62,174 nt of DNA, taken from Bacillota bacterium. GTDB lineage: Bacteria > Bacillota > Sulfobacillia > Symbiobacteriales > Symbiobacteriaceae. A program made the position numbers and the translations under genes. The DNA is taken from positions 1 to 62,174 of the forward strand of contig JAMNXV010000169.1 of assembly GCA_023623185.1 (NCBI GenBank), written 5' to 3'. Below, piece after piece: positions 1 to 62,174 of this stretch. The first letter of the stretch is position 1. Each line of letters opens with the position of its first letter. Below the pieces are notes generated by a model. That model was not told the DNA's origin. It worked only from the letters and a program-made list of their open reading frames with translations, and ran no database searches.

Positions 1-94
1 CCCCACCCATAATCTCCTTCATGTGTCAACTATGATGGACAATGTCTTCAATCGCCGCGGCCCGGTCTCCTGCCGCCTCCAGCGATTCCCAGAA

Positions 95-141
95 ACCAAA
101 GCGCCCACCGCCCCGCCGGAAGCGGCGGAGGCGATGGGCGC
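95..141 (-). terminator. Terminator of the VanY-type peptidase gene
   Basis: Read on the minus strand this is a long G+C-rich hairpin (outer arms GCGCCCA/TGGGCGC, tetraloop CTTC) followed by TTTGG. It lies just after the stop codon at 157. Bases 1-94 show no gene or other feature I can support. Confidence 0.7.
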
Positions 142-156
142 AATAAGTGATGCCCG

Positions 157-972
157 TTACCGGTTCTGTTCCAGATACTCCTCGTAGGTCAGGCCCGATT
201 CGTACACGGCCTGCGCCAGGTCCTTGCCCAGATAGCGCACGTGCCAGGGCTCGTACATGTAGCCGGTGATGTGCTCCTTGCCCTCGGGATACCGGATGAT
301 GAAACCGAACTTGTGGGCGTTGGCGGCCAGCCACTCCGCCTCGGGGGTGCCGGCGAAGCAGTCGTCCGCCGCGCACTCGCCGGTGCTGCCCGAGATGTCC
401 ATGGCCAGCCCGGTCTGGTGCTCGCTCTGGCCCGGCCTGGCGCTGTACCGCTGCGCCAGCTCCAGGCCGTCGGTGCTCACGTAGGAGGTGAAGAGCAGCT
501 CCTGGTACTCGTACGAGCGGTACCCGGAGACGCCGGCCAGGTAGATGCCGTCTTCCTCGGCCGCGGCGAACATCTCCTCCAGGGCGGCCGCGGCCTCGGC
601 CCGCATCAGGCGCCGCTCGTGCCATTCGTCGAAGATGAACCGCACATTGGGCTCCACCAGATCCGGCGGCACGTAGTCGGCCGACAGCGCGTTCTGCTTG
701 TTGACCAGCACGTCGATGGCGTCGGGGTTCGTGACCAGCCTCACCCCGCCCTCGCCCTCCTCGGCCGGCTCCGCCGGCTCGGGTTCCTCGGCGACGGGCT
801 CTCGATCCGGTTCAGCCTCCTGCTCCGGCTCGTTGTCCACAGGGGCCGGCGTCTCCACGGCCGGGTCGTCTCCGGGTGAGGGCGCCTGCGTCCCGGGGGT
901 GCAGCCGACGACGAGCGCGGCAGCGGCCAGGGCCAGCAGGGTCAGGCGGACTTGCTTCGTAGAGAGGGACAT
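157..972 (-). CDS. D-alanyl-D-alanine carboxypeptidase, VanY/M15 family, lipoprotein
   Basis: A 271-residue exported zinc peptidase expected to trim D-Ala from peptidoglycan stem peptides. The N-terminus is a lipoprotein signal (basic start, hydrophobic stretch, then a Cys after LVVG), followed by about 60 residues of Pro/Glu-rich linker. The C-terminal half has the M15 zinc and active-site motifs SEHQTGLAMD and EPWHVRY. The start at 972 is preceded by GGAAGGTGAG; the longer frame to 1053 would put a non-signal extension ahead of the lipobox. It is monocistronic, bounded by terminators on both sides. Family confident; exact substrate not shown. Confidence 0.88.
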   Translation of the reverse strand: MSLSTKQVRLTLLALAAAALVVGCTPGTQAPSPGDDPAVETPAPVDNEPEQEAEPDREPVAEEPEPAEPAEEGEGGVRLVTNPDAIDVLVNKQNALSADYVPPDLVEPNVRFIFDEWHERRLMRAEAAAALEEMFAAAEEDGIYLAGVSGYRSYEYQELLFTSYVSTDGLELAQRYSARPGQSEHQTGLAMDISGSTGECAADDCFAGTPEAEWLAANAHKFGFIIRYPEGKEHITGYMYEPWHVRYLGKDLAQAVYESGLTYEEYLEQNR

Positions 973-1051
973 CTGCTCACCTTCCTGCCAGGAATTCATT
1001 GATTCGCGACATACACAGGTTAGACGCCGGGCCCTCCCAGGCGGTTCCACC

Positions 1052-1075
1052 AAAAAAGGGCGGCTGCAGCCGCCC
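1052..1075 (-). terminator. Rho-independent terminator of the receiver/GGDEF-like gene
   Basis: On the minus strand the palindrome GGGCGGCTGCAGCCGCCC is followed directly by six T. It sits 3 bases after the stop codon at 1078, so it separates this gene from the VanY-type gene. Confidence 0.85.
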
Positions 1076-1077
1076 GG

Positions 1078-1860
1078 TCAGACTGTGGACACCGCCGCTT
1101 CCGCCCGCTTCCGGGCCAGCCGGATCAGGCGGTCGGGTTCGGTCTCGTCGTCCGGGTATACCGCCACGCCAGTGGTGAACGGCACCTTGAGAAGCGCCTC
1201 CAGCCGCCGGCCCACCGCGGCGCCGCCGGCGGCGCCGGTTTCGGGCAGCACCACCGCCGCCAGATGGGGCGCGATGCGCACGATCTGGTCTGACTCCCGC
1301 AAAGTGCGGGCGGCCGACTGGATCAGGCCGGGCACCCGGTGCTCCGGCACGCTGCCGGACAGACGAAGGATCAGGAGCGTCACAGGGAAGCCGCCCAGGT
1401 CGGCCCGCCTGAACTCCCGCTGCAGGTACTCGGAGAGGCTCCAGCCGTGCGATTCCGAACCGGCGCCGGCCTCCCGGGCCTCCGCCAGGCTCTCGTGGAG
1501 CCGGCGCAGGAGCACCTGGGAGCAGAAGGGCTTGTTGACCACCGTGCTCACCCCGGTCGCGACCAGCTCGATCAGCCGCGGAATGGGAGGAGCCGGGGCC
1601 ACCACCACGACCGGCGTCTGCACCCACGCCGGGTCGCTGCGCATCTGGCGGATCAGGTCATCGACCGTGCCGTCGGCAAACTCCAGCTCCGTAAGCACGG
1701 CGCAGATGCTGCGCGGAGCCGCGGTGGTCAGCAGGTGCGCGGCCTCGTTCAGACTCGCCGCCTGCACCACCTCGTAGCCCACCGCCTCCAGCACACTGAC
1801 GATGCGCTGCCTCTCCAGGAGCGATGGGTTCACCACCAGTACTCGCCCGGCTTGCCGCAT
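1078..1860 (-). CDS. Degenerate response-regulator receiver with GGDEF-like C-terminal domain
   Basis: A 260-residue protein. Residues about 1-125 have a CheY-like fold pattern (RVLVVNPS at strand 1, NKPF with the conserved Lys near the end), but the phospho-acceptor region reads LTELEF, with Glu where Asp is expected. The C-terminal 110 residues follow the GGDEF outline, but the signature loop reads RIAPHLAAVVLP, without GGDEF. Both halves therefore look enzymatically inactive and more like a binding or scaffold protein. Start 1860 has GGGAG 8 bases upstream; an in-frame ATG at 1908 is possible but its ribosome site is far away. No kinase gene lies beside it. Confidence 0.65.
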   Translation of the reverse strand: MRQAGRVLVVNPSLLERQRIVSVLEAVGYEVVQAASLNEAAHLLTTAAPRSICAVLTELEFADGTVDDLIRQMRSDPAWVQTPVVVVAPAPPIPRLIELVATGVSTVVNKPFCSQVLLRRLHESLAEAREAGAGSESHGWSLSEYLQREFRRADLGGFPVTLLILRLSGSVPEHRVPGLIQSAARTLRESDQIVRIAPHLAAVVLPETGAAGGAAVGRRLEALLKVPFTTGVAVYPDDETEPDRLIRLARKRAEAAVSTV

Positions 1861-2015
1861 GGCATCATCTCCCGCCATCGCTTCATCCGTCACTGTATAT
1901 TTCGGCATCTTTTGAACCTACTCCTGCCACCAGACGGGCGGATCAGGAAGCAATCACCACTCTCGGCCAGGAATCGTCATAAAGTTACACATACCCAGGC
2001 CCAAAGGAGGATTCC

Positions 2016-2201
2016 ATGCCCCCCATTATCTGGTGGATCATCGGAGTCGGCTTCGTCGCGCCCGCCGTGACCCTCCTGGGTCTGTTCCTGTTTCACCGGC
2101 GGAACCAGGGCAATCCGGGCCGGGCCATGGGCGGCCTCTGGGCGGTGCTAATGGCGCTGCTCCTGGGCCTTCTCGGGCTGGGGCTCATGAGCGCGAAGTG
2201 A
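2016..2201 (+). CDS. Small two-span membrane protein, unknown function
   Basis: A 61-residue protein with a near-perfect AAAGGAGG site 6 bases before the ATG. It has two hydrophobic segments (about residues 4-26 and 40-58) joined by a basic loop FHRRNQGNPGR, so both termini are probably outside the cytoplasm. I recognise no family. It is transcribed away from the receiver gene and stands alone before a strong hairpin. Confidence 0.7.
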   Translation: MPPIIWWIIGVGFVAPAVTLLGLFLFHRRNQGNPGRAMGGLWAVLMALLLGLLGLGLMSAK

Positions 2202-2223
2202 GGAGGGGGTCCTGCCCCCTCCT
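2201..2223. terminator. Hairpin between the small membrane protein and selB
   Basis: A perfect 9-bp stem (AGGAGGGGG / CCCCCTCCT) with a 5-base loop, starting at the last base of the upstream stop codon. It lies between convergent genes and could stop transcription from both sides, although there is no clear T run. Confidence 0.55.
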
Positions 2224-2270
2224 CCGACTCTGCCCCATCTGTGCGGTCTGCATCATCTGTGCGGGCTGCA

Positions 2271-4169
2271 TCAGCCCAGCTGGGCCTGCGGTCCGGGCAC
2301 CCGCTCCTCCCCCGCCCGGCGGGTGATGCGCTGCTCATCGAACCACTCCAGCAGGGGCAGCGCGTACTTGCGCGAGGTGCCCAGGAGGTCCCGGAACTCG
2401 GCCACCGTCAGCTTCCCGTGCTGCTTCAGGTGCTCGCGGGTGCGCCGCACGGCTTCCTCCAGGGCGGCGGCCGCGATGATGAGGTCGTCGCCCACGCGCA
2501 CGGCCTCGCCCTGTTCCAGCAGGTAGATGATGACCTCCTCCGTATCGCGGCCCGGCACCTGCTGCTTCAGCTCCGCCACCGTCGGCGGGCTGTAACCCGC
2601 CGCGGCGATGGCGCTGCGCAGCCGCTGGGCCAGCTTCGCCTGTCCGTCGTTCAGGGTGGGGCTGTGCCCCGGAAGGGCCACCCGGTCCCGCTCCACGCGC
2701 AGTTCATCCGCCGCCTCGGCGGCGCTCAGCAGCGCTGCGAACTCCTTGCCGCCGAGCCCGAGCCTGCGGCGAAGCTCCTCCTTGCCCAGGCCGGACCGGA
2801 GCGGGTGCCGGCTGTAGAAGGCCTCCAGCTCGCCGCGCACGGCCTGGCAGAACTGGCCGAAACCCCGGCGGTGGATCCAGAGCCCGCCTTCCAGCTCCCG
2901 CACGTCTGCGCCCAGGCCGGGGAGTTCGGCGCGCAGCGTCTCCGCCGGCACGCCGGTGCGCCGGGCCAGTTCGCCCAGGCCCAGGGGGGTCATGCCGGAC
3001 TGCACCAGGGTCTCGGCGATGACGCCGCCCGTGCCGCCCGACTCCTTCACCTCCAGCTCGGCGATGGCCGCCGCGGCCTGAGAGCGCCGGTAGCGGGCGT
3101 GCGGCTCAATGACCATGCCGCCGCCCATCGTGTGCACGGGCGAATAGGAGCGGATGATGTACCGGTCGCCCCGGCCCACCACCACCGGCTCCTCGAGCCG
3201 CAGCTGCACGAAGGCGGAGCTGCCGGGCTCCAGCCTGTCCCCCTTCAGCAGGAGCACGCGCGCGAGCACCTCGCTGGTGCCGGTGTGCAGGTGAACGCGC
3301 TCGCCATGCTTCAGCTCCTTCGGCCACGACTCCAGAAGGTGGAGCCGGCCGGCAAAGCTGGTCGTGGGGCGCAGGGCCCCCGGGGCGCACAGCACGTGGC
3401 CCCGCCTCACATCGGACCGTTCGATGCCCGACAGGTTCACGGCCACCCGCTGCCCCGCATGGACCTGCTCCACCGGCTCGCCGTGCACCTGCAGGCCCCG
3501 CACCCGCACTTCCAGCCCCTGGGGCAGGAGCTCCAGCCGGTCGCCCTGCCGCATGATGCCGCCCACCAGGGTGCCCGTGACCACCGTCCCGAACCCGGGG
3601 CGCACAAAGGCGCGGTCGATGGGCAGCCGGGCAAATGCGGTGGTGTCCTTCGGCTCCGTCTCCTCCAGCAGCGCGTCCACGGCCCGCAGAAGGGCGTCGA
3701 GCCCCTCCCCCGTGACCGCGGAGACCGGCAGGCACGGGGCGCCCTCCAGGAAGGTGCCGGCGACGGCCTCCTCGACGTCGGCCTGCACCAGCTCCAGCAT
3801 CTCCGCGTCCACCAGGTCGATCTTGGTGATCGCGACGACGCCCTTCTTGATCTCCAGCAGCCGCAGGATGTCCAGGTGCTCGCGGGTCTGGGGCATCACC
3901 CCTTCGTCCGCCGCTACCACCAGGATGACGGCGTCGATGCCGGTGATGCCCGCCAGCATGTTCCGCACGAACCGTTCGTGGCCGGGAACGTCGATGACCG
4001 CGGCGCGGCGGCCGCTGGGCAGGGGGAACCGGGCGAAGCCGATATCGATGGAGATGCCCCGCTCCCGCTCCTCGGGGAAGCGGTCGGTCTCCACGCCGGT
4101 CAGGGCCCGGATCAGGGCGCTTTTGCCATGGTCCACGTGTCCGGCCGTTCCAATGATGTAGTGCTTCAC
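2271..4169 (-). CDS. selB: Selenocysteine-specific translation elongation factor SelB
   Basis: A 632-residue GTPase that delivers Sec-tRNA to UGA codons marked by a SECIS element. The N-terminus has the SelB-type GTPase motifs [20 protein letters not shown] and TKIDLVD; translation-factor beta barrels follow, and the last ~220 residues look like the winged-helix repeats that bind SECIS RNA. The start is GTG with GGAAGGAGG upstream. It lies 43 bp downstream of trxB on the same strand, so co-transcription is likely, although a G+C-rich dyad lies in the gap. No selA, selD or tRNA-Sec gene is in this window. Confidence 0.95.
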
Positions 4170-4212
4170 GGCGCCCTCCTTCCCGCCGGCCCGCCCCGCC
4201 GGGCCGGCCCCG

Positions 4213-5160
4213 TTACTTGCTCAAGGTCGCCCGCTCCTGCGCGGCCACTTCCTCCAGGTACCGCTCGCAATCCAGCGCGGCCATGCAGCCGGAGCCGGCG
4301 GCGGTGATCGCCTGGCGGTAGCGGGAATCCTGCACGTCGCCGCAGGCGAACACCCCCGGAACGCTGGTCTGGGCGGTGCCGGGAACGGTCTTCACGTAGC
4401 CGACCTCGTCCATGTCCAGCTGGCCCCGCAGGAAGTCGGTGTTGGGTTTGTGGCCGATGGCGACGAACATGCCGTCGGCCTCCAGGATCTTCTCCTCGCC
4501 GGTGTCCTTGTCGCGCACCTTCAGGGCCTTGAAGCCCTTCTCATCCGCGATGACCTCGACGGGAACGGCATTGAGCACCCAGCTAATCTTCGGGTTCGCC
4601 CGGGCCCGGTCCTGCATGATCTTGGAGGCCCTCAGCTCATTGCGCCGGTGGACCACGGTGACGTCGGCGAATTTGGTGAGGAAGTTGGCCTCTTCCATGG
4701 CGGAGTCGCCGCCGCCGATCACCAGCACCTTCTTGCCGCGGTAGAAGAAGCCGTCGCAGGTGGCGCAGTAGGAAACGCCGCGGCCGATGTTCGCATCCTC
4801 GCCCGGGATGCCCAGGTGCTTGGCCGAAGCACCGGTGGCGACAATCAAGGCCTCGGCCTCGATCACGTCGGTCTCATCCACGGTGATCTTGAAGGGGCGC
4901 TGGGAGAGGTCGACTGCGGTCACGTAGCCCCTGCGGAACTCCGCGCCGAACCGCTCCGCCTGGCGGCGCATGTTGTCCATGAGCTCCGGCCCCATCACGC
5001 CGTCGGGGAAACCGGGGAAGTTCTCCACGTCCGTGGTGGTGGTGAGCTGTCCACCCGGCTCGTTGCCCTCGATCACGAGCGGCTGAAGGCTGGCCCGTGC
5101 GGTGTAGATCGCCGCAGTGAGGCCGGCAGGTCCGGTGCCAAGAATCACGACTTTACGCAC
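4213..5160 (-). CDS. trxB: Thioredoxin-disulfide reductase
   Basis: A 315-residue FAD/NADPH flavoprotein that reduces thioredoxin. It shows the N-terminal FAD dinucleotide motif GTGPAGLTAA, the redox pair CATC in SYCATCDGFF, the NADPH motif GGGDSAMEEA, and the C-terminal FAD motif ending in FACGDVQD. Length is typical. The GTG start at 5160 is preceded by GGGGGAAGC. It is the probable first gene of a trxB-selB unit. Confidence 0.96.
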   Translation of the reverse strand: MRKVVILGTGPAGLTAAIYTARASLQPLVIEGNEPGGQLTTTTDVENFPGFPDGVMGPELMDNMRRQAERFGAEFRRGYVTAVDLSQRPFKITVDETDVIEAEALIVATGASAKHLGIPGEDANIGRGVSYCATCDGFFYRGKKVLVIGGGDSAMEEANFLTKFADVTVVHRRNELRASKIMQDRARANPKISWVLNAVPVEVIADEKGFKALKVRDKDTGEEKILEADGMFVAIGHKPNTDFLRGQLDMDEVGYVKTVPGTAQTSVPGVFACGDVQDSRYRQAITAAGSGCMAALDCERYLEEVAAQERATLSK

Positions 5161-5649
5161 AGCTGCTTCCCCCTAATTCCAGAAAGAGTTTGGACGAGAC
5201 CGGCCGCCGTTCCCGTCCATTCTATCAGTTAAGACGATGTTCGGGTATCGGATGGATATGCCCCCTGGGGTATGCCCGGGCAAGTTTGCGCCCGGGCGCG
5301 CCGAAGGCGCGGACCGGTGGGTCCACGCCTTCGGCTTGAAACCTGGAGAACCAGCTCCAGGCGCAGGCACCCGCAACGGACGTACCGGGCGCCCGGCCGT
5401 CCGAACGGCATTGGCGGAGCGCCGCCGGAACCCCCTGCGGCCCGATAGGGCGTATCCGCCGCCTTTGCGGGGAGGTCGGCCCCACCTGCGTTGGTCGGGC
5501 TGCGATCCTCACGGGCTATGATGTCCGGGCCCGGCCCGGGTTATGCGCGCGTGTCCGTTTTGGGACAACCTGGCCACGTCTCCATGCCGTTCGGTCAGCG
5601 GTCTGATAGTATAATAGGGATGAATAGAAATAGCTAAGAAGGAGTAGTC
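5161..5649. other. 489-bp intergenic region, strongly structured in its middle
   Basis: No convincing protein gene. Between about 5270 and 5430 there are back-to-back inverted repeats: GCCCGGGC...GCCCGGGC, a long dyad from GCCGAAGGCG to CGCCTTCGGC with an inner GGACC/GGTCC, CCTGGAG...CTCCAGG, and the palindrome CCGGGCGCCCGG. I could not match it to tmRNA, RNase P, SRP, 6S or a common riboswitch from remembered motifs. The last 50 bp carry the menA promoter. Confidence 0.5.
5610..5615 (+). promoter_or_regulatory. Candidate -10 element of the menA promoter
   Basis: TATAAT lies 35 bases before the menA start. No good -35 hexamer is seen at 16-18 bp; the nearest TTCGGT is at a 14-bp spacing. Confidence 0.45.
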
Positions 5650-6549
5650 ATGACAGCACAGATCCGATTCGGCGTCTGGTGGCGCATGCTGCGCCCCTTC
5701 ACCCTGGTGGCCAGCGTGGCCCCGGTGCTGGGCGGCACCGCGCTGGCGTACGCGCATGGCGGCTTTCACGCCGGCCGCTTCCTGGCCTTCCTGCTGGCGG
5801 CGGTGCTGATTCAGTCCGCCACCAATATGTTTAATGAGTACTTTGATTATGTGCGTGGGCTGGACACCCGCGATCACGTGGGCATCGCGGGCACGATCGT
5901 CCGCGACGGCGTCTCGCCCCGGCTCGTCATCGCGCTGGCCTGGATCTTCCTGGCGACGGCAGTGGCGCTGGGGCTCTACATCGCGGCCACCAGCTCCTGG
6001 TGGGTCTTCGCCGTGGGCCTGCTCTGCCTGGGCGTCGCCTACATCTATTCCGGCGGCCCGGTGCCGCTCTCTTCCACCCCCTTCGGTGAGCTCGCGGCCG
6101 GCTTCACCATGGGCCCGGTCATGATCCTGCTGGTCTACTACACGCAGACCCTGCGGCTGACCGCTTCCGCCCTGTGGGTGGCGGTGCCCATCGGCCTCCT
6201 GATCGGCGCGATCCTGCTGGCCAACAACATCCGCGACATCGAGGCCGACCGGGCCGGCGGCCGCCACACCCTGCCCATCATGCTCGGGCGGCAGGCCGCG
6301 GTGGGCGTCCTCGCCGGCAGCTTCGTCCTGGCCTACGGCATCACCCTGGGCCTGGTGGCGGCCGGGCGGCTCACCCCGTGGGCCCTGCTGATCCTCCTGT
6401 CGCTGCCCCGGGCCTGGCGGCCGGTGCGGCTCTTCCTCAGGGAGCGGGAGCAGGTCCGGCTGCACCCGGCCGTGAAGGGCGTGGCGCAGCTGCTGGCGGG
6501 CTTCGGCGGGCTGCTTGCGCTGGGGCTGCTGCTCTCGGTCTGGGTATGA
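5650..6549 (+). CDS. menA: 1,4-dihydroxy-2-naphthoate polyprenyltransferase MenA (UbiA family)
   Basis: A 299-residue polytopic membrane enzyme that prenylates dihydroxynaphthoate in menaquinone synthesis. It has the two Asp-rich UbiA motifs, NMFNEYFDYVRGLDT and NNIRDIEADRAGGRHT, the second in the form typical of MenA rather than UbiA, and about eight or nine hydrophobic spans. The ribosome site AAGAAGGAG sits 7 bases before the ATG. It is monocistronic with its own promoter and a terminator; the other men genes are not nearby. Confidence 0.9.
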   Translation: MTAQIRFGVWWRMLRPFTLVASVAPVLGGTALAYAHGGFHAGRFLAFLLAAVLIQSATNMFNEYFDYVRGLDTRDHVGIAGTIVRDGVSPRLVIALAWIFLATAVALGLYIAATSSWWVFAVGLLCLGVAYIYSGGPVPLSSTPFGELAAGFTMGPVMILLVYYTQTLRLTASALWVAVPIGLLIGAILLANNIRDIEADRAGGRHTLPIMLGRQAAVGVLAGSFVLAYGITLGLVAAGRLTPWALLILLSLPRAWRPVRLFLREREQVRLHPAVKGVAQLLAGFGGLLALGLLLSVWV

Positions 6550-6578
6550 CCGTCCAGTTCGTAGTTCTTTGCTGACGG

Positions 6579-6608
6579 ATCGGCGCCGGGGCTTTTCCCG
6601 GCGCCGAT
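6579..6608. terminator. Bidirectional terminator between menA and the lipoprotein gene
   Basis: A perfect 12-bp stem (ATCGGCGCCGGG / CCCGGCGCCGAT) around GCTTTT, lying between two convergent stop codons. Confidence 0.7.
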
Positions 6609-6621
6609 TACGATTTCCCCG

Positions 6622-7299
6622 TCAGTCCTCGATCTCCTGAGCCGCCTCGTCATCCGCGGGCGGCTCGACCCATGTAATCGACCGTGCGACGGCCTCGAAG
6701 ACCGGCCGGTAGTCGTCAAACGTCCACACCGGCGCCGTACCGTGCAGCACGTAGGCGACCTCCTCGCGCACCAGGACAACCCGGTAGACCCGCGCCTCGC
6801 CCTTCAGGCCGGTGAAGCGGTCGACCAGCCAGCGGCCCTCGGCGCCCGAGATGGTGATGTCGCCGCTCTCCAGCGTCTCCGTATCCGGATAGCGGTTGCG
6901 CACCTCCTCAGCCAGGGCCTCGGCGTACCTGTCCGGCGTGAGGTCCTCAAACTGGTCGTCGGCGGTGACCAGGATGTTCTCCCGGAAGAAGTCCTCCTCC
7001 CCCCGCTGCGGGCTGATCATCGCCACCACGGCGTCCTCCAGCGGGTAGACCGCCCACCCCTCGGGCACGCCGAGCGTGAGGCCGGTCGCGGGGTGGCTGT
7101 AGATCAGCGTCAGCAGGGGCTCCTCATCGTCGGATTCGCCGTCTTCGGAACCGGGCGGCTCGCTCTCGGCCCCGGCCTGGTCGGCCCTGGCCGGGTCAGT
7201 GCCTGCGGACGGCGCCTGCGACCGGGGCCCGCCGCAGCCCGCTACGGCGATGAGCAGGAGGGCGAGCAGGGGCGCGAGGAGCCGCAGCCTCCGGCGCAT
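6622..7299 (-). CDS. Lipoprotein with PsbP/DcrB-like domain
   Basis: A 225-residue protein with a clear lipoprotein signal ending in AVAGC. An acidic Ser/Glu linker of about 45 residues precedes a C-terminal domain (about 70-215) that reads like the PsbP/DcrB (DUF1795) fold: the segment FSHPATGLTL-like strand, VPEGWAVYPLEDAVVAMISP, and a final hydrophobic helix. No catalytic motif is visible. It probably has a surface role of unknown nature. The gene stands alone between the menA terminator and the divergent amidase gene. Confidence 0.6.
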   Translation of the reverse strand: MRRRLRLLAPLLALLLIAVAGCGGPRSQAPSAGTDPARADQAGAESEPPGSEDGESDDEEPLLTLIYSHPATGLTLGVPEGWAVYPLEDAVVAMISPQRGEEDFFRENILVTADDQFEDLTPDRYAEALAEEVRNRYPDTETLESGDITISGAEGRWLVDRFTGLKGEARVYRVVLVREEVAYVLHGTAPVWTFDDYRPVFEAVARSITWVEPPADDEAAQEIED

Positions 7300-7492
7300 G
7301 GGAACCCTCCCTTCCTTCGGACTGCAGCAGACTCCTACTCTTGTTCTCCCCGTCCCGGCGGCACTCCTTCACACATAGACATTCTCGCAGCAGTCCACAG
7401 ACGACAGTCGACATTTTTCCTGTCAGAGTATTGATTATTCTGAAACATTGCTGTACAACTTCCCTACATCAAGCCGAAAGGGAGGGTTCGAC

Positions 7493-8896
7493 ATGCGTAC
7501 ACGTCGAGGTCTGGGTTTCCTGGTGCTTCTGCTCTTCCTGTTCAGCCTGGTGGGGACCAGCTTTGCGGCGTCGGAGGAGTTCGAGCGGGGCAACCGGCTG
7601 GATGGCCCGATGGGACAAGCCTTTCGGAAGGCGGCGGAGGCCTACGGGGTGCCGGTGGAGCTCCTGGTGGCGCTCGCCTACGCCGAGACGCGCCTGGATG
7701 ACCACGACGGCGTGCCCAGCGTGGCCGGGGGCTACGGCGTGATGCACCTGGTCTCCAACCCAGAGGTAACCACGCTGGAGAAGGCCGCTGGCCTCACGGG
7801 GCTCGACCCCGGGCAGCTGAAGACCGACACTGCGGCCAACATCATGGGCGGCGCGGCCCTGCTCGCCAGCTATGCGGCCGACCTGGGGCATGCCGTGAAG
7901 GCCATGGAACCCGGCGACTGGTTCGAGGCGGTGGCCCGGTACAGCCAGCTCGAAGGGGCGGCGGCCCGGGACTACGCCCTCCAGGTGTATGAGTTCCTGA
8001 ACCGGGGGATCGACGTGGAGGTGGACGGCGAGGAGATCCGCATCGAGCCGCAGGCCGTGGAGCCCGACCTGGGCGAGTACGCGAACCTGGTCACCATCCA
8101 GTCGCAGGACTACGGTCCCGCCGCCTGGGTGCCGGCCCACTCCTCCAACTACACCGCTTCCAACCGGCCCAGCAGCTACCCCATCCGCTACATCGTCATC
8201 CACGTGACCCAGGGCTCCTACGCCGGGGCCATCAGCTGGTTCCAGAACCCCAGCTCCAACGTGAGCGCCCACTACGTCATCCGCTCCAGCGACGGGGCGA
8301 TCACGCAGATGGTGCGTGAAAAGGACATCGCGTGGCACGCCGGCAACTGGACGTACAACACGCAGTCCATCGGCATCGAACACGAGGGCTGGGTGTCCAA
8401 CTGCACCTGGTTCACCGACGCCATGTACCGCGCCAGCGCGGCGCTCGCCCGCAACATCGCCCTGAAGTACGGCATCCCGATGAACCGCAACCACATCATC
8501 GGCCACAACGAGGTGCCGGGGGCCACGCACACGGACCCGGGCAGCTGCTGGGACTGGAACTACTACATGAGCCTGGTCACCCAGTCCTCCGGCTCCTGGT
8601 CCGCCATCGTGGACAACACCACCAGCGGCCGCTTCCGGGCGAGCAGCAACTGGGGCACCTCCTCCTGGTCCAGCCAGCGCTACGGCAGCAACTACCGGTT
8701 CGCCAACCCGGCGCCGGTCAGCGACGCCGCCTACTACAAGTTCAACATCCCGAGCACCGGCAACTACGACATCTACATGTGGTACCCGGCCAACAGCGGC
8801 TACAACGACAAGACTCCGGTGGTGATCTGGCAGGCCAACAGCAACAACTGGGCACCTTCCGGCTGCTGGCGGGCGACCGTGAAATCATCGCCGTGA
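7493..8896 (+). CDS. Lysozyme-like / N-acetylmuramoyl-L-alanine amidase fusion, C-terminus frameshifted
   Basis: An exported cell-wall hydrolase. Residues 1-24 are a Sec signal peptide. Residues about 35-150 resemble a lytic-transglycosylase-like domain (AYAETRLDDHDG, GGYGVMHLV). The middle is an Amidase_2 domain with zinc-ligand motifs IRYIVIHVTQG, IGIEHEG and the TDPGSCWDW segment. The C-terminus begins a golvesin/xylan-lyase-like beta domain (YDIYMWYPANSGYNDKTPVV) but is cut off near residue 455. The expected remainder lies in another frame up to 8958. Start chosen for the AAGGGAGGG site and signal peptide. Confidence 0.82.
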   Translation: MRTRRGLGFLVLLLFLFSLVGTSFAASEEFERGNRLDGPMGQAFRKAAEAYGVPVELLVALAYAETRLDDHDGVPSVAGGYGVMHLVSNPEVTTLEKAAGLTGLDPGQLKTDTAANIMGGAALLASYAADLGHAVKAMEPGDWFEAVARYSQLEGAAARDYALQVYEFLNRGIDVEVDGEEIRIEPQAVEPDLGEYANLVTIQSQDYGPAAWVPAHSSNYTASNRPSSYPIRYIVIHVTQGSYAGAISWFQNPSSNVSAHYVIRSSDGAITQMVREKDIAWHAGNWTYNTQSIGIEHEGWVSNCTWFTDAMYRASAALARNIALKYGIPMNRNHIIGHNEVPGATHTDPGSCWDWNYYMSLVTQSSGSWSAIVDNTTSGRFRASSNWGTSSWSSQRYGSNYRFANPAPVSDAAYYKFNIPSTGNYDIYMWYPANSGYNDKTPVVIWQANSNNWAPSGCWRATVKSSP

Positions 8897-8958
8897 GCCG
8901 ATGGACCAACGGCACGGGTTACGTGATCGCCGACGCGTTCCGGGTGGTGCGGAAGTAA
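8848..8958 (+). other. Out-of-frame tail of the amidase C-terminal domain
   Basis: Read one frame away from the amidase, these bases give LGTFRLLAGDREIIAVSRW and then GYVIADAFRVVRK, the normal ending of golvesin-type domains, followed by a TAA. One base gained or two lost near 8845-8855 explains it. Confidence 0.7.
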
Positions 8959-8987
8959 CTTCTTGTCGGTCCCTAGTGGTACCAAAG

Positions 8988-9022
8988 GGGAGAAGCGGTG
9001 CGTAGAGCCCACCGCTTCTCCC
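8988..9022. terminator. Terminator-like hairpin between the amidase and ietS
   Basis: A perfect 13-bp stem (GGGAGAAGCGGTG / CACCGCTTCTCCC) with a 9-base loop, lying between convergent genes at the left edge of the low-G+C island. Confidence 0.65.
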
Positions 9023-9042
9023 AAAGGCCATATCACATGTCG

Positions 9043-11523
9043 TTAGCCTTGAGTGGCAACCTGCACTGGTACCTGAATCTTGTTCACGACCGGAGTGTAA
9101 ATATCTACACTCTGCTCGGGCGTACTGATGGTAACGATCAGGCTGTAACGAGCAAGGCGGTTCCACTTACCAAGGTAAGCTCTTTCCCGCCACCAGCCCA
9201 CGATTGGGTAGATTGCGATTGCGTTTGAGCTGGCCAACTCTTGCGGGGTACCGATCCAGATATCGGAGTGAATGGACCCGCGGTTACGTTGCTCAGGGCC
9301 AATAACCCAGTGACGCGACGCGCTTCTAGAGGGGGGTAATCCATCGTCCTCTTCTCGTGCCGCTCTGTTGATACGGCGTTGAAACTGCAAGAGGTTTTCG
9401 GTTGGTGCTTTGATATCGAACCGCAGTCCATGAGATGCATAGCGATACCGATCTTTCCAGCCAACTTGTCCAGGGCTTGGCTCGATGAAGTATGACAGGG
9501 TTATCCTCATTCTGACCTCGATTTCCGACGGGAGGGCCTGAAGCACCTCCTTTGGCCAAGGTAGTTCGTAAATATGCATTTCCTTAGTCCTATACCCACC
9601 ACCTGGCCGTCGGTCAAAGGGTTGAATTTGATTTTGCACGATCATCGTTAACGAATTGGTGGCACTTTGAACTGCTCTCTCCAAGCTAGGTACACCGTAA
9701 CCACAGATCCGTAATAGCCGACCGTATGAACTTTTCCTTTGGTCACGTAGGAACTGTTCGCGCATCGCGTCAGTCCATTCTGCGGAATGTATCATGAGTG
9801 CACGAACAGTCTCAGGCCACGCCTGGGGATATCGGGACTGTATCTGAGCAGCTAACCACGATGCTTCCGCAGTTGCTGCGCTGGTCATCTGGAAATCCCA
9901 AAACAAGGCCACATCAGGGCGGTAATTTGTGGATAGCAGTGACAGGTCATCACATCTTGTTGCAAATCCACTACTGTCAATAGCTAGATTGCCGCCCTCC
10001 ATCACTATATCTGGCTTCACAGGCCATCTATAGTCCCAGTCTATCGATGTAGTGGTAAAAGGCGATACTTGGCCGCGCCGCGCGACGGCGGTGAAGCCTC
10101 TTAGTGCTGGCGACCGAATTGCATCCAGTTGCGTGTAGGCCCCCACTGTGACGACATTCCATGCTTGTCCAGGATCGTGGATGGAATCGGTCAGGTTCGC
10201 GTCAGGATAAGTGTTGGCTACCAATTGCTCATCTCGGGCGTTGCCTGCAGCTACGATAATTAACCTTGAGCGAATCCCTTCCTCGTGGTCGCCGACAGCT
10301 AGTTGGTCCAGTGCACCTGACCAGGAACTTGGACGTCCCCGGTCCCTGGTGTCGTCAGCCGATACCGCCATGCACACTACTCTGTTTCGATATGGCGCTT
10401 GAATCTCGACACGGCTGATGGCCTGGGACGTGACATGTCCCCAAAGACTAGGCTTGTTCACCCCCGGCGGTGGCGGAAGTATTTTTACTGACTCCAAGCA
10501 ATGGCTGAGTACGACGGGACTCCTATCCTCCAGTTTTTGGCGCAGGTTCCCGTATGCTGCAATACCAGCCATGAGAGTGCCATGACCGTGGTGGTCGTAG
10601 GCTCCCCAAGAGGGATCGACAGACATACAGTCTGCATCCTGCATGATTGGCTGAAGAAGAGGATGCCCGGAGTTGACGCCCGTATCCAATATGCACACAG
10701 AGGTGGAATCGGCGTCTCGAACTTCAATGCGAGATTGTAGATCTTTCACCCAGTCCGCTTGGTCCTTGTTTTCGAGTTCTAGCCAAAAGGCGGCTGTCTC
10801 TTTTGCCAACCGTAACTCCGCTACGTCGTCGGAGAGCCTTATGATGTTTTCGAGATCGTACTTGTTAGCGTGTACGAGAGTTACTGTCCGCTCCGGGAAT
10901 ACCAGGCGTCGATCAGCAGAATCAAGTTGTAGGGTTCTTAACAGTCCTGTAAAGCGATTGACAGCCTCGGCTGTATCACTGCTTAGCCATACTTCACACC
11001 ACTTCTTTTCCTCCTCCGGGAGCAAAGACGGATCATCTTGCCAAAAGGAGATGAGCACGGCTTTTCGAATGTCCGAAATACTACTGATTAAGTCAGCATA
11101 CTTGGGCCTGCCACTCCGAGTTACTTCGCTGGCAAACGCCTCTATCTTGTTTAAGAAAAACCGTCTTTTCTCGTTGTCCACATACACTGTTGCATACGTG
11201 ACGGTGTCGTTGCCCTCTCTGGCGACCCTAATATTGAGCAACCGCACCTTCTTTGAACGCATGTCTTCTAGACCCTTGGTGATCAGATCATATCCCGGCT
11301 CGCCTTTAACCTCTATGTATAAACCAGAGCGCGAAGCCTGAGCAACGGCGTGTTCACGTTCAGCCGCCGCCCAGGCTTCTTCAAATCTACGAGCTAGATA
11401 AGCGCTATGATCTTGCGGATTTCTGTTAGGGATTCGAGGCTTAACCGGTCTTGCGGGCGCAGCAAACTCAGTCACAGTCGGAGCGGTAGTAATGAAAAGG
11501 TGCGGTAATGCGTCCCGTGCCAT
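9043..11523 (-). CDS. ietS: IetS-like S8 (subtilisin-like) anti-phage protease
   Basis: An 826-residue serine protease with no signal peptide, so probably cytoplasmic. An unrecognised N-terminal domain of about 270 residues precedes the subtilase core. The catalytic set is visible: Asp280 in ILDTGVNSGHP, His314 in HHGHGTLMAG, oxyanion Asn428 in IIVAAGN, and Ser548 in FQMTSAATAEAS. About 250 further residues follow. The start overlaps the ietA stop as TAATG, implying translational coupling. An AAA ATPase next to a large S8 protease is the known layout of the IetAS phage-defence system. Codon use and base composition are clearly less G+C-rich than in the flanks, fitting horizontal acquisition. 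Confidence 0.8.
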   Translation of the reverse strand: MARDALPHLFITTAPTVTEFAAPARPVKPRIPNRNPQDHSAYLARRFEEAWAAAEREHAVAQASRSGLYIEVKGEPGYDLITKGLEDMRSKKVRLLNIRVAREGNDTVTYATVYVDNEKRRFFLNKIEAFASEVTRSGRPKYADLISSISDIRKAVLISFWQDDPSLLPEEEKKWCEVWLSSDTAEAVNRFTGLLRTLQLDSADRRLVFPERTVTLVHANKYDLENIIRLSDDVAELRLAKETAAFWLELENKDQADWVKDLQSRIEVRDADSTSVCILDTGVNSGHPLLQPIMQDADCMSVDPSWGAYDHHGHGTLMAGIAAYGNLRQKLEDRSPVVLSHCLESVKILPPPPGVNKPSLWGHVTSQAISRVEIQAPYRNRVVCMAVSADDTRDRGRPSSWSGALDQLAVGDHEEGIRSRLIIVAAGNARDEQLVANTYPDANLTDSIHDPGQAWNVVTVGAYTQLDAIRSPALRGFTAVARRGQVSPFTTTSIDWDYRWPVKPDIVMEGGNLAIDSSGFATRCDDLSLLSTNYRPDVALFWDFQMTSAATAEASWLAAQIQSRYPQAWPETVRALMIHSAEWTDAMREQFLRDQRKSSYGRLLRICGYGVPSLERAVQSATNSLTMIVQNQIQPFDRRPGGGYRTKEMHIYELPWPKEVLQALPSEIEVRMRITLSYFIEPSPGQVGWKDRYRYASHGLRFDIKAPTENLLQFQRRINRAAREEDDGLPPSRSASRHWVIGPEQRNRGSIHSDIWIGTPQELASSNAIAIYPIVGWWRERAYLGKWNRLARYSLIVTISTPEQSVDIYTPVVNKIQVPVQVATQG

Positions 11524-12494
11524 TACTCACCATAGCCTCCCCTGTTGCCGAGATATGCTCCGTGACGTTCTCTAAGCATGGTCACCAAGCTCTGCGACTC
11601 CACCGTGTGCTTGTCGCTTAGGATAGCCTCTTTGATTGCATCCCTGCAAGCCCGGTCGATCTCAGCATGGCTAAGTCCTGCCGAAACTTCGACAGCCTTG
11701 TCAAGATCTAGAGTCTCATCATAATACGTTCCTAGAACGTTTAACATCAACCGGCTACGTTCCTTCTCACTCGGTAGGCCATAGTAAAGCACGTCGTCAA
11801 ACCGCCGAAACAGGGCGGCATCCAGCAGCTGCGGAGTATTCGTAGCAGCGACAATCAGATTGTCCGAGACGTCGTTCTCAATGAACTGTAAGAAAGCCGC
11901 AACTACACGGCGCATCTCGCCCACATCGTTGTCCAGAGTTCTGTCTCCACCAATGGCATCGAACTCGTCAAACAGATACACCCCTGGCACTTCGCGTACG
12001 CGGTCAAAAATCTGCCTCAGTTTTGCACTGGTCTCTCCCATGAACTTCGTGATCAAACGGTCCATTTGAATTGTGTGCAGGGGCTGTCTGAGCTCCCACG
12101 CAAGTACCTTGGCAGTCATCGTCTTACCAGTCCCTGGTGCGCCCGCAAGCAGTATCTTGCGCCTATGACTGAGACCATGACTCTTCAGTTTGGTCCTCTG
12201 GTAATACTCAAGAATGATGCGTTGTATGCGGTCCTTTGTTGCATCATCCAAGACGAGGGCATGGAAGGGCACGTCAGGATGTTCAGTGATCACCAGCCCG
12301 CTAAGATCGGCCGGAAGTTTGATCACAACCGGAGTCCTTGCCTTGTCCACAAGTCGGCGGATTTCGTGAGCTAGCTGAGTATGGCCCTGCCGAGCCTCGT
12401 GAGCGGCCACTTGAAGAGCAGTAGTAATAAACAAGTCACGATCATCCTCAAGATGAGAGCGAATCAAGGCCTTAATCTGCTCAGCAGTTGCCAT
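11523..12494 (-). CDS. ietA: IetA-like AAA+ ATPase of a two-gene defence system
   Basis: A 323-residue AAA+ ATPase. Walker A is GAPGTGKT (118-125), Walker B is VYLFDEFD with Asp176/Glu177, sensor 1 is Asn219 in AATNT, and the arginine finger is in ALFRRFD (Arg230/231). The 110-residue N-terminal helical region may contact the partner protease. Its stop codon overlaps the ietS start by one base. In the IetAS family the ATPase and protease are both needed for defence; the trigger and target are not visible here. Composition is as low in G+C as ietS. Confidence 0.8.
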   Translation of the reverse strand: MATAEQIKALIRSHLEDDRDLFITTALQVAAHEARQGHTQLAHEIRRLVDKARTPVVIKLPADLSGLVITEHPDVPFHALVLDDATKDRIQRIILEYYQRTKLKSHGLSHRRKILLAGAPGTGKTMTAKVLAWELRQPLHTIQMDRLITKFMGETSAKLRQIFDRVREVPGVYLFDEFDAIGGDRTLDNDVGEMRRVVAAFLQFIENDVSDNLIVAATNTPQLLDAALFRRFDDVLYYGLPSEKERSRLMLNVLGTYYDETLDLDKAVEVSAGLSHAEIDRACRDAIKEAILSDKHTVESQSLVTMLRERHGAYLGNRGGYGE

Positions 12495-12523
12495 CCCAGC
12501 ATCACTCCCCCCGTCTTACAGTA

Positions 12524-12529
12524 ATTATA
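12524..12529 (-). promoter_or_regulatory. Candidate -10 element for ietAS
   Basis: On the minus strand TATAAT lies 29 bases upstream of the ietA start, with GGGGGAG as the ribosome site. No good -35 hexamer is seen at 17 bp. A perfect TTGACA lies farther upstream at 12610-12605 but has no matching -10. Confidence 0.4.
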
Positions 12530-12629
12530 ACCAAGTTCAACCTGGACTGTGCTCACTCCTTCGTTGGAAGACAGCCATGCACAACTTCCTCACATGATAT
12601 GATGTGTCAACCGAAAGTCTCGTGTGACG

Positions 12630-12648
12630 GGGCGGCCTTCGGCCGCCC
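12630..12648 (-). terminator. Hairpin downstream of gatD
   Basis: Stem GGGCGGCC / GGCCGCCC with a 3-base loop, 62 bp after the gatD stop. There is no T run, so it is a weak terminator or an mRNA 3' stabiliser. It marks the right edge of the low-G+C island. Confidence 0.45.
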
Positions 12649-12709
12649 TTCCACCTCTCTCCCCCAGACCGGAGAACACCAGCCAGAAAGACCAATTCAT
12701 GAGCTCTGC

Positions 12710-13411
12710 TCACTTCCCAAACCTGGCGATGATGGCCTCGTGTGCCCGCATCTCCAGGTCGTCGTTCAGGGCTCCGATCTTCACCTGGCCGCCGTAGCGC
12801 CGGTCCAGGGCCCGCTGGATCAGGAGGTAGGTGCCCACGGTGCTCTTGTAGACGACCCCTTCCGTCCTGTCCGCCCCGTTGTTGCCGTACCCCTTCAGCA
12901 CCCGCCCCAGAGGGCGGAGTCCCTTGCCCAGGTAGGTGCGCCCGGAGTGGTTCTCAAACCCGACGATGGTGCGCGTGCCCTCGAACAGATCGCTCTCGAT
13001 GACACAGTTGCCGATCATGCGCTCCCGGCCGGCTTCGGTCCAGAGGTCAAGGATGCCGCTGAAGCGGATCAGCTCGCCCGTGTGGGTCTTGAAGTACTTG
13101 CCCAGCATCTGGTACCCGCCGCAGACCGCCAGCACCGCCAGGCCGTCCTCGATGGCCTCGGCCAGCGGCCGCGCCTTCACCCGCACGAAGTCCTCGGCAA
13201 CGAGGGCCTGCTCCCGGTCCTGCCCGCCGCCGATCACCAGCAGGTCGAACCGGGCGAAGTCGGCCGACTCGCCCATCCGCACCTGGGTGACCTCCGGGTC
13301 CAGGCCGTGCCAGCGGGAGCGCTGGGTGAGAACGATGATGTTGCCCCGGTCGCCGTAGAGGTTCATATACTCCGGATAGAGCCAGCCGATGTGAATGCGG
13401 GGGCGCTCCAC
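12710..13411 (-). CDS. gatD: Lipid II isoglutaminyl synthase, glutaminase subunit GatD, lacking the catalytic His segment
   Basis: A 233-residue class-I glutamine amidotransferase that should supply ammonia to MurT for amidating the D-Glu of lipid II. The nucleophile Cys97 sits in AVCGGYQ, and GFENHSGRTYLG and GYGNNG match GatD. Family members then read GTYLHGP plus about ten residues; here GTYL (to residue 196) runs straight into LIQRALDRRYGG. About 14 residues, including the catalytic His of the HGP motif, are missing in frame. The gene follows murT with a 2-base gap. The family call is firm, but glutaminase activity is doubtful. Confidence 0.88.
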   Translation of the reverse strand: MERPRIHIGWLYPEYMNLYGDRGNIIVLTQRSRWHGLDPEVTQVRMGESADFARFDLLVIGGGQDREQALVAEDFVRVKARPLAEAIEDGLAVLAVCGGYQMLGKYFKTHTGELIRFSGILDLWTEAGRERMIGNCVIESDLFEGTRTIVGFENHSGRTYLGKGLRPLGRVLKGYGNNGADRTEGVVYKSTVGTYLLIQRALDRRYGGQVKIGALNDDLEMRAHEAIIARFGK

Positions 13412-13413
13412 GC

Positions 13414-14808
13414 CTACACCTCCCAGTACTTCTTCGTGTGCCCCTTCCGGGCGATGAGGTCGCGGATCTGCAGCATCGCGGTATAGGTGGGCAGGATGTA
13501 GAGCAGGTCGCCGGACTGAATATAGCGAAGCCCCTGCTTCACGGCCGCTCCGGGGTCCTTCTCAATCGACAGCTTGGCGACGTCGATGCCGGCGTACTTC
13601 AGCCGCACCGCCATGTCCTCCGCCCGCCGCCCGGTGCAGATGATGAAGTTGATCTCATCCTGGTGGCCGGCCAGCGCCTCGAAGTCCACGTCCCACAGCC
13701 AGGAGACGTCGGTGCCGTCGGCATACCGGTCGTTGATGGCGATTACCAGGTTCTTGCGGGACTCGGCCTGCATCACCGTCTGGATCACCGAGTCGAAGCC
13801 GGCGGGGTTCTTGACCAGGGCCATGAAGACCTGCCGGTCGTCGATGGTGATCCTCTCCATCCGGCCGAACTGGCTGGTGGTGGCCTCGAGCCCCTGCCGG
13901 ATGGCCGGCAGCGGAAGTCCGAGCGCCACCGCGCCAGCCGCCGCCGCCAGCGCGTTGTATACATTGTAAAGGCCCGGAATCTGGAGCCGCACCTCGCAGG
14001 CGCCTTCGAGAGAGACCAGGCGGAAGGAGGATCCCAGGGCGTCCACGTCCCACAGCCGGTCTATGTACACCTGGGGCTTCGGCCGGCGGTGGCCGCAGTT
14101 GGGGCAACGGTACTGGCCCAGGTGGGCGTAGTAGAGCGCCGCGTACTCATAGGGATGGCCGCACTGGACGCAGTGGCGGGCGTCCGCAGCCTGCGACGCC
14201 GACCCGCTCCCGGCGCCTTCCACCTCCAGGCCGTAGTAGAGCGGCTCGGCGCCCGGGCGCGTTCCCAGGCGGGCGCAGTTGGGGTCGTCCGCGTTCAGCA
14301 CCGCCCGGCCGCCCGGGGCCAGGTGGGCGAGACCGCGGGCGACCAGGTCCACGGTGTGTTCGAGTTCGCCGAACCGGTCCAGCTGGTCACGGAAGAAGTT
14401 GGTCACCACTGCGACCTTCGGCCGCACCTCCTGGCAGGCCCGGGGCATGGTGGCCTCGTCGATCTCCAGGAGCCCCACGGACTGGTCGATGCGCCCCTTC
14501 CAGTCTGCCGCCTGGATGAGGGCGGTGGTCAGGCCGGCGATGAGGTTGGCCCCGGCCCGGTTGTGGGCGACGCCCCAGCCCGCCGCCTCGCAGATGGAGG
14601 AGAGCATTTTGGCCGTGGTGGTCTTGCCGTTGGTGCCGGTCACCGCCACCACGCCTTCCCTGGGCTGCGCGGCGAGGGTGCGCAGCAGGTCGGGTGCCAC
14701 CTTCCGGGCCACCGCGCCGGGCAACGTCGTTCCGCCGCGGCCCGCCATGCGGGTCGCGGTCACCAGGCCCTTGCCCATCCAGACTGCCATTCGTGATCGC
14801 AGGTTCAT
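13414..14808 (-). CDS. murT: Lipid II isoglutaminyl synthase, Mur ligase-like subunit MurT
   Basis: A 464-residue ATP-dependent amidating ligase. The P-loop is VTGTNGKTTTAK near residue 60; the central Mur-ligase domain carries an inserted zinc ribbon (CVQCGHP ... CPNCGHR), a MurT hallmark, and a DUF1727 domain closes the protein. With GatD it converts the alpha-carboxyl of D-iso-glutamate in lipid II to the amide. GAGGGAG precedes the ATG. It is the first gene of the murT-gatD pair and diverges from the lipoprotein gene at 14974. Confidence 0.93.
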   Translation of the reverse strand: MNLRSRMAVWMGKGLVTATRMAGRGGTTLPGAVARKVAPDLLRTLAAQPREGVVAVTGTNGKTTTAKMLSSICEAAGWGVAHNRAGANLIAGLTTALIQAADWKGRIDQSVGLLEIDEATMPRACQEVRPKVAVVTNFFRDQLDRFGELEHTVDLVARGLAHLAPGGRAVLNADDPNCARLGTRPGAEPLYYGLEVEGAGSGSASQAADARHCVQCGHPYEYAALYYAHLGQYRCPNCGHRRPKPQVYIDRLWDVDALGSSFRLVSLEGACEVRLQIPGLYNVYNALAAAAGAVALGLPLPAIRQGLEATTSQFGRMERITIDDRQVFMALVKNPAGFDSVIQTVMQAESRKNLVIAINDRYADGTDVSWLWDVDFEALAGHQDEINFIICTGRRAEDMAVRLKYAGIDVAKLSIEKDPGAAVKQGLRYIQSGDLLYILPTYTAMLQIRDLIARKGHTKKYWEV

Positions 14809-14973
14809 CGCGCTCCCTCAACTTTCCCGGGAGTGGGTGGCCTTCCCCCTCACCTTGGTTTATGTTAAGTTCTTTCATGGAGCCTACGTGCGGTTTCTGG
14901 CCAAGATGGCGACAAACCTAGATTATATTCCCCGCGTTCAGCCTGTTTCCTTCGCAGGAGGGAGTCGTTCACA

Positions 14974-15810
14974 GTGATGCCAGGTCGGTCCCGCTACGGC
15001 GCACTCATACTGGCTGTGCTTCTCATCACCGGCTGCGCACGGTCCGGCCCGGCGGATGCGGTGCGGGAATACGGCATCGATCCGGCGGCACCGGTGGCCG
15101 CCGGACACGCTGCGCTGCCGCTGCCCGGTGAACCGACGCCGCTGGGCAGCCGTTCTCTGTCTGGACTTTATGCGAGCCCGCCTGCGGCTGACACCCTGGA
15201 GGCGCTGTCCACCGCCCCCGTTTCTCCCGACGGGCTCTTCCGCGCCGTCCTGCGGGACGGCGAGATCTGGGTTACACGCATCGACGGGGCCTGGCTGTGG
15301 CAGGTCACGTTGCCGCCTGCAACGCCTGCGCCCCCGGAAGGCGGCGCGGACGGCGGCGCGCAAGGTACCGCTCAGCCGGATCTAGACGGGAACCCTGCCG
15401 GGCAGGGAGCGGCGACCCCGCCGGGGGCCGACCCGGCGGGCGCGTCCACCGCGGCGGATTCGCCGGCGAACCCGCCCGAGTCCCCGGCGATCGAGGTGGA
15501 GCCGGTGGCGCCGCTCACCTGGACGCCGCGGTCCACCCTGCTGCTGCGCGACACGGCGTCGCGGTGGCTGGAGGCCGATCCGGCCACGGCAGCGGTGACG
15601 CCCCTAGGCCCCTTCCTCACCGGGGCCACCCACCTCATCCCCTCGCCGGACGGAAGCCAGGTGCTCTTCTACAAGGGGAACCAGCTCTACACCGCCCGGT
15701 GGGACGGGAGCGATCCCCAGCCCATCGGTGAGAACCTGGTGGGCCACTGGGACAGCGCCGGCCAGCTGGTGGTGAGGGAGCGCCCCGCCGACACCGAGAA
15801 CCCGGATTAG
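14974..15810 (+). CDS. Hypothetical lipoprotein with beta-propeller-like repeats
   Basis: A 278-residue protein with a lipoprotein signal ending in LLITGC. It contains a Pro/Ala/Gly-rich linker (about 110-165) between two parts with short repeated phrases such as SPDGLFRAVLRDGEIWV and SPDGSQVLFYKGNQLY, which resemble WD40/TolB-type blades, too few for a whole propeller. GGAGGG precedes the GTG start; the next codon is ATG and could be the real start. It lies 20 bp before the MFS gene, so they are probably one operon. I recognise no family. Confidence 0.65.
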   Translation: MMPGRSRYGALILAVLLITGCARSGPADAVREYGIDPAAPVAAGHAALPLPGEPTPLGSRSLSGLYASPPAADTLEALSTAPVSPDGLFRAVLRDGEIWVTRIDGAWLWQVTLPPATPAPPEGGADGGAQGTAQPDLDGNPAGQGAATPPGADPAGASTAADSPANPPESPAIEVEPVAPLTWTPRSTLLLRDTASRWLEADPATAAVTPLGPFLTGATHLIPSPDGSQVLFYKGNQLYTARWDGSDPQPIGENLVGHWDSAGQLVVRERPADTENPD

Positions 15811-15830
15811 ACAGGAGGACCGCTTCACAG

Positions 15831-17069
15831 ATGCACCGCGGTTTGCTCGTTCAACAGAAGTATCTCGGGAAAACCGGGCTCATCGCCCTGATCACGGTGC
15901 TGAACATGACGGCGCCGCTCTCCACCGACATGTATCTGCCGTCGTTCCCCACCATGATGCTGGAGTTCGGCGTGCCGGCCAGCGTGCTCAACCTCACACT
16001 GGTCGGCTTCTTCCTCTTCTTTGCCGTGGGAATGCTGCTCTTCGGCCCCTTCAGTGACCGCTACGGGCGCAAGCCGGTGCTGGTGGCGGGCCTCAGCCTC
16101 TACGTGGCCGCCTCGCTCGCCTGCGCGGCCGCCGGGAGCATCTGGCAGCTCATCCTCTTCCGCATCATCCAGGCGCTGGGTGCGGGCTGCATGGTCTCGG
16201 TCTCCACGGCGCTGGTCAAGGACTGCTTCGACGGCCGGCTGCGGGGCACCATTCTGGCCACGATTCAGTCGATGAGCGTCATCGGCCCCATGCTGGCCCC
16301 CATCATCGGCGCCTTCATCGTGCAGTACGCCTCCTGGCGGACCACTTTCCTGGTGCTGGCGGGCATCTCGCTGTGCTCCCTGACCGCGGCGCTGCTGCTG
16401 GAGGAGCCCCTGGGGCCGGAATCCCGCCTCCGGGGCCCGGTCCTGGGCAGCCTGGGCCGCCTGTTCGTGGTCGCCCGGAACCCGTCGTTCACCAGCCTCC
16501 TCTTCACCGTGGCCCTCATCCCCACCGGGTTCATGGCCTACATCGCCGTCAGTTCTTACATCTACGTCGGTTTCTTCGGCCTGTCGGAGACTGCGTACAG
16601 CCTCTTCTTCGCCACCAACGCAGCGGTCTCCGTGCTCGGCCCCCTCACCTACATCGCGCTCAACAACAGGAAGGTGCCTGCCCGCACCATCATCACGGCC
16701 GCCCTCAGCCTCGCCTTCTGCGGCGGGCTGGCCGTGCTCTTCGTCGGCCGGGTGGCGCCGCTGGCCTTCCTGCTGGCGTTCCTGCCCTACTCCTTCAGCT
16801 CCAGCCTCCTGCGGCCCGTCTCCACCGACGCGCTGCTCAGCCAGCAGGACACCGACACCGGCTCCGCCTCGGCGCTGATCAATTTCGGGAACACTGCGAT
16901 GGGATCACTCGGCATGATGGTGGCGTCGCTGCCCTGGCCAAACTTCGTCACCGGCCTCGGCGCCATCGCCGCCGGGTGCGCCCTGCTGGCCCTGCTGGGC
17001 TGGGCGTGGCTGCTCCTCTCGGCCATCCCGCTGCGCGGCATCAAGCAGGGCCTCGCTGCCGGAGACTGA
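15831..17069 (+). CDS. Bcr/CflA-family MFS drug efflux transporter
   Basis: A 412-residue protein with about 12 hydrophobic spans. The first loop carries LSTDMYLPSFP, typical of the Bcr/CflA group, and MFS motif A reads GPFSDRYGRKP. It probably uses the proton gradient to expel drugs or a metabolite; the substrate cannot be told. CAGGAGG lies before the ATG. It sits between the lipoprotein gene and the nitroreductase gene with short gaps, suggesting co-transcription. Confidence 0.87.
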   Translation: MHRGLLVQQKYLGKTGLIALITVLNMTAPLSTDMYLPSFPTMMLEFGVPASVLNLTLVGFFLFFAVGMLLFGPFSDRYGRKPVLVAGLSLYVAASLACAAAGSIWQLILFRIIQALGAGCMVSVSTALVKDCFDGRLRGTILATIQSMSVIGPMLAPIIGAFIVQYASWRTTFLVLAGISLCSLTAALLLEEPLGPESRLRGPVLGSLGRLFVVARNPSFTSLLFTVALIPTGFMAYIAVSSYIYVGFFGLSETAYSLFFATNAAVSVLGPLTYIALNNRKVPARTIITAALSLAFCGGLAVLFVGRVAPLAFLLAFLPYSFSSSLLRPVSTDALLSQQDTDTGSASALINFGNTAMGSLGMMVASLPWPNFVTGLGAIAAGCALLALLGWAWLLLSAIPLRGIKQGLAAGD

Positions 17070-17093
17070 TGTTGAACGAAAGGAGTCGTGCCC

Positions 17094-17738
17094 ATGTCTG
17101 AGCTGAAGCAGAATTCCTGTGACGTCCTGGAAGCGATCGCCCGTCGGCACAGCGTGCGGGAGTTCCGGCCCGAGCCGGTCTCCGACGAGACCCTGCTGGC
17201 GCTCCTGGAGGCCGCGCACCAGGCGCCCAGCGCCATGAACCATCAGCCCTGGGAGTTCGTGCTGGTGCGCCGCCCGGAGACCAAGGCCGCCCTGGCCCGG
17301 GCCACCTCAGGCCGCAACGCCCAGGTGGTGCAGACGGCTGGCGCGTCGGTGGTCTGCCTGGCGTCGCTCAGGCAGGCGGATGCCCTGGCGGACCGGGTCG
17401 AGGCGCAGCTCAGGGCCGGGCAGGCGCCGCCCGAGCGGGAGGCCCTGGTGAAGCGGCTGCGGGAGGACGAGACCTACCGGCAGATGCTGGTGCTGCCGAA
17501 CACGTACATCGCCGTGGCCAACCTGCTGCTGGCCGCCACCAAGTTCGGGCTGGCCACCCTCTGGATGACCGGCTTCGACGGCGAGCAGGTGAAGGCGGCC
17601 GTCGGCGCGCCGGCGGCGGACTACCTCTTCGCCGGGGTCGTGGCCGTGGGCCATCCGGCGGAGGGCTGGCAGCAGCCTGCGCGGAACCGGCGGCCGCTGG
17701 AGGAGATCTACTCGTTCGAGCGGTTCGGGGAGAAGTAG
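17094..17738 (+). CDS. Nitroreductase-family FMN oxidoreductase
   Basis: A 214-residue flavoprotein. The N-terminal FMN contact RRHSVREFRPEPV and SAMNHQPWEFVLV, and the late segment LLAATKFGLATLWMTGF, are characteristic of the family. It probably reduces nitro or quinone compounds with NAD(P)H; the physiological substrate is unknown. Start 17094 is chosen over the in-frame GTG at 17088 because AAAGGAG lies 8 bases before it. It is the last gene of the lipoprotein-MFS-nitroreductase run; nothing resembling a gene follows for 1 kb. Confidence 0.87.
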   Translation: MSELKQNSCDVLEAIARRHSVREFRPEPVSDETLLALLEAAHQAPSAMNHQPWEFVLVRRPETKAALARATSGRNAQVVQTAGASVVCLASLRQADALADRVEAQLRAGQAPPEREALVKRLREDETYRQMLVLPNTYIAVANLLLAATKFGLATLWMTGFDGEQVKAAVGAPAADYLFAGVVAVGHPAEGWQQPARNRRPLEEIYSFERFGEK

Positions 17739-17744
17739 ATGTAG

Positions 17745-17905
17745 GCGGTGAGCGGTGCGGCGTGGGCCACGCGCCGTGGGTCGCGCGCCGTGGGCGTAGA
17801 CGGTGCGGCGTGGTGGATGCGCCGTGCTCGGTGAGCGCTGCGGCGTGGGCGGTGCGCCGTGGTCGGTGAGCAGTGGGGTGTGGGCGATGCGCACTGGAGG
17901 GTGCG
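17745..17905. repeat. Degenerate GTG-rich short repeat
   Basis: About 160 bp built from imperfect copies of phrases like GGTGCGGCGTGG, GTGCGCCGTGG and CGGTGAGC. Similar tracts occur at about 22085-22205 and, on the other strand, about 23935-24010, always between genes. Confidence 0.6.
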
Positions 17906-18085
17906 CCGCGAGCAGTGAACCGAAAGTGGTGCAGAGCGCAGCGAGGACCTGGAGGGCCTGATCGGGCTTCCAGGTCACGCTTGTCTTTCGAGGAGAGGCA
18001 TCGGTCCGAGATTTGTCGGACCCACGCTGGGCCGGGCCTTTGCTCAGGTCTCGGATGGACGCTGCACGCGCCCGGCACCCGACTT

Positions 18086-18660
18086 CTTCATGCTTCAACC
18101 GCCGGGGCACCGAATCGCGCAGCTGGCCAAGTGCGGCGATTTTCAACTTCACCCACGAGCGAAGTGGAAATCGGCCGCAGTTCGAACCCCGCGCCCGATG
18201 CTTCATGCTTCAACCACCCCGTGCAGCGTCGTGCAGCCGGCCAAACGCGGCGATTTTCGACTTCGCCCACGAGCCAAGTGGAAATCGGCCGCAGTTCGAA
18301 CCCCGCGCCCGATGCTTCATGCTTCAACCACCCCGTGCAGCGTCGGGCAGCCGACCAAGTGCGGCCATTTTTGACTTCACCCACGAGCCAAGTGGAAATC
18401 GGCCGCAGGTCGAACCCGGTACCAGACTCCTTCATGCTTCAACCGCCCGGTGCAGCATCGCGCGACCCGGCAAGTGCGGCGAGTTTCAACTTCGCCCACG
18501 AGCCAAGTGGAAATCGGCCGCAGTTCGAACCCCGCGCCCGATGCTTCATGCTTCAACCACCCCGTGCAGCGTCGCACAGCCGGCCAAGTGCGGCGATTTT
18601 CGACTTCACCCACGAGCCAAGTGGAAATCGGCCGCAGTTGGAACCCGCCACCCGCTGCGC
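18086..18660. repeat. Five tandem copies of a 114/115-bp repeat
   Basis: Copies begin at 18086, 18201, 18315, 18430 and 18544 with CTTCATGCTTCAACC, so the period alternates 115, 114, 115, 114. A 19-base block, AAGTGGAAATCGGCCGCAG, is identical in all five. Each copy has an imperfect stem-loop, for example CGATTTTCGACTT at 18251 with AAGTGGAAATCG at 18276-18287. Because 115 is not a multiple of three the frame changes between copies, so it is not a protein repeat. There are no unique spacers, so it is not a CRISPR array. The flanks to 17906 and from 18661 hold no gene. Confidence 0.85.
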
Positions 18661-18673
18661 CGGGTCAGGAGAC

Positions 18674-18723
18674 AAGGAAAAGCCTGCCCAGGCAGCCGCC
18701 GTTTCCGGCCGACCTGGGCAGGC
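18674..18723 (-). terminator. Terminator of the amino acid ABC transporter operon
   Basis: On the minus strand an 11-bp stem (GCCTGCCCAGG / CCTGGGCAGGC) with a 20-base loop is followed by TTTTCCTTG, 15 bp after the ATPase stop codon. Confidence 0.8.
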
Positions 18724-18738
18724 CTCTTGCGTGGCAAC

Positions 18739-19506
18739 TCAGTGCAGCACCTTGGAGAGGAACTCCCGAGTGCGCTGGTGGCGGGGCTCGCCGAAGATCT
18801 GCTCCGGGGGGCCCTCCTCCACGATCAGGCCACCGTCCATGAAGATCACCCGGTCCCCCACCTCCCGGGCGAAGCCCATCTCGTGGGTCACCACCACCAT
18901 GGTCATGCCGTCGTTGGCCAGGTCCTGCATCACCTGCAGCACCTCGCCCACAAGCTCCGGGTCCAGGGCTGAGGTGGGCTCGTCGAACAGCATGACGTCG
19001 GGCTCCATGGCCAGGGCCCGGGCGATGGCCACCCGCTGCTGCTGGCCGCCGGAGAGGAAGTTGGGGTACTGGCCGGCCTTGTCGGCCAGGCCGACCCGGC
19101 GGAGCAGCCGGAGGCCGAGCTGCTCGGCCTCGGCCCTGGGCATCTTGCGCACCTGGACCGGGGCCTCGATCACGTTCTCCAGGGCCGTCATGTGCGGGAA
19201 CAGGTTGAAGCGCTGGAAGACCATGCCCATGCGGGCCCGCTGCGCGTCCAGGACCTTCTCGGGCAGGGGGACGAGCCGGCCATCGACCAGCCGCTGCCCC
19301 ACCTCCTCCCCCTGGAAGAGCACCCGACCGGCGGTGGGCTGCTCCAGGAAGTTGATGCAGCGCAGCAGGGTGGACTTGCCCGAGCCGGAAGGGCCGATCA
19401 CGACCACCACCTCACCCCTGTGGACGGTCAGGTCAATGCCCTTCAGGACCTCCAACTTGCCGAAGCTCTTCTTCAGCCCCTCGATGACGATGATCGGCTC
19501 GGCCAT
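18739..19506 (-). CDS. Polar amino acid ABC transporter, ATP-binding protein (GlnQ-like)
   Basis: A 255-residue ABC ATPase with Walker [10 protein letters not shown], signature LSGGQQQRV, Walker [13 protein letters not shown] and the switch His in VVTHE. The [17 protein letters not shown] start and overall length match the GlnQ/HisP class. It powers the permease encoded 1 bp upstream. The start is immediately after the permease stop, so translation is probably coupled. Confidence 0.93.
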
Positions 19507-19507
19507 G

Positions 19508-20164
19508 CTATCCCCTCGCCTCCAGCTTCTTCTCCATGCGGCTGGCCAGGGCGCTCAGACTCATGGTGACCACCATGTAGAACGCCGCCGTCCAGATGTA
19601 GGTCTGCCACGCCAGGTTCGTGCGCGAGACGAACTGGTTGGAGTACTTCATCAGCTCCAGGATGGAGATGGTCGAGGCCAGCGAGGTGTCCTTCGTCAGC
19701 GCCGACAGCTCGTTGACCATGGGTGGCAGCAGGCGCCGGTAGGTCTGGGGCAGGATCACCCGGCGCATCGCCAGGCCGTAGGACATGCCCAGCGACCGCG
19801 CGGCCTCCATCTGGCCCCGGTCGATGGACTGGATGGCCGCACGGACGATCTCGGCGATGTAGGCCCCCGCGTTCAGGCTGTAGCCCAGCACCGCCGCCTG
19901 GAACGCCGGGATCTTGATGCCCACCTGCGGCAGGGCGTTGTAGATGGTGAGAAGCTGGAGCAGGAGCGGCGTCCCGCGGAACAGGTTCACGTAGGCCGCC
20001 GCGGGCGCGCTGAGCAAGGGGTTACGGGAGATCCGCGCGAGCGCCGCCAGCAGCCCGAGGAGGGTGCCGAAAATGGCGCTGATGACCGTGAGCTTGAGCG
20101 TGACGCCCAGGCCCTCGAAGAGCACGGGCAGGATGTTAATCGTGTGGTTAATAAACTTGGCCAA
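19508..20164 (-). CDS. Polar amino acid ABC transporter, permease
   Basis: A 218-residue membrane protein with about five spans. The family features are [10 protein letters not shown] near residue 65 and the EAA loop [22 protein letters not shown], which docks on the ATPase. The start is TTG at 20164, with only a weak ribosome site. Only one permease gene is present, so the channel is probably a homodimer. It lies between the binding-protein gene (69-bp gap) and the ATPase gene. Confidence 0.92.
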
Positions 20165-20233
20165 CCGGAATCACCCACTTTCCAAGACTGCGGCGGGCGT
20201 AGCAGGCGCTGCCGCCTGATCCCCCATCGAGGG

Positions 20234-21133
20234 CTACTGGCCGGCCGCGTCGCCGAACCACTTCACCTTCAGCTCGTGGAGGGTCCCTTCAGCCTCCAGC
20301 TCATCCACGGCCTTCTGAATGGCGTCCCGGAGCTCGGTCTCGCCCTTGCGCAGCGCGATGCCGATGGGGTCGGGATCCATCTCCGCCATGCCGGTCACCT
20401 TGTACAGCTCGGGATCGAGCTGCGCGTAGTAGCCGGCCACCGGGGCGTCGATGGCGACCACGTCGGCCCGCTCATTGGCCAGCTCGCGGAAGGCGTCGGT
20501 GGCGTAGGGAAAAGACCGCAGCTCCACGGGCTGGATACCGGCGTTCTCCATGAGGTCCTCGATGTAGAACTGGGCGGTGGTCTCCTCCTGGACGACGACG
20601 ACCTTGCCGTGCAGATCGGCATCGGTCTTCACCTCGACGCCCGGGCGGGAGGCGTAGGCGATGCCCATCGTCAGGTACTGGACGAAGTCCATCTCCTTCT
20701 GCCGCTCTTCGGTGATGGTCATCGAGGACATGATGGCGTCGTAGTGCCCGCCAAGCAGACCGACCTGGATGCCGGCCCAGTCGATGATGGTAAACTCGGC
20801 CTTCACGCCCAGCTTCTCGGCAACGGCGTTGGCCAGGTCGATGTCAAAGCCGATCGGGGTCTTGCCGTCCTCATCGACGAACTCCATCGGCGGGTAGGAG
20901 GCGTCGATGCCCACCCGCAGCACGCCCTCGGCCTTGATGCGCTCCAGCGAGTTGGCCGGCCCCTTGGCATCGCTGTCGGCGGGCTCCTGAGTCCCACTGC
21001 CGGCCGGCTGCTGCGTCGCAGCGCCGCTGCCGCTCTGCTGGCTCGTACCCGACTGCTGCTGGCCCCCACACGCAGCCAGTGCGACCGAAGCCAGGAGCAG
21101 GATAACCAGGAGCAAAGCGGAACTCTTTCTCAT
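20234..21133 (-). CDS. Polar amino acid ABC transporter, substrate-binding lipoprotein
   Basis: A 299-residue family-3 binding protein. The signal peptide ends in LAAC, so it is lipid-anchored; a Gln/Ser-rich linker of about 45 residues precedes the two-lobed domain, with VLRVGIDASYPPMEFVDEDG at its start and LHGKVVVVQEETTAQF in the hinge region. Substrate is probably an L-amino acid, but specificity cannot be read from sequence. GGAGGG lies 10 bases before the ATG at 21133. It is the first gene of the three-gene operon. Confidence 0.92.
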   Translation of the reverse strand: MRKSSALLLVILLLASVALAACGGQQQSGTSQQSGSGAATQQPAGSGTQEPADSDAKGPANSLERIKAEGVLRVGIDASYPPMEFVDEDGKTPIGFDIDLANAVAEKLGVKAEFTIIDWAGIQVGLLGGHYDAIMSSMTITEERQKEMDFVQYLTMGIAYASRPGVEVKTDADLHGKVVVVQEETTAQFYIEDLMENAGIQPVELRSFPYATDAFRELANERADVVAIDAPVAGYYAQLDPELYKVTGMAEMDPDPIGIALRKGETELRDAIQKAVDELEAEGTLHELKVKWFGDAAGQ

Positions 21134-21265
21134 CACCGTTGAACCCTCCACTCTTTTTCTTTTCTCTACCGCGATGAAGAATCGCAGTATATGATTTAAC
21201 CCAATTTCGCCGCAAATCGCCCATCACCTGCTGGCGAATATACAAAATTGAAAGGAGTTGGCGCA

Positions 21266-22084
21266 ATGGGCACGCCTGACACGCCAGAGACCGCACCGGA
21301 ACCGGAAAACACTACGCAACGCCCCGGTCTGGCGATGCCTCTGCTGCGCGGCCTGGGCCTCCTCGTGCTGATGGCCGCCATCAGCCTGGGCACCGCTTTT
21401 CTCATCGTAGAGCTGCGCATGAATGCGCTCACTACCGCCGCGACCAGCGCCGCGGACGACCTGAATGCGCTCCGGGAGAAGACCCTCGACGAGGTCGCCG
21501 CACTGCGGACCGAGCTGCAGAACGCCACGGCCGCGCTCCAGGCTGAGGTGCAGCGGCAGCGCGATGAACTCCAGGCCGAGATGAAGCGGGTTCAGGAGGC
21601 CGCGGTGGCGGCCGGCGTGCTGCTGGAGCAGGAGGGCGACGTGACCAGCCTGGAAGCCCGCCTGGCGGAGATCGAGACGCTGAAGCTAGACCTGCGCGCC
21701 GCCCGCGAGGAGATGGAGGCCAAGCTGCAGGCCCTGGAGGAGTCGGTGAAGGACCAGCTGGCCTCCTCGGAGGAGGAGACGGCCGCCGCGCTGTCGCTGG
21801 AGATGACGGTGAAGGGCCTCCTGATCAAGGCCCAGGGCGAGGTGCTGCTCGCCCAGGTCTACTGGGCCGAGGGCAACCGCGGGCTCGCCCGGGATGAGCT
21901 GGCCATCGCCCACCAGACGCTGCTGGACGCGCTGGAGGCCGCGCCGGCCTCGGACAAGCCGGACCTGCAGAAGCTGGTGGAGCTCTCGGAGGCCACCAAG
22001 GCGGCGCTGATCCTGGATGCCACGTCGTCGCGCGATCAACTGAACCTGCTGTGGCATGAGGTAAGCGCGCGGCTGAGCCGTTGA
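21266..22084 (+). CDS. Single-span membrane protein with long coiled coil
   Basis: A 272-residue protein. An N-terminal Pro/Glu-rich tail is followed by one transmembrane segment (about residues 28-50), then about 130 residues of heptad-rich, Glu/Ala/Leu-rich sequence predicted as coiled coil, and a C-terminal helical part containing LLIKAQGEVLLAQVYWAEGN and LARDELAIAHQTLLDALEAAP, which resembles a TPR-like hairpin. I recognise no family; a structural or scaffolding role at the membrane is a guess. AAAGGAG lies 8 bases before the ATG. It is divergent from the ABC importer. Confidence 0.7.
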   Translation: MGTPDTPETAPEPENTTQRPGLAMPLLRGLGLLVLMAAISLGTAFLIVELRMNALTTAATSAADDLNALREKTLDEVAALRTELQNATAALQAEVQRQRDELQAEMKRVQEAAVAAGVLLEQEGDVTSLEARLAEIETLKLDLRAAREEMEAKLQALEESVKDQLASSEEETAAALSLEMTVKGLLIKAQGEVLLAQVYWAEGNRGLARDELAIAHQTLLDALEAAPASDKPDLQKLVELSEATKAALILDATSSRDQLNLLWHEVSARLSR

Positions 22085-22482
22085 TCTGGGCTGTGGGCGG
22101 TGGGTTTTCGCAGCGGGCAGTGGGATGTGAGCTGAGAGGGGCAGTGGCATGTGAGCTGTGAGAGGGGCAGCGGGTTGCTGGTGGTGATTGGTGTCCGGCG
22201 GTGGGCAGGTATGCGCTGACCCAGCTTGCACAGTGTGAAACCAGGACGCCTCGTTCACGGCGTCCTGGTTTCAGCGCTTCCCGGGGGCGTCACGCCTGGC
22301 CCGGCCGTGGCGCGGGCTCGTAAGGAAGATCGTGCCACATGCGGACCACCGTTCTCGGGCCGATCGTGATCGTTCTTGACTATATCTCCCGGGGGTGCGG
22401 CGCAGGAAGGCCCTTCGAGCCCGCTCTCGAATGCGGGTGGTAAGGCAGCATGGCGTATCGGCAGGCGCCCGGGCCGCGCAGT
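22085..22482. other. 398-bp gene-free region with GTG-rich repeat and hairpin
   Basis: The first 120 bp are degenerate repeats of the type GGGCGGTGGG / GATGTGAGCTGAGAGGGGCAG. A perfect 14-bp stem-loop (GAAACCAGGACGCC / GGCGTCCTGGTTTC) follows at 22237-22272 and probably ends the upstream transcript. I see nothing recognisable from 22273 to 22482. Confidence 0.55.
22237..22272. terminator. Terminator-like hairpin after the coiled-coil gene
   Basis: Perfect 14-bp stem with an 8-base loop, between convergent genes; no T run beyond the TTTC at the stem base. Confidence 0.55.
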
Positions 22483-23472
22483 CTAATCTGCATTCAGTAA
22501 GCGGTACGGCACGACCATCACCCTATCCGCCTGCACCACGAGGAGGGCGCTGCCGGTCAGCCGCACGTTCAGGATCTCGCCCTGCAGGCGCCACGACACC
22601 CGGTCGCCCGTCAGGTGGTTCTCAGCCGTCACCGTCGCATCGCTGACGGTGACCGTGGTGACGGCGTCGTCCGATACAGCCAGCAGCGGCGTCTCCAGCG
22701 GCAGCCGGAAACGGGGGCCGCTGTCATCCTGCAGCGAGCGCAGGACGTTCGCCTCCAAGCCGGAATCCCTTAGTTCCACCACAGCGTATGCGGGGCCTCG
22801 GGGGCTACAGATCAGCGAGACGGGCTCCGCGTCTTCGGGCAGCCTGTAGAAGAGCTGGGGCGTGCCCGCGTCGGGGTGGCCGAGGATCGGCCGGTCAAGC
22901 CACTGGGTCACCAGGACAACCGCGTACGGGCGCCACGGCTGGTCCAGCCACGGCGGGACGATCATCTCCTCCCACTGCATCGGGGTCAGGTTCCCCGCGA
23001 AGCGCTCCAGGCAGCGGTGTCGGGATGGTAGGCGACGCCCGCAGGCGATCCGGCCGGATCGGCAACCGCCAGCAGGGTGCCGGGACCAAGGCCTCCACCG
23101 GGTCGTCTGGACGAAGGCCCGGTAGCCCGGCTTCCCGGCGTCCGGGTACGTGTCCCTGTTGACCAAGAGCCAGAAGGCGAGTTGCGTCCGATACTCCGGA
23201 TGCCGCACGGCCACCTCGGCGGCACAGCGCAGAAGCTCGTCACCCGTCGCCTGCTTCAGACGGCGGATGTCCTCCCCAAACCCGCCTGTGCACGCCGGCG
23301 ACATTGCCGCCGATGCCGGGTCGGGAGGGGTGCCGGAAGCTCCGTCGTAAGGCGGACTTGCCGCGACCGACGCTGCAGGGTCCGGTTCGGCCGCCCGCTC
23401 GGCGGCGGGACCGCTGCTACAGGCCGCACAGAGCAGGGAGACGAGCAGAAAGGCCACCACATCTCGGCGCAT
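22483..23472 (-). CDS. Hypothetical lipoprotein, middle segment probably out of frame
   Basis: A 329-residue open frame with a lipoprotein signal (LLCAAC) and GGAGGG 6 bases before the ATG at 23472; the longest frame starts farther upstream at 23514. Residues up to about 122 (AFVQTT) and from about 152 (LERFAGNLTPMQWEEMI) look like normal protein. Between them the text is Arg/Trp/Cys-rich (WRPWSRHPAGGCRSGRIACG), whereas another frame gives GPGTLLAVADPAGSPAGVAY. This suggests two compensating small indels. I recognise no family; the C-terminal part is beta-rich. It may still make a full-length protein. Confidence 0.55.
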   Translation of the reverse strand: MRRDVVAFLLVSLLCAACSSGPAAERAAEPDPAASVAASPPYDGASGTPPDPASAAMSPACTGGFGEDIRRLKQATGDELLRCAAEVAVRHPEYRTQLAFWLLVNRDTYPDAGKPGYRAFVQTTRWRPWSRHPAGGCRSGRIACGRRLPSRHRCLERFAGNLTPMQWEEMIVPPWLDQPWRPYAVVLVTQWLDRPILGHPDAGTPQLFYRLPEDAEPVSLICSPRGPAYAVVELRDSGLEANVLRSLQDDSGPRFRLPLETPLLAVSDDAVTTVTVSDATVTAENHLTGDRVSWRLQGEILNVRLTGSALLVVQADRVMVVPYRLLNAD

Positions 23473-23602
23473 GGGATACCCTCCGTACGCAATATACCGC
23501 CTATTCGGCCACACCGCTTGACTCGCTCCACACGCCAGAAGTTCCGCACCGGGGGAGCCGCCGGAGGAGCCGGCTCAACCCCCGGCGGCTTGCAGAACAC
23601 AA

Positions 23603-23638
23603 GCGGCGGCAGTCCGCGCCCTGCGCGACTGCCGCCGC
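23603..23638 (-). terminator. Terminator after the DUF2007 gene
   Basis: On the minus strand a perfect 12-bp stem (GCGGCGGCAGTC / GACTGCCGCCGC) is followed by TTGTGTT, 8 bp after the stop codon. It ends the minus-strand run that starts at the sigma-factor gene. Confidence 0.7.
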
Positions 23639-23645
23639 ATACCTG

Positions 23646-23921
23646 CTAGCCTTCCTGCTCCTCATCGCCGCCATCCGGGTCGGGTGGCGAGGGCGGCTCT
23701 CCCCGGGCCGCCAACAACTCACGGGCTGCTTCCTCCTGGTCCGGCGGTACGAGAACCAAGATGTACCCCCCTACCCGGGCCGGGCCCAAGATGTAAGGCA
23801 GCGCCTGAGCGCCGCGGGCCTCGGTGATCACGGGGATCCCGCTGGCCTCCAGCAGGCCCCGGACGATCTCGGCCTCAATATGGTCGGGTGCCCTGAAGAC
23901 CTCAACCCACTCGACATCCAT
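23646..23921 (-). CDS. DUF2007 family protein (putative signal transducer)
   Basis: A 91-residue protein. The segment WVEVFRAPDHIEAEIVRGLLEASGIP and the strand YILVLVPPDQEEAARELL give the small ferredoxin-like fold of DUF2007. The tail is acidic and Pro-rich. Function is not established. Start 23921 places GGAGGA at a normal 6-base distance; the ATG two codons earlier would abut that site. It is the last gene of the minus-strand run. Confidence 0.75.
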   Translation of the reverse strand: MDVEWVEVFRAPDHIEAEIVRGLLEASGIPVITEARGAQALPYILGPARVGGYILVLVPPDQEEAARELLAARGEPPSPPDPDGGDEEQEG

Positions 23922-23934
23922 GGCCATTCCTCCT

Positions 23935-24010
23935 GCCCTCCGGCCCACAGCGCCGGTCACAGTCAGCCGCCCACCACTGCACGGCTCGCCGCCAGTCTCA
24001 CCGCCCACGG
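23935..24010. repeat. GTG-rich degenerate repeat, minus orientation
   Basis: The gap between the GrdB-like and DUF2007 genes reads, on the minus strand, GCTGTGAGCCGTGGGCGGTG and similar phrases, closely matching the tracts at 17745-17905 and 22085-22205. Confidence 0.5.
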
Positions 24011-24011
24011 C

Positions 24012-24683
24012 TCACAGCTCGATGACCGCGGGCTCATCCAGCTTCCACGCCGCCTCCAGAGCCGCCAGCAGCAGCCGCTCCTGCCCCTCGGCGTCGCCGG
24101 GCTCGGCAGGCTGCCGGATCAGGACGCCCCGGGGGACGTTCGCCCCGCGCAGGCCGTCCGCGCCGGCGGCCAGGACCACCGTCGGCACGCCGGCCAGCTC
24201 GATCAGCCGGGCCACAAGGGAGGCGGTCAGCCAGCCCGTCTCGCCCGAGGCGCACACCAGGGCCACGTCCGCGCCCATGCGGCGGATGCGGTAGGCCACC
24301 GACTGCCCCGAACCGGCCAGCAGGGGCAGCGCATCCGCAACTGCCCCACTGAAGCTGTAGGCAAAGGGCGCGACGGCGTCGATCGCCCCGGATGCCGCCA
24401 TGGCCCGCAGCCGCTCCAGCGGGAACACCAGGTTCAGATCGGCCTCAGCCGCAGCCTGTTGGCTTTCCGAGACGGCCAGGTCCTCATACTGGACGACGAC
24501 GGGAAACTCCCGGAAGGTGGGATCGCCGCCCGGGCGTCCTTCATCGTACGGCTCCTGAAGCCCGTGCTTCAGGTATACGCCGGCCGTCGCCACCAGGGCC
24601 ACCTTCGACTCGGCCACGGGCCGCACCCACTGGCTCCAGGGCACGAAGCCCGCGGTCCACTCCAGCAAATCCGTCTCCCTCAC
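24012..24683 (-). CDS. GrdB/PrdB-like reductase-family protein without the Sec/Cys site
   Basis: A 223-residue protein resembling the glycine/sarcosine/betaine and D-proline reductase subunit B family: N-terminal FVPWSQWVRPVAESKVALVATAGVYL-like block, NLVFPLERLRAMAASGAI, and IRRMGADVALVCASGETGW. In the catalytic members the last block carries a selenocysteine or cysteine pair; here the region reads VCASGETGW, so reductase chemistry is doubtful. The GTG start at 24683 has GGGGAGG 8 bases upstream and places the conserved domain at the N-terminus. Its role is unknown. Confidence 0.65.
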   Translation of the reverse strand: MRETDLLEWTAGFVPWSQWVRPVAESKVALVATAGVYLKHGLQEPYDEGRPGGDPTFREFPVVVQYEDLAVSESQQAAAEADLNLVFPLERLRAMAASGAIDAVAPFAYSFSGAVADALPLLAGSGQSVAYRIRRMGADVALVCASGETGWLTASLVARLIELAGVPTVVLAAGADGLRGANVPRGVLIRQPAEPGDAEGQERLLLAALEAAWKLDEPAVIEL

Positions 24684-24741
24684 CTGTTCCGCCTCCCCTG
24701 TTGCGATCTGTCTGCATCTGCCGGCGTTGCGCACGCAGCCC

Positions 24742-26121
24742 TCAACCGCAACCTTTCCAGCCGCCCGCCGCCATCTCCTGCAGCCGCTGCAGCAGGACCT
24801 CCCGCCGGTTGCGCTCCGGCTGCTCCAGCACCTCCTCCAGCAAGGCCTCCAGCACCTGCCCCACGTAGCGTCCGGGTCCGCGGCCGAAGGCGGCCATCAC
24901 GTCGTGGCCGTCCACCGCCAGGTCGGTGACCTTCAGGGCCGCGTCCTCCGCCAGCACCCGCCGGATGCCGTCCAGGATGGCCATCGTGTCCGGCCCGAGG
25001 TCGCCCTCCCGCTTGCCCGAGGCCAGCCGGTCGGCCCGGCGAAGCTGCACCAGGTCGTCCAGGTGCTCCACCCCGATGCGCCGCACCATCCGGCGCAGGG
25101 CCGCATCGGTGGCCGGGCCGTCCAGGTGCAGGTCCATGTGGCGGCGCACCAGGTGGACGGCCCGGGCGCGGGTTGCGTTGTCGAACCGCAGCCGCCGCAG
25201 CAGCGCGTCGGCCATCTCGGCCCCCACCACCTCGTGCCGGTAGAAGTGGCGGTCGCCCGCTTCATCCACCGAGAGGCAGCGTGGCTTGGCCACGTCGTGC
25301 AGCAGGGCGGCCAGCCTCAGGTGCAGGACCGGCGGCACCAGCGCCAGGGCCATCAGGGAGTGCTCCCAGACCGGGAACGCATGGTACCGGTTCTGCTCCA
25401 CCCCCACCATCTCCAGCAACTCCGGCGCAAACTGGGCGAGGAGCCCCAGCTCCCGCAGCCGCTGCATGCCCCACGCCGGCCGGTCGGTCACCAGGAGGCG
25501 GCCGAACTCGGCGCCGATCCGCTCCGGGGCCACCGCCTGCAGGCGCGGCGCCTGCGCGGCGATCGCCCGGGAAAGCGCGGGGTCCAGGGTCAGATCGAAT
25601 TGCGCCGCCAGCCGCACCGCCCGCAGCATTCGCAGCGGGTCCTCCTCCAGCCGGTCCTCGGGTCGGCCGCAGGCCCGCAGCACCCCCGCCGCCAGGTCAC
25701 GCCTGCCCCCCATCGGGTCGATCAGCCGACCGGCAGGGGTGAGGGCCATCGCGTCGATGGTGAAGTCGCGCCGGGCCAGGTCGCCGGCCAGGCTTCCGGC
25801 CCGGTAGGGTGTCACCTCGTAAGTGGTGCCGCCCCGGGGAATCAGCACCGTGCCGGTCTCCCGGGCGGCGCCCACCAGGCGCCCCCCGGGAAAGAGCGCG
25901 CGAATCTGGTCCGGGCCCGCGCTGGTGGCCACGTCCCAGTCCTGAGGCGTCAGCCCCAGCAGCAGGTCGCGCACCGCCCCGCCGACCAGCACCGCCTCGT
26001 GCCCCGCCCCGGCCAGCGCGGCCAGAATGGCGCGCCCGCCCGGAGGCAGGGCGCGCCGCAACCGGCCTGGCAGGACCCGTTTCCCCCAGCCGAGCCGCAG
26101 GGCGTTCGCGAGCCGGCGCAT
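24742..26121 (-). CDS. cca: CCA tRNA nucleotidyltransferase / poly(A) polymerase family protein with HD domain
   Basis: A 459-residue class-II nucleotidyltransferase. Motifs are VLVGGAVRDLLLG and the metal-binding pair in QDWDVAT (about residues 40-60), followed by the RRDFTIDAM block and, in the second half, an HD domain (PVWEHSLMALAL, LAALLHDVAKPR). It probably adds or repairs the 3' CCA of tRNA; CC- or A-only adding variants cannot be excluded by eye. It begins 4 bp after the HAD phosphatase stop, so the two are coupled. Confidence 0.88.
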   Translation of the reverse strand: MRRLANALRLGWGKRVLPGRLRRALPPGGRAILAALAGAGHEAVLVGGAVRDLLLGLTPQDWDVATSAGPDQIRALFPGGRLVGAARETGTVLIPRGGTTYEVTPYRAGSLAGDLARRDFTIDAMALTPAGRLIDPMGGRRDLAAGVLRACGRPEDRLEEDPLRMLRAVRLAAQFDLTLDPALSRAIAAQAPRLQAVAPERIGAEFGRLLVTDRPAWGMQRLRELGLLAQFAPELLEMVGVEQNRYHAFPVWEHSLMALALVPPVLHLRLAALLHDVAKPRCLSVDEAGDRHFYRHEVVGAEMADALLRRLRFDNATRARAVHLVRRHMDLHLDGPATDAALRRMVRRIGVEHLDDLVQLRRADRLASGKREGDLGPDTMAILDGIRRVLAEDAALKVTDLAVDGHDVMAAFGRGPGRYVGQVLEALLEEVLEQPERNRREVLLQRLQEMAAGGWKGCG

Positions 26122-26125
26122 CCCG

Positions 26126-26965
26126 TCACCCCCGTGCGCCCAGGACCCGCTCGACGGCCTCGAGGGGCGTGGCGATCCAGTCCGCCGCCTCCAGGGCCCT
26201 CGGGTGGCCGTCGGGCACGGCGACGCCGATCCCGGCGAAGCGGAGCATGGACACGTCGACCGTGGTGTCGCCCACGGCCATCACCGCCGAAGGGGGAATT
26301 TCCCGGCGCTGGCAGTACCGCGCCAGGGCCCGCCCCTTGTCGACCTCCTCGTGCCACACGTGCAGCACCGTCTCGCCGGGGTGGCGGTCGGTCAGGTCGA
26401 ACTGCGAGGCCGGAAGCCCTTCCGGGAACGCCTCCAGCACCCGCGCGACGGCCCGGTCGCCGTAGACCGCGGCCATCGTGGGCGGCGAGGTGCACCGGTG
26501 CAGCCCGGGGTCGATCTCGGTGTAGGGGTTCCATTCGTCCCAGTACGCGAAGTCATCGGGCGGCTCCGTGCCGAAGGCGGTGTCATTGGCCATCAGGTCC
26601 TTCGGCGGCAGCTGCGAGCCGAACACGGCCTGATCCGCGGCCGAGACCGCGGTGATGGAGAGGCCCTCCGCCAGGGCCAGCCGGCGCAGCTTCACCCAGG
26701 CCTCCGGCACCAGCGGCCGGTGGTACCCGATCCAGCCCGACCCGTTTTCCACCATGAGGGCGCCCAGGTAGCAGATCGCCGGCCCGGTCAGCCCCAGTTC
26801 CCGGTAATAGGGAAGGGTCAAACGCCACGACCGGCCGGTCACGAGGACCACTTCGGCCCCGGAGGCCCGGGCCGCCGCCACCGCGCGGCGATTCTCCGCA
26901 GAGATGCGCCCTGCCCGGTCCAGCAGCGTTCCATCCAGATCGAAGGCGAAGAGTTTGATGTTCAT
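26126..26965 (-). CDS. Cof-type HAD-superfamily phosphatase
   Basis: A 279-residue hydrolase. HAD motif I is FAFDLDGTLLD with the nucleophile Asp near residue 8, motif II is VLVTGRS, and motifs III/IV are in VMAVGDTTVDVSML. A large Cof-type cap lies between them. It probably dephosphorylates a sugar phosphate or a cofactor such as FMN. The start at 26965 places motif I at the N-terminus, as is usual. It lies between thiamine pyrophosphokinase and cca. Confidence 0.85.
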   Translation of the reverse strand: MNIKLFAFDLDGTLLDRAGRISAENRRAVAAARASGAEVVLVTGRSWRLTLPYYRELGLTGPAICYLGALMVENGSGWIGYHRPLVPEAWVKLRRLALAEGLSITAVSAADQAVFGSQLPPKDLMANDTAFGTEPPDDFAYWDEWNPYTEIDPGLHRCTSPPTMAAVYGDRAVARVLEAFPEGLPASQFDLTDRHPGETVLHVWHEEVDKGRALARYCQRREIPPSAVMAVGDTTVDVSMLRFAGIGVAVPDGHPRALEAADWIATPLEAVERVLGARG

Positions 26966-26999
26966 GCTGCAATGGTAGCACAAGCCCGGGCATAACGGA

Positions 27000-27030
27000 A
27001 TCCAGGTCCGCCGGAGAGGCTGACCTGGAT
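27000..27030 (-). terminator. Hairpin after the thiamine pyrophosphokinase gene
   Basis: Stem ATCCAGGTC / GACCTGGAT with a 13-base loop, 16 bp past the stop codon and before the HAD gene. It may partly separate the two. Confidence 0.5.
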
Positions 27031-27046
27031 GGCACGCGTTTTTCAT

Positions 27047-27697
27047 TCAGTCCCGGGCCTGGACGACCAGGAGGCGCCCTTCGCCGATGGAGACCCGGGC
27101 GACGGGCTCGACCACCCGGTTGGAGATGCCCAGCGACTCGCCCCAGCGCAGGACTGCATCCGCCAGGGGCCAGTGCACCCCGCTCACGCAGACGCCCGTC
27201 ACGACCGGGCTGAGCGGCACCAGGGAGAGGTAGGCGCCGGACTCGCGCCGCACCTCCAGCCACTGGCCGTCCCGCAGGGCCCGCGCGATGCTCTTGCCGT
27301 CGGTCATCGTCACGGGCACCGGGCACTCCGGCAGCAAAAGGACGTTGGAGAGGGTGTGGTCAAGCCGGGAGCCCGAACCGCCCACCAGGAGGATCTCGGT
27401 CGCCCCCCGGCGCAGCGCTTCCTCCAGAGCGAGGTGGCTGTCGGTCTTGTCCTTCTCCACCGGCACCTGGACGATGGCCACCCCGTCGGCGCGGGCGTCC
27501 GCCAGCGCGCCTTCGTCCAGGGAGTCGAAATCGCCCAGCAGCAGGTCGACGCGAAGGCCCAGCGCCTGCGCGTGGCGCAGGCCCGCGTCGGCACAGATTA
27601 CCAGGTCAGGATGGCCCACCAGGCCCCTGACCCGATCCAGATCCAAGACGTCCCCTGCTGCGAAGATCGCCGCGCGCAGCCGTGCTCCCTCGGGCAT
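27047..27697 (-). CDS. Thiamine pyrophosphokinase
   Basis: A 216-residue enzyme that transfers pyrophosphate from ATP to thiamine. Diagnostic motifs are ADAGLRHAQALG, LLLGDFDSLD, EKDKTDSHLALEEAL and GGSGSRLDHTLSN. The start at 27697 has AGGAGG 6 bases before it; the frame is open far upstream across the sigma-factor gap but without family features. A minus-strand TATAAT lies about 50 bp upstream, so it can be transcribed alone. Confidence 0.92.
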   Translation of the reverse strand: MPEGARLRAAIFAAGDVLDLDRVRGLVGHPDLVICADAGLRHAQALGLRVDLLLGDFDSLDEGALADARADGVAIVQVPVEKDKTDSHLALEEALRRGATEILLVGGSGSRLDHTLSNVLLLPECPVPVTMTDGKSIARALRDGQWLEVRRESGAYLSLVPLSPVVTGVCVSGVHWPLADAVLRWGESLGISNRVVEPVARVSIGEGRLLVVQARD

Positions 27698-27743
27698 ACC
27701 CGGCCTCCTCGTGGTGCGTCCCCCGCGCACCCGTCTCTGCCCC

Positions 27744-27749
27744 ATTATA
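27744..27749 (-). promoter_or_regulatory. Candidate -10 element of the thiamine pyrophosphokinase gene
   Basis: Perfect TATAAT on the minus strand, 47 bases before the start. The -35 position reads CTTCCC, which is poor. Confidence 0.4.
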
Positions 27750-27801
27750 GCAGAGCGACCCCGGCCGGGAAGCCCAGGCCGCGCAGCCCGCCGTGCCGGC
27801 G

Positions 27802-28404
27802 CTAGTGCTCCAGCAGGTCCTGGGCGATGCGCCGCGCGCGGAGAATGCGCGCGAGGCCCTTCAAACCGTAGTTGAGCCGGCTCTTCACCGTGCCGATCGG
27901 GATCTGCAGTTGCTCCGCGATCTCCCGGTAGCCCATGTCGTGGAAGAACCGCATGTGGATGACGGCCTGGTACGGCGGCGGCAGCTCCGCCAGGGCGTCG
28001 AGGATCGCCTCCGTCAGCCATGCCCGCTCCGCCTCGGCCTCGGGGTGCACCACCTCGTCCGCCGTCTGGTTCCCGTAGGGCTCGAGCACGACCCCGCGCC
28101 GGCGCCGCAGGCAGTCGATGGCGCGGTGGCGCGCCACCCGGAAGAGCCAGGCCTTCAGGTGACCGTCCTGGTCAAACTCCTCCCCCTGCTGCCACGCCTT
28201 GAAAAGGGTATCCTGACAGATCTCTTCCGCGGCGTGCCTGTCGCCGACGAGGCGGTGAGCGTATTGCAACAGCGCGCCTCCGAAGGATTCCATCATCATG
28301 CCCAGCGCTTCCTCGTCGCCCGCCGTCAGCCGGCGGACGATGCGACGCCCCTCGTCATCCCCCGTGCGGAGGGGCTGCGCGCCAAGGCCAGCCTGCCATG
28401 ACAC
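27802..28404 (-). CDS. ECF-type RNA polymerase sigma factor
   Basis: A 200-residue sigma-70 family member. Region 2 includes HRLVGDRHAAEEICQDTLFKAW and WLFRVARHRAIDCLRR; region 4 includes ELPPPYQAVIHMRFFHDMGY, YREIAEQLQIPIGTVKSRL. Regions 1 and 3 are missing, as expected for ECF factors. No anti-sigma gene follows; the next gene is thiamine pyrophosphokinase, about 100 bp away. The signal and target promoters are unknown. The start is GTG with a modest ribosome site. Confidence 0.9.
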   Translation of the reverse strand: MSWQAGLGAQPLRTGDDEGRRIVRRLTAGDEEALGMMMESFGGALLQYAHRLVGDRHAAEEICQDTLFKAWQQGEEFDQDGHLKAWLFRVARHRAIDCLRRRRGVVLEPYGNQTADEVVHPEAEAERAWLTEAILDALAELPPPYQAVIHMRFFHDMGYREIAEQLQIPIGTVKSRLNYGLKGLARILRARRIAQDLLEH

Positions 28405-28545
28405 CGCTCATCCCGCCCCCTTTTCCAAGGCACTTTTGTTCACGACTAAATATTCTGTCTAATTTTCTGCCTTTGACCTGTCATGGGTAGAGTTATTCTA
28501 CCTGATCCCTCTGCACCACGCCACTCCATTTTGCGAACGAGTCCC

Positions 28546-28573
28546 ACTTCTGTTACATGAATGTGACAGAAGT
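28546..28573. promoter_or_regulatory. Near-perfect 28-bp palindrome between the sigma factor and DUF72 genes
   Basis: ACTTCTGTTACAT, two bases, then ATGTGACAGAAGT: 13-base arms with one mismatch, A+T-rich compared with the surroundings. It is 7 bp past the DUF72 stop and 140 bp upstream of the sigma-factor start. It may be an operator or a terminator. Confidence 0.5.
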
Positions 28574-28580
28574 CGGCCTC

Positions 28581-29471
28581 CTAGAACAGCCGCAGTTGCT
28601 GCGGGCGCCGCGCCTCCTCAGGGGGCAGGGGCACGCCGCGCGCATCGCGCGGCGGCGTGGGCATGCCGAGCAGGCTCATCAGGTCCAGCGCGTTTCGCAC
28701 CGCGTAGTTGGATCGGTTGTTGTTCATGAGCAGGTGGACCTCCGCGGCGGCGGGGGCCAGGACCTCCCGGATCGGCTGCAGCCACTCGGCCAGCTCTTCC
28801 CTGCTGTACAGGTAGTCGAACCGCTGCTGAGAAGTGGTGCCGCGGATGTACCACGTCTTCGCGTTGCGCCCGTGGAACCGGACGATCGCCAGGCGCGGGT
28901 CGGTCACCGCCACCACCCGGGGCACCGTGCCCGAGCCCAGCTGCGGCGCATCGCAGACGACGTGCACGGCGCGCAGGCGGCGCAGGAACTCCAGGGTGGC
29001 CGCGCGGTTCTCCCCGCTGAACCAGGAGACGTGCCGAAACTCCACCGCGACCAGGTCGTCGGCGAAGAACTCCCGGCAGAACTGCACCCACTCGCGCGCG
29101 GCCGGCGTGCAGGTGAACCAGGGCGGAAACTGAAAGTGGAGCGCGCCCAGCTTCCCGGCTTCCCTGAGCGGCGCCACCGAGGCGGCGAACCGCCTGAACA
29201 CCTCGACCACGTCCTCCTCACCCGGACGGGGCTCCCGGTGGTGTTTCGTCATGGCGCCGTAGGCCTTCACGTTGAACCGGAAATCGGGCGGCGTGCGCTC
29301 CGCCCAGCTGGCGAACCACTTGGCCGGCTGCAGGCGGTAGAAGGTGCTGTCAACCTCTACAATAGAGAAATGGCGCGCGTAATACGACAGCCGCTCGCGC
29401 GGCGGCAGGCCGGGCGGGTAGTACGCCTCGTGATCGGACCAGGCACAGGTGCCGACGCGGATCCTGGCCAC
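28581..29471 (-). CDS. DUF72 (YecE-like) TIM-barrel protein
   Basis: A 296-residue protein of the DUF72 family, which folds as a TIM barrel and has no agreed function. Features: IRVGTCAWSDHEAYYPPGL at the N-terminus, FSIVEVDSTFYRLQP, LHFQFPPWF, VAVEFRHVSWF, and RFHGRNAKTWY near the end. The GTG start at 29471 has GGAGGGAGGGAG upstream and places the first strand at residue 3. It appears monocistronic. Confidence 0.82.
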   Translation of the reverse strand: MARIRVGTCAWSDHEAYYPPGLPPRERLSYYARHFSIVEVDSTFYRLQPAKWFASWAERTPPDFRFNVKAYGAMTKHHREPRPGEEDVVEVFRRFAASVAPLREAGKLGALHFQFPPWFTCTPAAREWVQFCREFFADDLVAVEFRHVSWFSGENRAATLEFLRRLRAVHVVCDAPQLGSGTVPRVVAVTDPRLAIVRFHGRNAKTWYIRGTTSQQRFDYLYSREELAEWLQPIREVLAPAAAEVHLLMNNNRSNYAVRNALDLMSLLGMPTPPRDARGVPLPPEEARRPQQLRLF

Positions 29472-29524
29472 GTTCGCTCCCTCCCTCCGGCTACATATTA
29501 ACACGGGTCCCCCCGCGCGCGAAG

Positions 29525-29568
29525 CAGGCGCCTCCTGTACCTCCGGGCAGGGGCACAAGAGGCGCCTG
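29525..29568 (-). terminator. Hairpin after the CotF-like gene
   Basis: Arms CAGGCGCCTC / GAGGCGCCTG around a 24-base loop, starting 4 bp after the stop codon at 29572 on the minus strand. Confidence 0.5.
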
Positions 29569-29571
29569 AAA

Positions 29572-29925
29572 TCAGTGTCGTTCGAAGTGCTCTGGAGCCT
29601 GCGCGGCGGCCGGGTGCATCGTCGGGTCTGCCGTGTGGTACCGGCGGAACGAGGGGGCGTCGGTCAGCCCCAGTCTGCGGTACTGCTCCGCATAGCGCCG
29701 GCGCACCTCTGCAATCTGACCGGGGGCCGCTGCCCGGGTCGGGTACTCGCCCCTGGTGTGCAGGAAGTGAAACAGCACCTCCTGGTTGTGGGTCTCCTCT
29801 CCGTGCATGCCCAGGAAGAATTCCCGCACGCCGTTGTTGCTGGCCTCCAGGGCCGCCTCCGCGTAGAGCTTCGCCAGTTCCCTCGCGCTGCAGAGGCAGT
29901 CGCGCAGACGGTCCGCGTCAGTCAT
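29572..29925 (-). CDS. CotF-family spore coat protein
   Basis: A 117-residue helical protein of the coat F type: RLRDCLCSARELAKLYAEAA followed by HGEETHNQEVLFHFLHTRGEYP and a short Ala/Pro-rich tail. Such proteins are small ferritin-like or coat proteins of spore formers. The ATG at 29925 overlaps the end of the upstream gene by 8 bases, so translation is probably coupled. It supports the view that the organism sporulates. Confidence 0.72.
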   Translation of the reverse strand: MTDADRLRDCLCSARELAKLYAEAALEASNNGVREFFLGMHGEETHNQEVLFHFLHTRGEYPTRAAAPGQIAEVRRRYAEQYRRLGLTDAPSFRRYHTADPTMHPAAAQAPEHFERH

Positions 29926-30217
29926 CCGCACGTCGCCGCACCCCTTCCCCCGACTGCAGCAAGAGCTTCGCGTGTTTGGTGATGTCCCCGGGCGCCTCCA
30001 GCAGCGCCAGGAGCATGTTGATCCTCCGGTGGTGGATGTCGGCATGCTCCCGCATCAGCTGGCGGGCGTTTTCGTCCGTCATCTCATCCGCGTAATGGTG
30101 GTTCTTCTTCAGGGCCAGCAGCTCGCCGTCCAGCGCGCGGCCTACAAACATCAGCTCCTGATCGGTCAGCCGGCGCTCGCCGGCGGGACCGCTGCCCGCA
30201 AGGGCGTCATGCTCCAT
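29918..30217 (-). CDS. Small CotF-like spore coat-related protein
   Basis: A 99-residue, mostly helical protein. The stretch LTDQELMFVGRALDGELLAL and a His-rich helix (KKNHHYADEM, EHADIHHRRINMLLALLE) resemble the N-terminal part of coat F proteins. It overlaps the CotF gene that follows by 8 bases. It could be one half of a split two-domain coat protein. Assignment rests on pattern and context. Confidence 0.6.
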   Translation of the reverse strand: MEHDALAGSGPAGERRLTDQELMFVGRALDGELLALKKNHHYADEMTDENARQLMREHADIHHRRINMLLALLEAPGDITKHAKLLLQSGEGVRRRADD

Positions 30218-30270
30218 GCCGCTCCGCCTCCTTCGCGCTTAGTATGGCGCGACGGAATGCACGGCATACT

Positions 30271-30302
30271 CTGACGGCGACCCGCCGCCGGGTCGCCGTC
30301 AG
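30271..30302 (-). terminator. Terminator-like hairpin after sodA
   Basis: Perfect 13-bp stem (CTGACGGCGACCC / GGGTCGCCGTCAG) with a 6-base loop, 15 bp after the sodA stop codon; no T run. Confidence 0.6.
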
Positions 30303-30317
30303 GACGCTGCTATGTGG

Positions 30318-30932
<615 letters not shown>

Positions 30933-31189
30933 GTGCAAACCCTCCTAACTCAACCTCAAAGTTTCCTTTCCATTCTTTATGACGCCAGATGTTGGCGAAG
31001 GGGAATGGCCTCTGCTGGATAGCCTACCGAATTCCACCCGGATTTTCAACTTTGTCGCTCCAACAGTTGGCCAACCGCTGCGCCTGTGTGCGCCGCGCCT
31101 GCCTGACCCTTGAGTCTTCCCCACCCCTGGGCGATAATCGTACGGGGACTTCGGGCTTCCGCTTGCACTTCTGTAAGGAGGTTATCTCT

Positions 31190-31825
31190 ATGCCAGTCCC
31201 GAGGGCAGTGATCGCGATCGCCGGGGGCACCGGTTCCGGCAAGACATCCATTGCCAACTGCATTTCCGCCGCCTTTCCGGATGACGTGTCGCTGCTGCCC
31301 CACGATGCGTACTACAAGGACAACCGCCACCTGACCTACGAGGAACGGGCCGCGCTGAACTACGACCACCCCGACGCCTTCGACAACGAGCTGTTCATCG
31401 CCCACCTGAAGGCGCTGAAGGCCGGCAGGGCGGTCGAGCGGCCGGTGTACAACTTCTCCACCCACCTGCGCGAGTCCGAGACGGTGCGGATCGAGCCCGC
31501 GCCGATCATCGTCGTCGAGGGCGTGCTGGTGCTGGAGAACCCCGAGCTCAGGGCTCTGTACGATCTCAGCGTGTTCGTGGACACCGATGCCGACGTGCGC
31601 ATCCTGCGCCGCATCGTGCGCGATATCAACGAGCGGGGGCGCACGCTGGACTCGGTGATCAACCAGTACCTTTCAACCGTCAAGCCCATGCACGAGGCCT
31701 TTGTCGAACCGACCAAGCGCTACGCCAATGTCATCATTCCGGAGGGGGCACACAACAAGCCCGGGCTCGAGGTGCTCATCGCCCAGGTGCGTCACCTTAT
31801 TGCCCAGCATGAACCCTCAGTATGA
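31190..31825 (+). CDS. udk: Uridine kinase
   Basis: A 211-residue P-loop kinase that phosphorylates uridine and cytidine in pyrimidine salvage. Walker A is AGGTGSGKTS; LLPHDAYYKDNRHLTYEERA and NYDHPDAFDNEL are the nucleoside-binding signature, and ERPVYNFSTHLR and VVEGVLVLENPEL follow. TAAGGAGG precedes the ATG. It pairs in function with the pyrimidine-nucleoside phosphorylase at 41.8-43.1 kb, although they are not in one operon. Confidence 0.92.
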   Translation: MPVPRAVIAIAGGTGSGKTSIANCISAAFPDDVSLLPHDAYYKDNRHLTYEERAALNYDHPDAFDNELFIAHLKALKAGRAVERPVYNFSTHLRESETVRIEPAPIIVVEGVLVLENPELRALYDLSVFVDTDADVRILRRIVRDINERGRTLDSVINQYLSTVKPMHEAFVEPTKRYANVIIPEGAHNKPGLEVLIAQVRHLIAQHEPSV

Positions 31826-31934
31826 CTGGCTTTTCAGTACCGCGCCGCTATGTTACACTTATCCTGTCAAGCGTCCGAAGCCTTGGTGTCCGTCAGTTGC
31901 ACCGAACCGGGGGTGAGAATGAATGGCAGAATGA

Positions 31935-32168
31935 ATGGCTGAAGAGACCTTGTTTGAGCGCGTCGAGCGGGCGCTGGATCTGATTAGGCCCGCGATTCGG
32001 ATGGACGGCGGCGAGGTGGAACTGGTCTCCGTGGAGGACGGCGTGGCTCGCGTCCGCATGATGGGCGCCTGCGGCGGCTGCCCGATGTCGACGATGACCC
32101 TGAAGATGGGCATTGAGCGGGCCGTCCGGCAGCAGGTGCCGGAGATCCGGGCCGTGGAGGCCGTCTAG
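31935..32168 (+). CDS. NifU-like C-terminal domain protein (Fe-S scaffold)
   Basis: A 77-residue protein consisting only of the NifU C-terminal domain: LDLIRPAIRMDGGEVELVS and the cluster-binding pair in GACGGCPMSTMTLKMGIE. It is likely an Fe-S carrier. The bases around the start are a direct duplication (GAATGAATGGC twice), so a short 7-codon frame starting at 31919 overlaps the true start; this could affect initiation. It is followed closely by the small membrane protein. Confidence 0.9.
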   Translation: MAEETLFERVERALDLIRPAIRMDGGEVELVSVEDGVARVRMMGACGGCPMSTMTLKMGIERAVRQQVPEIRAVEAV

Positions 32169-32190
32169 GCGCACAGGGGGTGGATGGAGG

Positions 32191-32481
32191 GTGTCCCCAG
32201 AGGGGCGTGATCTGCAGCGTGAGGTGCAGGCGCGCGTTCACCGGCAGATGGGCATCACCGCGGCGGTCATGGGGGTGATCGCCGCCGGTGTCGGGTTCTG
32301 GTGGATCGGCCGGGTCTTCGGGGTCGGACCGCTGGAGGCCCTGCGTGCGGCCCTGCCGCTGTTCCTGATCGTGCTGGTCATCCTCGCGCTGGGCGCCCTG
32401 CTGAGCCTGGGCGCCGCCCGGGCGGCCTGGCTGACAGAGCGGCTTGTTACCAAACACCGGAAACAGAGGATCGACGAGTAG
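32191..32481 (+). CDS. Small two-span membrane protein
   Basis: A 96-residue protein with two transmembrane segments (about 25-43 and 53-75) and charged ends, the last being KHRKQRIDE. I recognise no family. The GTG start at 32191 is 22 bp after the NifU-like gene, with a purine-rich stretch upstream; the longer frame has no family support. The stop codon lies in the loop of the terminator that follows. Confidence 0.65.
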   Translation: MSPEGRDLQREVQARVHRQMGITAAVMGVIAAGVGFWWIGRVFGVGPLEALRAALPLFLIVLVILALGALLSLGAARAAWLTERLVTKHRKQRIDE

Positions 32482-32497
32482 TCGATCCTCTTATTTT
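32465..32497 (+). terminator. Rho-independent terminator
   Basis: Stem AGAGGATCGAC / GTCGATCCTCT with loop GAGTA, followed by TATTTTT. It overlaps the 3' end of the small membrane protein gene. Confidence 0.9.
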
Positions 32498-32795
32498 TCC
32501 CTCTTCTTTTAATGCCGTTAATCAAACTTCTAGCGCGATATTGTTTCGGGCAGAGGAGATATAGATTCTCGAACAGAAGTACTTTGGTGTTTTCCCCAGG
32601 TAAAGCGTTAGGGTGAGAGATTGGCCCTATTGCTGAACTGGTGGAAATCTTCTATATTTAGGGTTTCGGTCGGTGCCGATGTGAAGGTGAGGAGGTGAAC
32701 AGAGGACACCGGCCAGACAGGCGACCGCGATCCCATGAGAGTTCGGGAACCAGACGACACAGAGACAGAGAAGCGCTGAGGGAGGTTTACACACT
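32498..32795 (+). other. Leader region of the oligopeptide transporter operon
   Basis: No gene. It contains the operon promoter and about 130 bases of 5' untranslated RNA. A GAGGAGGTGA tract at about 32689 could start a short overlapping peptide, but its frame runs out inside the binding-protein gene and I do not call it. No known riboswitch was recognised. Confidence 0.5.
32630..32658 (+). promoter_or_regulatory. SigA-type promoter of the oligopeptide transporter operon
   Basis: TTGCTG (32630-32635), a 17-bp spacer, then TATATT (32653-32658). Start of transcription is expected near 32665. Confidence 0.65.
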
Positions 32796-34460
32796 ATGCG
32801 TCGTTTCGTCGCAGGCATGCTGGCTGTGCTGATGCTGGCAGCCGTCGGTTGTTCCGGACAGTCCACAACGGCTCCGGATGAGATGGTTATCCGGATGAAC
32901 ATCGGTACGAACCCGCCCTCGCTCGACCCCCGGGTCACCACCGGCCTTCCTGAGGCCCACGTCCAGATCGCCCTGTGGGAGGGCCTCATGCGGCTGGATG
33001 AGGATGGCAACGCCATTCCGGGCGCGGCCGAGCGTTACGATGTCAACGATGACGCTACAGTATTCACCTTCTACCTGCGTGACGGCCTGAAGTGGTCCAA
33101 CGGCGACCCGCTGACCGCCGAGGACTTCGTCTGGGCCTGGAAGTCCGCCCTCGACCCGCTGCTGGCCTCCGAGTACGCCTACCAGCTGTACTACATCAAG
33201 GGCGCCGAGGAGATGAACACCTTCACGAGCGACCCCAAGTGGGAGAACGCCAGCGACGAGGAGATCGCGGCCGAGTTTGAGCGGCTCGCCGAGAACTTCG
33301 GCGCCACGGCCATCGACGAGAAGACCCTCCGGGTTGAGCTCGAGGCGCCCGCGCCGTACTTCCTGTCCCTGACCTCCTTCCACACCTACTACCCCGTCCA
33401 CCGGCCCAGCGTTGAGGCCAACCCCGAGGCCTGGTTCCGCAACCCGGAGACCACCGTCGGCAACGGCCCGTTCAAGATCGTGAGCTGGACCGATAAGGAA
33501 AAGGTCGTCGTGGAGAAGAACCCCAACTACTGGGGCGCTGACGAGGTCAAGCTGGACAAGATCGAGTTCTACCTGATCGAGGAGGAGTCCACCGTCACCA
33601 CCATGTTCGAGACCGGTGAGCTCGACATCGTGGAGTCCGGCGTGAACATCGCCGAGCTGGACCGCCTGAAGGCAGAGTACCCCAACGAGCTGCTGATCCT
33701 GCCTGACCTGGGCGTGTACTACTACCTCCTCAACGTGGAGAAGGAGCCGCTGAACGACAAGCGAGTCCGCCAGGCGCTGGCGCTCGCCATGGACCGCAAC
33801 GCGATCGTCAACGAGATCACCAAGGGCGGTCAGATGCCCGCCTACGCACTGGTCTCCCCCGGCATTCCGGATGAGACGGGTCCCGAGAAGGACTTCCGCA
33901 AGAATGCCGGCGACCTCTTCGCCGAGGACGTGGCCAAGGCCCAGCAGCTCCTGGCCGAGGCCGGCTATCCCAACGGTGAGGGCTTCCCGAAGCTGACCAT
34001 CCTGTACAACACCTCCGAGGCCCACCAGAAGATCGCCGAGGCCATCCAGGAGATGTGGAAGAACAACCTGGGCATCGACGTGGAGCTGACCAACCAGGAG
34101 TGGGGCGTCTACCTCGACAGCCGCAGCAGCGGTGACTACGAGATCGCCCGCGCCGGCTGGATCGGCGACTACATCGACCCGATGACCTTCATCGACATGT
34201 TCGTGACCGGCGGCGGCAACAACGACACCAACTGGGGCCACCCCGAGTACGACAACCTGGTCCAGACCGCCAAGCGGAGCGCCGACCAGGCTGAGCGGAT
34301 GAAGGCCATGCACGACGCCGAAGCGCTTCTGATGGACGAGATGCCGATCATCCCGATCTACTTCTACACTCGGGTCATCATGGTCTCCGAGGATGTTGAG
34401 GGCTGGTCGATGCCCCTGACCTCGCCGCTCAACCTGCGGGACGCCTCGATCAAGCAGTAG
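32796..34460 (+). CDS. Oligopeptide ABC transporter, substrate-binding lipoprotein (OppA-like)
   Basis: A 554-residue family-5 binding protein anchored by a lipobox (LMLAAVGC). Family blocks include EPPSLDPR-like TNPPSLDPRVTTG near residue 45, FYLRDGLKWSNGDPLTAEDFVWAWK, NGPFKIVSW, and the C-terminal IPIYFYTRVIMV. It captures peptides for the two permeases that follow. GGGAGG precedes the ATG. A stable hairpin lies between this gene and the first permease gene, which usually raises binding-protein levels over the rest. Confidence 0.93.
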   Translation: MRRFVAGMLAVLMLAAVGCSGQSTTAPDEMVIRMNIGTNPPSLDPRVTTGLPEAHVQIALWEGLMRLDEDGNAIPGAAERYDVNDDATVFTFYLRDGLKWSNGDPLTAEDFVWAWKSALDPLLASEYAYQLYYIKGAEEMNTFTSDPKWENASDEEIAAEFERLAENFGATAIDEKTLRVELEAPAPYFLSLTSFHTYYPVHRPSVEANPEAWFRNPETTVGNGPFKIVSWTDKEKVVVEKNPNYWGADEVKLDKIEFYLIEEESTVTTMFETGELDIVESGVNIAELDRLKAEYPNELLILPDLGVYYYLLNVEKEPLNDKRVRQALALAMDRNAIVNEITKGGQMPAYALVSPGIPDETGPEKDFRKNAGDLFAEDVAKAQQLLAEAGYPNGEGFPKLTILYNTSEAHQKIAEAIQEMWKNNLGIDVELTNQEWGVYLDSRSSGDYEIARAGWIGDYIDPMTFIDMFVTGGGNNDTNWGHPEYDNLVQTAKRSADQAERMKAMHDAEALLMDEMPIIPIYFYTRVIMVSEDVEGWSMPLTSPLNLRDASIKQ

Positions 34461-34481
34461 CCCGGCAACCAGGACGGTGCA

Positions 34482-34517
34482 GGAAGCGCCACCGTGGCTC
34501 ACCGCGGTGGCGCTTCC
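34482..34517 (+). other. Intercistronic hairpin after the OppA-like gene
   Basis: Stem GGAAGCGCCACCG / CGGTGGCGCTTCC (13 bp) with a 10-base loop and no T run. It probably protects the 3' end of the binding-protein mRNA or acts as a partial terminator. Confidence 0.6.
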
Positions 34518-34550
34518 CAAATATTCGTCCTGATGAGATGGAGGGATACG

Positions 34551-35483
34551 ATGGCCCGCTACTTGATGCAACGCATAATTACGATGTTCTTGGTCGCCTT
34601 CTTCGTGGTGACCGCGACGTTCTTCCTGATGAGGGCCCTGCCCGGCGGCCCCTTCAGCTCGGAGCGGAACGTGCCGGAGGCGATCCTGAAGAACCTGGAA
34701 CGGCGGTACAACCTGGACAAGCCGCTGCACGAGCAGTATCTGGACTACGTAAAGGGCGTCATTGTGTGGGACCTCGGTCCGTCCTTCAAGTATAAGGGTC
34801 TGACGGTCAACGACGTCATCAACCGCGGTTTCCCGATCTCGGCAAAACTGGGCGGCATCTCGCTGCTGCTCTCCATCGTCGTTGGCATCCCCCTGGGCAT
34901 CCTGGGCGCGATGAATCACAATACCATCGGCGACCGCGCCATATCCGGCGGCGCCATTCTGACGGCAGCGGCGCCCAGTTTCGTCATCGCGGGCGTGCTC
35001 CAATACGTCTTCGCGTACAAGCTGGGCTGGTTCCCATCGGCCACCTGGGGCGGGGGGCAACTGCGGTACATCGTCCTGCCGATTCTCGCCCTGTCCAGCT
35101 ACAACCTGGCCTGGATCGTGAAGCTCACCCGGTCCAGCATGCTGGAGGTCATCAACCAGGACTACGTCCGCACCGCGCGGGCCAAGGGGCTCCGTGAACT
35201 GGTAATCGTCTACCGGCACATGATCAAGAACGCCATGGTACCCGTGGTGGCCTCGCTGGCGCCGATGACGGCCAGCATCCTGACCGGCAGCTTCATCGTG
35301 GAGAACGTCTTCGGCATCCCGGGCATCGGCCGGGAGTTCGTGCAGTCCATCACCAACCGCGACTACACGGTGACGCTGGGCATGACGGTCTTCTTCTGCC
35401 TGCTGCTGGTGGGCTTCACGCTGATCGCGGACATCGTGCTGGCGTTCATCGATCCGCGCGTACGTCTGGAGAAGGAGGGGTAG
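34551..35483 (+). CDS. Oligopeptide ABC transporter permease (OppB-like)
   Basis: A 310-residue membrane protein with six probable spans. The N-terminus MARYLMQRIITMF and the ATFFLMRALPGGPF loop are typical, as is the ATPase-contact loop EVINQDYVRTARAKGL. The start is ATG 34551 with GGAGGG upstream; the longer frame overlaps the hairpin. The second permease gene follows after 3 bp. Confidence 0.92.
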   Translation: MARYLMQRIITMFLVAFFVVTATFFLMRALPGGPFSSERNVPEAILKNLERRYNLDKPLHEQYLDYVKGVIVWDLGPSFKYKGLTVNDVINRGFPISAKLGGISLLLSIVVGIPLGILGAMNHNTIGDRAISGGAILTAAAPSFVIAGVLQYVFAYKLGWFPSATWGGGQLRYIVLPILALSSYNLAWIVKLTRSSMLEVINQDYVRTARAKGLRELVIVYRHMIKNAMVPVVASLAPMTASILTGSFIVENVFGIPGIGREFVQSITNRDYTVTLGMTVFFCLLLVGFTLIADIVLAFIDPRVRLEKEG

Positions 35484-35486
35484 TCC

Positions 35487-36404
35487 ATGGCGGTTCCTGT
35501 TGACCAGCGCTTCGCACCGCTCCCCGACCGCCAGGCGTCCGCCGAGCACATCTCCACGCCGCCGATCAGCTTTGCCGCCGACGCCTGGCGCCGCTTCAAG
35601 GCCAACCCGATGGCCGTGCTGGGGCTGATCACCCTGGTGATATTCCTCATCGCCTGCTTCATCGGGCCCCTGCTCACTGCGCACGACCCGACCACGCAGA
35701 ACTTGGCGATGCGGGACCAGCCCCCCTCAGCCCAGCACTGGTTCGGCACTGACTCGCACGGGCGCGACCTGTTCGAGCGCACCCTGTACGGCGGCCGCAT
35801 CTCGCTGGCGGTGGCCTTCTTCGCGGGCCTGCTTCAGCTGGTGGTGGGCGTGACCTACGGCGCCACCGCCGGCCTCCTCGGCGGCAAGTGGGATAACATC
35901 ATGATGCGCATCGTCGACATCATCGACACCATCCCGCTCACGATCTACGTCATTCTGCTGGCGGTGCTGATGGGCCAGGGGCTCACCTCGATCTTCATCG
36001 CCATCGGCATCGTCTACTGGACCAGCATGGCGCGGCTGGTGCGGGCGCAGGTGCTCTCGCTGAAGGAGCAGGAGTTCATGCTCGCGGCACGGGCCCTCGG
36101 CGCGAACCGCAAGCGGCTCGTCCTGCGCCACCTGATCCCCAACGCCATGGCGCCGATTGTGGTCGAGCTGACTTTCTCGATTCCGCGGGCGATGTTCACC
36201 GAAGCGTTCCTGTCGTTCATCGGCCTGGGCGTCAGCGCGCCGATGGCCTCTTGGGGCGTGCTGGCCTCCAACGGCTTCGAGGGGCTGCGCTCCTACCCGT
36301 GGCAGCTGGCATTCCCCGCCGCGGCCATCATCATCGTCTCGCTGGCTTTCAACTTCATCGGCGACGGCTTGCGCGACGCGCTCGATCCGAAACTCCGCCG
36401 ATAA
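35487..36404 (+). CDS. Oligopeptide ABC transporter permease (OppC-like)
   Basis: A 305-residue permease. It has the N-terminal cytoplasmic segment and first span of the OppC type, then HWFGTDSHGRDLFERTLYGGRISL, the EAA loop QEFMLAARALGANRKRLVLRH and a LGVSAPMASWGVL block. AAGGAGGGG precedes the ATG. It forms a heterodimer with the preceding protein. Confidence 0.92.
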   Translation: MAVPVDQRFAPLPDRQASAEHISTPPISFAADAWRRFKANPMAVLGLITLVIFLIACFIGPLLTAHDPTTQNLAMRDQPPSAQHWFGTDSHGRDLFERTLYGGRISLAVAFFAGLLQLVVGVTYGATAGLLGGKWDNIMMRIVDIIDTIPLTIYVILLAVLMGQGLTSIFIAIGIVYWTSMARLVRAQVLSLKEQEFMLAARALGANRKRLVLRHLIPNAMAPIVVELTFSIPRAMFTEAFLSFIGLGVSAPMASWGVLASNGFEGLRSYPWQLAFPAAAIIIVSLAFNFIGDGLRDALDPKLRR

Positions 36405-36416
36405 GGAGGGACGGCC

Positions 36417-37420
<1,004 letters not shown>

Positions 37421-37424
<4 letters not shown>

Positions 37425-38413
37425 CCAAGCAGGCAACTCCCCTGATCGAGGTCAAGGGCCTCAAGATGCACTTTCCCATCACCCGCGGCTTCCCGGTTCC
37501 GCGCCAGGTGGGCGCGGTGCAGGCGGTGGACGACGTCTCCTTCGCCATCGCCCCCGGCGAGACGCTGGGCCTGGTGGGCGAGTCGGGCTGCGGCAAGACC
37601 ACCGTGGGCCGCACCCTACTCCGTCTCTACGAACCCACCGCAGGCGAGGTCTACTTCGAGGGGCAGGAGATCCTCCACCTCTCCCAGTCCGAATTCCTGC
37701 CGTACCGCCGCAAGATGCAGATGATCTTCCAGGACCCCTACGCCTCCCTGGACCCGCGGATGACCGCCGCGGACATCATCGGCGAGGCGCTTGACATCCA
37801 CAACCTGGCCTCGGGCAAGGAGCGTATGGAGCGCATCTACCACCTGCTGGACCTGGTCGGCCTCCTGCCCGAGCACGCCAACCGGTTCCCCCACGAGTTC
37901 TCCGGCGGTCAGCGGCAGCGCATCGGCATCGCCCGGGCACTGGCGGTGGAACCGCAGTTCATCGTGTGCGACGAGCCCATCTCGGCCCTGGACGTCTCCA
38001 TTCAGGCGCAGGTCGTCAACCTCCTGGAGGACCTGCAGCAACAGCTGGGGCTGGCCTACCTGTTCATCGCCCACGACCTCTCCATGGTCAAGCACATCTC
38101 CCACCGCATCGCGGTGATGTACCTGGGCCGCATCGTCGAGCTGGCAGACAGCGACAGGCTGTACGAGCGGCCGATGCACCCCTACACCCTGGCGCTCCTC
38201 TCCGCTGCGCCGATCCCCGATCCGAAGGTCGAGACCACCCGGCAGCGCATCCTGCTGGAGGGCGACCCGCCCAGCCCGGTCAACCCGCCCCCCGGCTGCC
38301 GGTTCCAGAATAGATGCGCGTATGCGCAGGAGCGGTGCCGCACGGAGGATCCGAAGCTGACCGAAGTCGAGGATGGCCACTCCGTGGCGTGCCACTTCCC
38401 TGTCAACGCCTGA
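37421..38413 (+). CDS. Oligopeptide ABC transporter ATP-binding protein (OppF-like)
   Basis: A 330-residue ATPase, partner of the previous one. Walker [10 protein letters not shown], signature FSGGQRQRI, Walker [12 protein letters not shown], and the C-terminal [12 protein letters not shown] plus [15 protein letters not shown] cluster. It starts at a GTG within the GTGA overlap with the previous gene and ends the operon at a good terminator. It may also energise the ATPase-less importer at 43.4-47.4 kb. Confidence 0.93.
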
Positions 38414-38425
38414 GACAGAAAAAGA

Positions 38426-38459
38426 ACCGCCTGCCCATCCGGCAGGCGGTTTGTCGTTT
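38426..38459 (+). terminator. Terminator of the oligopeptide transporter operon
   Basis: Perfect 10-bp stem (ACCGCCTGCC / GGCAGGCGGT) with loop CATCC, followed by TTGTCGTTT. Upstream A-rich bases would let it act on the convergent gene too. Confidence 0.85.
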
Positions 38460-38464
38460 ATGAT

Positions 38465-39310
38465 TCATGCGACCAGGCTTGTCTGCAGGGCCAGCTGCCC
38501 CACCACCACGGCCAGCCAGGCTGCGCACCAGAGCAGCGGCCTGTTCCACGCTGCCAGACGGCGGCCCGCCGCCAGCAGCAGGACCGGGACCAGGAGCGAG
38601 CAGCCCAGCCAGAGCCCCAACAAGGTCGGCAGCGCCACTTCGCCCGTGAGCAGGGCTCTCCCGACGTCGGAGGCGGCGAGGAGGGTAATGCCGAGTCCGG
38701 TGGCCGCCACCCGGATCGGGATGCCGTCGCAGTTGGGGTCCACCTCCACCTCATCCCGCCGGCCGCCCAGCGCGCCGCACAGGGCCAGAATGCCCAGGCC
38801 GCCCACCAGGGCTGCGCTGCCCAGCGACGCGGCCAGCGACAGCACCGGTGGTCCGTCCCCGCCCGTCTGCGCCAGGCTGGCGAACAGCACTGCGAGCACG
38901 CCGAGCACGGCCGCCTCCCGCTCCCGCTGACGCCGCAGACCGGCCGCCGCGCCCCGGTACCAGACCCAGCTGGCCGCCAGGGCCATGAGCGTGTAGGGGA
39001 GCGCCAGGCCCAGCGACACCCAGCGCGGCGCATCGCCCAGCAGCACCGCGGCGAAGCTCAGGGCGGCGAGCGGACCGAGCAGCATGCCCGCGACGCGCCA
39101 CCCCAGCGGCGGGTGATCGCGCACCAGGCCGCTGCGGCTGTCCAGCAAGACCAGCGTCACCGCGAGGCCCAGCGACCACGAGAGCAGCTGCAGGCCAGCA
39201 GCGTAGCAGAGGTGTGTCAAGTCGGGCACCCCCCTGAGGGTGGAATAGATATTTCCTACCTCAAGGGTAGCGCCCGTTTCTTTCGCGATCCTTTCGCGGT
39301 CCTTTCGCAA
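38465..39310 (-). CDS. Polytopic membrane protein, unknown function
   Basis: An open frame of 281 residues with seven or eight hydrophobic spans beginning around LCYAAGLQLLSW. I recognise no family. The start is unclear: the longest frame begins with TTG at 39310 and reads a hydrophilic MRKDRERIAKETG, while a GTG at 39229 begins nearer the first span but abuts its purine run. It lies between the peptide-transporter terminator and the response-regulator gene, all on the minus strand from here to 43.1 kb. Confidence 0.55.
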   Translation of the reverse strand: MRKDRERIAKETGATLEVGNIYSTLRGVPDLTHLCYAAGLQLLSWSLGLAVTLVLLDSRSGLVRDHPPLGWRVAGMLLGPLAALSFAAVLLGDAPRWVSLGLALPYTLMALAASWVWYRGAAAGLRRQREREAAVLGVLAVLFASLAQTGGDGPPVLSLAASLGSAALVGGLGILALCGALGGRRDEVEVDPNCDGIPIRVAATGLGITLLAASDVGRALLTGEVALPTLLGLWLGCSLLVPVLLLAAGRRLAAWNRPLLWCAAWLAVVVGQLALQTSLVA

Positions 39311-39340
39311 ACCTAACTTGGACCAAAGTAATCCTAAAGG

Positions 39341-40039
39341 TTATCCATCAAACTTATAACCAATGCCCCAAATGGTCTTGACAAGCTCCGGATGGCCGGG
39401 ATCGCGCTCGATCTTCTCGCGCAGCCGGCGCACGCACACGGTGAGGGCGGCCTCATCGCCGGAGTACTCGGAGTGCCAGACCCGCTGCAGGATGGCCTCG
39501 CGGCTGAAGACGTGCCCGGGGTGGCTGGCCAGCAGCCAGAGCAGGTCAAACTCCTTCGGCGTCAGCTCCACGGCCTCGCCCCGCACCACGACCGTGCGTG
39601 AGGAGCGGTTGATCTCGATGTCCTTGAACTTCAGCGGGCGGTCTTCGTCAACGGGCTGCGCGGCGCCGGACGTGCGGCGCAGGATCGCCCGGACCCGCAG
39701 CAGCAGTTCGGAAAGCCGGAAGGGCTTGACCAGGTAGTCGTCCGCGCCCACGTTGAAGCCGACGACCTTGTCCATCTCCTCCCCCCGCGCGGAGAGGATA
39801 AGCGTGGGGGGGCTGCCCGTCGACTGCAGCTGCGCCAGCACCTCGAAACCGTCCATCTTGGGCAGCATGATGTCCAGGATCATCAGGTCGGGCTTCACCT
39901 TCCGCGCCATCTCCAGGGCCTCCAGGCCGTCCTCGGCGCGGTAGACCTCATACCCCTCCTGCTGCAGCGCCTGGTCAAGAGCCTTCAGGATCTTCGGGTC
40001 GTCGTCGACCACCAGGATTCGCTTCTTCGTCTGCGTCAT
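39341..40039 (-). CDS. OmpR/PhoB-family response regulator
   Basis: A 232-residue regulator. Receiver: VVDDDPK at the acidic pocket, phospho-acceptor Asp in LMILDIMLPKMDG, the Lys in YLVKPF. The C-terminal winged helix has ELTPKEFDLLWLLASHPG and VRRLREKIE, ending in TIWGIGYKFDG. GAGGGAG lies 8 bases before the ATG. It is 13 bp downstream of the haem-type kinase gene, clearly its partner. Confidence 0.92.
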   Translation of the reverse strand: MTQTKKRILVVDDDPKILKALDQALQQEGYEVYRAEDGLEALEMARKVKPDLMILDIMLPKMDGFEVLAQLQSTGSPPTLILSARGEEMDKVVGFNVGADDYLVKPFRLSELLLRVRAILRRTSGAAQPVDEDRPLKFKDIEINRSSRTVVVRGEAVELTPKEFDLLWLLASHPGHVFSREAILQRVWHSEYSGDEAALTVCVRRLREKIERDPGHPELVKTIWGIGYKFDG

Positions 40040-40052
40040 CGAAACCGCTCCC

Positions 40053-41639
40053 TCACTCCATCCAGATCGGTAATGTAAAGGTAAACGCTGCGCCGTGCCC
40101 GGGCTCCGACTCGACCCAGATGCGGCCGTCGTGCGCCTGAACCAGAGAGGCGGAGAGGGGCAGGCCCAGCCCCCAGCCCTCAGGGCGCCCTCCGCCCTGG
40201 GTGAAGGCCTGGAAGATGAGCTCCTGCTCCTCCTCAGGCACGCCGGGGCCCGTGTCGCGCACGGTGACGTACACCTCGCGCGCATCGGCCCGGCACTCCA
40301 CCGCCACCCGGCCGCCTTCCGGCGTAAACTTGACCGCGTTGCCCAGCAGGTTGAGCAGCACCTGCGAAATCCGCAGCGGGTCGGCATGGACCAGCGGCGC
40401 CTCAGCCGCGCAGTCGACGGTGAGCTCGATTCCCTTCTTCTCCGCCAGGGGATGCACGGTGCGCGCCGCGTCGCGAATCAGGTCGCGCACGTCCAGCATC
40501 TCCCGGAACAGCTTCACCTTGCCGGCCTCCAGGCGGGAGTAGTCCAGCAGGTTGGTGATCATGTTCAGCAGCTTCTGGCTCGACTCCAGCACCTCCGTCA
40601 GCGACTCCCGCTGTTCCGGGGCCAGCCGCTGGTCGTTCAGCAGGAGTTCCGTGAAGGCGATGATCGAGGTGAGCGGTGTGCGCAGTTCGTGGGAGACCGT
40701 GGTGAGGAACTCCGACTTGTAGCGCGAGGCCCGCTCCAGCTGGCGGTTGGCCTCCTCCAGCTCCCGGGTGCGTTCGGCCACCTTCCGCTCCAGGCCGGCG
40801 TACAGCTCCTGCAGGCGGCCCGACATCTGCTCGAACGCATGGGCCACCACGGCGGTCTCCTGGTTGGCCTTCAGGGCCTGCAGCCGCTCCCGGCTGATGA
40901 CGAAGTTGCCCATGCCCACGTGCGTGGCCACTTCGGCCAGGTCGGCCAGCGGCGTGGCCACCTGCCGGTAGAGGATCAGCCAGATCAGGACGAAACAGAG
41001 CAGCGCCAGGAAGACGAGGAGAAACGCCAGCCGTATGGACTCGGTCCGGGCCATGGCGAGGGTCTCCCGCATGGGCAGGATCACGCTGATGGCCCCGGCC
41101 ACATCGCCCAGGGCGAGCCCCTCCTTCGGGTAGCCGGTCTGGTCCAGCTCGCCCCTGGGTTCGCCGTGGCAGCGCAGGCACGACTCCTCGGCCCTGAGGG
41201 CCATCACGTAGCGGAAGGCCGGCGTGCCGTCATCCAGGGTCACCCGCTGCCAGACCTCGTTGTGGCTCTCGTCCTCCATAAAGTACTCCAGCGCGGCCCG
41301 TTCGAAGTCGTCCGGCGCGTTCTGGGGGATACGCGGATTCAGGTTGGTCTGCTTCACCTGCGACCGGGAGAGGTCCGCGAAGATGTGGCTCACCCCCTGG
41401 CCGACCTCGGCCGGTTCCAGGGGCCGTGCCTCGCCGCCGTGCACGAACTCGTCCCCGCTGGACCGGGAGATGAACGCGCGCGTCGCCTGCTGCTGCTTCG
41501 CGACCAGGCTGGCCTTGGCCAGCAGGTCGGCGTCGGCCTGCCGCTGCTGATAGGCAAAATCCCACGAGAGCGAAATAAAGAGAACTGCCAGGACCAGGCC
41601 GGTGATGCCTACCATGAACTTGGCCGTCAGGCTGCGCAT
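40053..41639 (-). CDS. Sensor histidine kinase with c-type haem (Tll0287/DUF3365-like) sensor domain
   Basis: A 528-residue membrane kinase. One span (about 8-28), an extracytoplasmic domain (about 30-200) containing the c-type haem motif CLRCH (Cys154-Cys157-His158), a second span (about 203-225), HAMP, a coiled coil, then HisKA with phospho-His317 in VSHELRTPL and an ATPase domain with NLLGNAVKFTPEGG, DTGPGVPEEE and GWGLGLPLS. The CxxCH in a DUF3365-like domain suggests sensing redox state, oxygen or NO. Haem attachment would need cytochrome c maturation proteins, not seen here. Confidence 0.88.
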   Translation of the reverse strand: MRSLTAKFMVGITGLVLAVLFISLSWDFAYQQRQADADLLAKASLVAKQQQATRAFISRSSGDEFVHGGEARPLEPAEVGQGVSHIFADLSRSQVKQTNLNPRIPQNAPDDFERAALEYFMEDESHNEVWQRVTLDDGTPAFRYVMALRAEESCLRCHGEPRGELDQTGYPKEGLALGDVAGAISVILPMRETLAMARTESIRLAFLLVFLALLCFVLIWLILYRQVATPLADLAEVATHVGMGNFVISRERLQALKANQETAVVAHAFEQMSGRLQELYAGLERKVAERTRELEEANRQLERASRYKSEFLTTVSHELRTPLTSIIAFTELLLNDQRLAPEQRESLTEVLESSQKLLNMITNLLDYSRLEAGKVKLFREMLDVRDLIRDAARTVHPLAEKKGIELTVDCAAEAPLVHADPLRISQVLLNLLGNAVKFTPEGGRVAVECRADAREVYVTVRDTGPGVPEEEQELIFQAFTQGGGRPEGWGLGLPLSASLVQAHDGRIWVESEPGHGAAFTFTLPIWME

Positions 41640-41713
41640 GGCTCACTCCCCCTGGTTCTTATGATACCTGCACTTACCCGAACGCACCATTGGTCGCAGG
41701 ACCATACAGCCCA

Positions 41714-41741
41714 TGGCGCACAATCACTATGTCGTGCGCCA
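41714..41741. other. Stem-loop upstream of the kinase gene
   Basis: TGGCGCAC / GTGCGCCA with a 12-base loop, about 75 bp before the kinase start on the minus strand. It may be an operator or an additional terminator element. Confidence 0.4.
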
Positions 41742-41749
41742 AAAGTGCC

Positions 41750-41789
41750 ATAAACAGCAGGAGGGCGGCATCCCATGGCCCCCTCCTGC
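41750..41789 (-). terminator. Terminator of the pyrimidine-nucleoside phosphorylase gene
   Basis: On the minus strand arms GCAGGAGGG / CCCTCCTGC enclose a partly paired loop and are followed by TGTTTA, 8 bp after the stop codon. Confidence 0.7.
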
Positions 41790-41797
41790 TCCGCGTC

Positions 41798-43126
41798 TCA
41801 CACCCAGCGTTCCGTGCCGCTGCTCGTGACCAGTCCGTAGACCAGCGGCGGCTCTTCCGGGCGCTCCTTCCCGATGCGGTAGGCGCCTGCGAGCCGCGCC
41901 TCGGCCTCAGCCAGCCGCTTCTCCGAGTTCACGTGCAGCTCGGCCAGCACCTCGCCGGCCGCCACCGGGTCGCCCACCTTCTTGCGCAGCACGACGCCCA
42001 CCGCCAGGTCGACTGCAGATTCCTTGGTCTCGCGGCCCGCCCCGAGCAGCAGGGCGGCCACCCCCACCTCCAGCGCGTCGATGGCCTGCACATAGCCTTC
42101 CCCGGGGGAGACGACCGGCACGATCCTCCGCGCCCGGGGCAGCTTGACGGGCTGCCGGATGTAGCTGGCGTCGCCGCCCTGCGCCTCCACCATCTCGATC
42201 AGCTTGTTCAGGCCATGACCGGCCCTGAGGGCCCTGAGCAGCATCTTCCGGGCGGACTGGCCGTCCTCGGCCACCCCGGCCAGGCGCAGCATCTGGGCGC
42301 CGAGGTGCAGGCAGATCTCCTCCAGGTCCTTCGGGCCGAAGCCGCGCAGGGTCTCGATGGCCTCGGCCACCTCGAGGGCGTTGCCGACGGCGTGGCCCAG
42401 CGGCTGGTCCATGTTCGAGATGATGGCCGCGACCTCCCGGCCGACCTCGCGGCCGATGGCCACCATCATCTCCGCCAGGCGGAAAGCTTCATCCAGGTCC
42501 TTCATGAACGCGCCGGCGCCGGTCTTCACATCGAGCACGACCGCGTCGGCGCCGCCGGCGATCTTCTTGGCCATGATGGACGACGCGATCAGGGGAATCG
42601 AATCCACGGTGGCCGTCACGTCGCGCAGGGCGTACAGCTTCTTGTCGGCGGGGACCAGGTTGCCGCTCTGCCCCGCCACCGCGCAGCCGACGCGGTTCAC
42701 CTGGTCGATGAACTCCTGCGGGGTGAGTTCCACCCGGAAGCCGGGAATCGACTCCAGCTTGTCGATCGTGCCGCCGGTGTGGCCGAGCCCCCGGCCCGAC
42801 ATCTTCGCCACCGGCGCGCCGCACGCCGCGACCAGCGGCACGAGGACCAGCGACACCTTGTCCCCCACGCCGCCGGTGGAGTGCTTGTCGACCTTGCGGC
42901 CGTGAATGGCCGAGAGGTCGATCTGGTCCCCGGATTCGGCCATGGCCATGGTGAGGTCGGCGGTCTCCCGCGGCGTCATGCCCTGTAAGCAGACGGCCAT
43001 CGCCCAGGCAGCCATCTGGTAGTCCGCCACCTCGCCGGAAACGTATCCGCTGATCAGGGCCCGGATCTCCTCGGTGGTGAGTTCCGCGCCCATCCGCTTG
43101 CGGTAGATGATGTCGTACGCGCGCAC
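41798..43126 (-). CDS. pdp: Pyrimidine-nucleoside phosphorylase
   Basis: A 442-residue enzyme that phosphorolyses uridine and thymidine. The family signature is complete: MAVCLQGMTPRETADLT, KVDKHSTGGVGDKVSL (phosphate loop), KMSGRGLGHTGGTIDKLES, and the C-terminal lipoyl-like domain with GVVLRKKVGDPVAAGEVLAE. Firmicute members act on both uridine and thymidine; thymidine-only activity is the alternative. GGAGGAG precedes the GTG start. It is monocistronic. Confidence 0.9.
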   Translation of the reverse strand: MRAYDIIYRKRMGAELTTEEIRALISGYVSGEVADYQMAAWAMAVCLQGMTPRETADLTMAMAESGDQIDLSAIHGRKVDKHSTGGVGDKVSLVLVPLVAACGAPVAKMSGRGLGHTGGTIDKLESIPGFRVELTPQEFIDQVNRVGCAVAGQSGNLVPADKKLYALRDVTATVDSIPLIASSIMAKKIAGGADAVVLDVKTGAGAFMKDLDEAFRLAEMMVAIGREVGREVAAIISNMDQPLGHAVGNALEVAEAIETLRGFGPKDLEEICLHLGAQMLRLAGVAEDGQSARKMLLRALRAGHGLNKLIEMVEAQGGDASYIRQPVKLPRARRIVPVVSPGEGYVQAIDALEVGVAALLLGAGRETKESAVDLAVGVVLRKKVGDPVAAGEVLAELHVNSEKRLAEAEARLAGAYRIGKERPEEPPLVYGLVTSSGTERWV

Positions 43127-43391
43127 GGGTTGACTCCTCCTTCGGCATCGGTGCGCCCTCTGAGTTCTTCGACTGCCGGCTGCCGGGTTCCTGTTCGTGC
43201 CACCCGCACTCCCACGCCGCCGTAGAGTTTTGTGTTTACTCCGTCGTGAGCGAATAGAGGATTTTTGTCATTGAGTGCGAATAGTAAGACTCACCATACA
43301 CGCCTGGAGGTGAAAGGCGCAAGATCGAGATAAGGAAGTCTGCCCGCAGTTGGCTCCGATCACAAAAAACCGTGAAGGAGGTATGGGTTGC
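43127..43391 (+). other. Leader region of the second peptide-type importer
   Basis: No gene. It has two short direct repeats, TGAGCGAATAG at 43247 and TGAGTGCGAATAG at 43272, about 25 bp apart, which could be regulator half-sites or chance. Confidence 0.35.
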
Positions 43392-45431
43392 GTGAAGCGA
43401 TTCCTGGTTCTCATTCTTACCACCGTGATGGTCCTGACAGCGGCCATGCCGGCGCTGGCTGCTCGCCCGGAGGTGAAATACCCGGTCACGTTCAACGGCC
43501 ACCCGGTCACGTTCGACGTTGAGCCCGTGAACGTGAATGACCGCGTCTTCGTTCCCTTCCGGGCCATCTTCGAGAAGATGGGCGCGGACGTGGCGTGGGA
43601 TGAGGCAACCCGCACGGTCACGGCCACCCGGGGGGACACCACGGTCCAGCTGGTCATCGGCAGCACCACCGCCCGCGTGAACGGGCAGGCCCGCACCCTG
43701 GACGCCGCCCCCTTCATTCAGGACGGCCGCACGCTGGTTCCCCTGCGCTTCGTGAGCGAGGCCTTCGGCGCTGAGGTGGAGTACGATGCCGCCACCACGG
43801 CGATCAGCATCGTCGACCCGAACTGGCCGCGCCGCGGCGGCAGGCTGAACCTGGCCATGTGGAACAAGCCCATCGGGGCCTTCAACCCGATCATCGTCAA
43901 TGACACCTACGGCGCCAACATCGCCGACCGTCTGTACGAGGGCCTCTGGAAGTACGACGAGCGCTTCATTCCCGTGCCCGCCCTGGCTGAGCACTGGGAG
44001 TGGGACGACACCAACACGAAGCTGACCTTCTACCTGCGCCGCGGCGTGACGTTCTTCGACGGCACCCCGGTGACGGCCAAGGACGTCGTCTTCACGTACA
44101 AGGCGATCTGGCATCCCAAGTACATCGGCCCGCGCGACGCCGGCTTTGAGGACGTGCTCGGGTACGAGGAGTACGCCAACGGCATCAGCGGCGAAACGCC
44201 CGAGAACTTCGAACGGGGCATCGTGACCACCGGCAACCTGCCCGGCCTCTACGCGGAAGACGACTACACCGTCGTGTTCCAGCTGAAGCAGCCCAACGCG
44301 CCGTTCCTGTACAACCTCGCCTACGGCATCCTGGACAGCAGCAAGTACGGCAGCATCCCCGTGCAGGACTGGGGCACGGCCAACGACCCGTACAACATCT
44401 ACCCCAACGGCAACGGCCCCTTCCGTATGAAGGAGTATGTTGACGGCCAGTACGCCATTCTCGAGGCCAACCCCAACTACTGGGCAGGCCGGCCGTACAT
44501 CGACGAGGTGGTGTGGCGCGTCGTCGCCGCGGAGGTCGCCGTCGGCGAGATGGAGCGCGGCACGCTGGACTACGTCGAGTTCAGCCCCAACGAGATGGAC
44601 GCGTACCTGGCCATGCCGCACGTGAAGATCCACGAGTTCGCCGACCTGGTCTTCCAGGAGATGGTCTACAACACCGGCCCCAACGCCCAGGGCGAGATGG
44701 GCCCGACCACCGACGTGCGGGTGCGCCGTGCGATCAACCATGCCATCGACCGGATGGCGATCATCAACAACCTGATGGGCGGCCACGCGTCCACGATGTA
44801 CGGCCCGATCCATCCGCTCACCTGGGCCTACACCGAGGACGTCGAGCAGTACCCGTACGATCCTGACAAGGCCCGGGCGCTGCTGGAGGAGGCCGGCTGG
44901 GTCCTCGGCAGCGACGGTTACCGCTACAAGGACGGCAAGAAGCTGTCGCTGCGGCTATTGTATCCCAACGTCGGCAACCCGGTCCGCCAGGCCACCGCGC
45001 CGGTCGTGCAGCAGTGGCTGAAGGAGGTCGGCATCGAGGTCCACCTGGAGGGCTACGACTGGCCGACGCTGGACGAGAAGCGCGCCGCCCGCGACTTCGA
45101 CATGTACTTCATCGGCTTCTCGCTGGGCAACTCCGACCCCGACCCGACGGGTCTGTGGGACAAGGCGGCCACGGAGCCCGGAGGTTTCAACGACAGCCAG
45201 TGGTGGACTGAAAAGTCCGAGCAGTTGATCGCCGCCGGCAAGGCCACCAACGACATCGAGGAGCGCATCGAGATCTACCATGAGTGGGCACGGCACTGGA
45301 CCGAGGAGACTCCCGCCTACATCTTCTACGCCGTGAACACCCTGCTGGCGGCCAACGAGCGCCTGCAGAACTTCAAGCCCGGCCCGCAGGGCTACCTGTG
45401 GAACATCGAGGAAATCTGGCTCTCCGAGTAA
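43392..45431 (+). CDS. ABC transporter binding protein fused to a copper-amine-oxidase-like N-terminal domain
   Basis: A 679-residue exported protein. The signal peptide (1-23) ends in ALA with no lipobox. Residues about 28-141 form a copper-amine-oxidase N-domain-like module with its two repeats (NDRVFVPFRAIFEKMGADV and DGRTLVPLRFVSEAFGAEV). Residues 148-679 are a family-5 solute-binding domain (FYLRRGVTFFDGTPVTAKDVVF, NGPFRMKEY, RRAINHAIDRMAI). The added module probably anchors the binding protein to the cell wall in place of a lipid. The GTG start has AAGGAGG 11 bases upstream; the earlier ATG is too close to that site. Confidence 0.88.
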   Translation: MKRFLVLILTTVMVLTAAMPALAARPEVKYPVTFNGHPVTFDVEPVNVNDRVFVPFRAIFEKMGADVAWDEATRTVTATRGDTTVQLVIGSTTARVNGQARTLDAAPFIQDGRTLVPLRFVSEAFGAEVEYDAATTAISIVDPNWPRRGGRLNLAMWNKPIGAFNPIIVNDTYGANIADRLYEGLWKYDERFIPVPALAEHWEWDDTNTKLTFYLRRGVTFFDGTPVTAKDVVFTYKAIWHPKYIGPRDAGFEDVLGYEEYANGISGETPENFERGIVTTGNLPGLYAEDDYTVVFQLKQPNAPFLYNLAYGILDSSKYGSIPVQDWGTANDPYNIYPNGNGPFRMKEYVDGQYAILEANPNYWAGRPYIDEVVWRVVAAEVAVGEMERGTLDYVEFSPNEMDAYLAMPHVKIHEFADLVFQEMVYNTGPNAQGEMGPTTDVRVRRAINHAIDRMAIINNLMGGHASTMYGPIHPLTWAYTEDVEQYPYDPDKARALLEEAGWVLGSDGYRYKDGKKLSLRLLYPNVGNPVRQATAPVVQQWLKEVGIEVHLEGYDWPTLDEKRAARDFDMYFIGFSLGNSDPDPTGLWDKAATEPGGFNDSQWWTEKSEQLIAAGKATNDIEERIEIYHEWARHWTEETPAYIFYAVNTLLAANERLQNFKPGPQGYLWNIEEIWLSE

Positions 45432-45452
45432 TCGGCTGACTACCCTGTGGCA

Positions 45453-45483
45453 GGCGGCCCGGGGGGCTGAATCCCCCGGGCCG
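45453..45483 (+). other. Intercistronic hairpin after the fused binding-protein gene
   Basis: Stem GCGGCCCGGGGG / CCCCCGGGCCGC (12 bp) with a 7-base loop, no T run. It occupies the same position as the hairpin after the OppA-like gene. Confidence 0.6.
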
Positions 45484-45513
45484 CGCGCCGCAGGGAAGAA
45501 AGGAGATTGACAG

Positions 45514-46461
45514 GTGGGCCGGTACTTATTGCGGCGCCTGCTTCAGACGATCCCGATTCTCTTTGGCGTCAGCATCATCGTCTTCGTCATCATCCACTCT
45601 GCACCGGGAGACCCCTACGCGTACCTCTTCGGCCCGAGAATCGACCCCACGCTGCGGGCCCGGCTCATGGAAGAGATGGGCTTCAACGACCCCATCCCGG
45701 TCCAGTACGTCCGCTGGCTCAAGACCACGCTGAGCGGCAACCTGGGATACTCCATCCGCACGCAGGAACCGGTGATCAACATGCTGGCCCAGGCCATCCC
45801 CAGGACGCTGCTGCTTACCGGCAGCTCGTTCCTGTTCGGACTGGCCATCGCCATCCCCATCGGGGTCATCTCCGCCACCCGCCAGTACTCGCTGATTGAC
45901 TACGCGGCCACTACGTTCGCCTTCATGGGTATCTCCCTGCCCTCGTTCTTCGCCGCCCTCCTGGCGATCTACTTCTTCGCGGTGAAGCTCCCCATCTTCC
46001 CCATGAACGGCATCCACACCCCGGGAGGGGGCGGGTTCTGGGACGTGCTCCACCATCTGATCCTGCCCGCCGTCACCCTGGGGCTGCGGGACATGGCCTC
46101 ATACGCCCGCTTCACCCGCTCCTCGATGCTGGAGGTGCTGCGGCAGGATTACGTGCGCACGGCCCGCGCGAAAGGGCTGGCGGAACGGCTGGTCATCTAC
46201 AAGCACGCGTTCCGCAACAGCCTCATCCCGGTCATCACCCTCTTCGGCTTCAGCCTGCCTGCTCTCTTCGGCGGGGCCGTGATCATCGAGCAGGTCTTCA
46301 CCTTCCCGGGCATGGGCCTTCTGACCTTTGAGGCCGTTAACAACCGCGACTACTCGGTGCTCATGGCCACGAACCTGTTCTTCGCCCTGCTCGTCATCCT
46401 CGGCAATCTCCTCGCGGACATCCTCTATGCCATCGCCGACCCTCGCATCCGGTACGCCTAA
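45514..46461 (+). CDS. Peptide-type ABC transporter permease (DppB/OppB-like)
   Basis: A 315-residue permease: MGRYLLRRLLQTIPILFGV at the N-terminus, FIIHSAPGDPYAYL-like loop, and the ATPase-contact EVLRQDYVRTARAKGL. The GTG start has AAAGGAG 9 bases before it. It follows the fused binding protein and precedes the second permease by 12 bp. No ATPase gene is in this cluster. Confidence 0.91.
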   Translation: MGRYLLRRLLQTIPILFGVSIIVFVIIHSAPGDPYAYLFGPRIDPTLRARLMEEMGFNDPIPVQYVRWLKTTLSGNLGYSIRTQEPVINMLAQAIPRTLLLTGSSFLFGLAIAIPIGVISATRQYSLIDYAATTFAFMGISLPSFFAALLAIYFFAVKLPIFPMNGIHTPGGGGFWDVLHHLILPAVTLGLRDMASYARFTRSSMLEVLRQDYVRTARAKGLAERLVIYKHAFRNSLIPVITLFGFSLPALFGGAVIIEQVFTFPGMGLLTFEAVNNRDYSVLMATNLFFALLVILGNLLADILYAIADPRIRYA

Positions 46462-46473
46462 GGAGGTTCTCCC

Positions 46474-47397
46474 GTGGCCCTCACCCATCCAAAACCGAAT
46501 CCGAACCAGCCCCAGTTTGACGGTCTGGTGCCGCACGAGACCTCGTACGCCCGGATGGTCCTCCGGAGGTTCGTCCGCAACCGCGCGGCCATGATCGGGG
46601 CGGCCATCCTCCTCATCCTGATCCTCGTCTCCCTCTTCGCCCCGGTCATCACCCAGGCCACGCTGGGCTGGGGGCGTGACGAGATCGACATCCGGTACAT
46701 ACGGGCCGCACCCAGCGCCCGCCACCCGCTGGGCACCGACAGCGCCGGCCGCGACAACCTCACCCGCCTGCTCTACGGCGGACGGGTCTCGCTGGCGATT
46801 GCCCTGGGTTCGGTCGTCGTTTACATGACCCTGGGCATCCTCGTGGGTTCTGTCGCAGGCTACTTCGGCGGGTGGGTGGACAACGTGCTGATGCGGCTGG
46901 TCGACGTCATCCAATCCTTCCCATTCCTGATGTTCGCGCTGACCATCGTCGCCATCCGCGGCCCATCGGTCTCGAACCTGGTGTTCGCCATCGTCTTCCT
47001 CAGTTGGCCGGTGCCGGCCCGCCTCGTCCGCGGCGAGTTCCTCTCGCTGCGCGAGCGCGACTTTATAGAGGCGGCCCGGGCCGCCGGGGTCGGTCCCTTC
47101 CGCATGGTCCTGCGCCACCTGCTGCCCAACGCGATGGCGCCGCTGATCGTGAACGCGACGCTGGAGGTCGCGGGCATCATCCTCGCGGAGGCCGGGCTCA
47201 GCTACCTGGGATTCGGCGTGAGCCAGCCGGTCCCCACCTGGGGAAACATGCTGAGCGAGGCAAACAACATGGCCGTACTGCAGACCAAGCCATGGACGTG
47301 GCTGCCGCCGGGTCTGATGATCTTCCTGACCGTGCTCTCCATCAATTTCATCGGGGACGGGCTGCGCGACGCGCTCGACCCCCGCTTGAAGCAGTAG
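46474..47397 (+). CDS. Peptide-type ABC transporter permease (DppC/OppC-like)
   Basis: A 307-residue permease with HPLGTDSAGRDNLTRLLYGGRVSL, EAA loop RDFIEAARAAGVGPFRMVLRH, and GVSQPVPTWGNML. AAGGAGG lies before the GTG start. It pairs with the preceding permease. The gene after it encodes a lipoprotein, not an ATPase, so ATP hydrolysis must come from ATPases encoded elsewhere. Confidence 0.91.
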   Translation: MALTHPKPNPNQPQFDGLVPHETSYARMVLRRFVRNRAAMIGAAILLILILVSLFAPVITQATLGWGRDEIDIRYIRAAPSARHPLGTDSAGRDNLTRLLYGGRVSLAIALGSVVVYMTLGILVGSVAGYFGGWVDNVLMRLVDVIQSFPFLMFALTIVAIRGPSVSNLVFAIVFLSWPVPARLVRGEFLSLRERDFIEAARAAGVGPFRMVLRHLLPNAMAPLIVNATLEVAGIILAEAGLSYLGFGVSQPVPTWGNMLSEANNMAVLQTKPWTWLPPGLMIFLTVLSINFIGDGLRDALDPRLKQ

Positions 47398-47416
47398 CTG
47401 GCAGAGGAGGATATCT

Positions 47417-47992
47417 GTGAGGAAACGTAAGCTCCTGATCTGGCTGACAGCGGTCCTGCTGGCCGTGGTGGCGGCCGGCTGCGGTAAGCACGCCGACGAG
47501 ACCGGCCCGGGAGCCCCCGCTTCCGGAGCCTCCGGCTCCACCGGTACGGCGGGCGGCGGCCAGGATACACCGAGCAACGGCGGGACCGCGCCGGAACCGG
47601 CCGAAAAGGTCCAGCTCGGGCCTCTGGCGGTGGGCGACACCGCTGAGGTGGGACCGCTGACCGTCACCGTGAGCAAGATCGAGGCCGTGGGCCAGGCCCC
47701 GGCGCCCGGGTACACCTACGTCCTGGTCGAACTGACGGTGGAGAACAGCGGCGCCGCCGCCTACACGGTGAACCCCACCGAACAGCACAAGGTGCAGACC
47801 CCCGAGGAGAAGAACGCGCCGTACAACCTGCAGGCAACGGCCGTGCGCTCTCCCCGCCTTCAGGGGACCCTGAAGCAGGGCGAGTCGGTCACCGGCTGGC
47901 TGGGGTTCCTGGCCAAGAAGATGGAGGGCACCTACACCTACACCTTCACGCATCCCGATTACGGCGAGGCCGTCTGGGAGTTCAGTCTGTAG
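47417..47992 (+). CDS. DUF4352-like lipoprotein
   Basis: A 191-residue lipoprotein: signal ending in VVAAGC, a Gly/Ser/Pro-rich linker to about residue 62, then an immunoglobulin-like domain of the DUF4352 type (VGDTAEVGPLTVTVSKIE, YVLVELTVENSG, GWLGFLAKKMEGTYTYTF). Function unknown. GAGGAGG precedes the GTG start. It lies 19 bp after the permease gene and is probably co-transcribed, so it may assist the importer. Confidence 0.7.
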   Translation: MRKRKLLIWLTAVLLAVVAAGCGKHADETGPGAPASGASGSTGTAGGGQDTPSNGGTAPEPAEKVQLGPLAVGDTAEVGPLTVTVSKIEAVGQAPAPGYTYVLVELTVENSGAAAYTVNPTEQHKVQTPEEKNAPYNLQATAVRSPRLQGTLKQGESVTGWLGFLAKKMEGTYTYTFTHPDYGEAVWEFSL

Positions 47993-48017
47993 GTGTGCGC
48001 CGCCCGCCAAAGAGTTG

Positions 48018-48042
48018 AGACCGCACCGGGTTGGTGCGGTCT
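48018..48042. terminator. Terminator-like hairpin between the lipoprotein gene and typA
   Basis: Stem AGACCGCACC / GGTGCGGTCT with loop GGGTT, between convergent genes; no strong T run on either side. Confidence 0.6.
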
Positions 48043-48085
48043 TACGCATGTCCGAATCGTTTGTTCCCAGCCCTTGTTCCCGCCG

Positions 48086-49945
48086 CTACCGGCCCTGCTG
48101 CAGCCGCTGCAGCACCTCGGCGTTGATCTCCTTGCCCTTGGCGACCCGGGCCCGGATCACCGGATCGAGGTACTGCTTCCGCAGCCGGATCGACTTCGGC
48201 GTGATCTCCACCAGCTCGTCGTCCCCGATCTGCTCCAGGGCCTCCTCCAGGGTGAGCTTCCGGGGGGGCTCCAGGAGGAGCTTCTCGTCGGCTCCCGCCG
48301 CCCGGATGTTGGTGAGGTGCTTGGTCTTGCAGACGTTCACGTCCAGATCCTGGCCCCGGCTGTTCTCGCCCACGACCATGCCCACGTAGACCTCGGTGCC
48401 CGGCTCGATGAAGAGCGTGCCCCGCTCCTGAATCTGGTACAGGGCGTACTGGGTGGCCGTGCCGGCCTCCGAGGCCACGAGCGATCCGCGGAGGCGGGTG
48501 GGAATGTCGCCCCGGTAGGGACCGTAGCCGTGGAAGACGTGGTGCATGATGCCGTAGCCCCGGGTCATGGTGAGGAAGTCGGAGCGGAAGCCCACCAGCC
48601 CGCGCGCCGGGATGATGAACTCCAGCCGCACGTTGCCGTTGCCGTGGTTGATCATGTTGGTCATCTCGGCCTTCCGGGTCCCGAGCGACTCCATCACCGT
48701 GCCCATGTACGCCTCCGGCACGTCGACGATCAGGTGCTCCAGCGGCTCCAGCCGGTTGCCCGCCTCGTCGTGCCGGAAGATCACCTTGGGCTTGGAGACG
48801 GCCAGCTCGTACCCTTCCCGGCGCATGGTCTCGATAAGGATGGAGAGGTGCAGCTCGCCCCGGCCGGACACGATGAAGACATCCGGCGAGTCGGTCTCCT
48901 CCACCCGCAGGGCCACGTTCCGCTCCAGCTCCTTGAAGAGGCGCGCCCGCAGGTGGCGGGAGGTGACGTACTTGCCCTCCTGGCCGGCGAAGGGCGAATC
49001 ATTGGTACGGAAGGTCATCTGCAGCGTCGGCTCGTCCACCTTGATCGGCGGCAGCGGCTGCGGCTGGTCCGGGTCGGTGATCGTCTCGCCGATGTTCACG
49101 TCCTCCAGGCCGGTCATGGCGATGATGTCGCCGACGGAGGCCTCCTCCATCGGCACCCGCTTCAGCCCCTCGAAGCCGAAGAGCTGCGCCGCCCGGAACT
49201 TGACCACAGACCCGTCCAGCTTGGCCACCGCCACCTGCTGGCCGGCCCGCACGGTGCCCTGCCGCACCCGGGCGATGGCCACCCGGCCCACGTACTCATC
49301 GTAGTCCAGCGAGGTCACCATGGCCTGCAAGGGGGCCTCGGGGTCGCCCTCCGGGCAGGGGATGCGCTCGAGGATGGTGTCGAGGATGGGCTGCAGGTCC
49401 TTCCCCTCCTCCTCCAGCCGGCAGGTGGCAACGCCCTTGCGACCGGAGGCGTACAGCACCGGATACTCCAGCTGATCGTCGTCGGCGCCCAGTTCGATGA
49501 ACAGGTCGAGGATCATGTCCTCCACCTCGGCGATGCGCCGGTCGGGCCGGTCGATCTTGTTGATCACCACCACCGGCTGCAGGCCCGCCTCCATGGCCTT
49601 GCGCAGCACGAACTTGGTCTGGGCCATCGGCCCCTCGGCCGCGTCGACGATGAGCAGGCAGCCGTCGACCATCGTCATGATCCGCTCGACCTCGCCGGAG
49701 AAGTCGGCGTGGCCGGGGGTGTCCACGATGTTGATCCGGACGCCCTTGTAGGTGATCCCCGTGTTCTTCGACAGGATGGTGATGCCCCGCTCCCGCTCCA
49801 GGTCATGCGAGTCCATGACCCGCTCCGCGACCTGCTCATTGGCCCGGAAGGTGCCGGACTGGCGGAGCAGGCCGTCGACCAGGGTGGTCTTGCCGTGGTC
49901 GACGTGGGCGATAATCGCCACATTGCGCAGGTCCGTCCGCTTCAT
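48086..49945 (-). CDS. typA: Ribosome-associated GTPase TypA/BipA
   Basis: A 619-residue translational GTPase used in stress and 50S assembly. G motifs: [17 protein letters not shown] in [28 protein letters not shown]-like domains follow, and the C-terminal TypA domain includes [21 protein letters not shown] and GMVVGENSR. Length is typical. It has its own promoter on the minus strand and diverges from the subtilisin gene. Confidence 0.95.
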
Positions 49946-50016
49946 ATCTCATCGCGCTCCTCAGGCGAAGTGTGCCCACGAAAGTGAGAGCCCACCACGT
50001 GAACTCCAACTTTGCT

Positions 50017-50045
50017 ATTATACGAGCGATGCCATAAAAAGTAAA
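50017..50045 (-). promoter_or_regulatory. Promoter of typA
   Basis: On the minus strand TTTACT (50045-50040), a 17-bp spacer and TATAAT (50022-50017), about 70 bases before the typA start. Confidence 0.6.
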
Positions 50046-50115
50046 GGTGCGGAGTAGCAGTCCCCGCCCTCCTGCCGTAATGATGGTTGAGACTCCGGCG
50101 GGAGGAGCGATCTGC

Positions 50116-50988
50116 ATGGGCCGAACGATCTGGCGGTCACCCCCCTGGCACATCCGGCGGACCGGCTTCCCGGAAGCCTGGCGGCTGTTGCGGCTGCGCC
50201 GGAGGCGGCGCAGGCCGGTCGAAATCGGCCTGCTGGACAGCGGGGTGGACCTCACGCACCCGTACCTGCGCGACCTGCTCGGCCCCGGCATCAACCTGCT
50301 CTCGCCGGGCGAGCCGCCCCAGGATGAGCACGGCCACGGCACCCACATCGCGGGCATCCTGGCGGTGGCCTCAGGCGCCGTCTGCGGGCAGCGGCCGATC
50401 TGGCCCCCGCCCCTGCGCATCCGGCCGGTGAAGATCTTCGACCGGCAGGGGTACGGGCGCATCCGCGACATCGTGGCGGGCCTCACCTGGTGCCTCGCGG
50501 AGGGCTGCGAGATCATCAACCTGAGCTTCGGCACCGACCGCCGGGCCAGCGACCAGCTGGCGGAGGCCATCCGCACCATGGAGAAGAACGGCATCCTCCT
50601 CGTGGGCGCCGCCGGCAACGACGGCCGCGGCGGCGGGGTGGATACGCCGGGGCTCTACCCCGAGGTGCTGGCAGTGGCGGCCATCAACCGGCGCGACCGG
50701 CTGGCCCGCTTCTCCAGCCGCGGGCCCGAGGTCGACCTGGTGGCGCCGGGCACGGGCCTCTTCTCGCTGGCCCCGAAGGGCAAGTTCTGCTACATGAGCG
50801 GCACGTCCATGGCCGCCCCGCACGTAACGGCCGCGGCCGCCTTGCTGCTCTCCGCCCGCCCCGAGCTCACCCCCGCCGCCGTGCGGGCTCACCTGAAGAA
50901 CACCGCCGAGTGGCTGCCCCAAATCCACGTGTCGGCACAGGGCGCCGGCCTGCTGCGGGCAGACCGGCTCCTGCGGGAGGAGGTGTAG
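50116..50988 (+). CDS. Compact S8 subtilisin-like serine protease without propeptide
   Basis: A 290-residue protease. The catalytic set is Asp41 (LLDSGVDLTHP), His74 (EHGHGTHIAGI), Asn168 (VGAAGNDG) and Ser231 (SGTSMAAPHV). There is no signal peptide or inhibitory propeptide; the N-terminus is Arg-rich (WRLLRLRRRRRR). It is therefore more like an intracellular subtilisin. GGAGGAG lies 8 bases before the ATG. It is unrelated in architecture to IetS. The alpha/beta hydrolase gene follows after 86 bp. Confidence 0.9.
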   Translation: MGRTIWRSPPWHIRRTGFPEAWRLLRLRRRRRRPVEIGLLDSGVDLTHPYLRDLLGPGINLLSPGEPPQDEHGHGTHIAGILAVASGAVCGQRPIWPPPLRIRPVKIFDRQGYGRIRDIVAGLTWCLAEGCEIINLSFGTDRRASDQLAEAIRTMEKNGILLVGAAGNDGRGGGVDTPGLYPEVLAVAAINRRDRLARFSSRGPEVDLVAPGTGLFSLAPKGKFCYMSGTSMAAPHVTAAAALLLSARPELTPAAVRAHLKNTAEWLPQIHVSAQGAGLLRADRLLREEV

Positions 50989-51074
50989 GCCGCCCTGGAG
51001 GAGGGCGGCACCGCAGTACCGAAGGGAATCCTTGCAACGGAAGCAGCTGGGTGGAAGCACGGGAGGTGCACCCG

Positions 51075-51857
51075 ATGCAGGAGCGGACCCTCACAGTCCA
51101 AGGCGGTACCTTGTATTACTTCACCAACGGCAGGTCCGGCCGGCCCCTCTTCTTCCTCCACGGCGCCGGGCTGGACCACCGCATGTTCGCAGAGCAGTAT
51201 CGGGCATTCGATCAGGACTACGCCCTCTACGCCTGGGACGCCCGCGGCCACGGGCGGTCTGCGGGCGTGGAGGGCTTTTCCGCGGACCTGCTGGTCGAGG
51301 ACCTGTTGGCCGTCATGGACCGGGAGGGGCTGCACCGCGCGACCCTGATCGGCCAGTCGATGGGCGGCAACCTGGCGCAGGAGGTCGCCCTGCGCCGCCC
51401 CGACCGGGTCGAGGCCCTGGTGGTGATCGACGCGACGCGCAACAACCAGCGGCTGTCGGCGCTTGAGGCGGCCAGCCTGGCCCTGGCGGGGCCCCTGCTG
51501 CGGCTCACGCCGTTCGCATGGCTGGTGGACGCGTCGGCCAGGGCGTGCTCCCACCGGCCTGAGGTGCAGGAGTACGTGCGGGCGTGCCTGCGGCGCATGG
51601 GCAAGGCCCGCTTCTGCAACGTGATGGTGCGCGTCTCCGACTTCGTGCAGTGCAGGCCCGAGCTGCGCTACCCCGACCGCACCCTGCTGATCCTCGGCGA
51701 GCACGACCGGACGGGGAACATCAAGAAGGCGATGACGGCCTGGGGCCGGAGCGAGGGCGTCGCGCTGCACGTGATCCCCGAAGCCCGGCACAATGCCAAC
51801 CAGGACGCGCCGGAGGAGACGAACCGGATCATCCGGGCGTTCCTGGAGCGGGGATGA
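51075..51857 (+). CDS. Alpha/beta hydrolase
   Basis: A 260-residue hydrolase-fold protein. Oxyanion block FFLHGAGLDHRMF, DARGHGRS, nucleophile Ser in LIGQSMGGNLAQE, acid region ILGEHDRTGNIKKA, and catalytic His in IPEARHNANQDAPEE. The substrate cannot be told; esterase or peptidase activity is possible. GGGAGG lies 8 bases before the ATG at 51075; longer frames run through the subtilisin gene. Possibly co-transcribed with the subtilisin. Confidence 0.85.
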   Translation: MQERTLTVQGGTLYYFTNGRSGRPLFFLHGAGLDHRMFAEQYRAFDQDYALYAWDARGHGRSAGVEGFSADLLVEDLLAVMDREGLHRATLIGQSMGGNLAQEVALRRPDRVEALVVIDATRNNQRLSALEAASLALAGPLLRLTPFAWLVDASARACSHRPEVQEYVRACLRRMGKARFCNVMVRVSDFVQCRPELRYPDRTLLILGEHDRTGNIKKAMTAWGRSEGVALHVIPEARHNANQDAPEETNRIIRAFLERG

Positions 51858-51919
51858 GCACGGTCGCGGCGCTCAGGCCGGCCCCTGCTGCCCCTGTTGC
51901 AGGGGTGCCACGCGCGACG

Positions 51920-51954
51920 TGCAAGGCTGGTGCATAACAAGCACCAGCCTTGCA
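51920..51954 (+). terminator. Terminator-like hairpin after the hydrolase gene
   Basis: Perfect 14-bp stem (TGCAAGGCTGGTGC / GCACCAGCCTTGCA) with loop ATAACAA; no T run. The next 120 bp up to dinB hold no other feature. Confidence 0.6.
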
Positions 51955-52076
51955 TGTGTTCAGTGGCTCAGATGATACACTCGCCTCAGTCTTGATACAG
52001 TCGAGGCGGCAGCGCCGCCTGATCCCCCCGAGACTGATGGAACCGCAGCATGGTGCGCCCGGCTCAGACAACTGGG

Positions 52077-53162
52077 TTAAATCGGCAGATGCGCCTGGAA
52101 CAGCTCGCCCTTCTTCACCAGGTTGTGCACCGAGAGCCCCAGCAGGCGCACCTTCCGCCCCTCCCACTCCACCCGGGCGAAGATCTCGCGGGCCACCCGC
52201 CCAATCGTGCGGGCGTCGTTGGTGGGCATGGGCAGGGTCTGGCTCCGGGTGATCTGGAGGAAGTCGCCGCCCCGGGGACCGCCCTCCACGAAGACGTTCC
52301 ACTTGATCTTCACCGTCACCGTGCGGGCGGCCATCCCCTGCCGCTTCAGCTCCGCGGACAGGTTGTCCGCGTACCGCTCCAGCAGCTGGTTCAGGTACTC
52401 CCGGTCCGTCTGGTCCACCGGGAACGTGTTCTCCTCGCCGATGGACTTGGCCTCGCGGTGCGGCACCACCGGGCGGGGGTCGATGCCCTGCGCGAGCATG
52501 CGCAGCTCGTCGGCCCGCTTGCCGAAGTGCTTGCGCAGGGTGTCGGGGTCGTAGGCCAGCAGATCGCCGCAGGTGTAGATGCCCAGCGCGTTCAGGGCCT
52601 GCTCGCTGGCAGGCCCCACGCCCCAGAGCTTGCGCACCGGCAGCGTCGGCAGCAGCTCCTGCGCCCGCTCCCAGGTGATGACGGTCAGCCCGTCCGGCTT
52701 CTGCATGTCTGAGGCCAGCTTGGCCATGAACTTGCAGTAGGAGACGCCGGCGGAGCCGGTGAGCTGCAGCTCAGACCGGATGGCCTCCTTCAGCTCCCGC
52801 GCCACCTTCACGGCGTCCTGCCCCGACACGTCCAGGAACGCCTCGTCGATCGAGAGCGGCTGAATCACGTCGGTGAACCGGCGCATGATCGCCCGCACCT
52901 GGCGGCCCACCGCGGCGTACTTGGCGTGGTTCGGCCGGATGAAAACGGCCTGCGGGCAGAGCCGCAGGGCCTCCCGGGAGGGCATGGCGGAGCGGACCCC
53001 GAAGCGGCGCGCTTCGTAGGAGCACGTCGAGACGACGCCCCGGGAACTGGGGGAGCCCCCCACGATGACGGGCTTTCCCCGGAGCCGCGGGTTATCCCGC
53101 TGCTCCACCGAGGCGAAGAACGCGTCCATATCCAGGTGAATCACCCAGAGGTCCGTTCTCAC
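52077..53162 (-). CDS. dinB: DNA polymerase IV (Y family)
   Basis: A 361-residue translesion polymerase. Motifs: [41 protein letters not shown], a helix-hairpin-helix region [15 protein letters not shown], and a C-terminal little-finger domain. Its GTG start overlaps the murD stop as GTGA, so it is translationally coupled to a cell-wall gene. That pairing is unusual; a shared damage-response role is only a guess. No beta-clamp tail was clearly recognised. Confidence 0.93.
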
Positions 53163-54517
53163 TGCAACGCCTCCACCAGCGATTTGAAGTGGCGCCCCCG
53201 TTCCTCGAAGTTCCGGTAGGCGTCGAAGGACGCGCAGGCGGGCGAGAGCAGCACACAGTCGCCCGGCGCAGCGGCGGCGCGGGCCAGGGCCACCGCCTCG
53301 TCCATGCCGGCGGCGCGCTGGATCGGCCCGGCGTAGCCCCCCCTGCGCACCGCCTCCTCGATCTTGGGGGCGGTGGGCCCCATCAGGATCAGGGTTTTGA
53401 CCTTCTCGGCCACCAGGGGCGCAATGGGGTCGAAGGGGATGCCCTTGTCCGACCCGCCGGCGATCAGCACGATCGGCGCGGGCAGGGTGGACAGGGCGGC
53501 CACCGCCTCCGCGGGCGACGTGGCCTTGGAATCATTGTACCATTTCACACCGTCCAGGGTCCGCACCGGCTCGATGCGGTGCTCCACGCCGGTGAACTGC
53601 GTCATCACCTCGCGCACCGCCGAGAGGGGCGCGCCGGCCAGGTAGCAGGCCGCCATGGCCGCCAGGATGTTCGCCTGGTTGTGCAGCCCCGGCAGCTTGA
53701 TCTCCTCCAGCAGCAGGGTCGGCAGCTCCCGGCCGTTTCGCCGCCAGACCACCTGGTCATCCCGCACGAACGCCGCGTCGCGGCCCCCGGGGTCGCCCCG
53801 GCGGCTGAACAGCACCACCCGGCTGCGCGCCTCCCGGGCAAAGGCGGCGACCTGCGGGTCGTCCGCGTTGAGCACCAGCCAGTCGGTCTCCGACTGCCGG
53901 CGGAAGATCGCCTTCTTGGCCTCCACGTACTCCTCCATGCTGGCGTGCACGTCCAAGTGGTTCGGGCTGATGTTGGTCACCACCGCGATCTGCGGCGAGC
54001 GGTGCACCAGCTGCAGCTGGAAGGAGGAGAGCTCGAGCACCACCGCCGCTTCCGGCGGAATCGCCTCCGCCTTCTCGATCAGCACCGTGCCGATGTTCCC
54101 GCCCACGTAGGTCTCGCGGCCGGCGGCCCGCATGATCTCGCCGATCAGGGTCGTCGTGGTGGTCTTCCCGGCGCTGCCCGTCACGCCGATCACCGGCGCC
54201 CGGCAGAGGTCGAGCACCAGGCCGATCTCGCCGGAGATCGTCGCCCCCCGCCGGCGGGCGGCCTCGATCTCCGGCAGGTGCTTCGGCATGCCGGGGGTCA
54301 GGAAGATGAGGTCGTGGTCGGCCAGAGGCGCCAGGTACTGCTCTCCGGTCACCAGCGGGACCCCGAGCCGCGCGAGCTCAGCCGCGCGGTCGCCGAGCTG
54401 GCCGGCCGGGCGGCGGTCGCAGGCGGTGACGCGGACGCCCCGCTTCACCAGGTACCGAATCAGCGCCAGGTTGGAAATTCCGATTCCCACGACGACCGCG
54501 CGTTCCTGCAGCTTCAC
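53159..54517 (-). CDS. murD: UDP-N-acetylmuramoylalanine-D-glutamate ligase
   Basis: A 452-residue Mur ligase that adds D-Glu to UDP-MurNAc-Ala. MurD blocks: [74 protein letters not shown]. The P-loop reads [11 protein letters not shown] rather than the common TGTNGKTTT, a mild variation. GTG 54517 has CAGGAGG 9 bases upstream and is preferred over the TTG at 54526. It lies outside a mur cluster, coupled to dinB, so a second MurD elsewhere is possible. Confidence 0.9.
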
Positions 54518-54565
54518 TCCGGCCAACCTCCTGCCGTGCGCTCCTCTGTCCTTCAGCCGACGCTC

Positions 54566-54604
54566 AGGCGGCCCTCTGCCCGTCCACCGGCAGTCGGGCC
54601 GCCT
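54566..54604 (-). terminator. Terminator-like hairpin after the aminotransferase gene
   Basis: Arms AGGCGGCCC / GGGCCGCCT with a 21-base partly paired loop, 7 bp past the aminotransferase stop on the minus strand. Confidence 0.5.
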
Positions 54605-54610
54605 GCTCCT

Positions 54611-55804
54611 CTATCCCTCGTTCAGCAGCCGCTCGATGCGGTCCAGCCCCTCGTCGATGCGCTCCATGGATGTGGCGTAGGAGAAGCGGATGTAGTTGGG
54701 AGCGCCGAAGCCCGTGCCGGGCACGACGCCCACGTGCGCCCGCTCCAGGATGACCCCCGCCAGGTCGTCAGCCGACGTGATCTTGCGGCCGGCGATGGTC
54801 TCGCCGAAGAGGGCCGACACGTTGGGGAACAGGTAGAACGCCCCCTCGGGCGCCACCTTCACCGAGAAGCCCGGCAGCCGGTTCAGCCGCTCCATCATGT
54901 GCCTGCGCCGGCGGTCGAACTCCTGCCGCATCTGCTCCACGGGCTCCTGGCTGCCCCTCAGCGCCTCCACGGCCGCTGCCTGGGAGATCGACGAGGGGCC
55001 CGAGGTCGACTGCGACTGCAGGGCGGCCATCGCCTTGGCGAAGACGGCCTCCGAGGCGGTGTAACCCATGCGCCAGCCGGTCATGGCGTAGGCCTTGGAG
55101 AGGCCGTTCACCGTGATCGTGCGCCGCCTGACCTCCTCGCCGAACGACGCGATCGAAACGTGCTCGGCGCCGTCGTACAGCAGCTTCTCGTAGATCTCGT
55201 CGGTGACGATCATCAGGTCGTGCTCCACGGCCAGGGCCGCGATCTCCTCCAGTTCCTTGCGGGAGAGGACGGCCCCGGTGGGATTGCTGGGGCTGTTCAG
55301 GTTGATGACCCGGGTGCGGGTGGTCAGCTTCTCCCGGATCATGTCGGCCGTCATGCGGAAGCCGGTGGACTCGTCGGTCTCCACCACCACCGGCACACCT
55401 CCGGCCAGACGCACGATCTCCGGATACGAGACCCAGTACGGCGCCTGGATGATCACCTCTTCGCCGGGATCCAGCAGTACCTGATAGGCGTTGTAGAGCG
55501 ACTGCTTGCCGCCGTTGGAGACCACGATCTCCTCGGGCCGGTACCGGAGGCCGTTGTCCCGCTCCAGCTTCTCACAGATGGCCTTGCGCAACTCCAGGGT
55601 GCCTGCGGCAGGGGTGTACTTGGTCTTTCCCTGTTGGATGGCGGCGATGCCTGCGGCCTTGATCGACTCCGGCGTGTCGAAGTCGGGTTCCCCCACCGAG
55701 AAGTTGACGACGTCTATGCCCTCGGCCAACATCTGTTTCGACTTGGCGTCGATCGCCATGGTCGGCGACGGCGTGAGCGTTCTGGCACGGGCGGACAGAC
55801 GCAT
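54611..55804 (-). CDS. aspC: Aspartate aminotransferase, class I PLP enzyme
   Basis: A 397-residue aminotransferase of the thermophile/Firmicute (subgroup Ib) type. MRLSARARTLTPSPTMAID at the N-terminus, NFSVGEPDFDTP, NSPSNPTGAV, the Asp in VTDEIYEKLLYD, the PLP-binding Lys in TVNGLSKAYAMTGWRMGY, and the carboxylate-binding Arg in NYIRFSYA. It interconverts aspartate and oxaloacetate; prephenate transamination is possible. AGAGGAG precedes the ATG. The promoter overlaps a palindrome. Confidence 0.93.
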   Translation of the reverse strand: MRLSARARTLTPSPTMAIDAKSKQMLAEGIDVVNFSVGEPDFDTPESIKAAGIAAIQQGKTKYTPAAGTLELRKAICEKLERDNGLRYRPEEIVVSNGGKQSLYNAYQVLLDPGEEVIIQAPYWVSYPEIVRLAGGVPVVVETDESTGFRMTADMIREKLTTRTRVINLNSPSNPTGAVLSRKELEEIAALAVEHDLMIVTDEIYEKLLYDGAEHVSIASFGEEVRRRTITVNGLSKAYAMTGWRMGYTASEAVFAKAMAALQSQSTSGPSSISQAAAVEALRGSQEPVEQMRQEFDRRRRHMMERLNRLPGFSVKVAPEGAFYLFPNVSALFGETIAGRKITSADDLAGVILERAHVGVVPGTGFGAPNYIRFSYATSMERIDEGLDRIERLLNEG

Positions 55805-55840
55805 GGTGCTTCCACTCCTCTCGGCTGGGCCTGCTTACTG

Positions 55841-55867
55841 GGTATGCATACCTCAGTAGGCAGTATA
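55841..55867 (-). promoter_or_regulatory. aspC -10 element and adjacent palindrome
   Basis: On the minus strand TATACT (55867-55862) is followed, just past the expected transcription start, by the perfect 12-bp palindrome GGTATGCATACC (55852-55841), itself within near-symmetric ACTG/CAGT flanks. This is a good operator candidate. Confidence 0.45.
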
Positions 55868-55875
55868 CACCTCTT

Positions 55876-55899
55876 CTGCAGTGCTGGAAAGCACTGCAG
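55876..55899 (-). terminator. Hairpin after the SH3b-amidase gene
   Basis: Perfect 10-bp stem (CTGCAGTGCT / AGCACTGCAG) with a 4-base loop, 5 bp after the amidase stop on the minus strand; no T run. Confidence 0.6.
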
Positions 55900-55904
55900 G
55901 GAAG

Positions 55905-58172
55905 CTACCGCTCGGCGTAGAACCGCTCCAGGGCCCGCACGATGGCCTGCGCGGCCGCCTCCTGGAAGGCCGGGTCCTTGGTGCGGGGGCCCTCCGCGGG
56001 GTTGTTGACGAACGCCAGCTCCAGCAGCGCGGCCGGCGCCAGGGTGTTGCGGGTCACGAAGAAGGTGTCGTCGAAGACGCCGCGGTCCCGGGTGCCCAGG
56101 GCCCCCACCAGCTCCTGCTGCAGCAGCGTGGCCAGCTCCAGGGAGCGCTCCCCGTTGAGGGCCCGGCCGGTGTAGTAGACTTCGGTGCCCTGTGAAATCC
56201 GCTCGCCGGCGTTGTGGTGGATGGAGAGGAACAGGTCGACGCCCAGCTCATTGGCCAGCATGGTCCGGTACTGCAGGTCCAGCTGGTCGCGGGGCTCGCC
56301 GTTCACGCTGTTCAGGAAGGACTCGGGCGCGACCCGCACGTCGGTAGCCCGGGTCATGTAGACGATCGCCCCCTGCTCCGCCAGCAGGGCCCTGAGCCGC
56401 AGGGCCACCTGCAGGTTGACCTCCTTCTCGACCACGCCCACTTCCCTGCTCACCGCGCCGCCGTCCTCGCCGCCGTGGCCGGGATCCAGCATGATCACCT
56501 TGCCCGCCAGCCCCGGCGGGTAGGTCACCAGGTAGTACCCGCCGTCCCACCGCTTCAGGGCGTACGGCCGGTTGCTGGGCACGACCGCCCGCACCCCGAC
56601 GGCGGTCTCCTGGACCTGTACGCCGGCGGGAATCTCCGCGGCCCCCAGCACGGCGCCGGGGAACTCCACGATGATGTGGCCGCCCTCCGCCCGCGCCCGG
56701 GGCTCCACCGCGCCGCGCACGCCGAAGCGCACGACCCCCTTGTCGGCGACGGTCTCCTGCCGGACCGATGATACGACGGGCCGCAGCACCATCAGCAGCG
56801 TGCCGTTCAGATCGGACTCCACCTCCACGTGGGGCTCGCCGGCGAGCTTCAGCCGGAGCCCCTCTCCGGTCAGCACGGCCTCGTCAACCCCCAGGTGGTG
56901 CAGCGGCATCGACCGCTCCGCCTCCAGCCCGGTGGCGAAGGGAACCCACAGGGCGCCGTCCTGCAGCACGGGCGCGCCGTAGCGCCGACCCGGCGCGTTC
57001 AGCTCCAGCGTGTAGACGCCGGGGGCGCTCTGCCGCATGCTCACCGTGAAGCCGCCGTCGGCCGCAGCGGGCCCCGGCGCGCCCTCTTCAGGCGCCGGAG
57101 CCGGCTGCTCCAGATGGGCCGCCCGGGTCCAGCCCACCTGGCCCGAGGCCAGCCGCACCTTGACCCAGTGCGAATCCCGGTCCAGGATCTCCAGCGGCTC
57201 CCCGGGCGCCAGCTCGCCCAGCACCCGCGCCGACGTCGCCGGGATGAGATGCAGGGTCGCGCCGTGCTCCCCCACCACGGCATCGCCCACCGTCAGCGCC
57301 GCGGCAGCCGGCTGCCGGACGGCCGGCCGCTCAATGCTCCAGCCGGACTCATCCATCCGGATGCGCAGGGAACCGTCGGCCACCTGCACCAGTTCCCCAC
57401 GCACCCACCCCCAGCGGTCCCGCGGCGACGCCACGCGCACCCAGCCGCCCCGCGCGTCCAGCAGCCGGAGCGGCTCGCCGGGCCTCACCGTGTCGGTGCG
57501 GCGCGCCTCGTGGTTGGGACCGGCGAAGATGCCGGTCTCCTGGGTCACGGAGACCTGCTTCCCCGGATGCGGCGCCGGGTGGACAGGCGGGGGGAACGTG
57601 AGGTCAGGGACGGTGCCGGGCGGCGCCGCCGGCGGCTGAGCCACAGGCGGAAGGCCCGGGTCCGGCGCCGGGAGCGCACCGGGGTCCGGGCCGGGCTCGC
57701 CCTCCGGCGGCGGGGCCTCGGCCTGGCGGACGTACTGGGCGAAGACCCAGCCCTCGGTGCCGTCGTCCAGCTGGATGCGCCACCACTCCGGGTTCATCTC
57801 CAGCAGCCGGACGTACTGATCCTGATAGATGCGCGTCAGCACCGGGGCATCCAGCCCCGGTTCCCCCCGGACGTTCAGGATGTCGGTGTCGACGATGGCG
57901 TAGCGGAGCTCGTCCTCCAGCAGGATCCGGCTGAACCAGCCCGCCACCCAGCCCTCCACGCCGTTTTCGAGCCTGATCCGGTACCAGTCGCCCTCCCGGC
58001 CCAGCACCGTGGCCCACTGGTCGTAGCCGAGCCCCCCGACGATGGCGTACTCGGTTCCCGGACCGGACCGGACGTTGAGGCCGTCATGGTCGATGGGACG
58101 CAGGGTGGCAGCCTCTGCGGACACAGACGACATAAATGCCAACAAGAACGCCGCGGCGGCGACTCGCTTCAA
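55905..58172 (-). CDS. N-acetylmuramoyl-L-alanine amidase (Amidase_3) with SH3b repeats
   Basis: A 755-residue exported autolysin. Signal peptide 1-22; four SH3b-like repeats (GLNVRSGPGTEYAIVGG, ILNVRGEPGLDAPVLTRI, then two diverged ones near 215 and 300), separated by a Pro-rich linker around 155-205; an AMIN-like beta region about 385-550; and a C-terminal Amidase_3 domain with zinc ligands in MLDPGHGGEDGG and LFLSIHHNAG and the catalytic Glu in ALLELAFVNN. The TTG start follows AGGAG. A minus-strand TATAAA at 58199-58194 is a likely -10. Confidence 0.92.
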   Translation of the reverse strand: MKRVAAAAFLLAFMSSVSAEAATLRPIDHDGLNVRSGPGTEYAIVGGLGYDQWATVLGREGDWYRIRLENGVEGWVAGWFSRILLEDELRYAIVDTDILNVRGEPGLDAPVLTRIYQDQYVRLLEMNPEWWRIQLDDGTEGWVFAQYVRQAEAPPPEGEPGPDPGALPAPDPGLPPVAQPPAAPPGTVPDLTFPPPVHPAPHPGKQVSVTQETGIFAGPNHEARRTDTVRPGEPLRLLDARGGWVRVASPRDRWGWVRGELVQVADGSLRIRMDESGWSIERPAVRQPAAAALTVGDAVVGEHGATLHLIPATSARVLGELAPGEPLEILDRDSHWVKVRLASGQVGWTRAAHLEQPAPAPEEGAPGPAAADGGFTVSMRQSAPGVYTLELNAPGRRYGAPVLQDGALWVPFATGLEAERSMPLHHLGVDEAVLTGEGLRLKLAGEPHVEVESDLNGTLLMVLRPVVSSVRQETVADKGVVRFGVRGAVEPRARAEGGHIIVEFPGAVLGAAEIPAGVQVQETAVGVRAVVPSNRPYALKRWDGGYYLVTYPPGLAGKVIMLDPGHGGEDGGAVSREVGVVEKEVNLQVALRLRALLAEQGAIVYMTRATDVRVAPESFLNSVNGEPRDQLDLQYRTMLANELGVDLFLSIHHNAGERISQGTEVYYTGRALNGERSLELATLLQQELVGALGTRDRGVFDDTFFVTRNTLAPAALLELAFVNNPAEGPRTKDPAFQEAAAQAIVRALERFYAER

Positions 58173-58512
58173 AGCCCGACACTCCTCAATAGCTTTATAC
58201 CAAAATAGACGGAGCCTAATCCGTCAGGTTCCATCGCTTACATGTTTCGACGGCTCACCCCAAAACCTTGTCCGCCTGAAGCCGGGAAGTCCCCTTTCGG
58301 CACGCCCGGAGCCTCTTCTGTGCACCACCGGCCCTCCTTCCGGTCCGCCACCCGATGCTTCGCTGGCACAAAAGGACTATCGCGCGCACCCATCCCCCAC
58401 ACCAACGGCTCATTCTCCCGTAGACTGTGAAAAACGTCACATGCCGCGGCCCGGCCGGTGTGCGAACGTAGGAAACCGAAAAGCGATCTCTTCACGAAGG
58501 AGCTGAGGTCCT
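58173..58512. other. 340-bp divergent intergenic region (amidase / hcp)
   Basis: Contains the amidase promoter at its left end and a CRP/FNR-type palindrome at 58426-58441 before hcp. The middle holds short open frames on both strands without ribosome sites or family features, which I do not call. Confidence 0.5.
58426..58441 (+). promoter_or_regulatory. CRP/FNR-type operator upstream of hcp
   Basis: TGTGA, six bases, TCACA: perfect symmetric half-sites of the CRP/FNR superfamily, 71 bp before the hcp start. Hybrid-cluster protein genes are commonly controlled by regulators of this superfamily. Confidence 0.6.
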
Positions 58513-59799
58513 GTGTTCTGCAACCAGTGCGAGATGACCGCCCACGGCACCGGCTGTACCAAGGTGGGCATCTGCGGCAAGGACGAAAACATCCAGGCCC
58601 TTCAGGATAACCTGATCTACGCCCTGAAGGGGATTGCGGCGTACGCCTACCACGCGCGGGAGCTCGGGTACACCGATCCCGAGATCGACGCCTTCTTCGC
58701 CGAGGCGCTCTACTCCACCCTGACCAACGTCAGCTTCGACCTGAACCACTTCCTGGAGCTCAACATGAAGGCGGGCCAGATGACCCTGCGCGCCATGACC
58801 ATGCTGAAGAAGGCGCACACCGAGCACTTCGGCGAGATGGTGCCCACCGCGGTCCCCACCGGCACCTTCGCCGGCCCGGCCATCGTCATCACCGGCCACA
58901 ACATGAAGGCGCTCTACGAGTTGCTGAAGCAGACCGAGGGCAAGGGCATCAACATCTACACCCACTCGGAGATGCTGCCGGCCCACGCCTACCCCGGTCT
59001 GAAGCGGTTCCCCCACCTGAAGGGCAACCTGGGCGTCGCCTGGTGCGACCAGAAGAAGCTCTTCGCCGAGTTCCCCGGCGCGATCGTGGGCACCTCCAAC
59101 TGCATGCAGATTCCGCTGAACGCTTACAAGGACCGCATCTTCACGGTTGGCGCGAGCCGGCTGCCGGACGTGCCGCACATCGAGAACTGGGACTTCACCC
59201 CGGTCATCGAGAAGGCCCTTTCACTGCCGCACTGCGAGGAGAAGCCCGGTGAGGTGACGCTCACCACCGGCTACGCGGACACCAACATCCTACCGATGGC
59301 CGACAAGATCGTGGAGGCCGTGAAGGCGGGCAAGATCAAGCACTTCTTCGTGGTCGGCGGCTGCGATGCGCCCGGTTCGCTGGGCAACTACTACCGGGAG
59401 TTCGTCAAGCAGACCCCGTCCGACAGCATCATCCTCACCCTGGCCTGCGGCAAGTTCCGCTTCAACGACCTGGACCTCGGCGCCATCGACGGCATTCCCC
59501 GCCTGCTCGACCTGGGCCAGTGCAACGACGCCATCTCCGCCATCAAGATCGCGGCGGCCCTGGCCGAGGCCTTCGAATGCGAGGTCAACGACCTGCCGCT
59601 CTCCATCGTCCTCTCGTGGATGGAGCAGAAGGCCGTGGCCGTGCTGATGAGCTTGCTGTCGCTGGGAATCAAGGGCATCTACCTGGGCCCGAAGCCGCCC
59701 GCCTGGATCACCCCGGACGTCCTGAAGGTGCTGCAGGAGCAGTTCGACCTGCGCCTGACCACCACCCCGGAGGCAGACCTGAAGGCGTTGCTGGGCTAG
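58513..59799 (+). CDS. hcp: Hybrid-cluster protein (hydroxylamine/NO reductase family), short form
   Basis: A 428-residue Fe-S protein acting in defence against NO or hydroxylamine. The N-terminal cluster Cys are in MFCNQCEMTAHGTGC and GICGK. The hybrid-cluster ligands are all seen: His in ITGHNMKAL, Glu in THSEMLPAH, Cys in GTSNCMQIP, VGGCDAPG, LACGKFRF and LGQCNDA, and Glu/Lys in SWMEQKAV. It lacks much of the helical region of the ~550-residue E. coli form, so it belongs to the short class. AAGGAGCTGAGG precedes the GTG start. Confidence 0.93.
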   Translation: MFCNQCEMTAHGTGCTKVGICGKDENIQALQDNLIYALKGIAAYAYHARELGYTDPEIDAFFAEALYSTLTNVSFDLNHFLELNMKAGQMTLRAMTMLKKAHTEHFGEMVPTAVPTGTFAGPAIVITGHNMKALYELLKQTEGKGINIYTHSEMLPAHAYPGLKRFPHLKGNLGVAWCDQKKLFAEFPGAIVGTSNCMQIPLNAYKDRIFTVGASRLPDVPHIENWDFTPVIEKALSLPHCEEKPGEVTLTTGYADTNILPMADKIVEAVKAGKIKHFFVVGGCDAPGSLGNYYREFVKQTPSDSIILTLACGKFRFNDLDLGAIDGIPRLLDLGQCNDAISAIKIAAALAEAFECEVNDLPLSIVLSWMEQKAVAVLMSLLSLGIKGIYLGPKPPAWITPDVLKVLQEQFDLRLTTTPEADLKALLG

Positions 59800-59807
59800 A
59801 AACGAAG

Positions 59808-59846
59808 ACAAGCGCGAGAAGGGTTCGCCCTTCTCGCGCTTGTTTG
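59808..59846. terminator. Bidirectional terminator after hcp
   Basis: Perfect 16-bp stem (ACAAGCGCGAGAAGGG / CCCTTCTCGCGCTTGT) with loop TTCG, with TT after it on the plus strand. It lies between convergent genes. Confidence 0.85.
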
Positions 59847-59871
59847 GTTGCGCAGTGTGGCCGACGGTCAA

Positions 59872-60081
59872 CTAGTCCAGGTGACCGTAGTGCTTCTCGA
59901 TGCTCTCCACCGAATCGCCGTCGATGACGAACAGCGAATTGGGGGTCTTCAGCCGAATCACCCGCTCGTCGTAGTCGAACTCCGTGTCGCCGATGTGAAT
60001 CTCGAACTTCTGGCCGGCCGAGGTGACGATCATGATCTCGCCCCAGCCCTTCAGCTCCTTCTCCACGAACTCCATCTTCAC
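59872..60081 (-). CDS. Small beta-rich protein, unknown function
   Basis: A 69-residue protein predicted as a small beta sheet: GEIMIVTSAGQKFEIHIGDTE, VIRLKTPNSLFVIDGDSVES. It is acidic with no export signal. I recognise no family. The GTG start has AAAGGAG 10 bases before it; an ATG two codons on is possible. It stands alone. Confidence 0.65.
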   Translation of the reverse strand: MKMEFVEKELKGWGEIMIVTSAGQKFEIHIGDTEFDYDERVIRLKTPNSLFVIDGDSVESIEKHYGHLD

Positions 60082-60232
60082 TGCGACTCAGCTCCTTTCT
60101 GCTGCTGGTACCCGGTGGAAAAGCATCTACCAGGATCATCTTACTACTTAATCTTGAACCATTCAAGATCGACACCACCGGGCGCACGGATAGTGTGCCC
60201 AGTTTTTTCAGGGTCAAGACCGCCGCGCGGCC

Positions 60233-60724
60233 TCAGAAAACCCCTTCCAGTTCCAGCAGGCGCCGCTTCACCTCGGGCCCGCCCATGTTGTACTGGCCGA
60301 TGGTCCCGTCCCCCCGCAGCACGCGGTGGCAGGGGATCAGGAGCGGCACCGGGTTCCGGCGCAGGGCGCTCCCCACCGCCCGGGCGGCCCGGGGGCGGCC
60401 CACGGCTGCCGCCAGCTGGGCGTAGGTGCGCACCTCCCCCCGGGGGATGGCCCGGCAGGCGGCGAGCACCTCACGGGCGAACGGGCTGAGAGACGACAGG
60501 TCCACCGGCCCGAGGTAAGGCTCGCCCTCCAGCCACCCCTGCAGCATCCGCTGCAGCTCGGGCCGGCGGCTGTCGTCGCGGTCCGGGCTCTGCCCGGTGC
60601 AGGTCCGGCAGCGCGCCCGGAAGGCCTCGTCGGTGCGCTCCTCGCCCGACAGGCAGGCGATGCCGTGCGCGGTCCAGGCGACGTAGATGGGGCCGAAACT
60701 GGTGTCACAGCACGTGTACCGCAA
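60233..60724 (-). CDS. ogt: Methylated-DNA-[protein]-cysteine S-methyltransferase
   Basis: A 163-residue suicide repair protein for O6-methylguanine. The active Cys lies in LLIPCHRVL; the helix-turn-helix has FAREVLAACRAIPRGEVRTYAQLA, with the Arg finger in PRAARAVGSALRRNP. The N-terminal domain is short and carries four extra Cys (RYTCCDT, RARCRTCTG) that might bind a metal. Gene ogt rather than ada, since no Ada activator domain is present. Confidence 0.9.
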   Translation of the reverse strand: MRYTCCDTSFGPIYVAWTAHGIACLSGEERTDEAFRARCRTCTGQSPDRDDSRRPELQRMLQGWLEGEPYLGPVDLSSLSPFAREVLAACRAIPRGEVRTYAQLAAAVGRPRAARAVGSALRRNPVPLLIPCHRVLRGDGTIGQYNMGGPEVKRRLLELEGVF

Positions 60725-60848
60725 ACGCTGCTCCCTCCCTCGTGAGCCGGTCTCGCCCTTTGCTCATGATATCACAGCTGCACACGGGCAGCCGACTCAA
60801 CCCGGCACAGCACCTGCGCCGACGCCGCACCCTCGCCGGCGCCGCAGC

Positions 60849-62174
60849 TCAGCCCGACGCCGCCGCACCTCGGGCACGCTGGATCTCCGCCACCGCCTCA
60901 GGGTTCTCCAGCGCCGAAAGGTCGCCGAGCTCCAGGCCCAGGTAAGCCGCCCGGACCACCCGGCGCATGATCTTGGCGTTCCGCGTCTTGGGCAGTGCCC
61001 CCACGAACAGCACGGCCTCGGGCTGCAGAGGCCGGCCCATCTCGCGGGCGATCAGCTCCCTGAGCTCCTCGGCGAGCGCCTGGTCCGGCGCGGCGTCCGG
61101 CCGGGGCACGACGAAGCAGATGGCCGCCTGCCCCTTCACCGGGTGGGGCACCCCGATGGTCGCCGCCTCCTGCACCTGGGGGTGGCCCACCAGCACCGAC
61201 TCGTACTCCGCCGGCCCCACCCGTTTGCCGGCGACGTTGATGGTATCGTCGGAGCGGCCGTGGATGTACCAGAAGCCCTCCTCGTCCACCGACGCCCAGT
61301 CGCCGTGGACCCAGAAGCCCTCGAACCGCCGCCAGTAGGCGTCCAGGTAGCGCTCGGGGTCCCGCCAGAAGCCGCGGGTCATTCCCGCCCAGGGCGCAGT
61401 GAGCGCCAGCTCCCCCACCTGCCCGGGCGGCGCGGGGCGGCCCTGTTCGTCCAGCACCGTGGCCGCCATGCCGGGCACGACGGCGTTGAAGGAGCACTCC
61501 TTGATCGGCCGGATGGGCACACAGCCCAGGATGCCGCCGGAAATCTCGGTGCCGCCCGAGTAGTTGATCATCGGGCAGCGGCCGCCGCCCACGTGCTCGA
61601 CGAACCAGCGGTAGGGCTCCGGGTTCCAGGGCTCGCCGGTCCCGCCGAGCACCCGCAGGCTCGACAGGTCGTGGCGGGTGACCCACTCCGTGCCCGCCGG
61701 CGCGAGCGCCCGGATGACGGTGGGCGAGAGCCCCAGGTGGGTGATGCCGTGCCGCTCGACCATGTCCCACAGCCGGTCGGGCGCCGGATAGTCAGGGGCG
61801 CCGTCGTACAGGTAGACCGTCGCGCCCAGGAAGAGCGCCCCGTAGATCAGCCAGGGCCCCATCATCCAGCCCAGGTCGGTGAACCACATGACCAGGTCGC
61901 CCGGCCCCACGTCGAAGCAGTGGGCCATGTCCTGCGCCGCCTTCACCGGGAAGCCGCCGTGCACGTGCACGGCGCCCTTCGGCCGGCCGGTGGTGCCCGA
62001 GGTGTAGATGATCATGCAGGGGTCTTCCGGATCCATCGGCTCCGTCTCAAAGCGGGCCGGCTGGCCGGCGACCAGCTCATGGTACCAGCGGTCCCGCTCC
62101 GGGGACCAGGCCACGTCGGCGCCGGTGCGCCGCACCACCAGCATGTGCTTCACCGAGGGCGCCTGCGCCGCCGC
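60849..62174 (-). CDS. Acyl-CoA synthetase (AMP-forming), 5' end beyond the window
   Basis: At least 441 residues of an ANL-family enzyme; the frame is open to the right edge, so about 150-200 N-terminal residues are missing. Motifs: YTSGTTGRPKGAVHVHGG (P-loop), MINYSGGTEISGG (A5), VHGDWASVDEEGFWYIHGRSDDTINVAGKR (hinge and A8 region, the last as DDTINVAGKRVG), and the catalytic Lys in TRNAKIMRR. The pattern is closest to acetyl/propionyl-CoA synthetases. Substrate is uncertain. Confidence 0.88.
   Translation of the reverse strand, partial: AAAQAPSVKHMLVVRRTGADVAWSPERDRWYHELVAGQPARFETEPMDPEDPCMIIYTSGTTGRPKGAVHVHGGFPVKAAQDMAHCFDVGPGDLVMWFTDLGWMMGPWLIYGALFLGATVYLYDGAPDYPAPDRLWDMVERHGITHLGLSPTVIRALAPAGTEWVTRHDLSSLRVLGGTGEPWNPEPYRWFVEHVGGGRCPMINYSGGTEISGGILGCVPIRPIKECSFNAVVPGMAATVLDEQGRPAPPGQVGELALTAPWAGMTRGFWRDPERYLDAYWRRFEGFWVHGDWASVDEEGFWYIHGRSDDTINVAGKRVGPAEYESVLVGHPQVQEAATIGVPHPVKGQAAICFVVPRPDAAPDQALAEELRELIAREMGRPLQPEAVLFVGALPKTRNAKIMRRVVRAAYLGLELGDLSALENPEAVAEIQRARGAAASG

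Follow-up and report, generated by a model that had tools for sequence, protein, structure and literature searches.

The window, a stretch of 62,174 nucleotides from a genome assembly of 3.40 Mb (226 contigs, estimated 88% complete), contains two adjacent genes on the minus strand, both assigned from their ORFs and profile matches. ietA (11523–12494) encodes an AAA+ ATPase of 323 aa, and ietS (9043–11523) encodes an intracellular S8 (subtilisin-like) protease of 826 aa. The genes overlap by one base (TAATG), with ietA preceding ietS on the same strand, which is the arrangement expected of an IetAS pair; both ORFs lie where the original prediction had described overlapping AAA+ ATPase and 826-residue S8 protease genes. 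A 13-bp perfect hairpin (8988–9022), located between the converging ends of the amidase gene and ietS, is likely to be their shared terminator. The leader of ietA (12495–12709, minus strand) contains a purine-rich ribosome-binding stretch and a TATAAT-like box at about 12526–12531, which was read by eye as a putative promoter and was not called by a consensus promoter scan. A G+C hairpin follows gatD at 12630–12648. In addition, an imperfect palindrome, CACAT-6-ATGTG (12591–12606), is situated about 100 bp upstream of ietA and is a possible operator.

The G+C content falls to about 0.50–0.56 over 9000–12500, compared with 0.64–0.74 in the flanks. Each of the two genes has a G+C content of 0.523, and the predicted contrast between roughly half and two thirds G+C was thus reproduced both in the genes (52% in the pair versus 66–70% in the flanks) and in sliding windows. 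The difference is sharper at third codon positions, where values of 0.525 and 0.559 for the pair are far outside the range of the adjoining annotated genes (0.91–0.93 in gatD, murT and the amidase gene), composition and codon usage being compared with genes inside the window.

As originally described, the pair is placed between a cell-wall amidase gene and murT–gatD, and these flanking genes neighbour each other in two genomes of the same genus, from whose junctions the pair is absent. In one of them (G002), a complete single-contig genome of 3,566,135 bases that runs collinear with the greater part of the window, the homology to the amidase gene and that to gatD are separated by 51 bp, compared with 3757 bp in the window; this comparison defines the inserted interval as 8953–12709. 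In the other (G001), the two genes are separated by 711 bp carrying an unrelated 189-aa ORF. A search of 101 related genomes revealed an IetS relative in four, namely the window's own and three others of the same class, and in no other genome of the same genus or family. Hence, the relatives present an empty site instead of syntenic orthologues of normal composition, and, combined with the foreign composition of the pair, this is the pattern of a genomic island. Judged from sequence, the pair is a horizontally acquired low-G+C island, and IetAS is here a chromosomal, isolated and ordinary member of a widespread family.

The ends of the island are unmarked, as had been claimed: no integrase occurs among the ORFs of 8953–12709, neither att-like direct repeats nor a genuine tRNA was found at the interval ends, and no mobile-element remnants adjoin the pair inside the interval. 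An integrase- or tRNA-linked island was considered and has no support. The single, doubtful tRNA-SeC call (18455–18545) falls within, and is produced by, an array of about five tandem 114-bp units (18071–18646), and Rfam reported no RNA gene. The array occurs at one place in the genome, and the corresponding interval is much shorter in G002. Elsewhere in the window, a segment of about 1.5 kb at 22100–23600 has no alignment in either same-genus genome.

Deletions are present in both flanking genes, each about 110 bp from an end of the island. The amidase gene lacks 64 bp at 8842–8845 relative to both same-genus genomes, which shifts the frame within the Golvesin C-terminal domain, so that the annotated ORF ends at 8896 while the original reading frame would end at 8958. 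In gatD (12710–13411), 42 bp present in both relatives are missing at 12825, corresponding to 14 codons (HGSILPKNPHLADW in G001) that include a histidine which we take to be catalytic in GatD; this gap is either a real loss or an assembly fault. The two deletions could reflect faults of assembly or scars left by the insertion, and their proximity to the ends renders the assembly quality there uncertain. Nevertheless, the joins are supported, because the flank between each deletion and the junction still matches the genus.

The family assignment of the original prediction was borne out. The PADLOC profiles match the two neighbouring proteins with 4.2e-72 (IetA) and 1.3e-39 (IetS), and direct comparison with the pTiC58 pair (NC_003065.3, 97873–101373) revealed near full-length homology, with 50% identity over residues 1–313 of IetA and 40% over residues 6–816 of IetS. 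The label of an anti-phage defence module fared less well, since the family is confirmed while the pair scores far below the curated anti-phage cut-offs NF042956 and NF042959 (48.4 of 900 and 212.4 of 510 bits) and its closest tested relatives are toxin–antitoxin systems. The pTiC58 pair misses the same cut-offs (39.9 and 198.8 bits); both pairs therefore fall outside the branch behind these models, and 'defence module' is a transferred label. By comparison, a locus from the same class (L039) fits the PADLOC model PDLC02198 fully, with 778 bits as opposed to 134 for the window IetS, to which its IetS is about 25% identical. Sequence comparison thus places the pair in the pTiC58/SgiAT branch of IetAS. 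SgiAT of SGI1 is a functional toxin–antitoxin system with a protease toxin and an ATPase antitoxin; it is most like the pTiC58 system, at 50% and 36% identity to pTiC58 IetA and IetS, respectively (PMC5006074). The same article, citing Yamamoto et al. 2009 (J Bacteriol 191:4656), presents pTiC58 IetAS as a toxin–antitoxin system that stabilises its element.

The predicted catalytic motifs are all present. IetA retains Walker A (G118–T125), Walker B (D176/E177) and the arginine residues, and IetS retains the S8 triad and the oxyanion Asn (D280, H314, N428 and S548). The IetA model (mean pLDDT 91.1) comprises an N-terminal three-helix unit (4–52), in a region where Pfam has no significant family, followed by one AAA module; its best fold matches are proteasome ATPases, PAN, p97, FtsH and Vps4, which suggests that the module belongs to the p97/PAN/FtsH/Vps4 group. 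In the IetS model (mean pLDDT 89.8), residues 174–239, directly before the catalytic domain, are predicted to form a beta-alpha-beta-beta-alpha-beta arrangement. Pro-subtilisins are the best fold matches, and their alignments exceed the catalytic domain in length; in a PDB sequence search, solved subtilisins are matched in the catalytic core only. From the model and its fold matches, residues 174–239 may form a ferredoxin-like unit resembling a subtilisin propeptide, in a region that has no Pfam match. The N-terminal domain of about 270 residues, which had been called unrecognised, accordingly keeps that status in Pfam, where residues 1–270 match no propeptide or other family, but part of it resembles a pro-subtilisin propeptide in the model. 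The C-terminal region of IetS has no significant Pfam family, and no signal peptide was seen by eye.

Relatives occur across many phyla. An alignment scan of genome contigs returned 579 of them and one of virus-like contigs 39, whereas a single-sequence scan of the genome contigs gave no match; tblastn identified 489 plasmid records with relatives. Of the 126 fetched loci, 119 have ietA immediately upstream of ietS. The remaining seven have an ietS that starts at or close to a contig edge, and in one of these (L097) the end of ietA can be read. The four catalytic IetS residues are invariant (108/108), as is the aromatic character (F or Y; F151 in the window) of the IetA pore-loop residue (116/116). 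The distances of IetA and IetS are correlated with r = 0.90, a value inflated by common descent, compared with at most 0.14 in 500 shuffles. The window IetS, to which the best relative is 58% identical, groups in the tree with Thermodesulfobacteriota, Campylobacterota and Verrucomicrobiota, among others, and is separated from the Bacillota rows. Across all groups, the tree requires the phylum label to change 34 times, which fits wide horizontal spread of IetAS, bearing in mind that bins can be contaminated. One locus from the same class (L038, genome G043, 5904–8190) has ietA followed by an ietS that runs for 430 residues before a stop and is probably a broken copy. Two loci (L111 and L112) in Planctomycetaceae- and Rhodobacteraceae-named bins of one metagenome (S141) encode an identical IetS and are thus likely to represent a misbinned contig. 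Type I restriction-modification subunits are the commonest defence matches among 149 neighbouring ORFs at 24 loci, in a handful of members, an association that is suggestive only.

We favour, with a probability of roughly 0.65, a horizontally acquired IetAS of the pTiC58/SgiAT branch in which the ATPase IetA restrains the toxic protease IetS. The observations beneath it are the homology of both proteins, their catalytic residues, the gene order and the empty site in two same-genus relatives; the mechanism is extended by analogy. Free IetS would be a toxic cytoplasmic subtilisin, which IetA, as a p97/PAN-type ring driven by ATP, would bind and hold inactive, and IetS probably has its own propeptide-like brake beside the active site. 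If IetA were lost or diverted, through loss of the locus or take-over by a phage, the freed IetS would cut cell proteins and growth would stop. Such an arrest would stabilise the carrier element and could abort phage infection. The toxin–antitoxin reading draws on the pTiC58 homology, the tested relatives, the gene order, the invariant catalytic residues, the distance correlation, the pore aromatic, the empty site, the foreign composition and the plasmid carriage of relatives, whereas the chromosomal, isolated position and the lack of plasmid or integrase genes that could be stabilised speak against stabilisation here. A tentative and rather improbable elaboration regards IetS as a cytoplasmic zymogen-like suicide protease, whose propeptide-like unit would be opened or kept shut by the IetA ring; we know of no toxin–antitoxin system for which subtilisin self-inhibition joined to AAA+ threading is established.

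The alternatives differ in what the pair does and in why it was kept. IetA might unfold substrates such as phage proteins and thread them into IetS, like PAN–proteasome or ClpXP, and its nearest neighbours in fold and sequence are indeed the substrate-threading motors p97, PAN and FtsH, with an invariantly aromatic pore residue. Such a feeder does not predict, however, that the protease alone is toxic and is neutralised by the ATPase, as described for both tested relatives (pTiC58 and SGI1) in the source cited above; these count against it in its simple form, and we consider it unlikely. The housekeeping pair, to which generic AAA and subtilase domains might point, is ruled out by the empty site and the absence from close relatives, to which the foreign composition, the occurrence in four of 101 genomes (the window's own included) and the PADLOC matches add.

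Selection may have acted on anti-phage defence, achieved through toxin–antitoxin behaviour (abortive infection); this reading is a serious contender that falls a little short of even odds. The PADLOC matches of both proteins agree with it, some sampled relatives are near Type I restriction-modification genes, and NCBIfam model naming calls distant IetAS homologues anti-phage, an activity that Gao et al. reportedly observed in 2020 for such homologues. Against this stand the low scores with the curated models, a branch with only about 25% identity to the window IetS, and immediate neighbours among which no defence gene was noted. It is also possible, though less probable, that the pair is a selfish stabilisation module stranded in the chromosome by the decay of a mobile element. 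The plasmid-rich distribution of the relatives, the foreign composition with the empty site, and the broken copy in the same class would suit such a remnant; ietA and ietS are both intact here, however, and the inserted interval lacks element remnants. Under the favoured toxin–antitoxin reading, element stability and phage defence are not mutually exclusive as selected functions, and defence by this pair is plausible by analogy.

The two-gene IetAS module is already known, and the window pair adds one member. With it, the pTiC58 branch reaches a high-G+C lineage, probably Symbiobacterium, in which a clean empty site is available for comparison. It also illustrates that members of this branch owe their anti-phage labels to distant relatives. 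Additionally, the predicted propeptide-like unit of IetS offers a testable idea for how an intracellular subtilisin toxin may be restrained.

Among known systems, the pro-subtilisins ProN-Tk-SP (PDB 3afg) and pro-subtilisin E (3whi) share with the IetS model a propeptide-like unit followed by the catalytic domain; they are secreted, whereas IetS shows no signal peptide by eye, and it has about 170 further N-terminal residues. Anti-phage IetAS, represented by NF042956/NF042959 and the PADLOC IetS/IetA profiles, is likewise an AAA and S8 pair with significant matches, from which the window pair is set apart by the curated NCBIfam cut-offs. The sgiAT system, placed beside the window pair through the reported identities, combines an AAA antitoxin with a subtilisin toxin and diverges from pTiC58 to a similar degree, but is carried on an integrative mobilisable element. 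The pTiC58 ietAS pair is plasmid-borne, in contrast to the chromosomal, isolated pair described here, with which it shares gene order, near full-length homology and equally weak scores against the anti-phage models.
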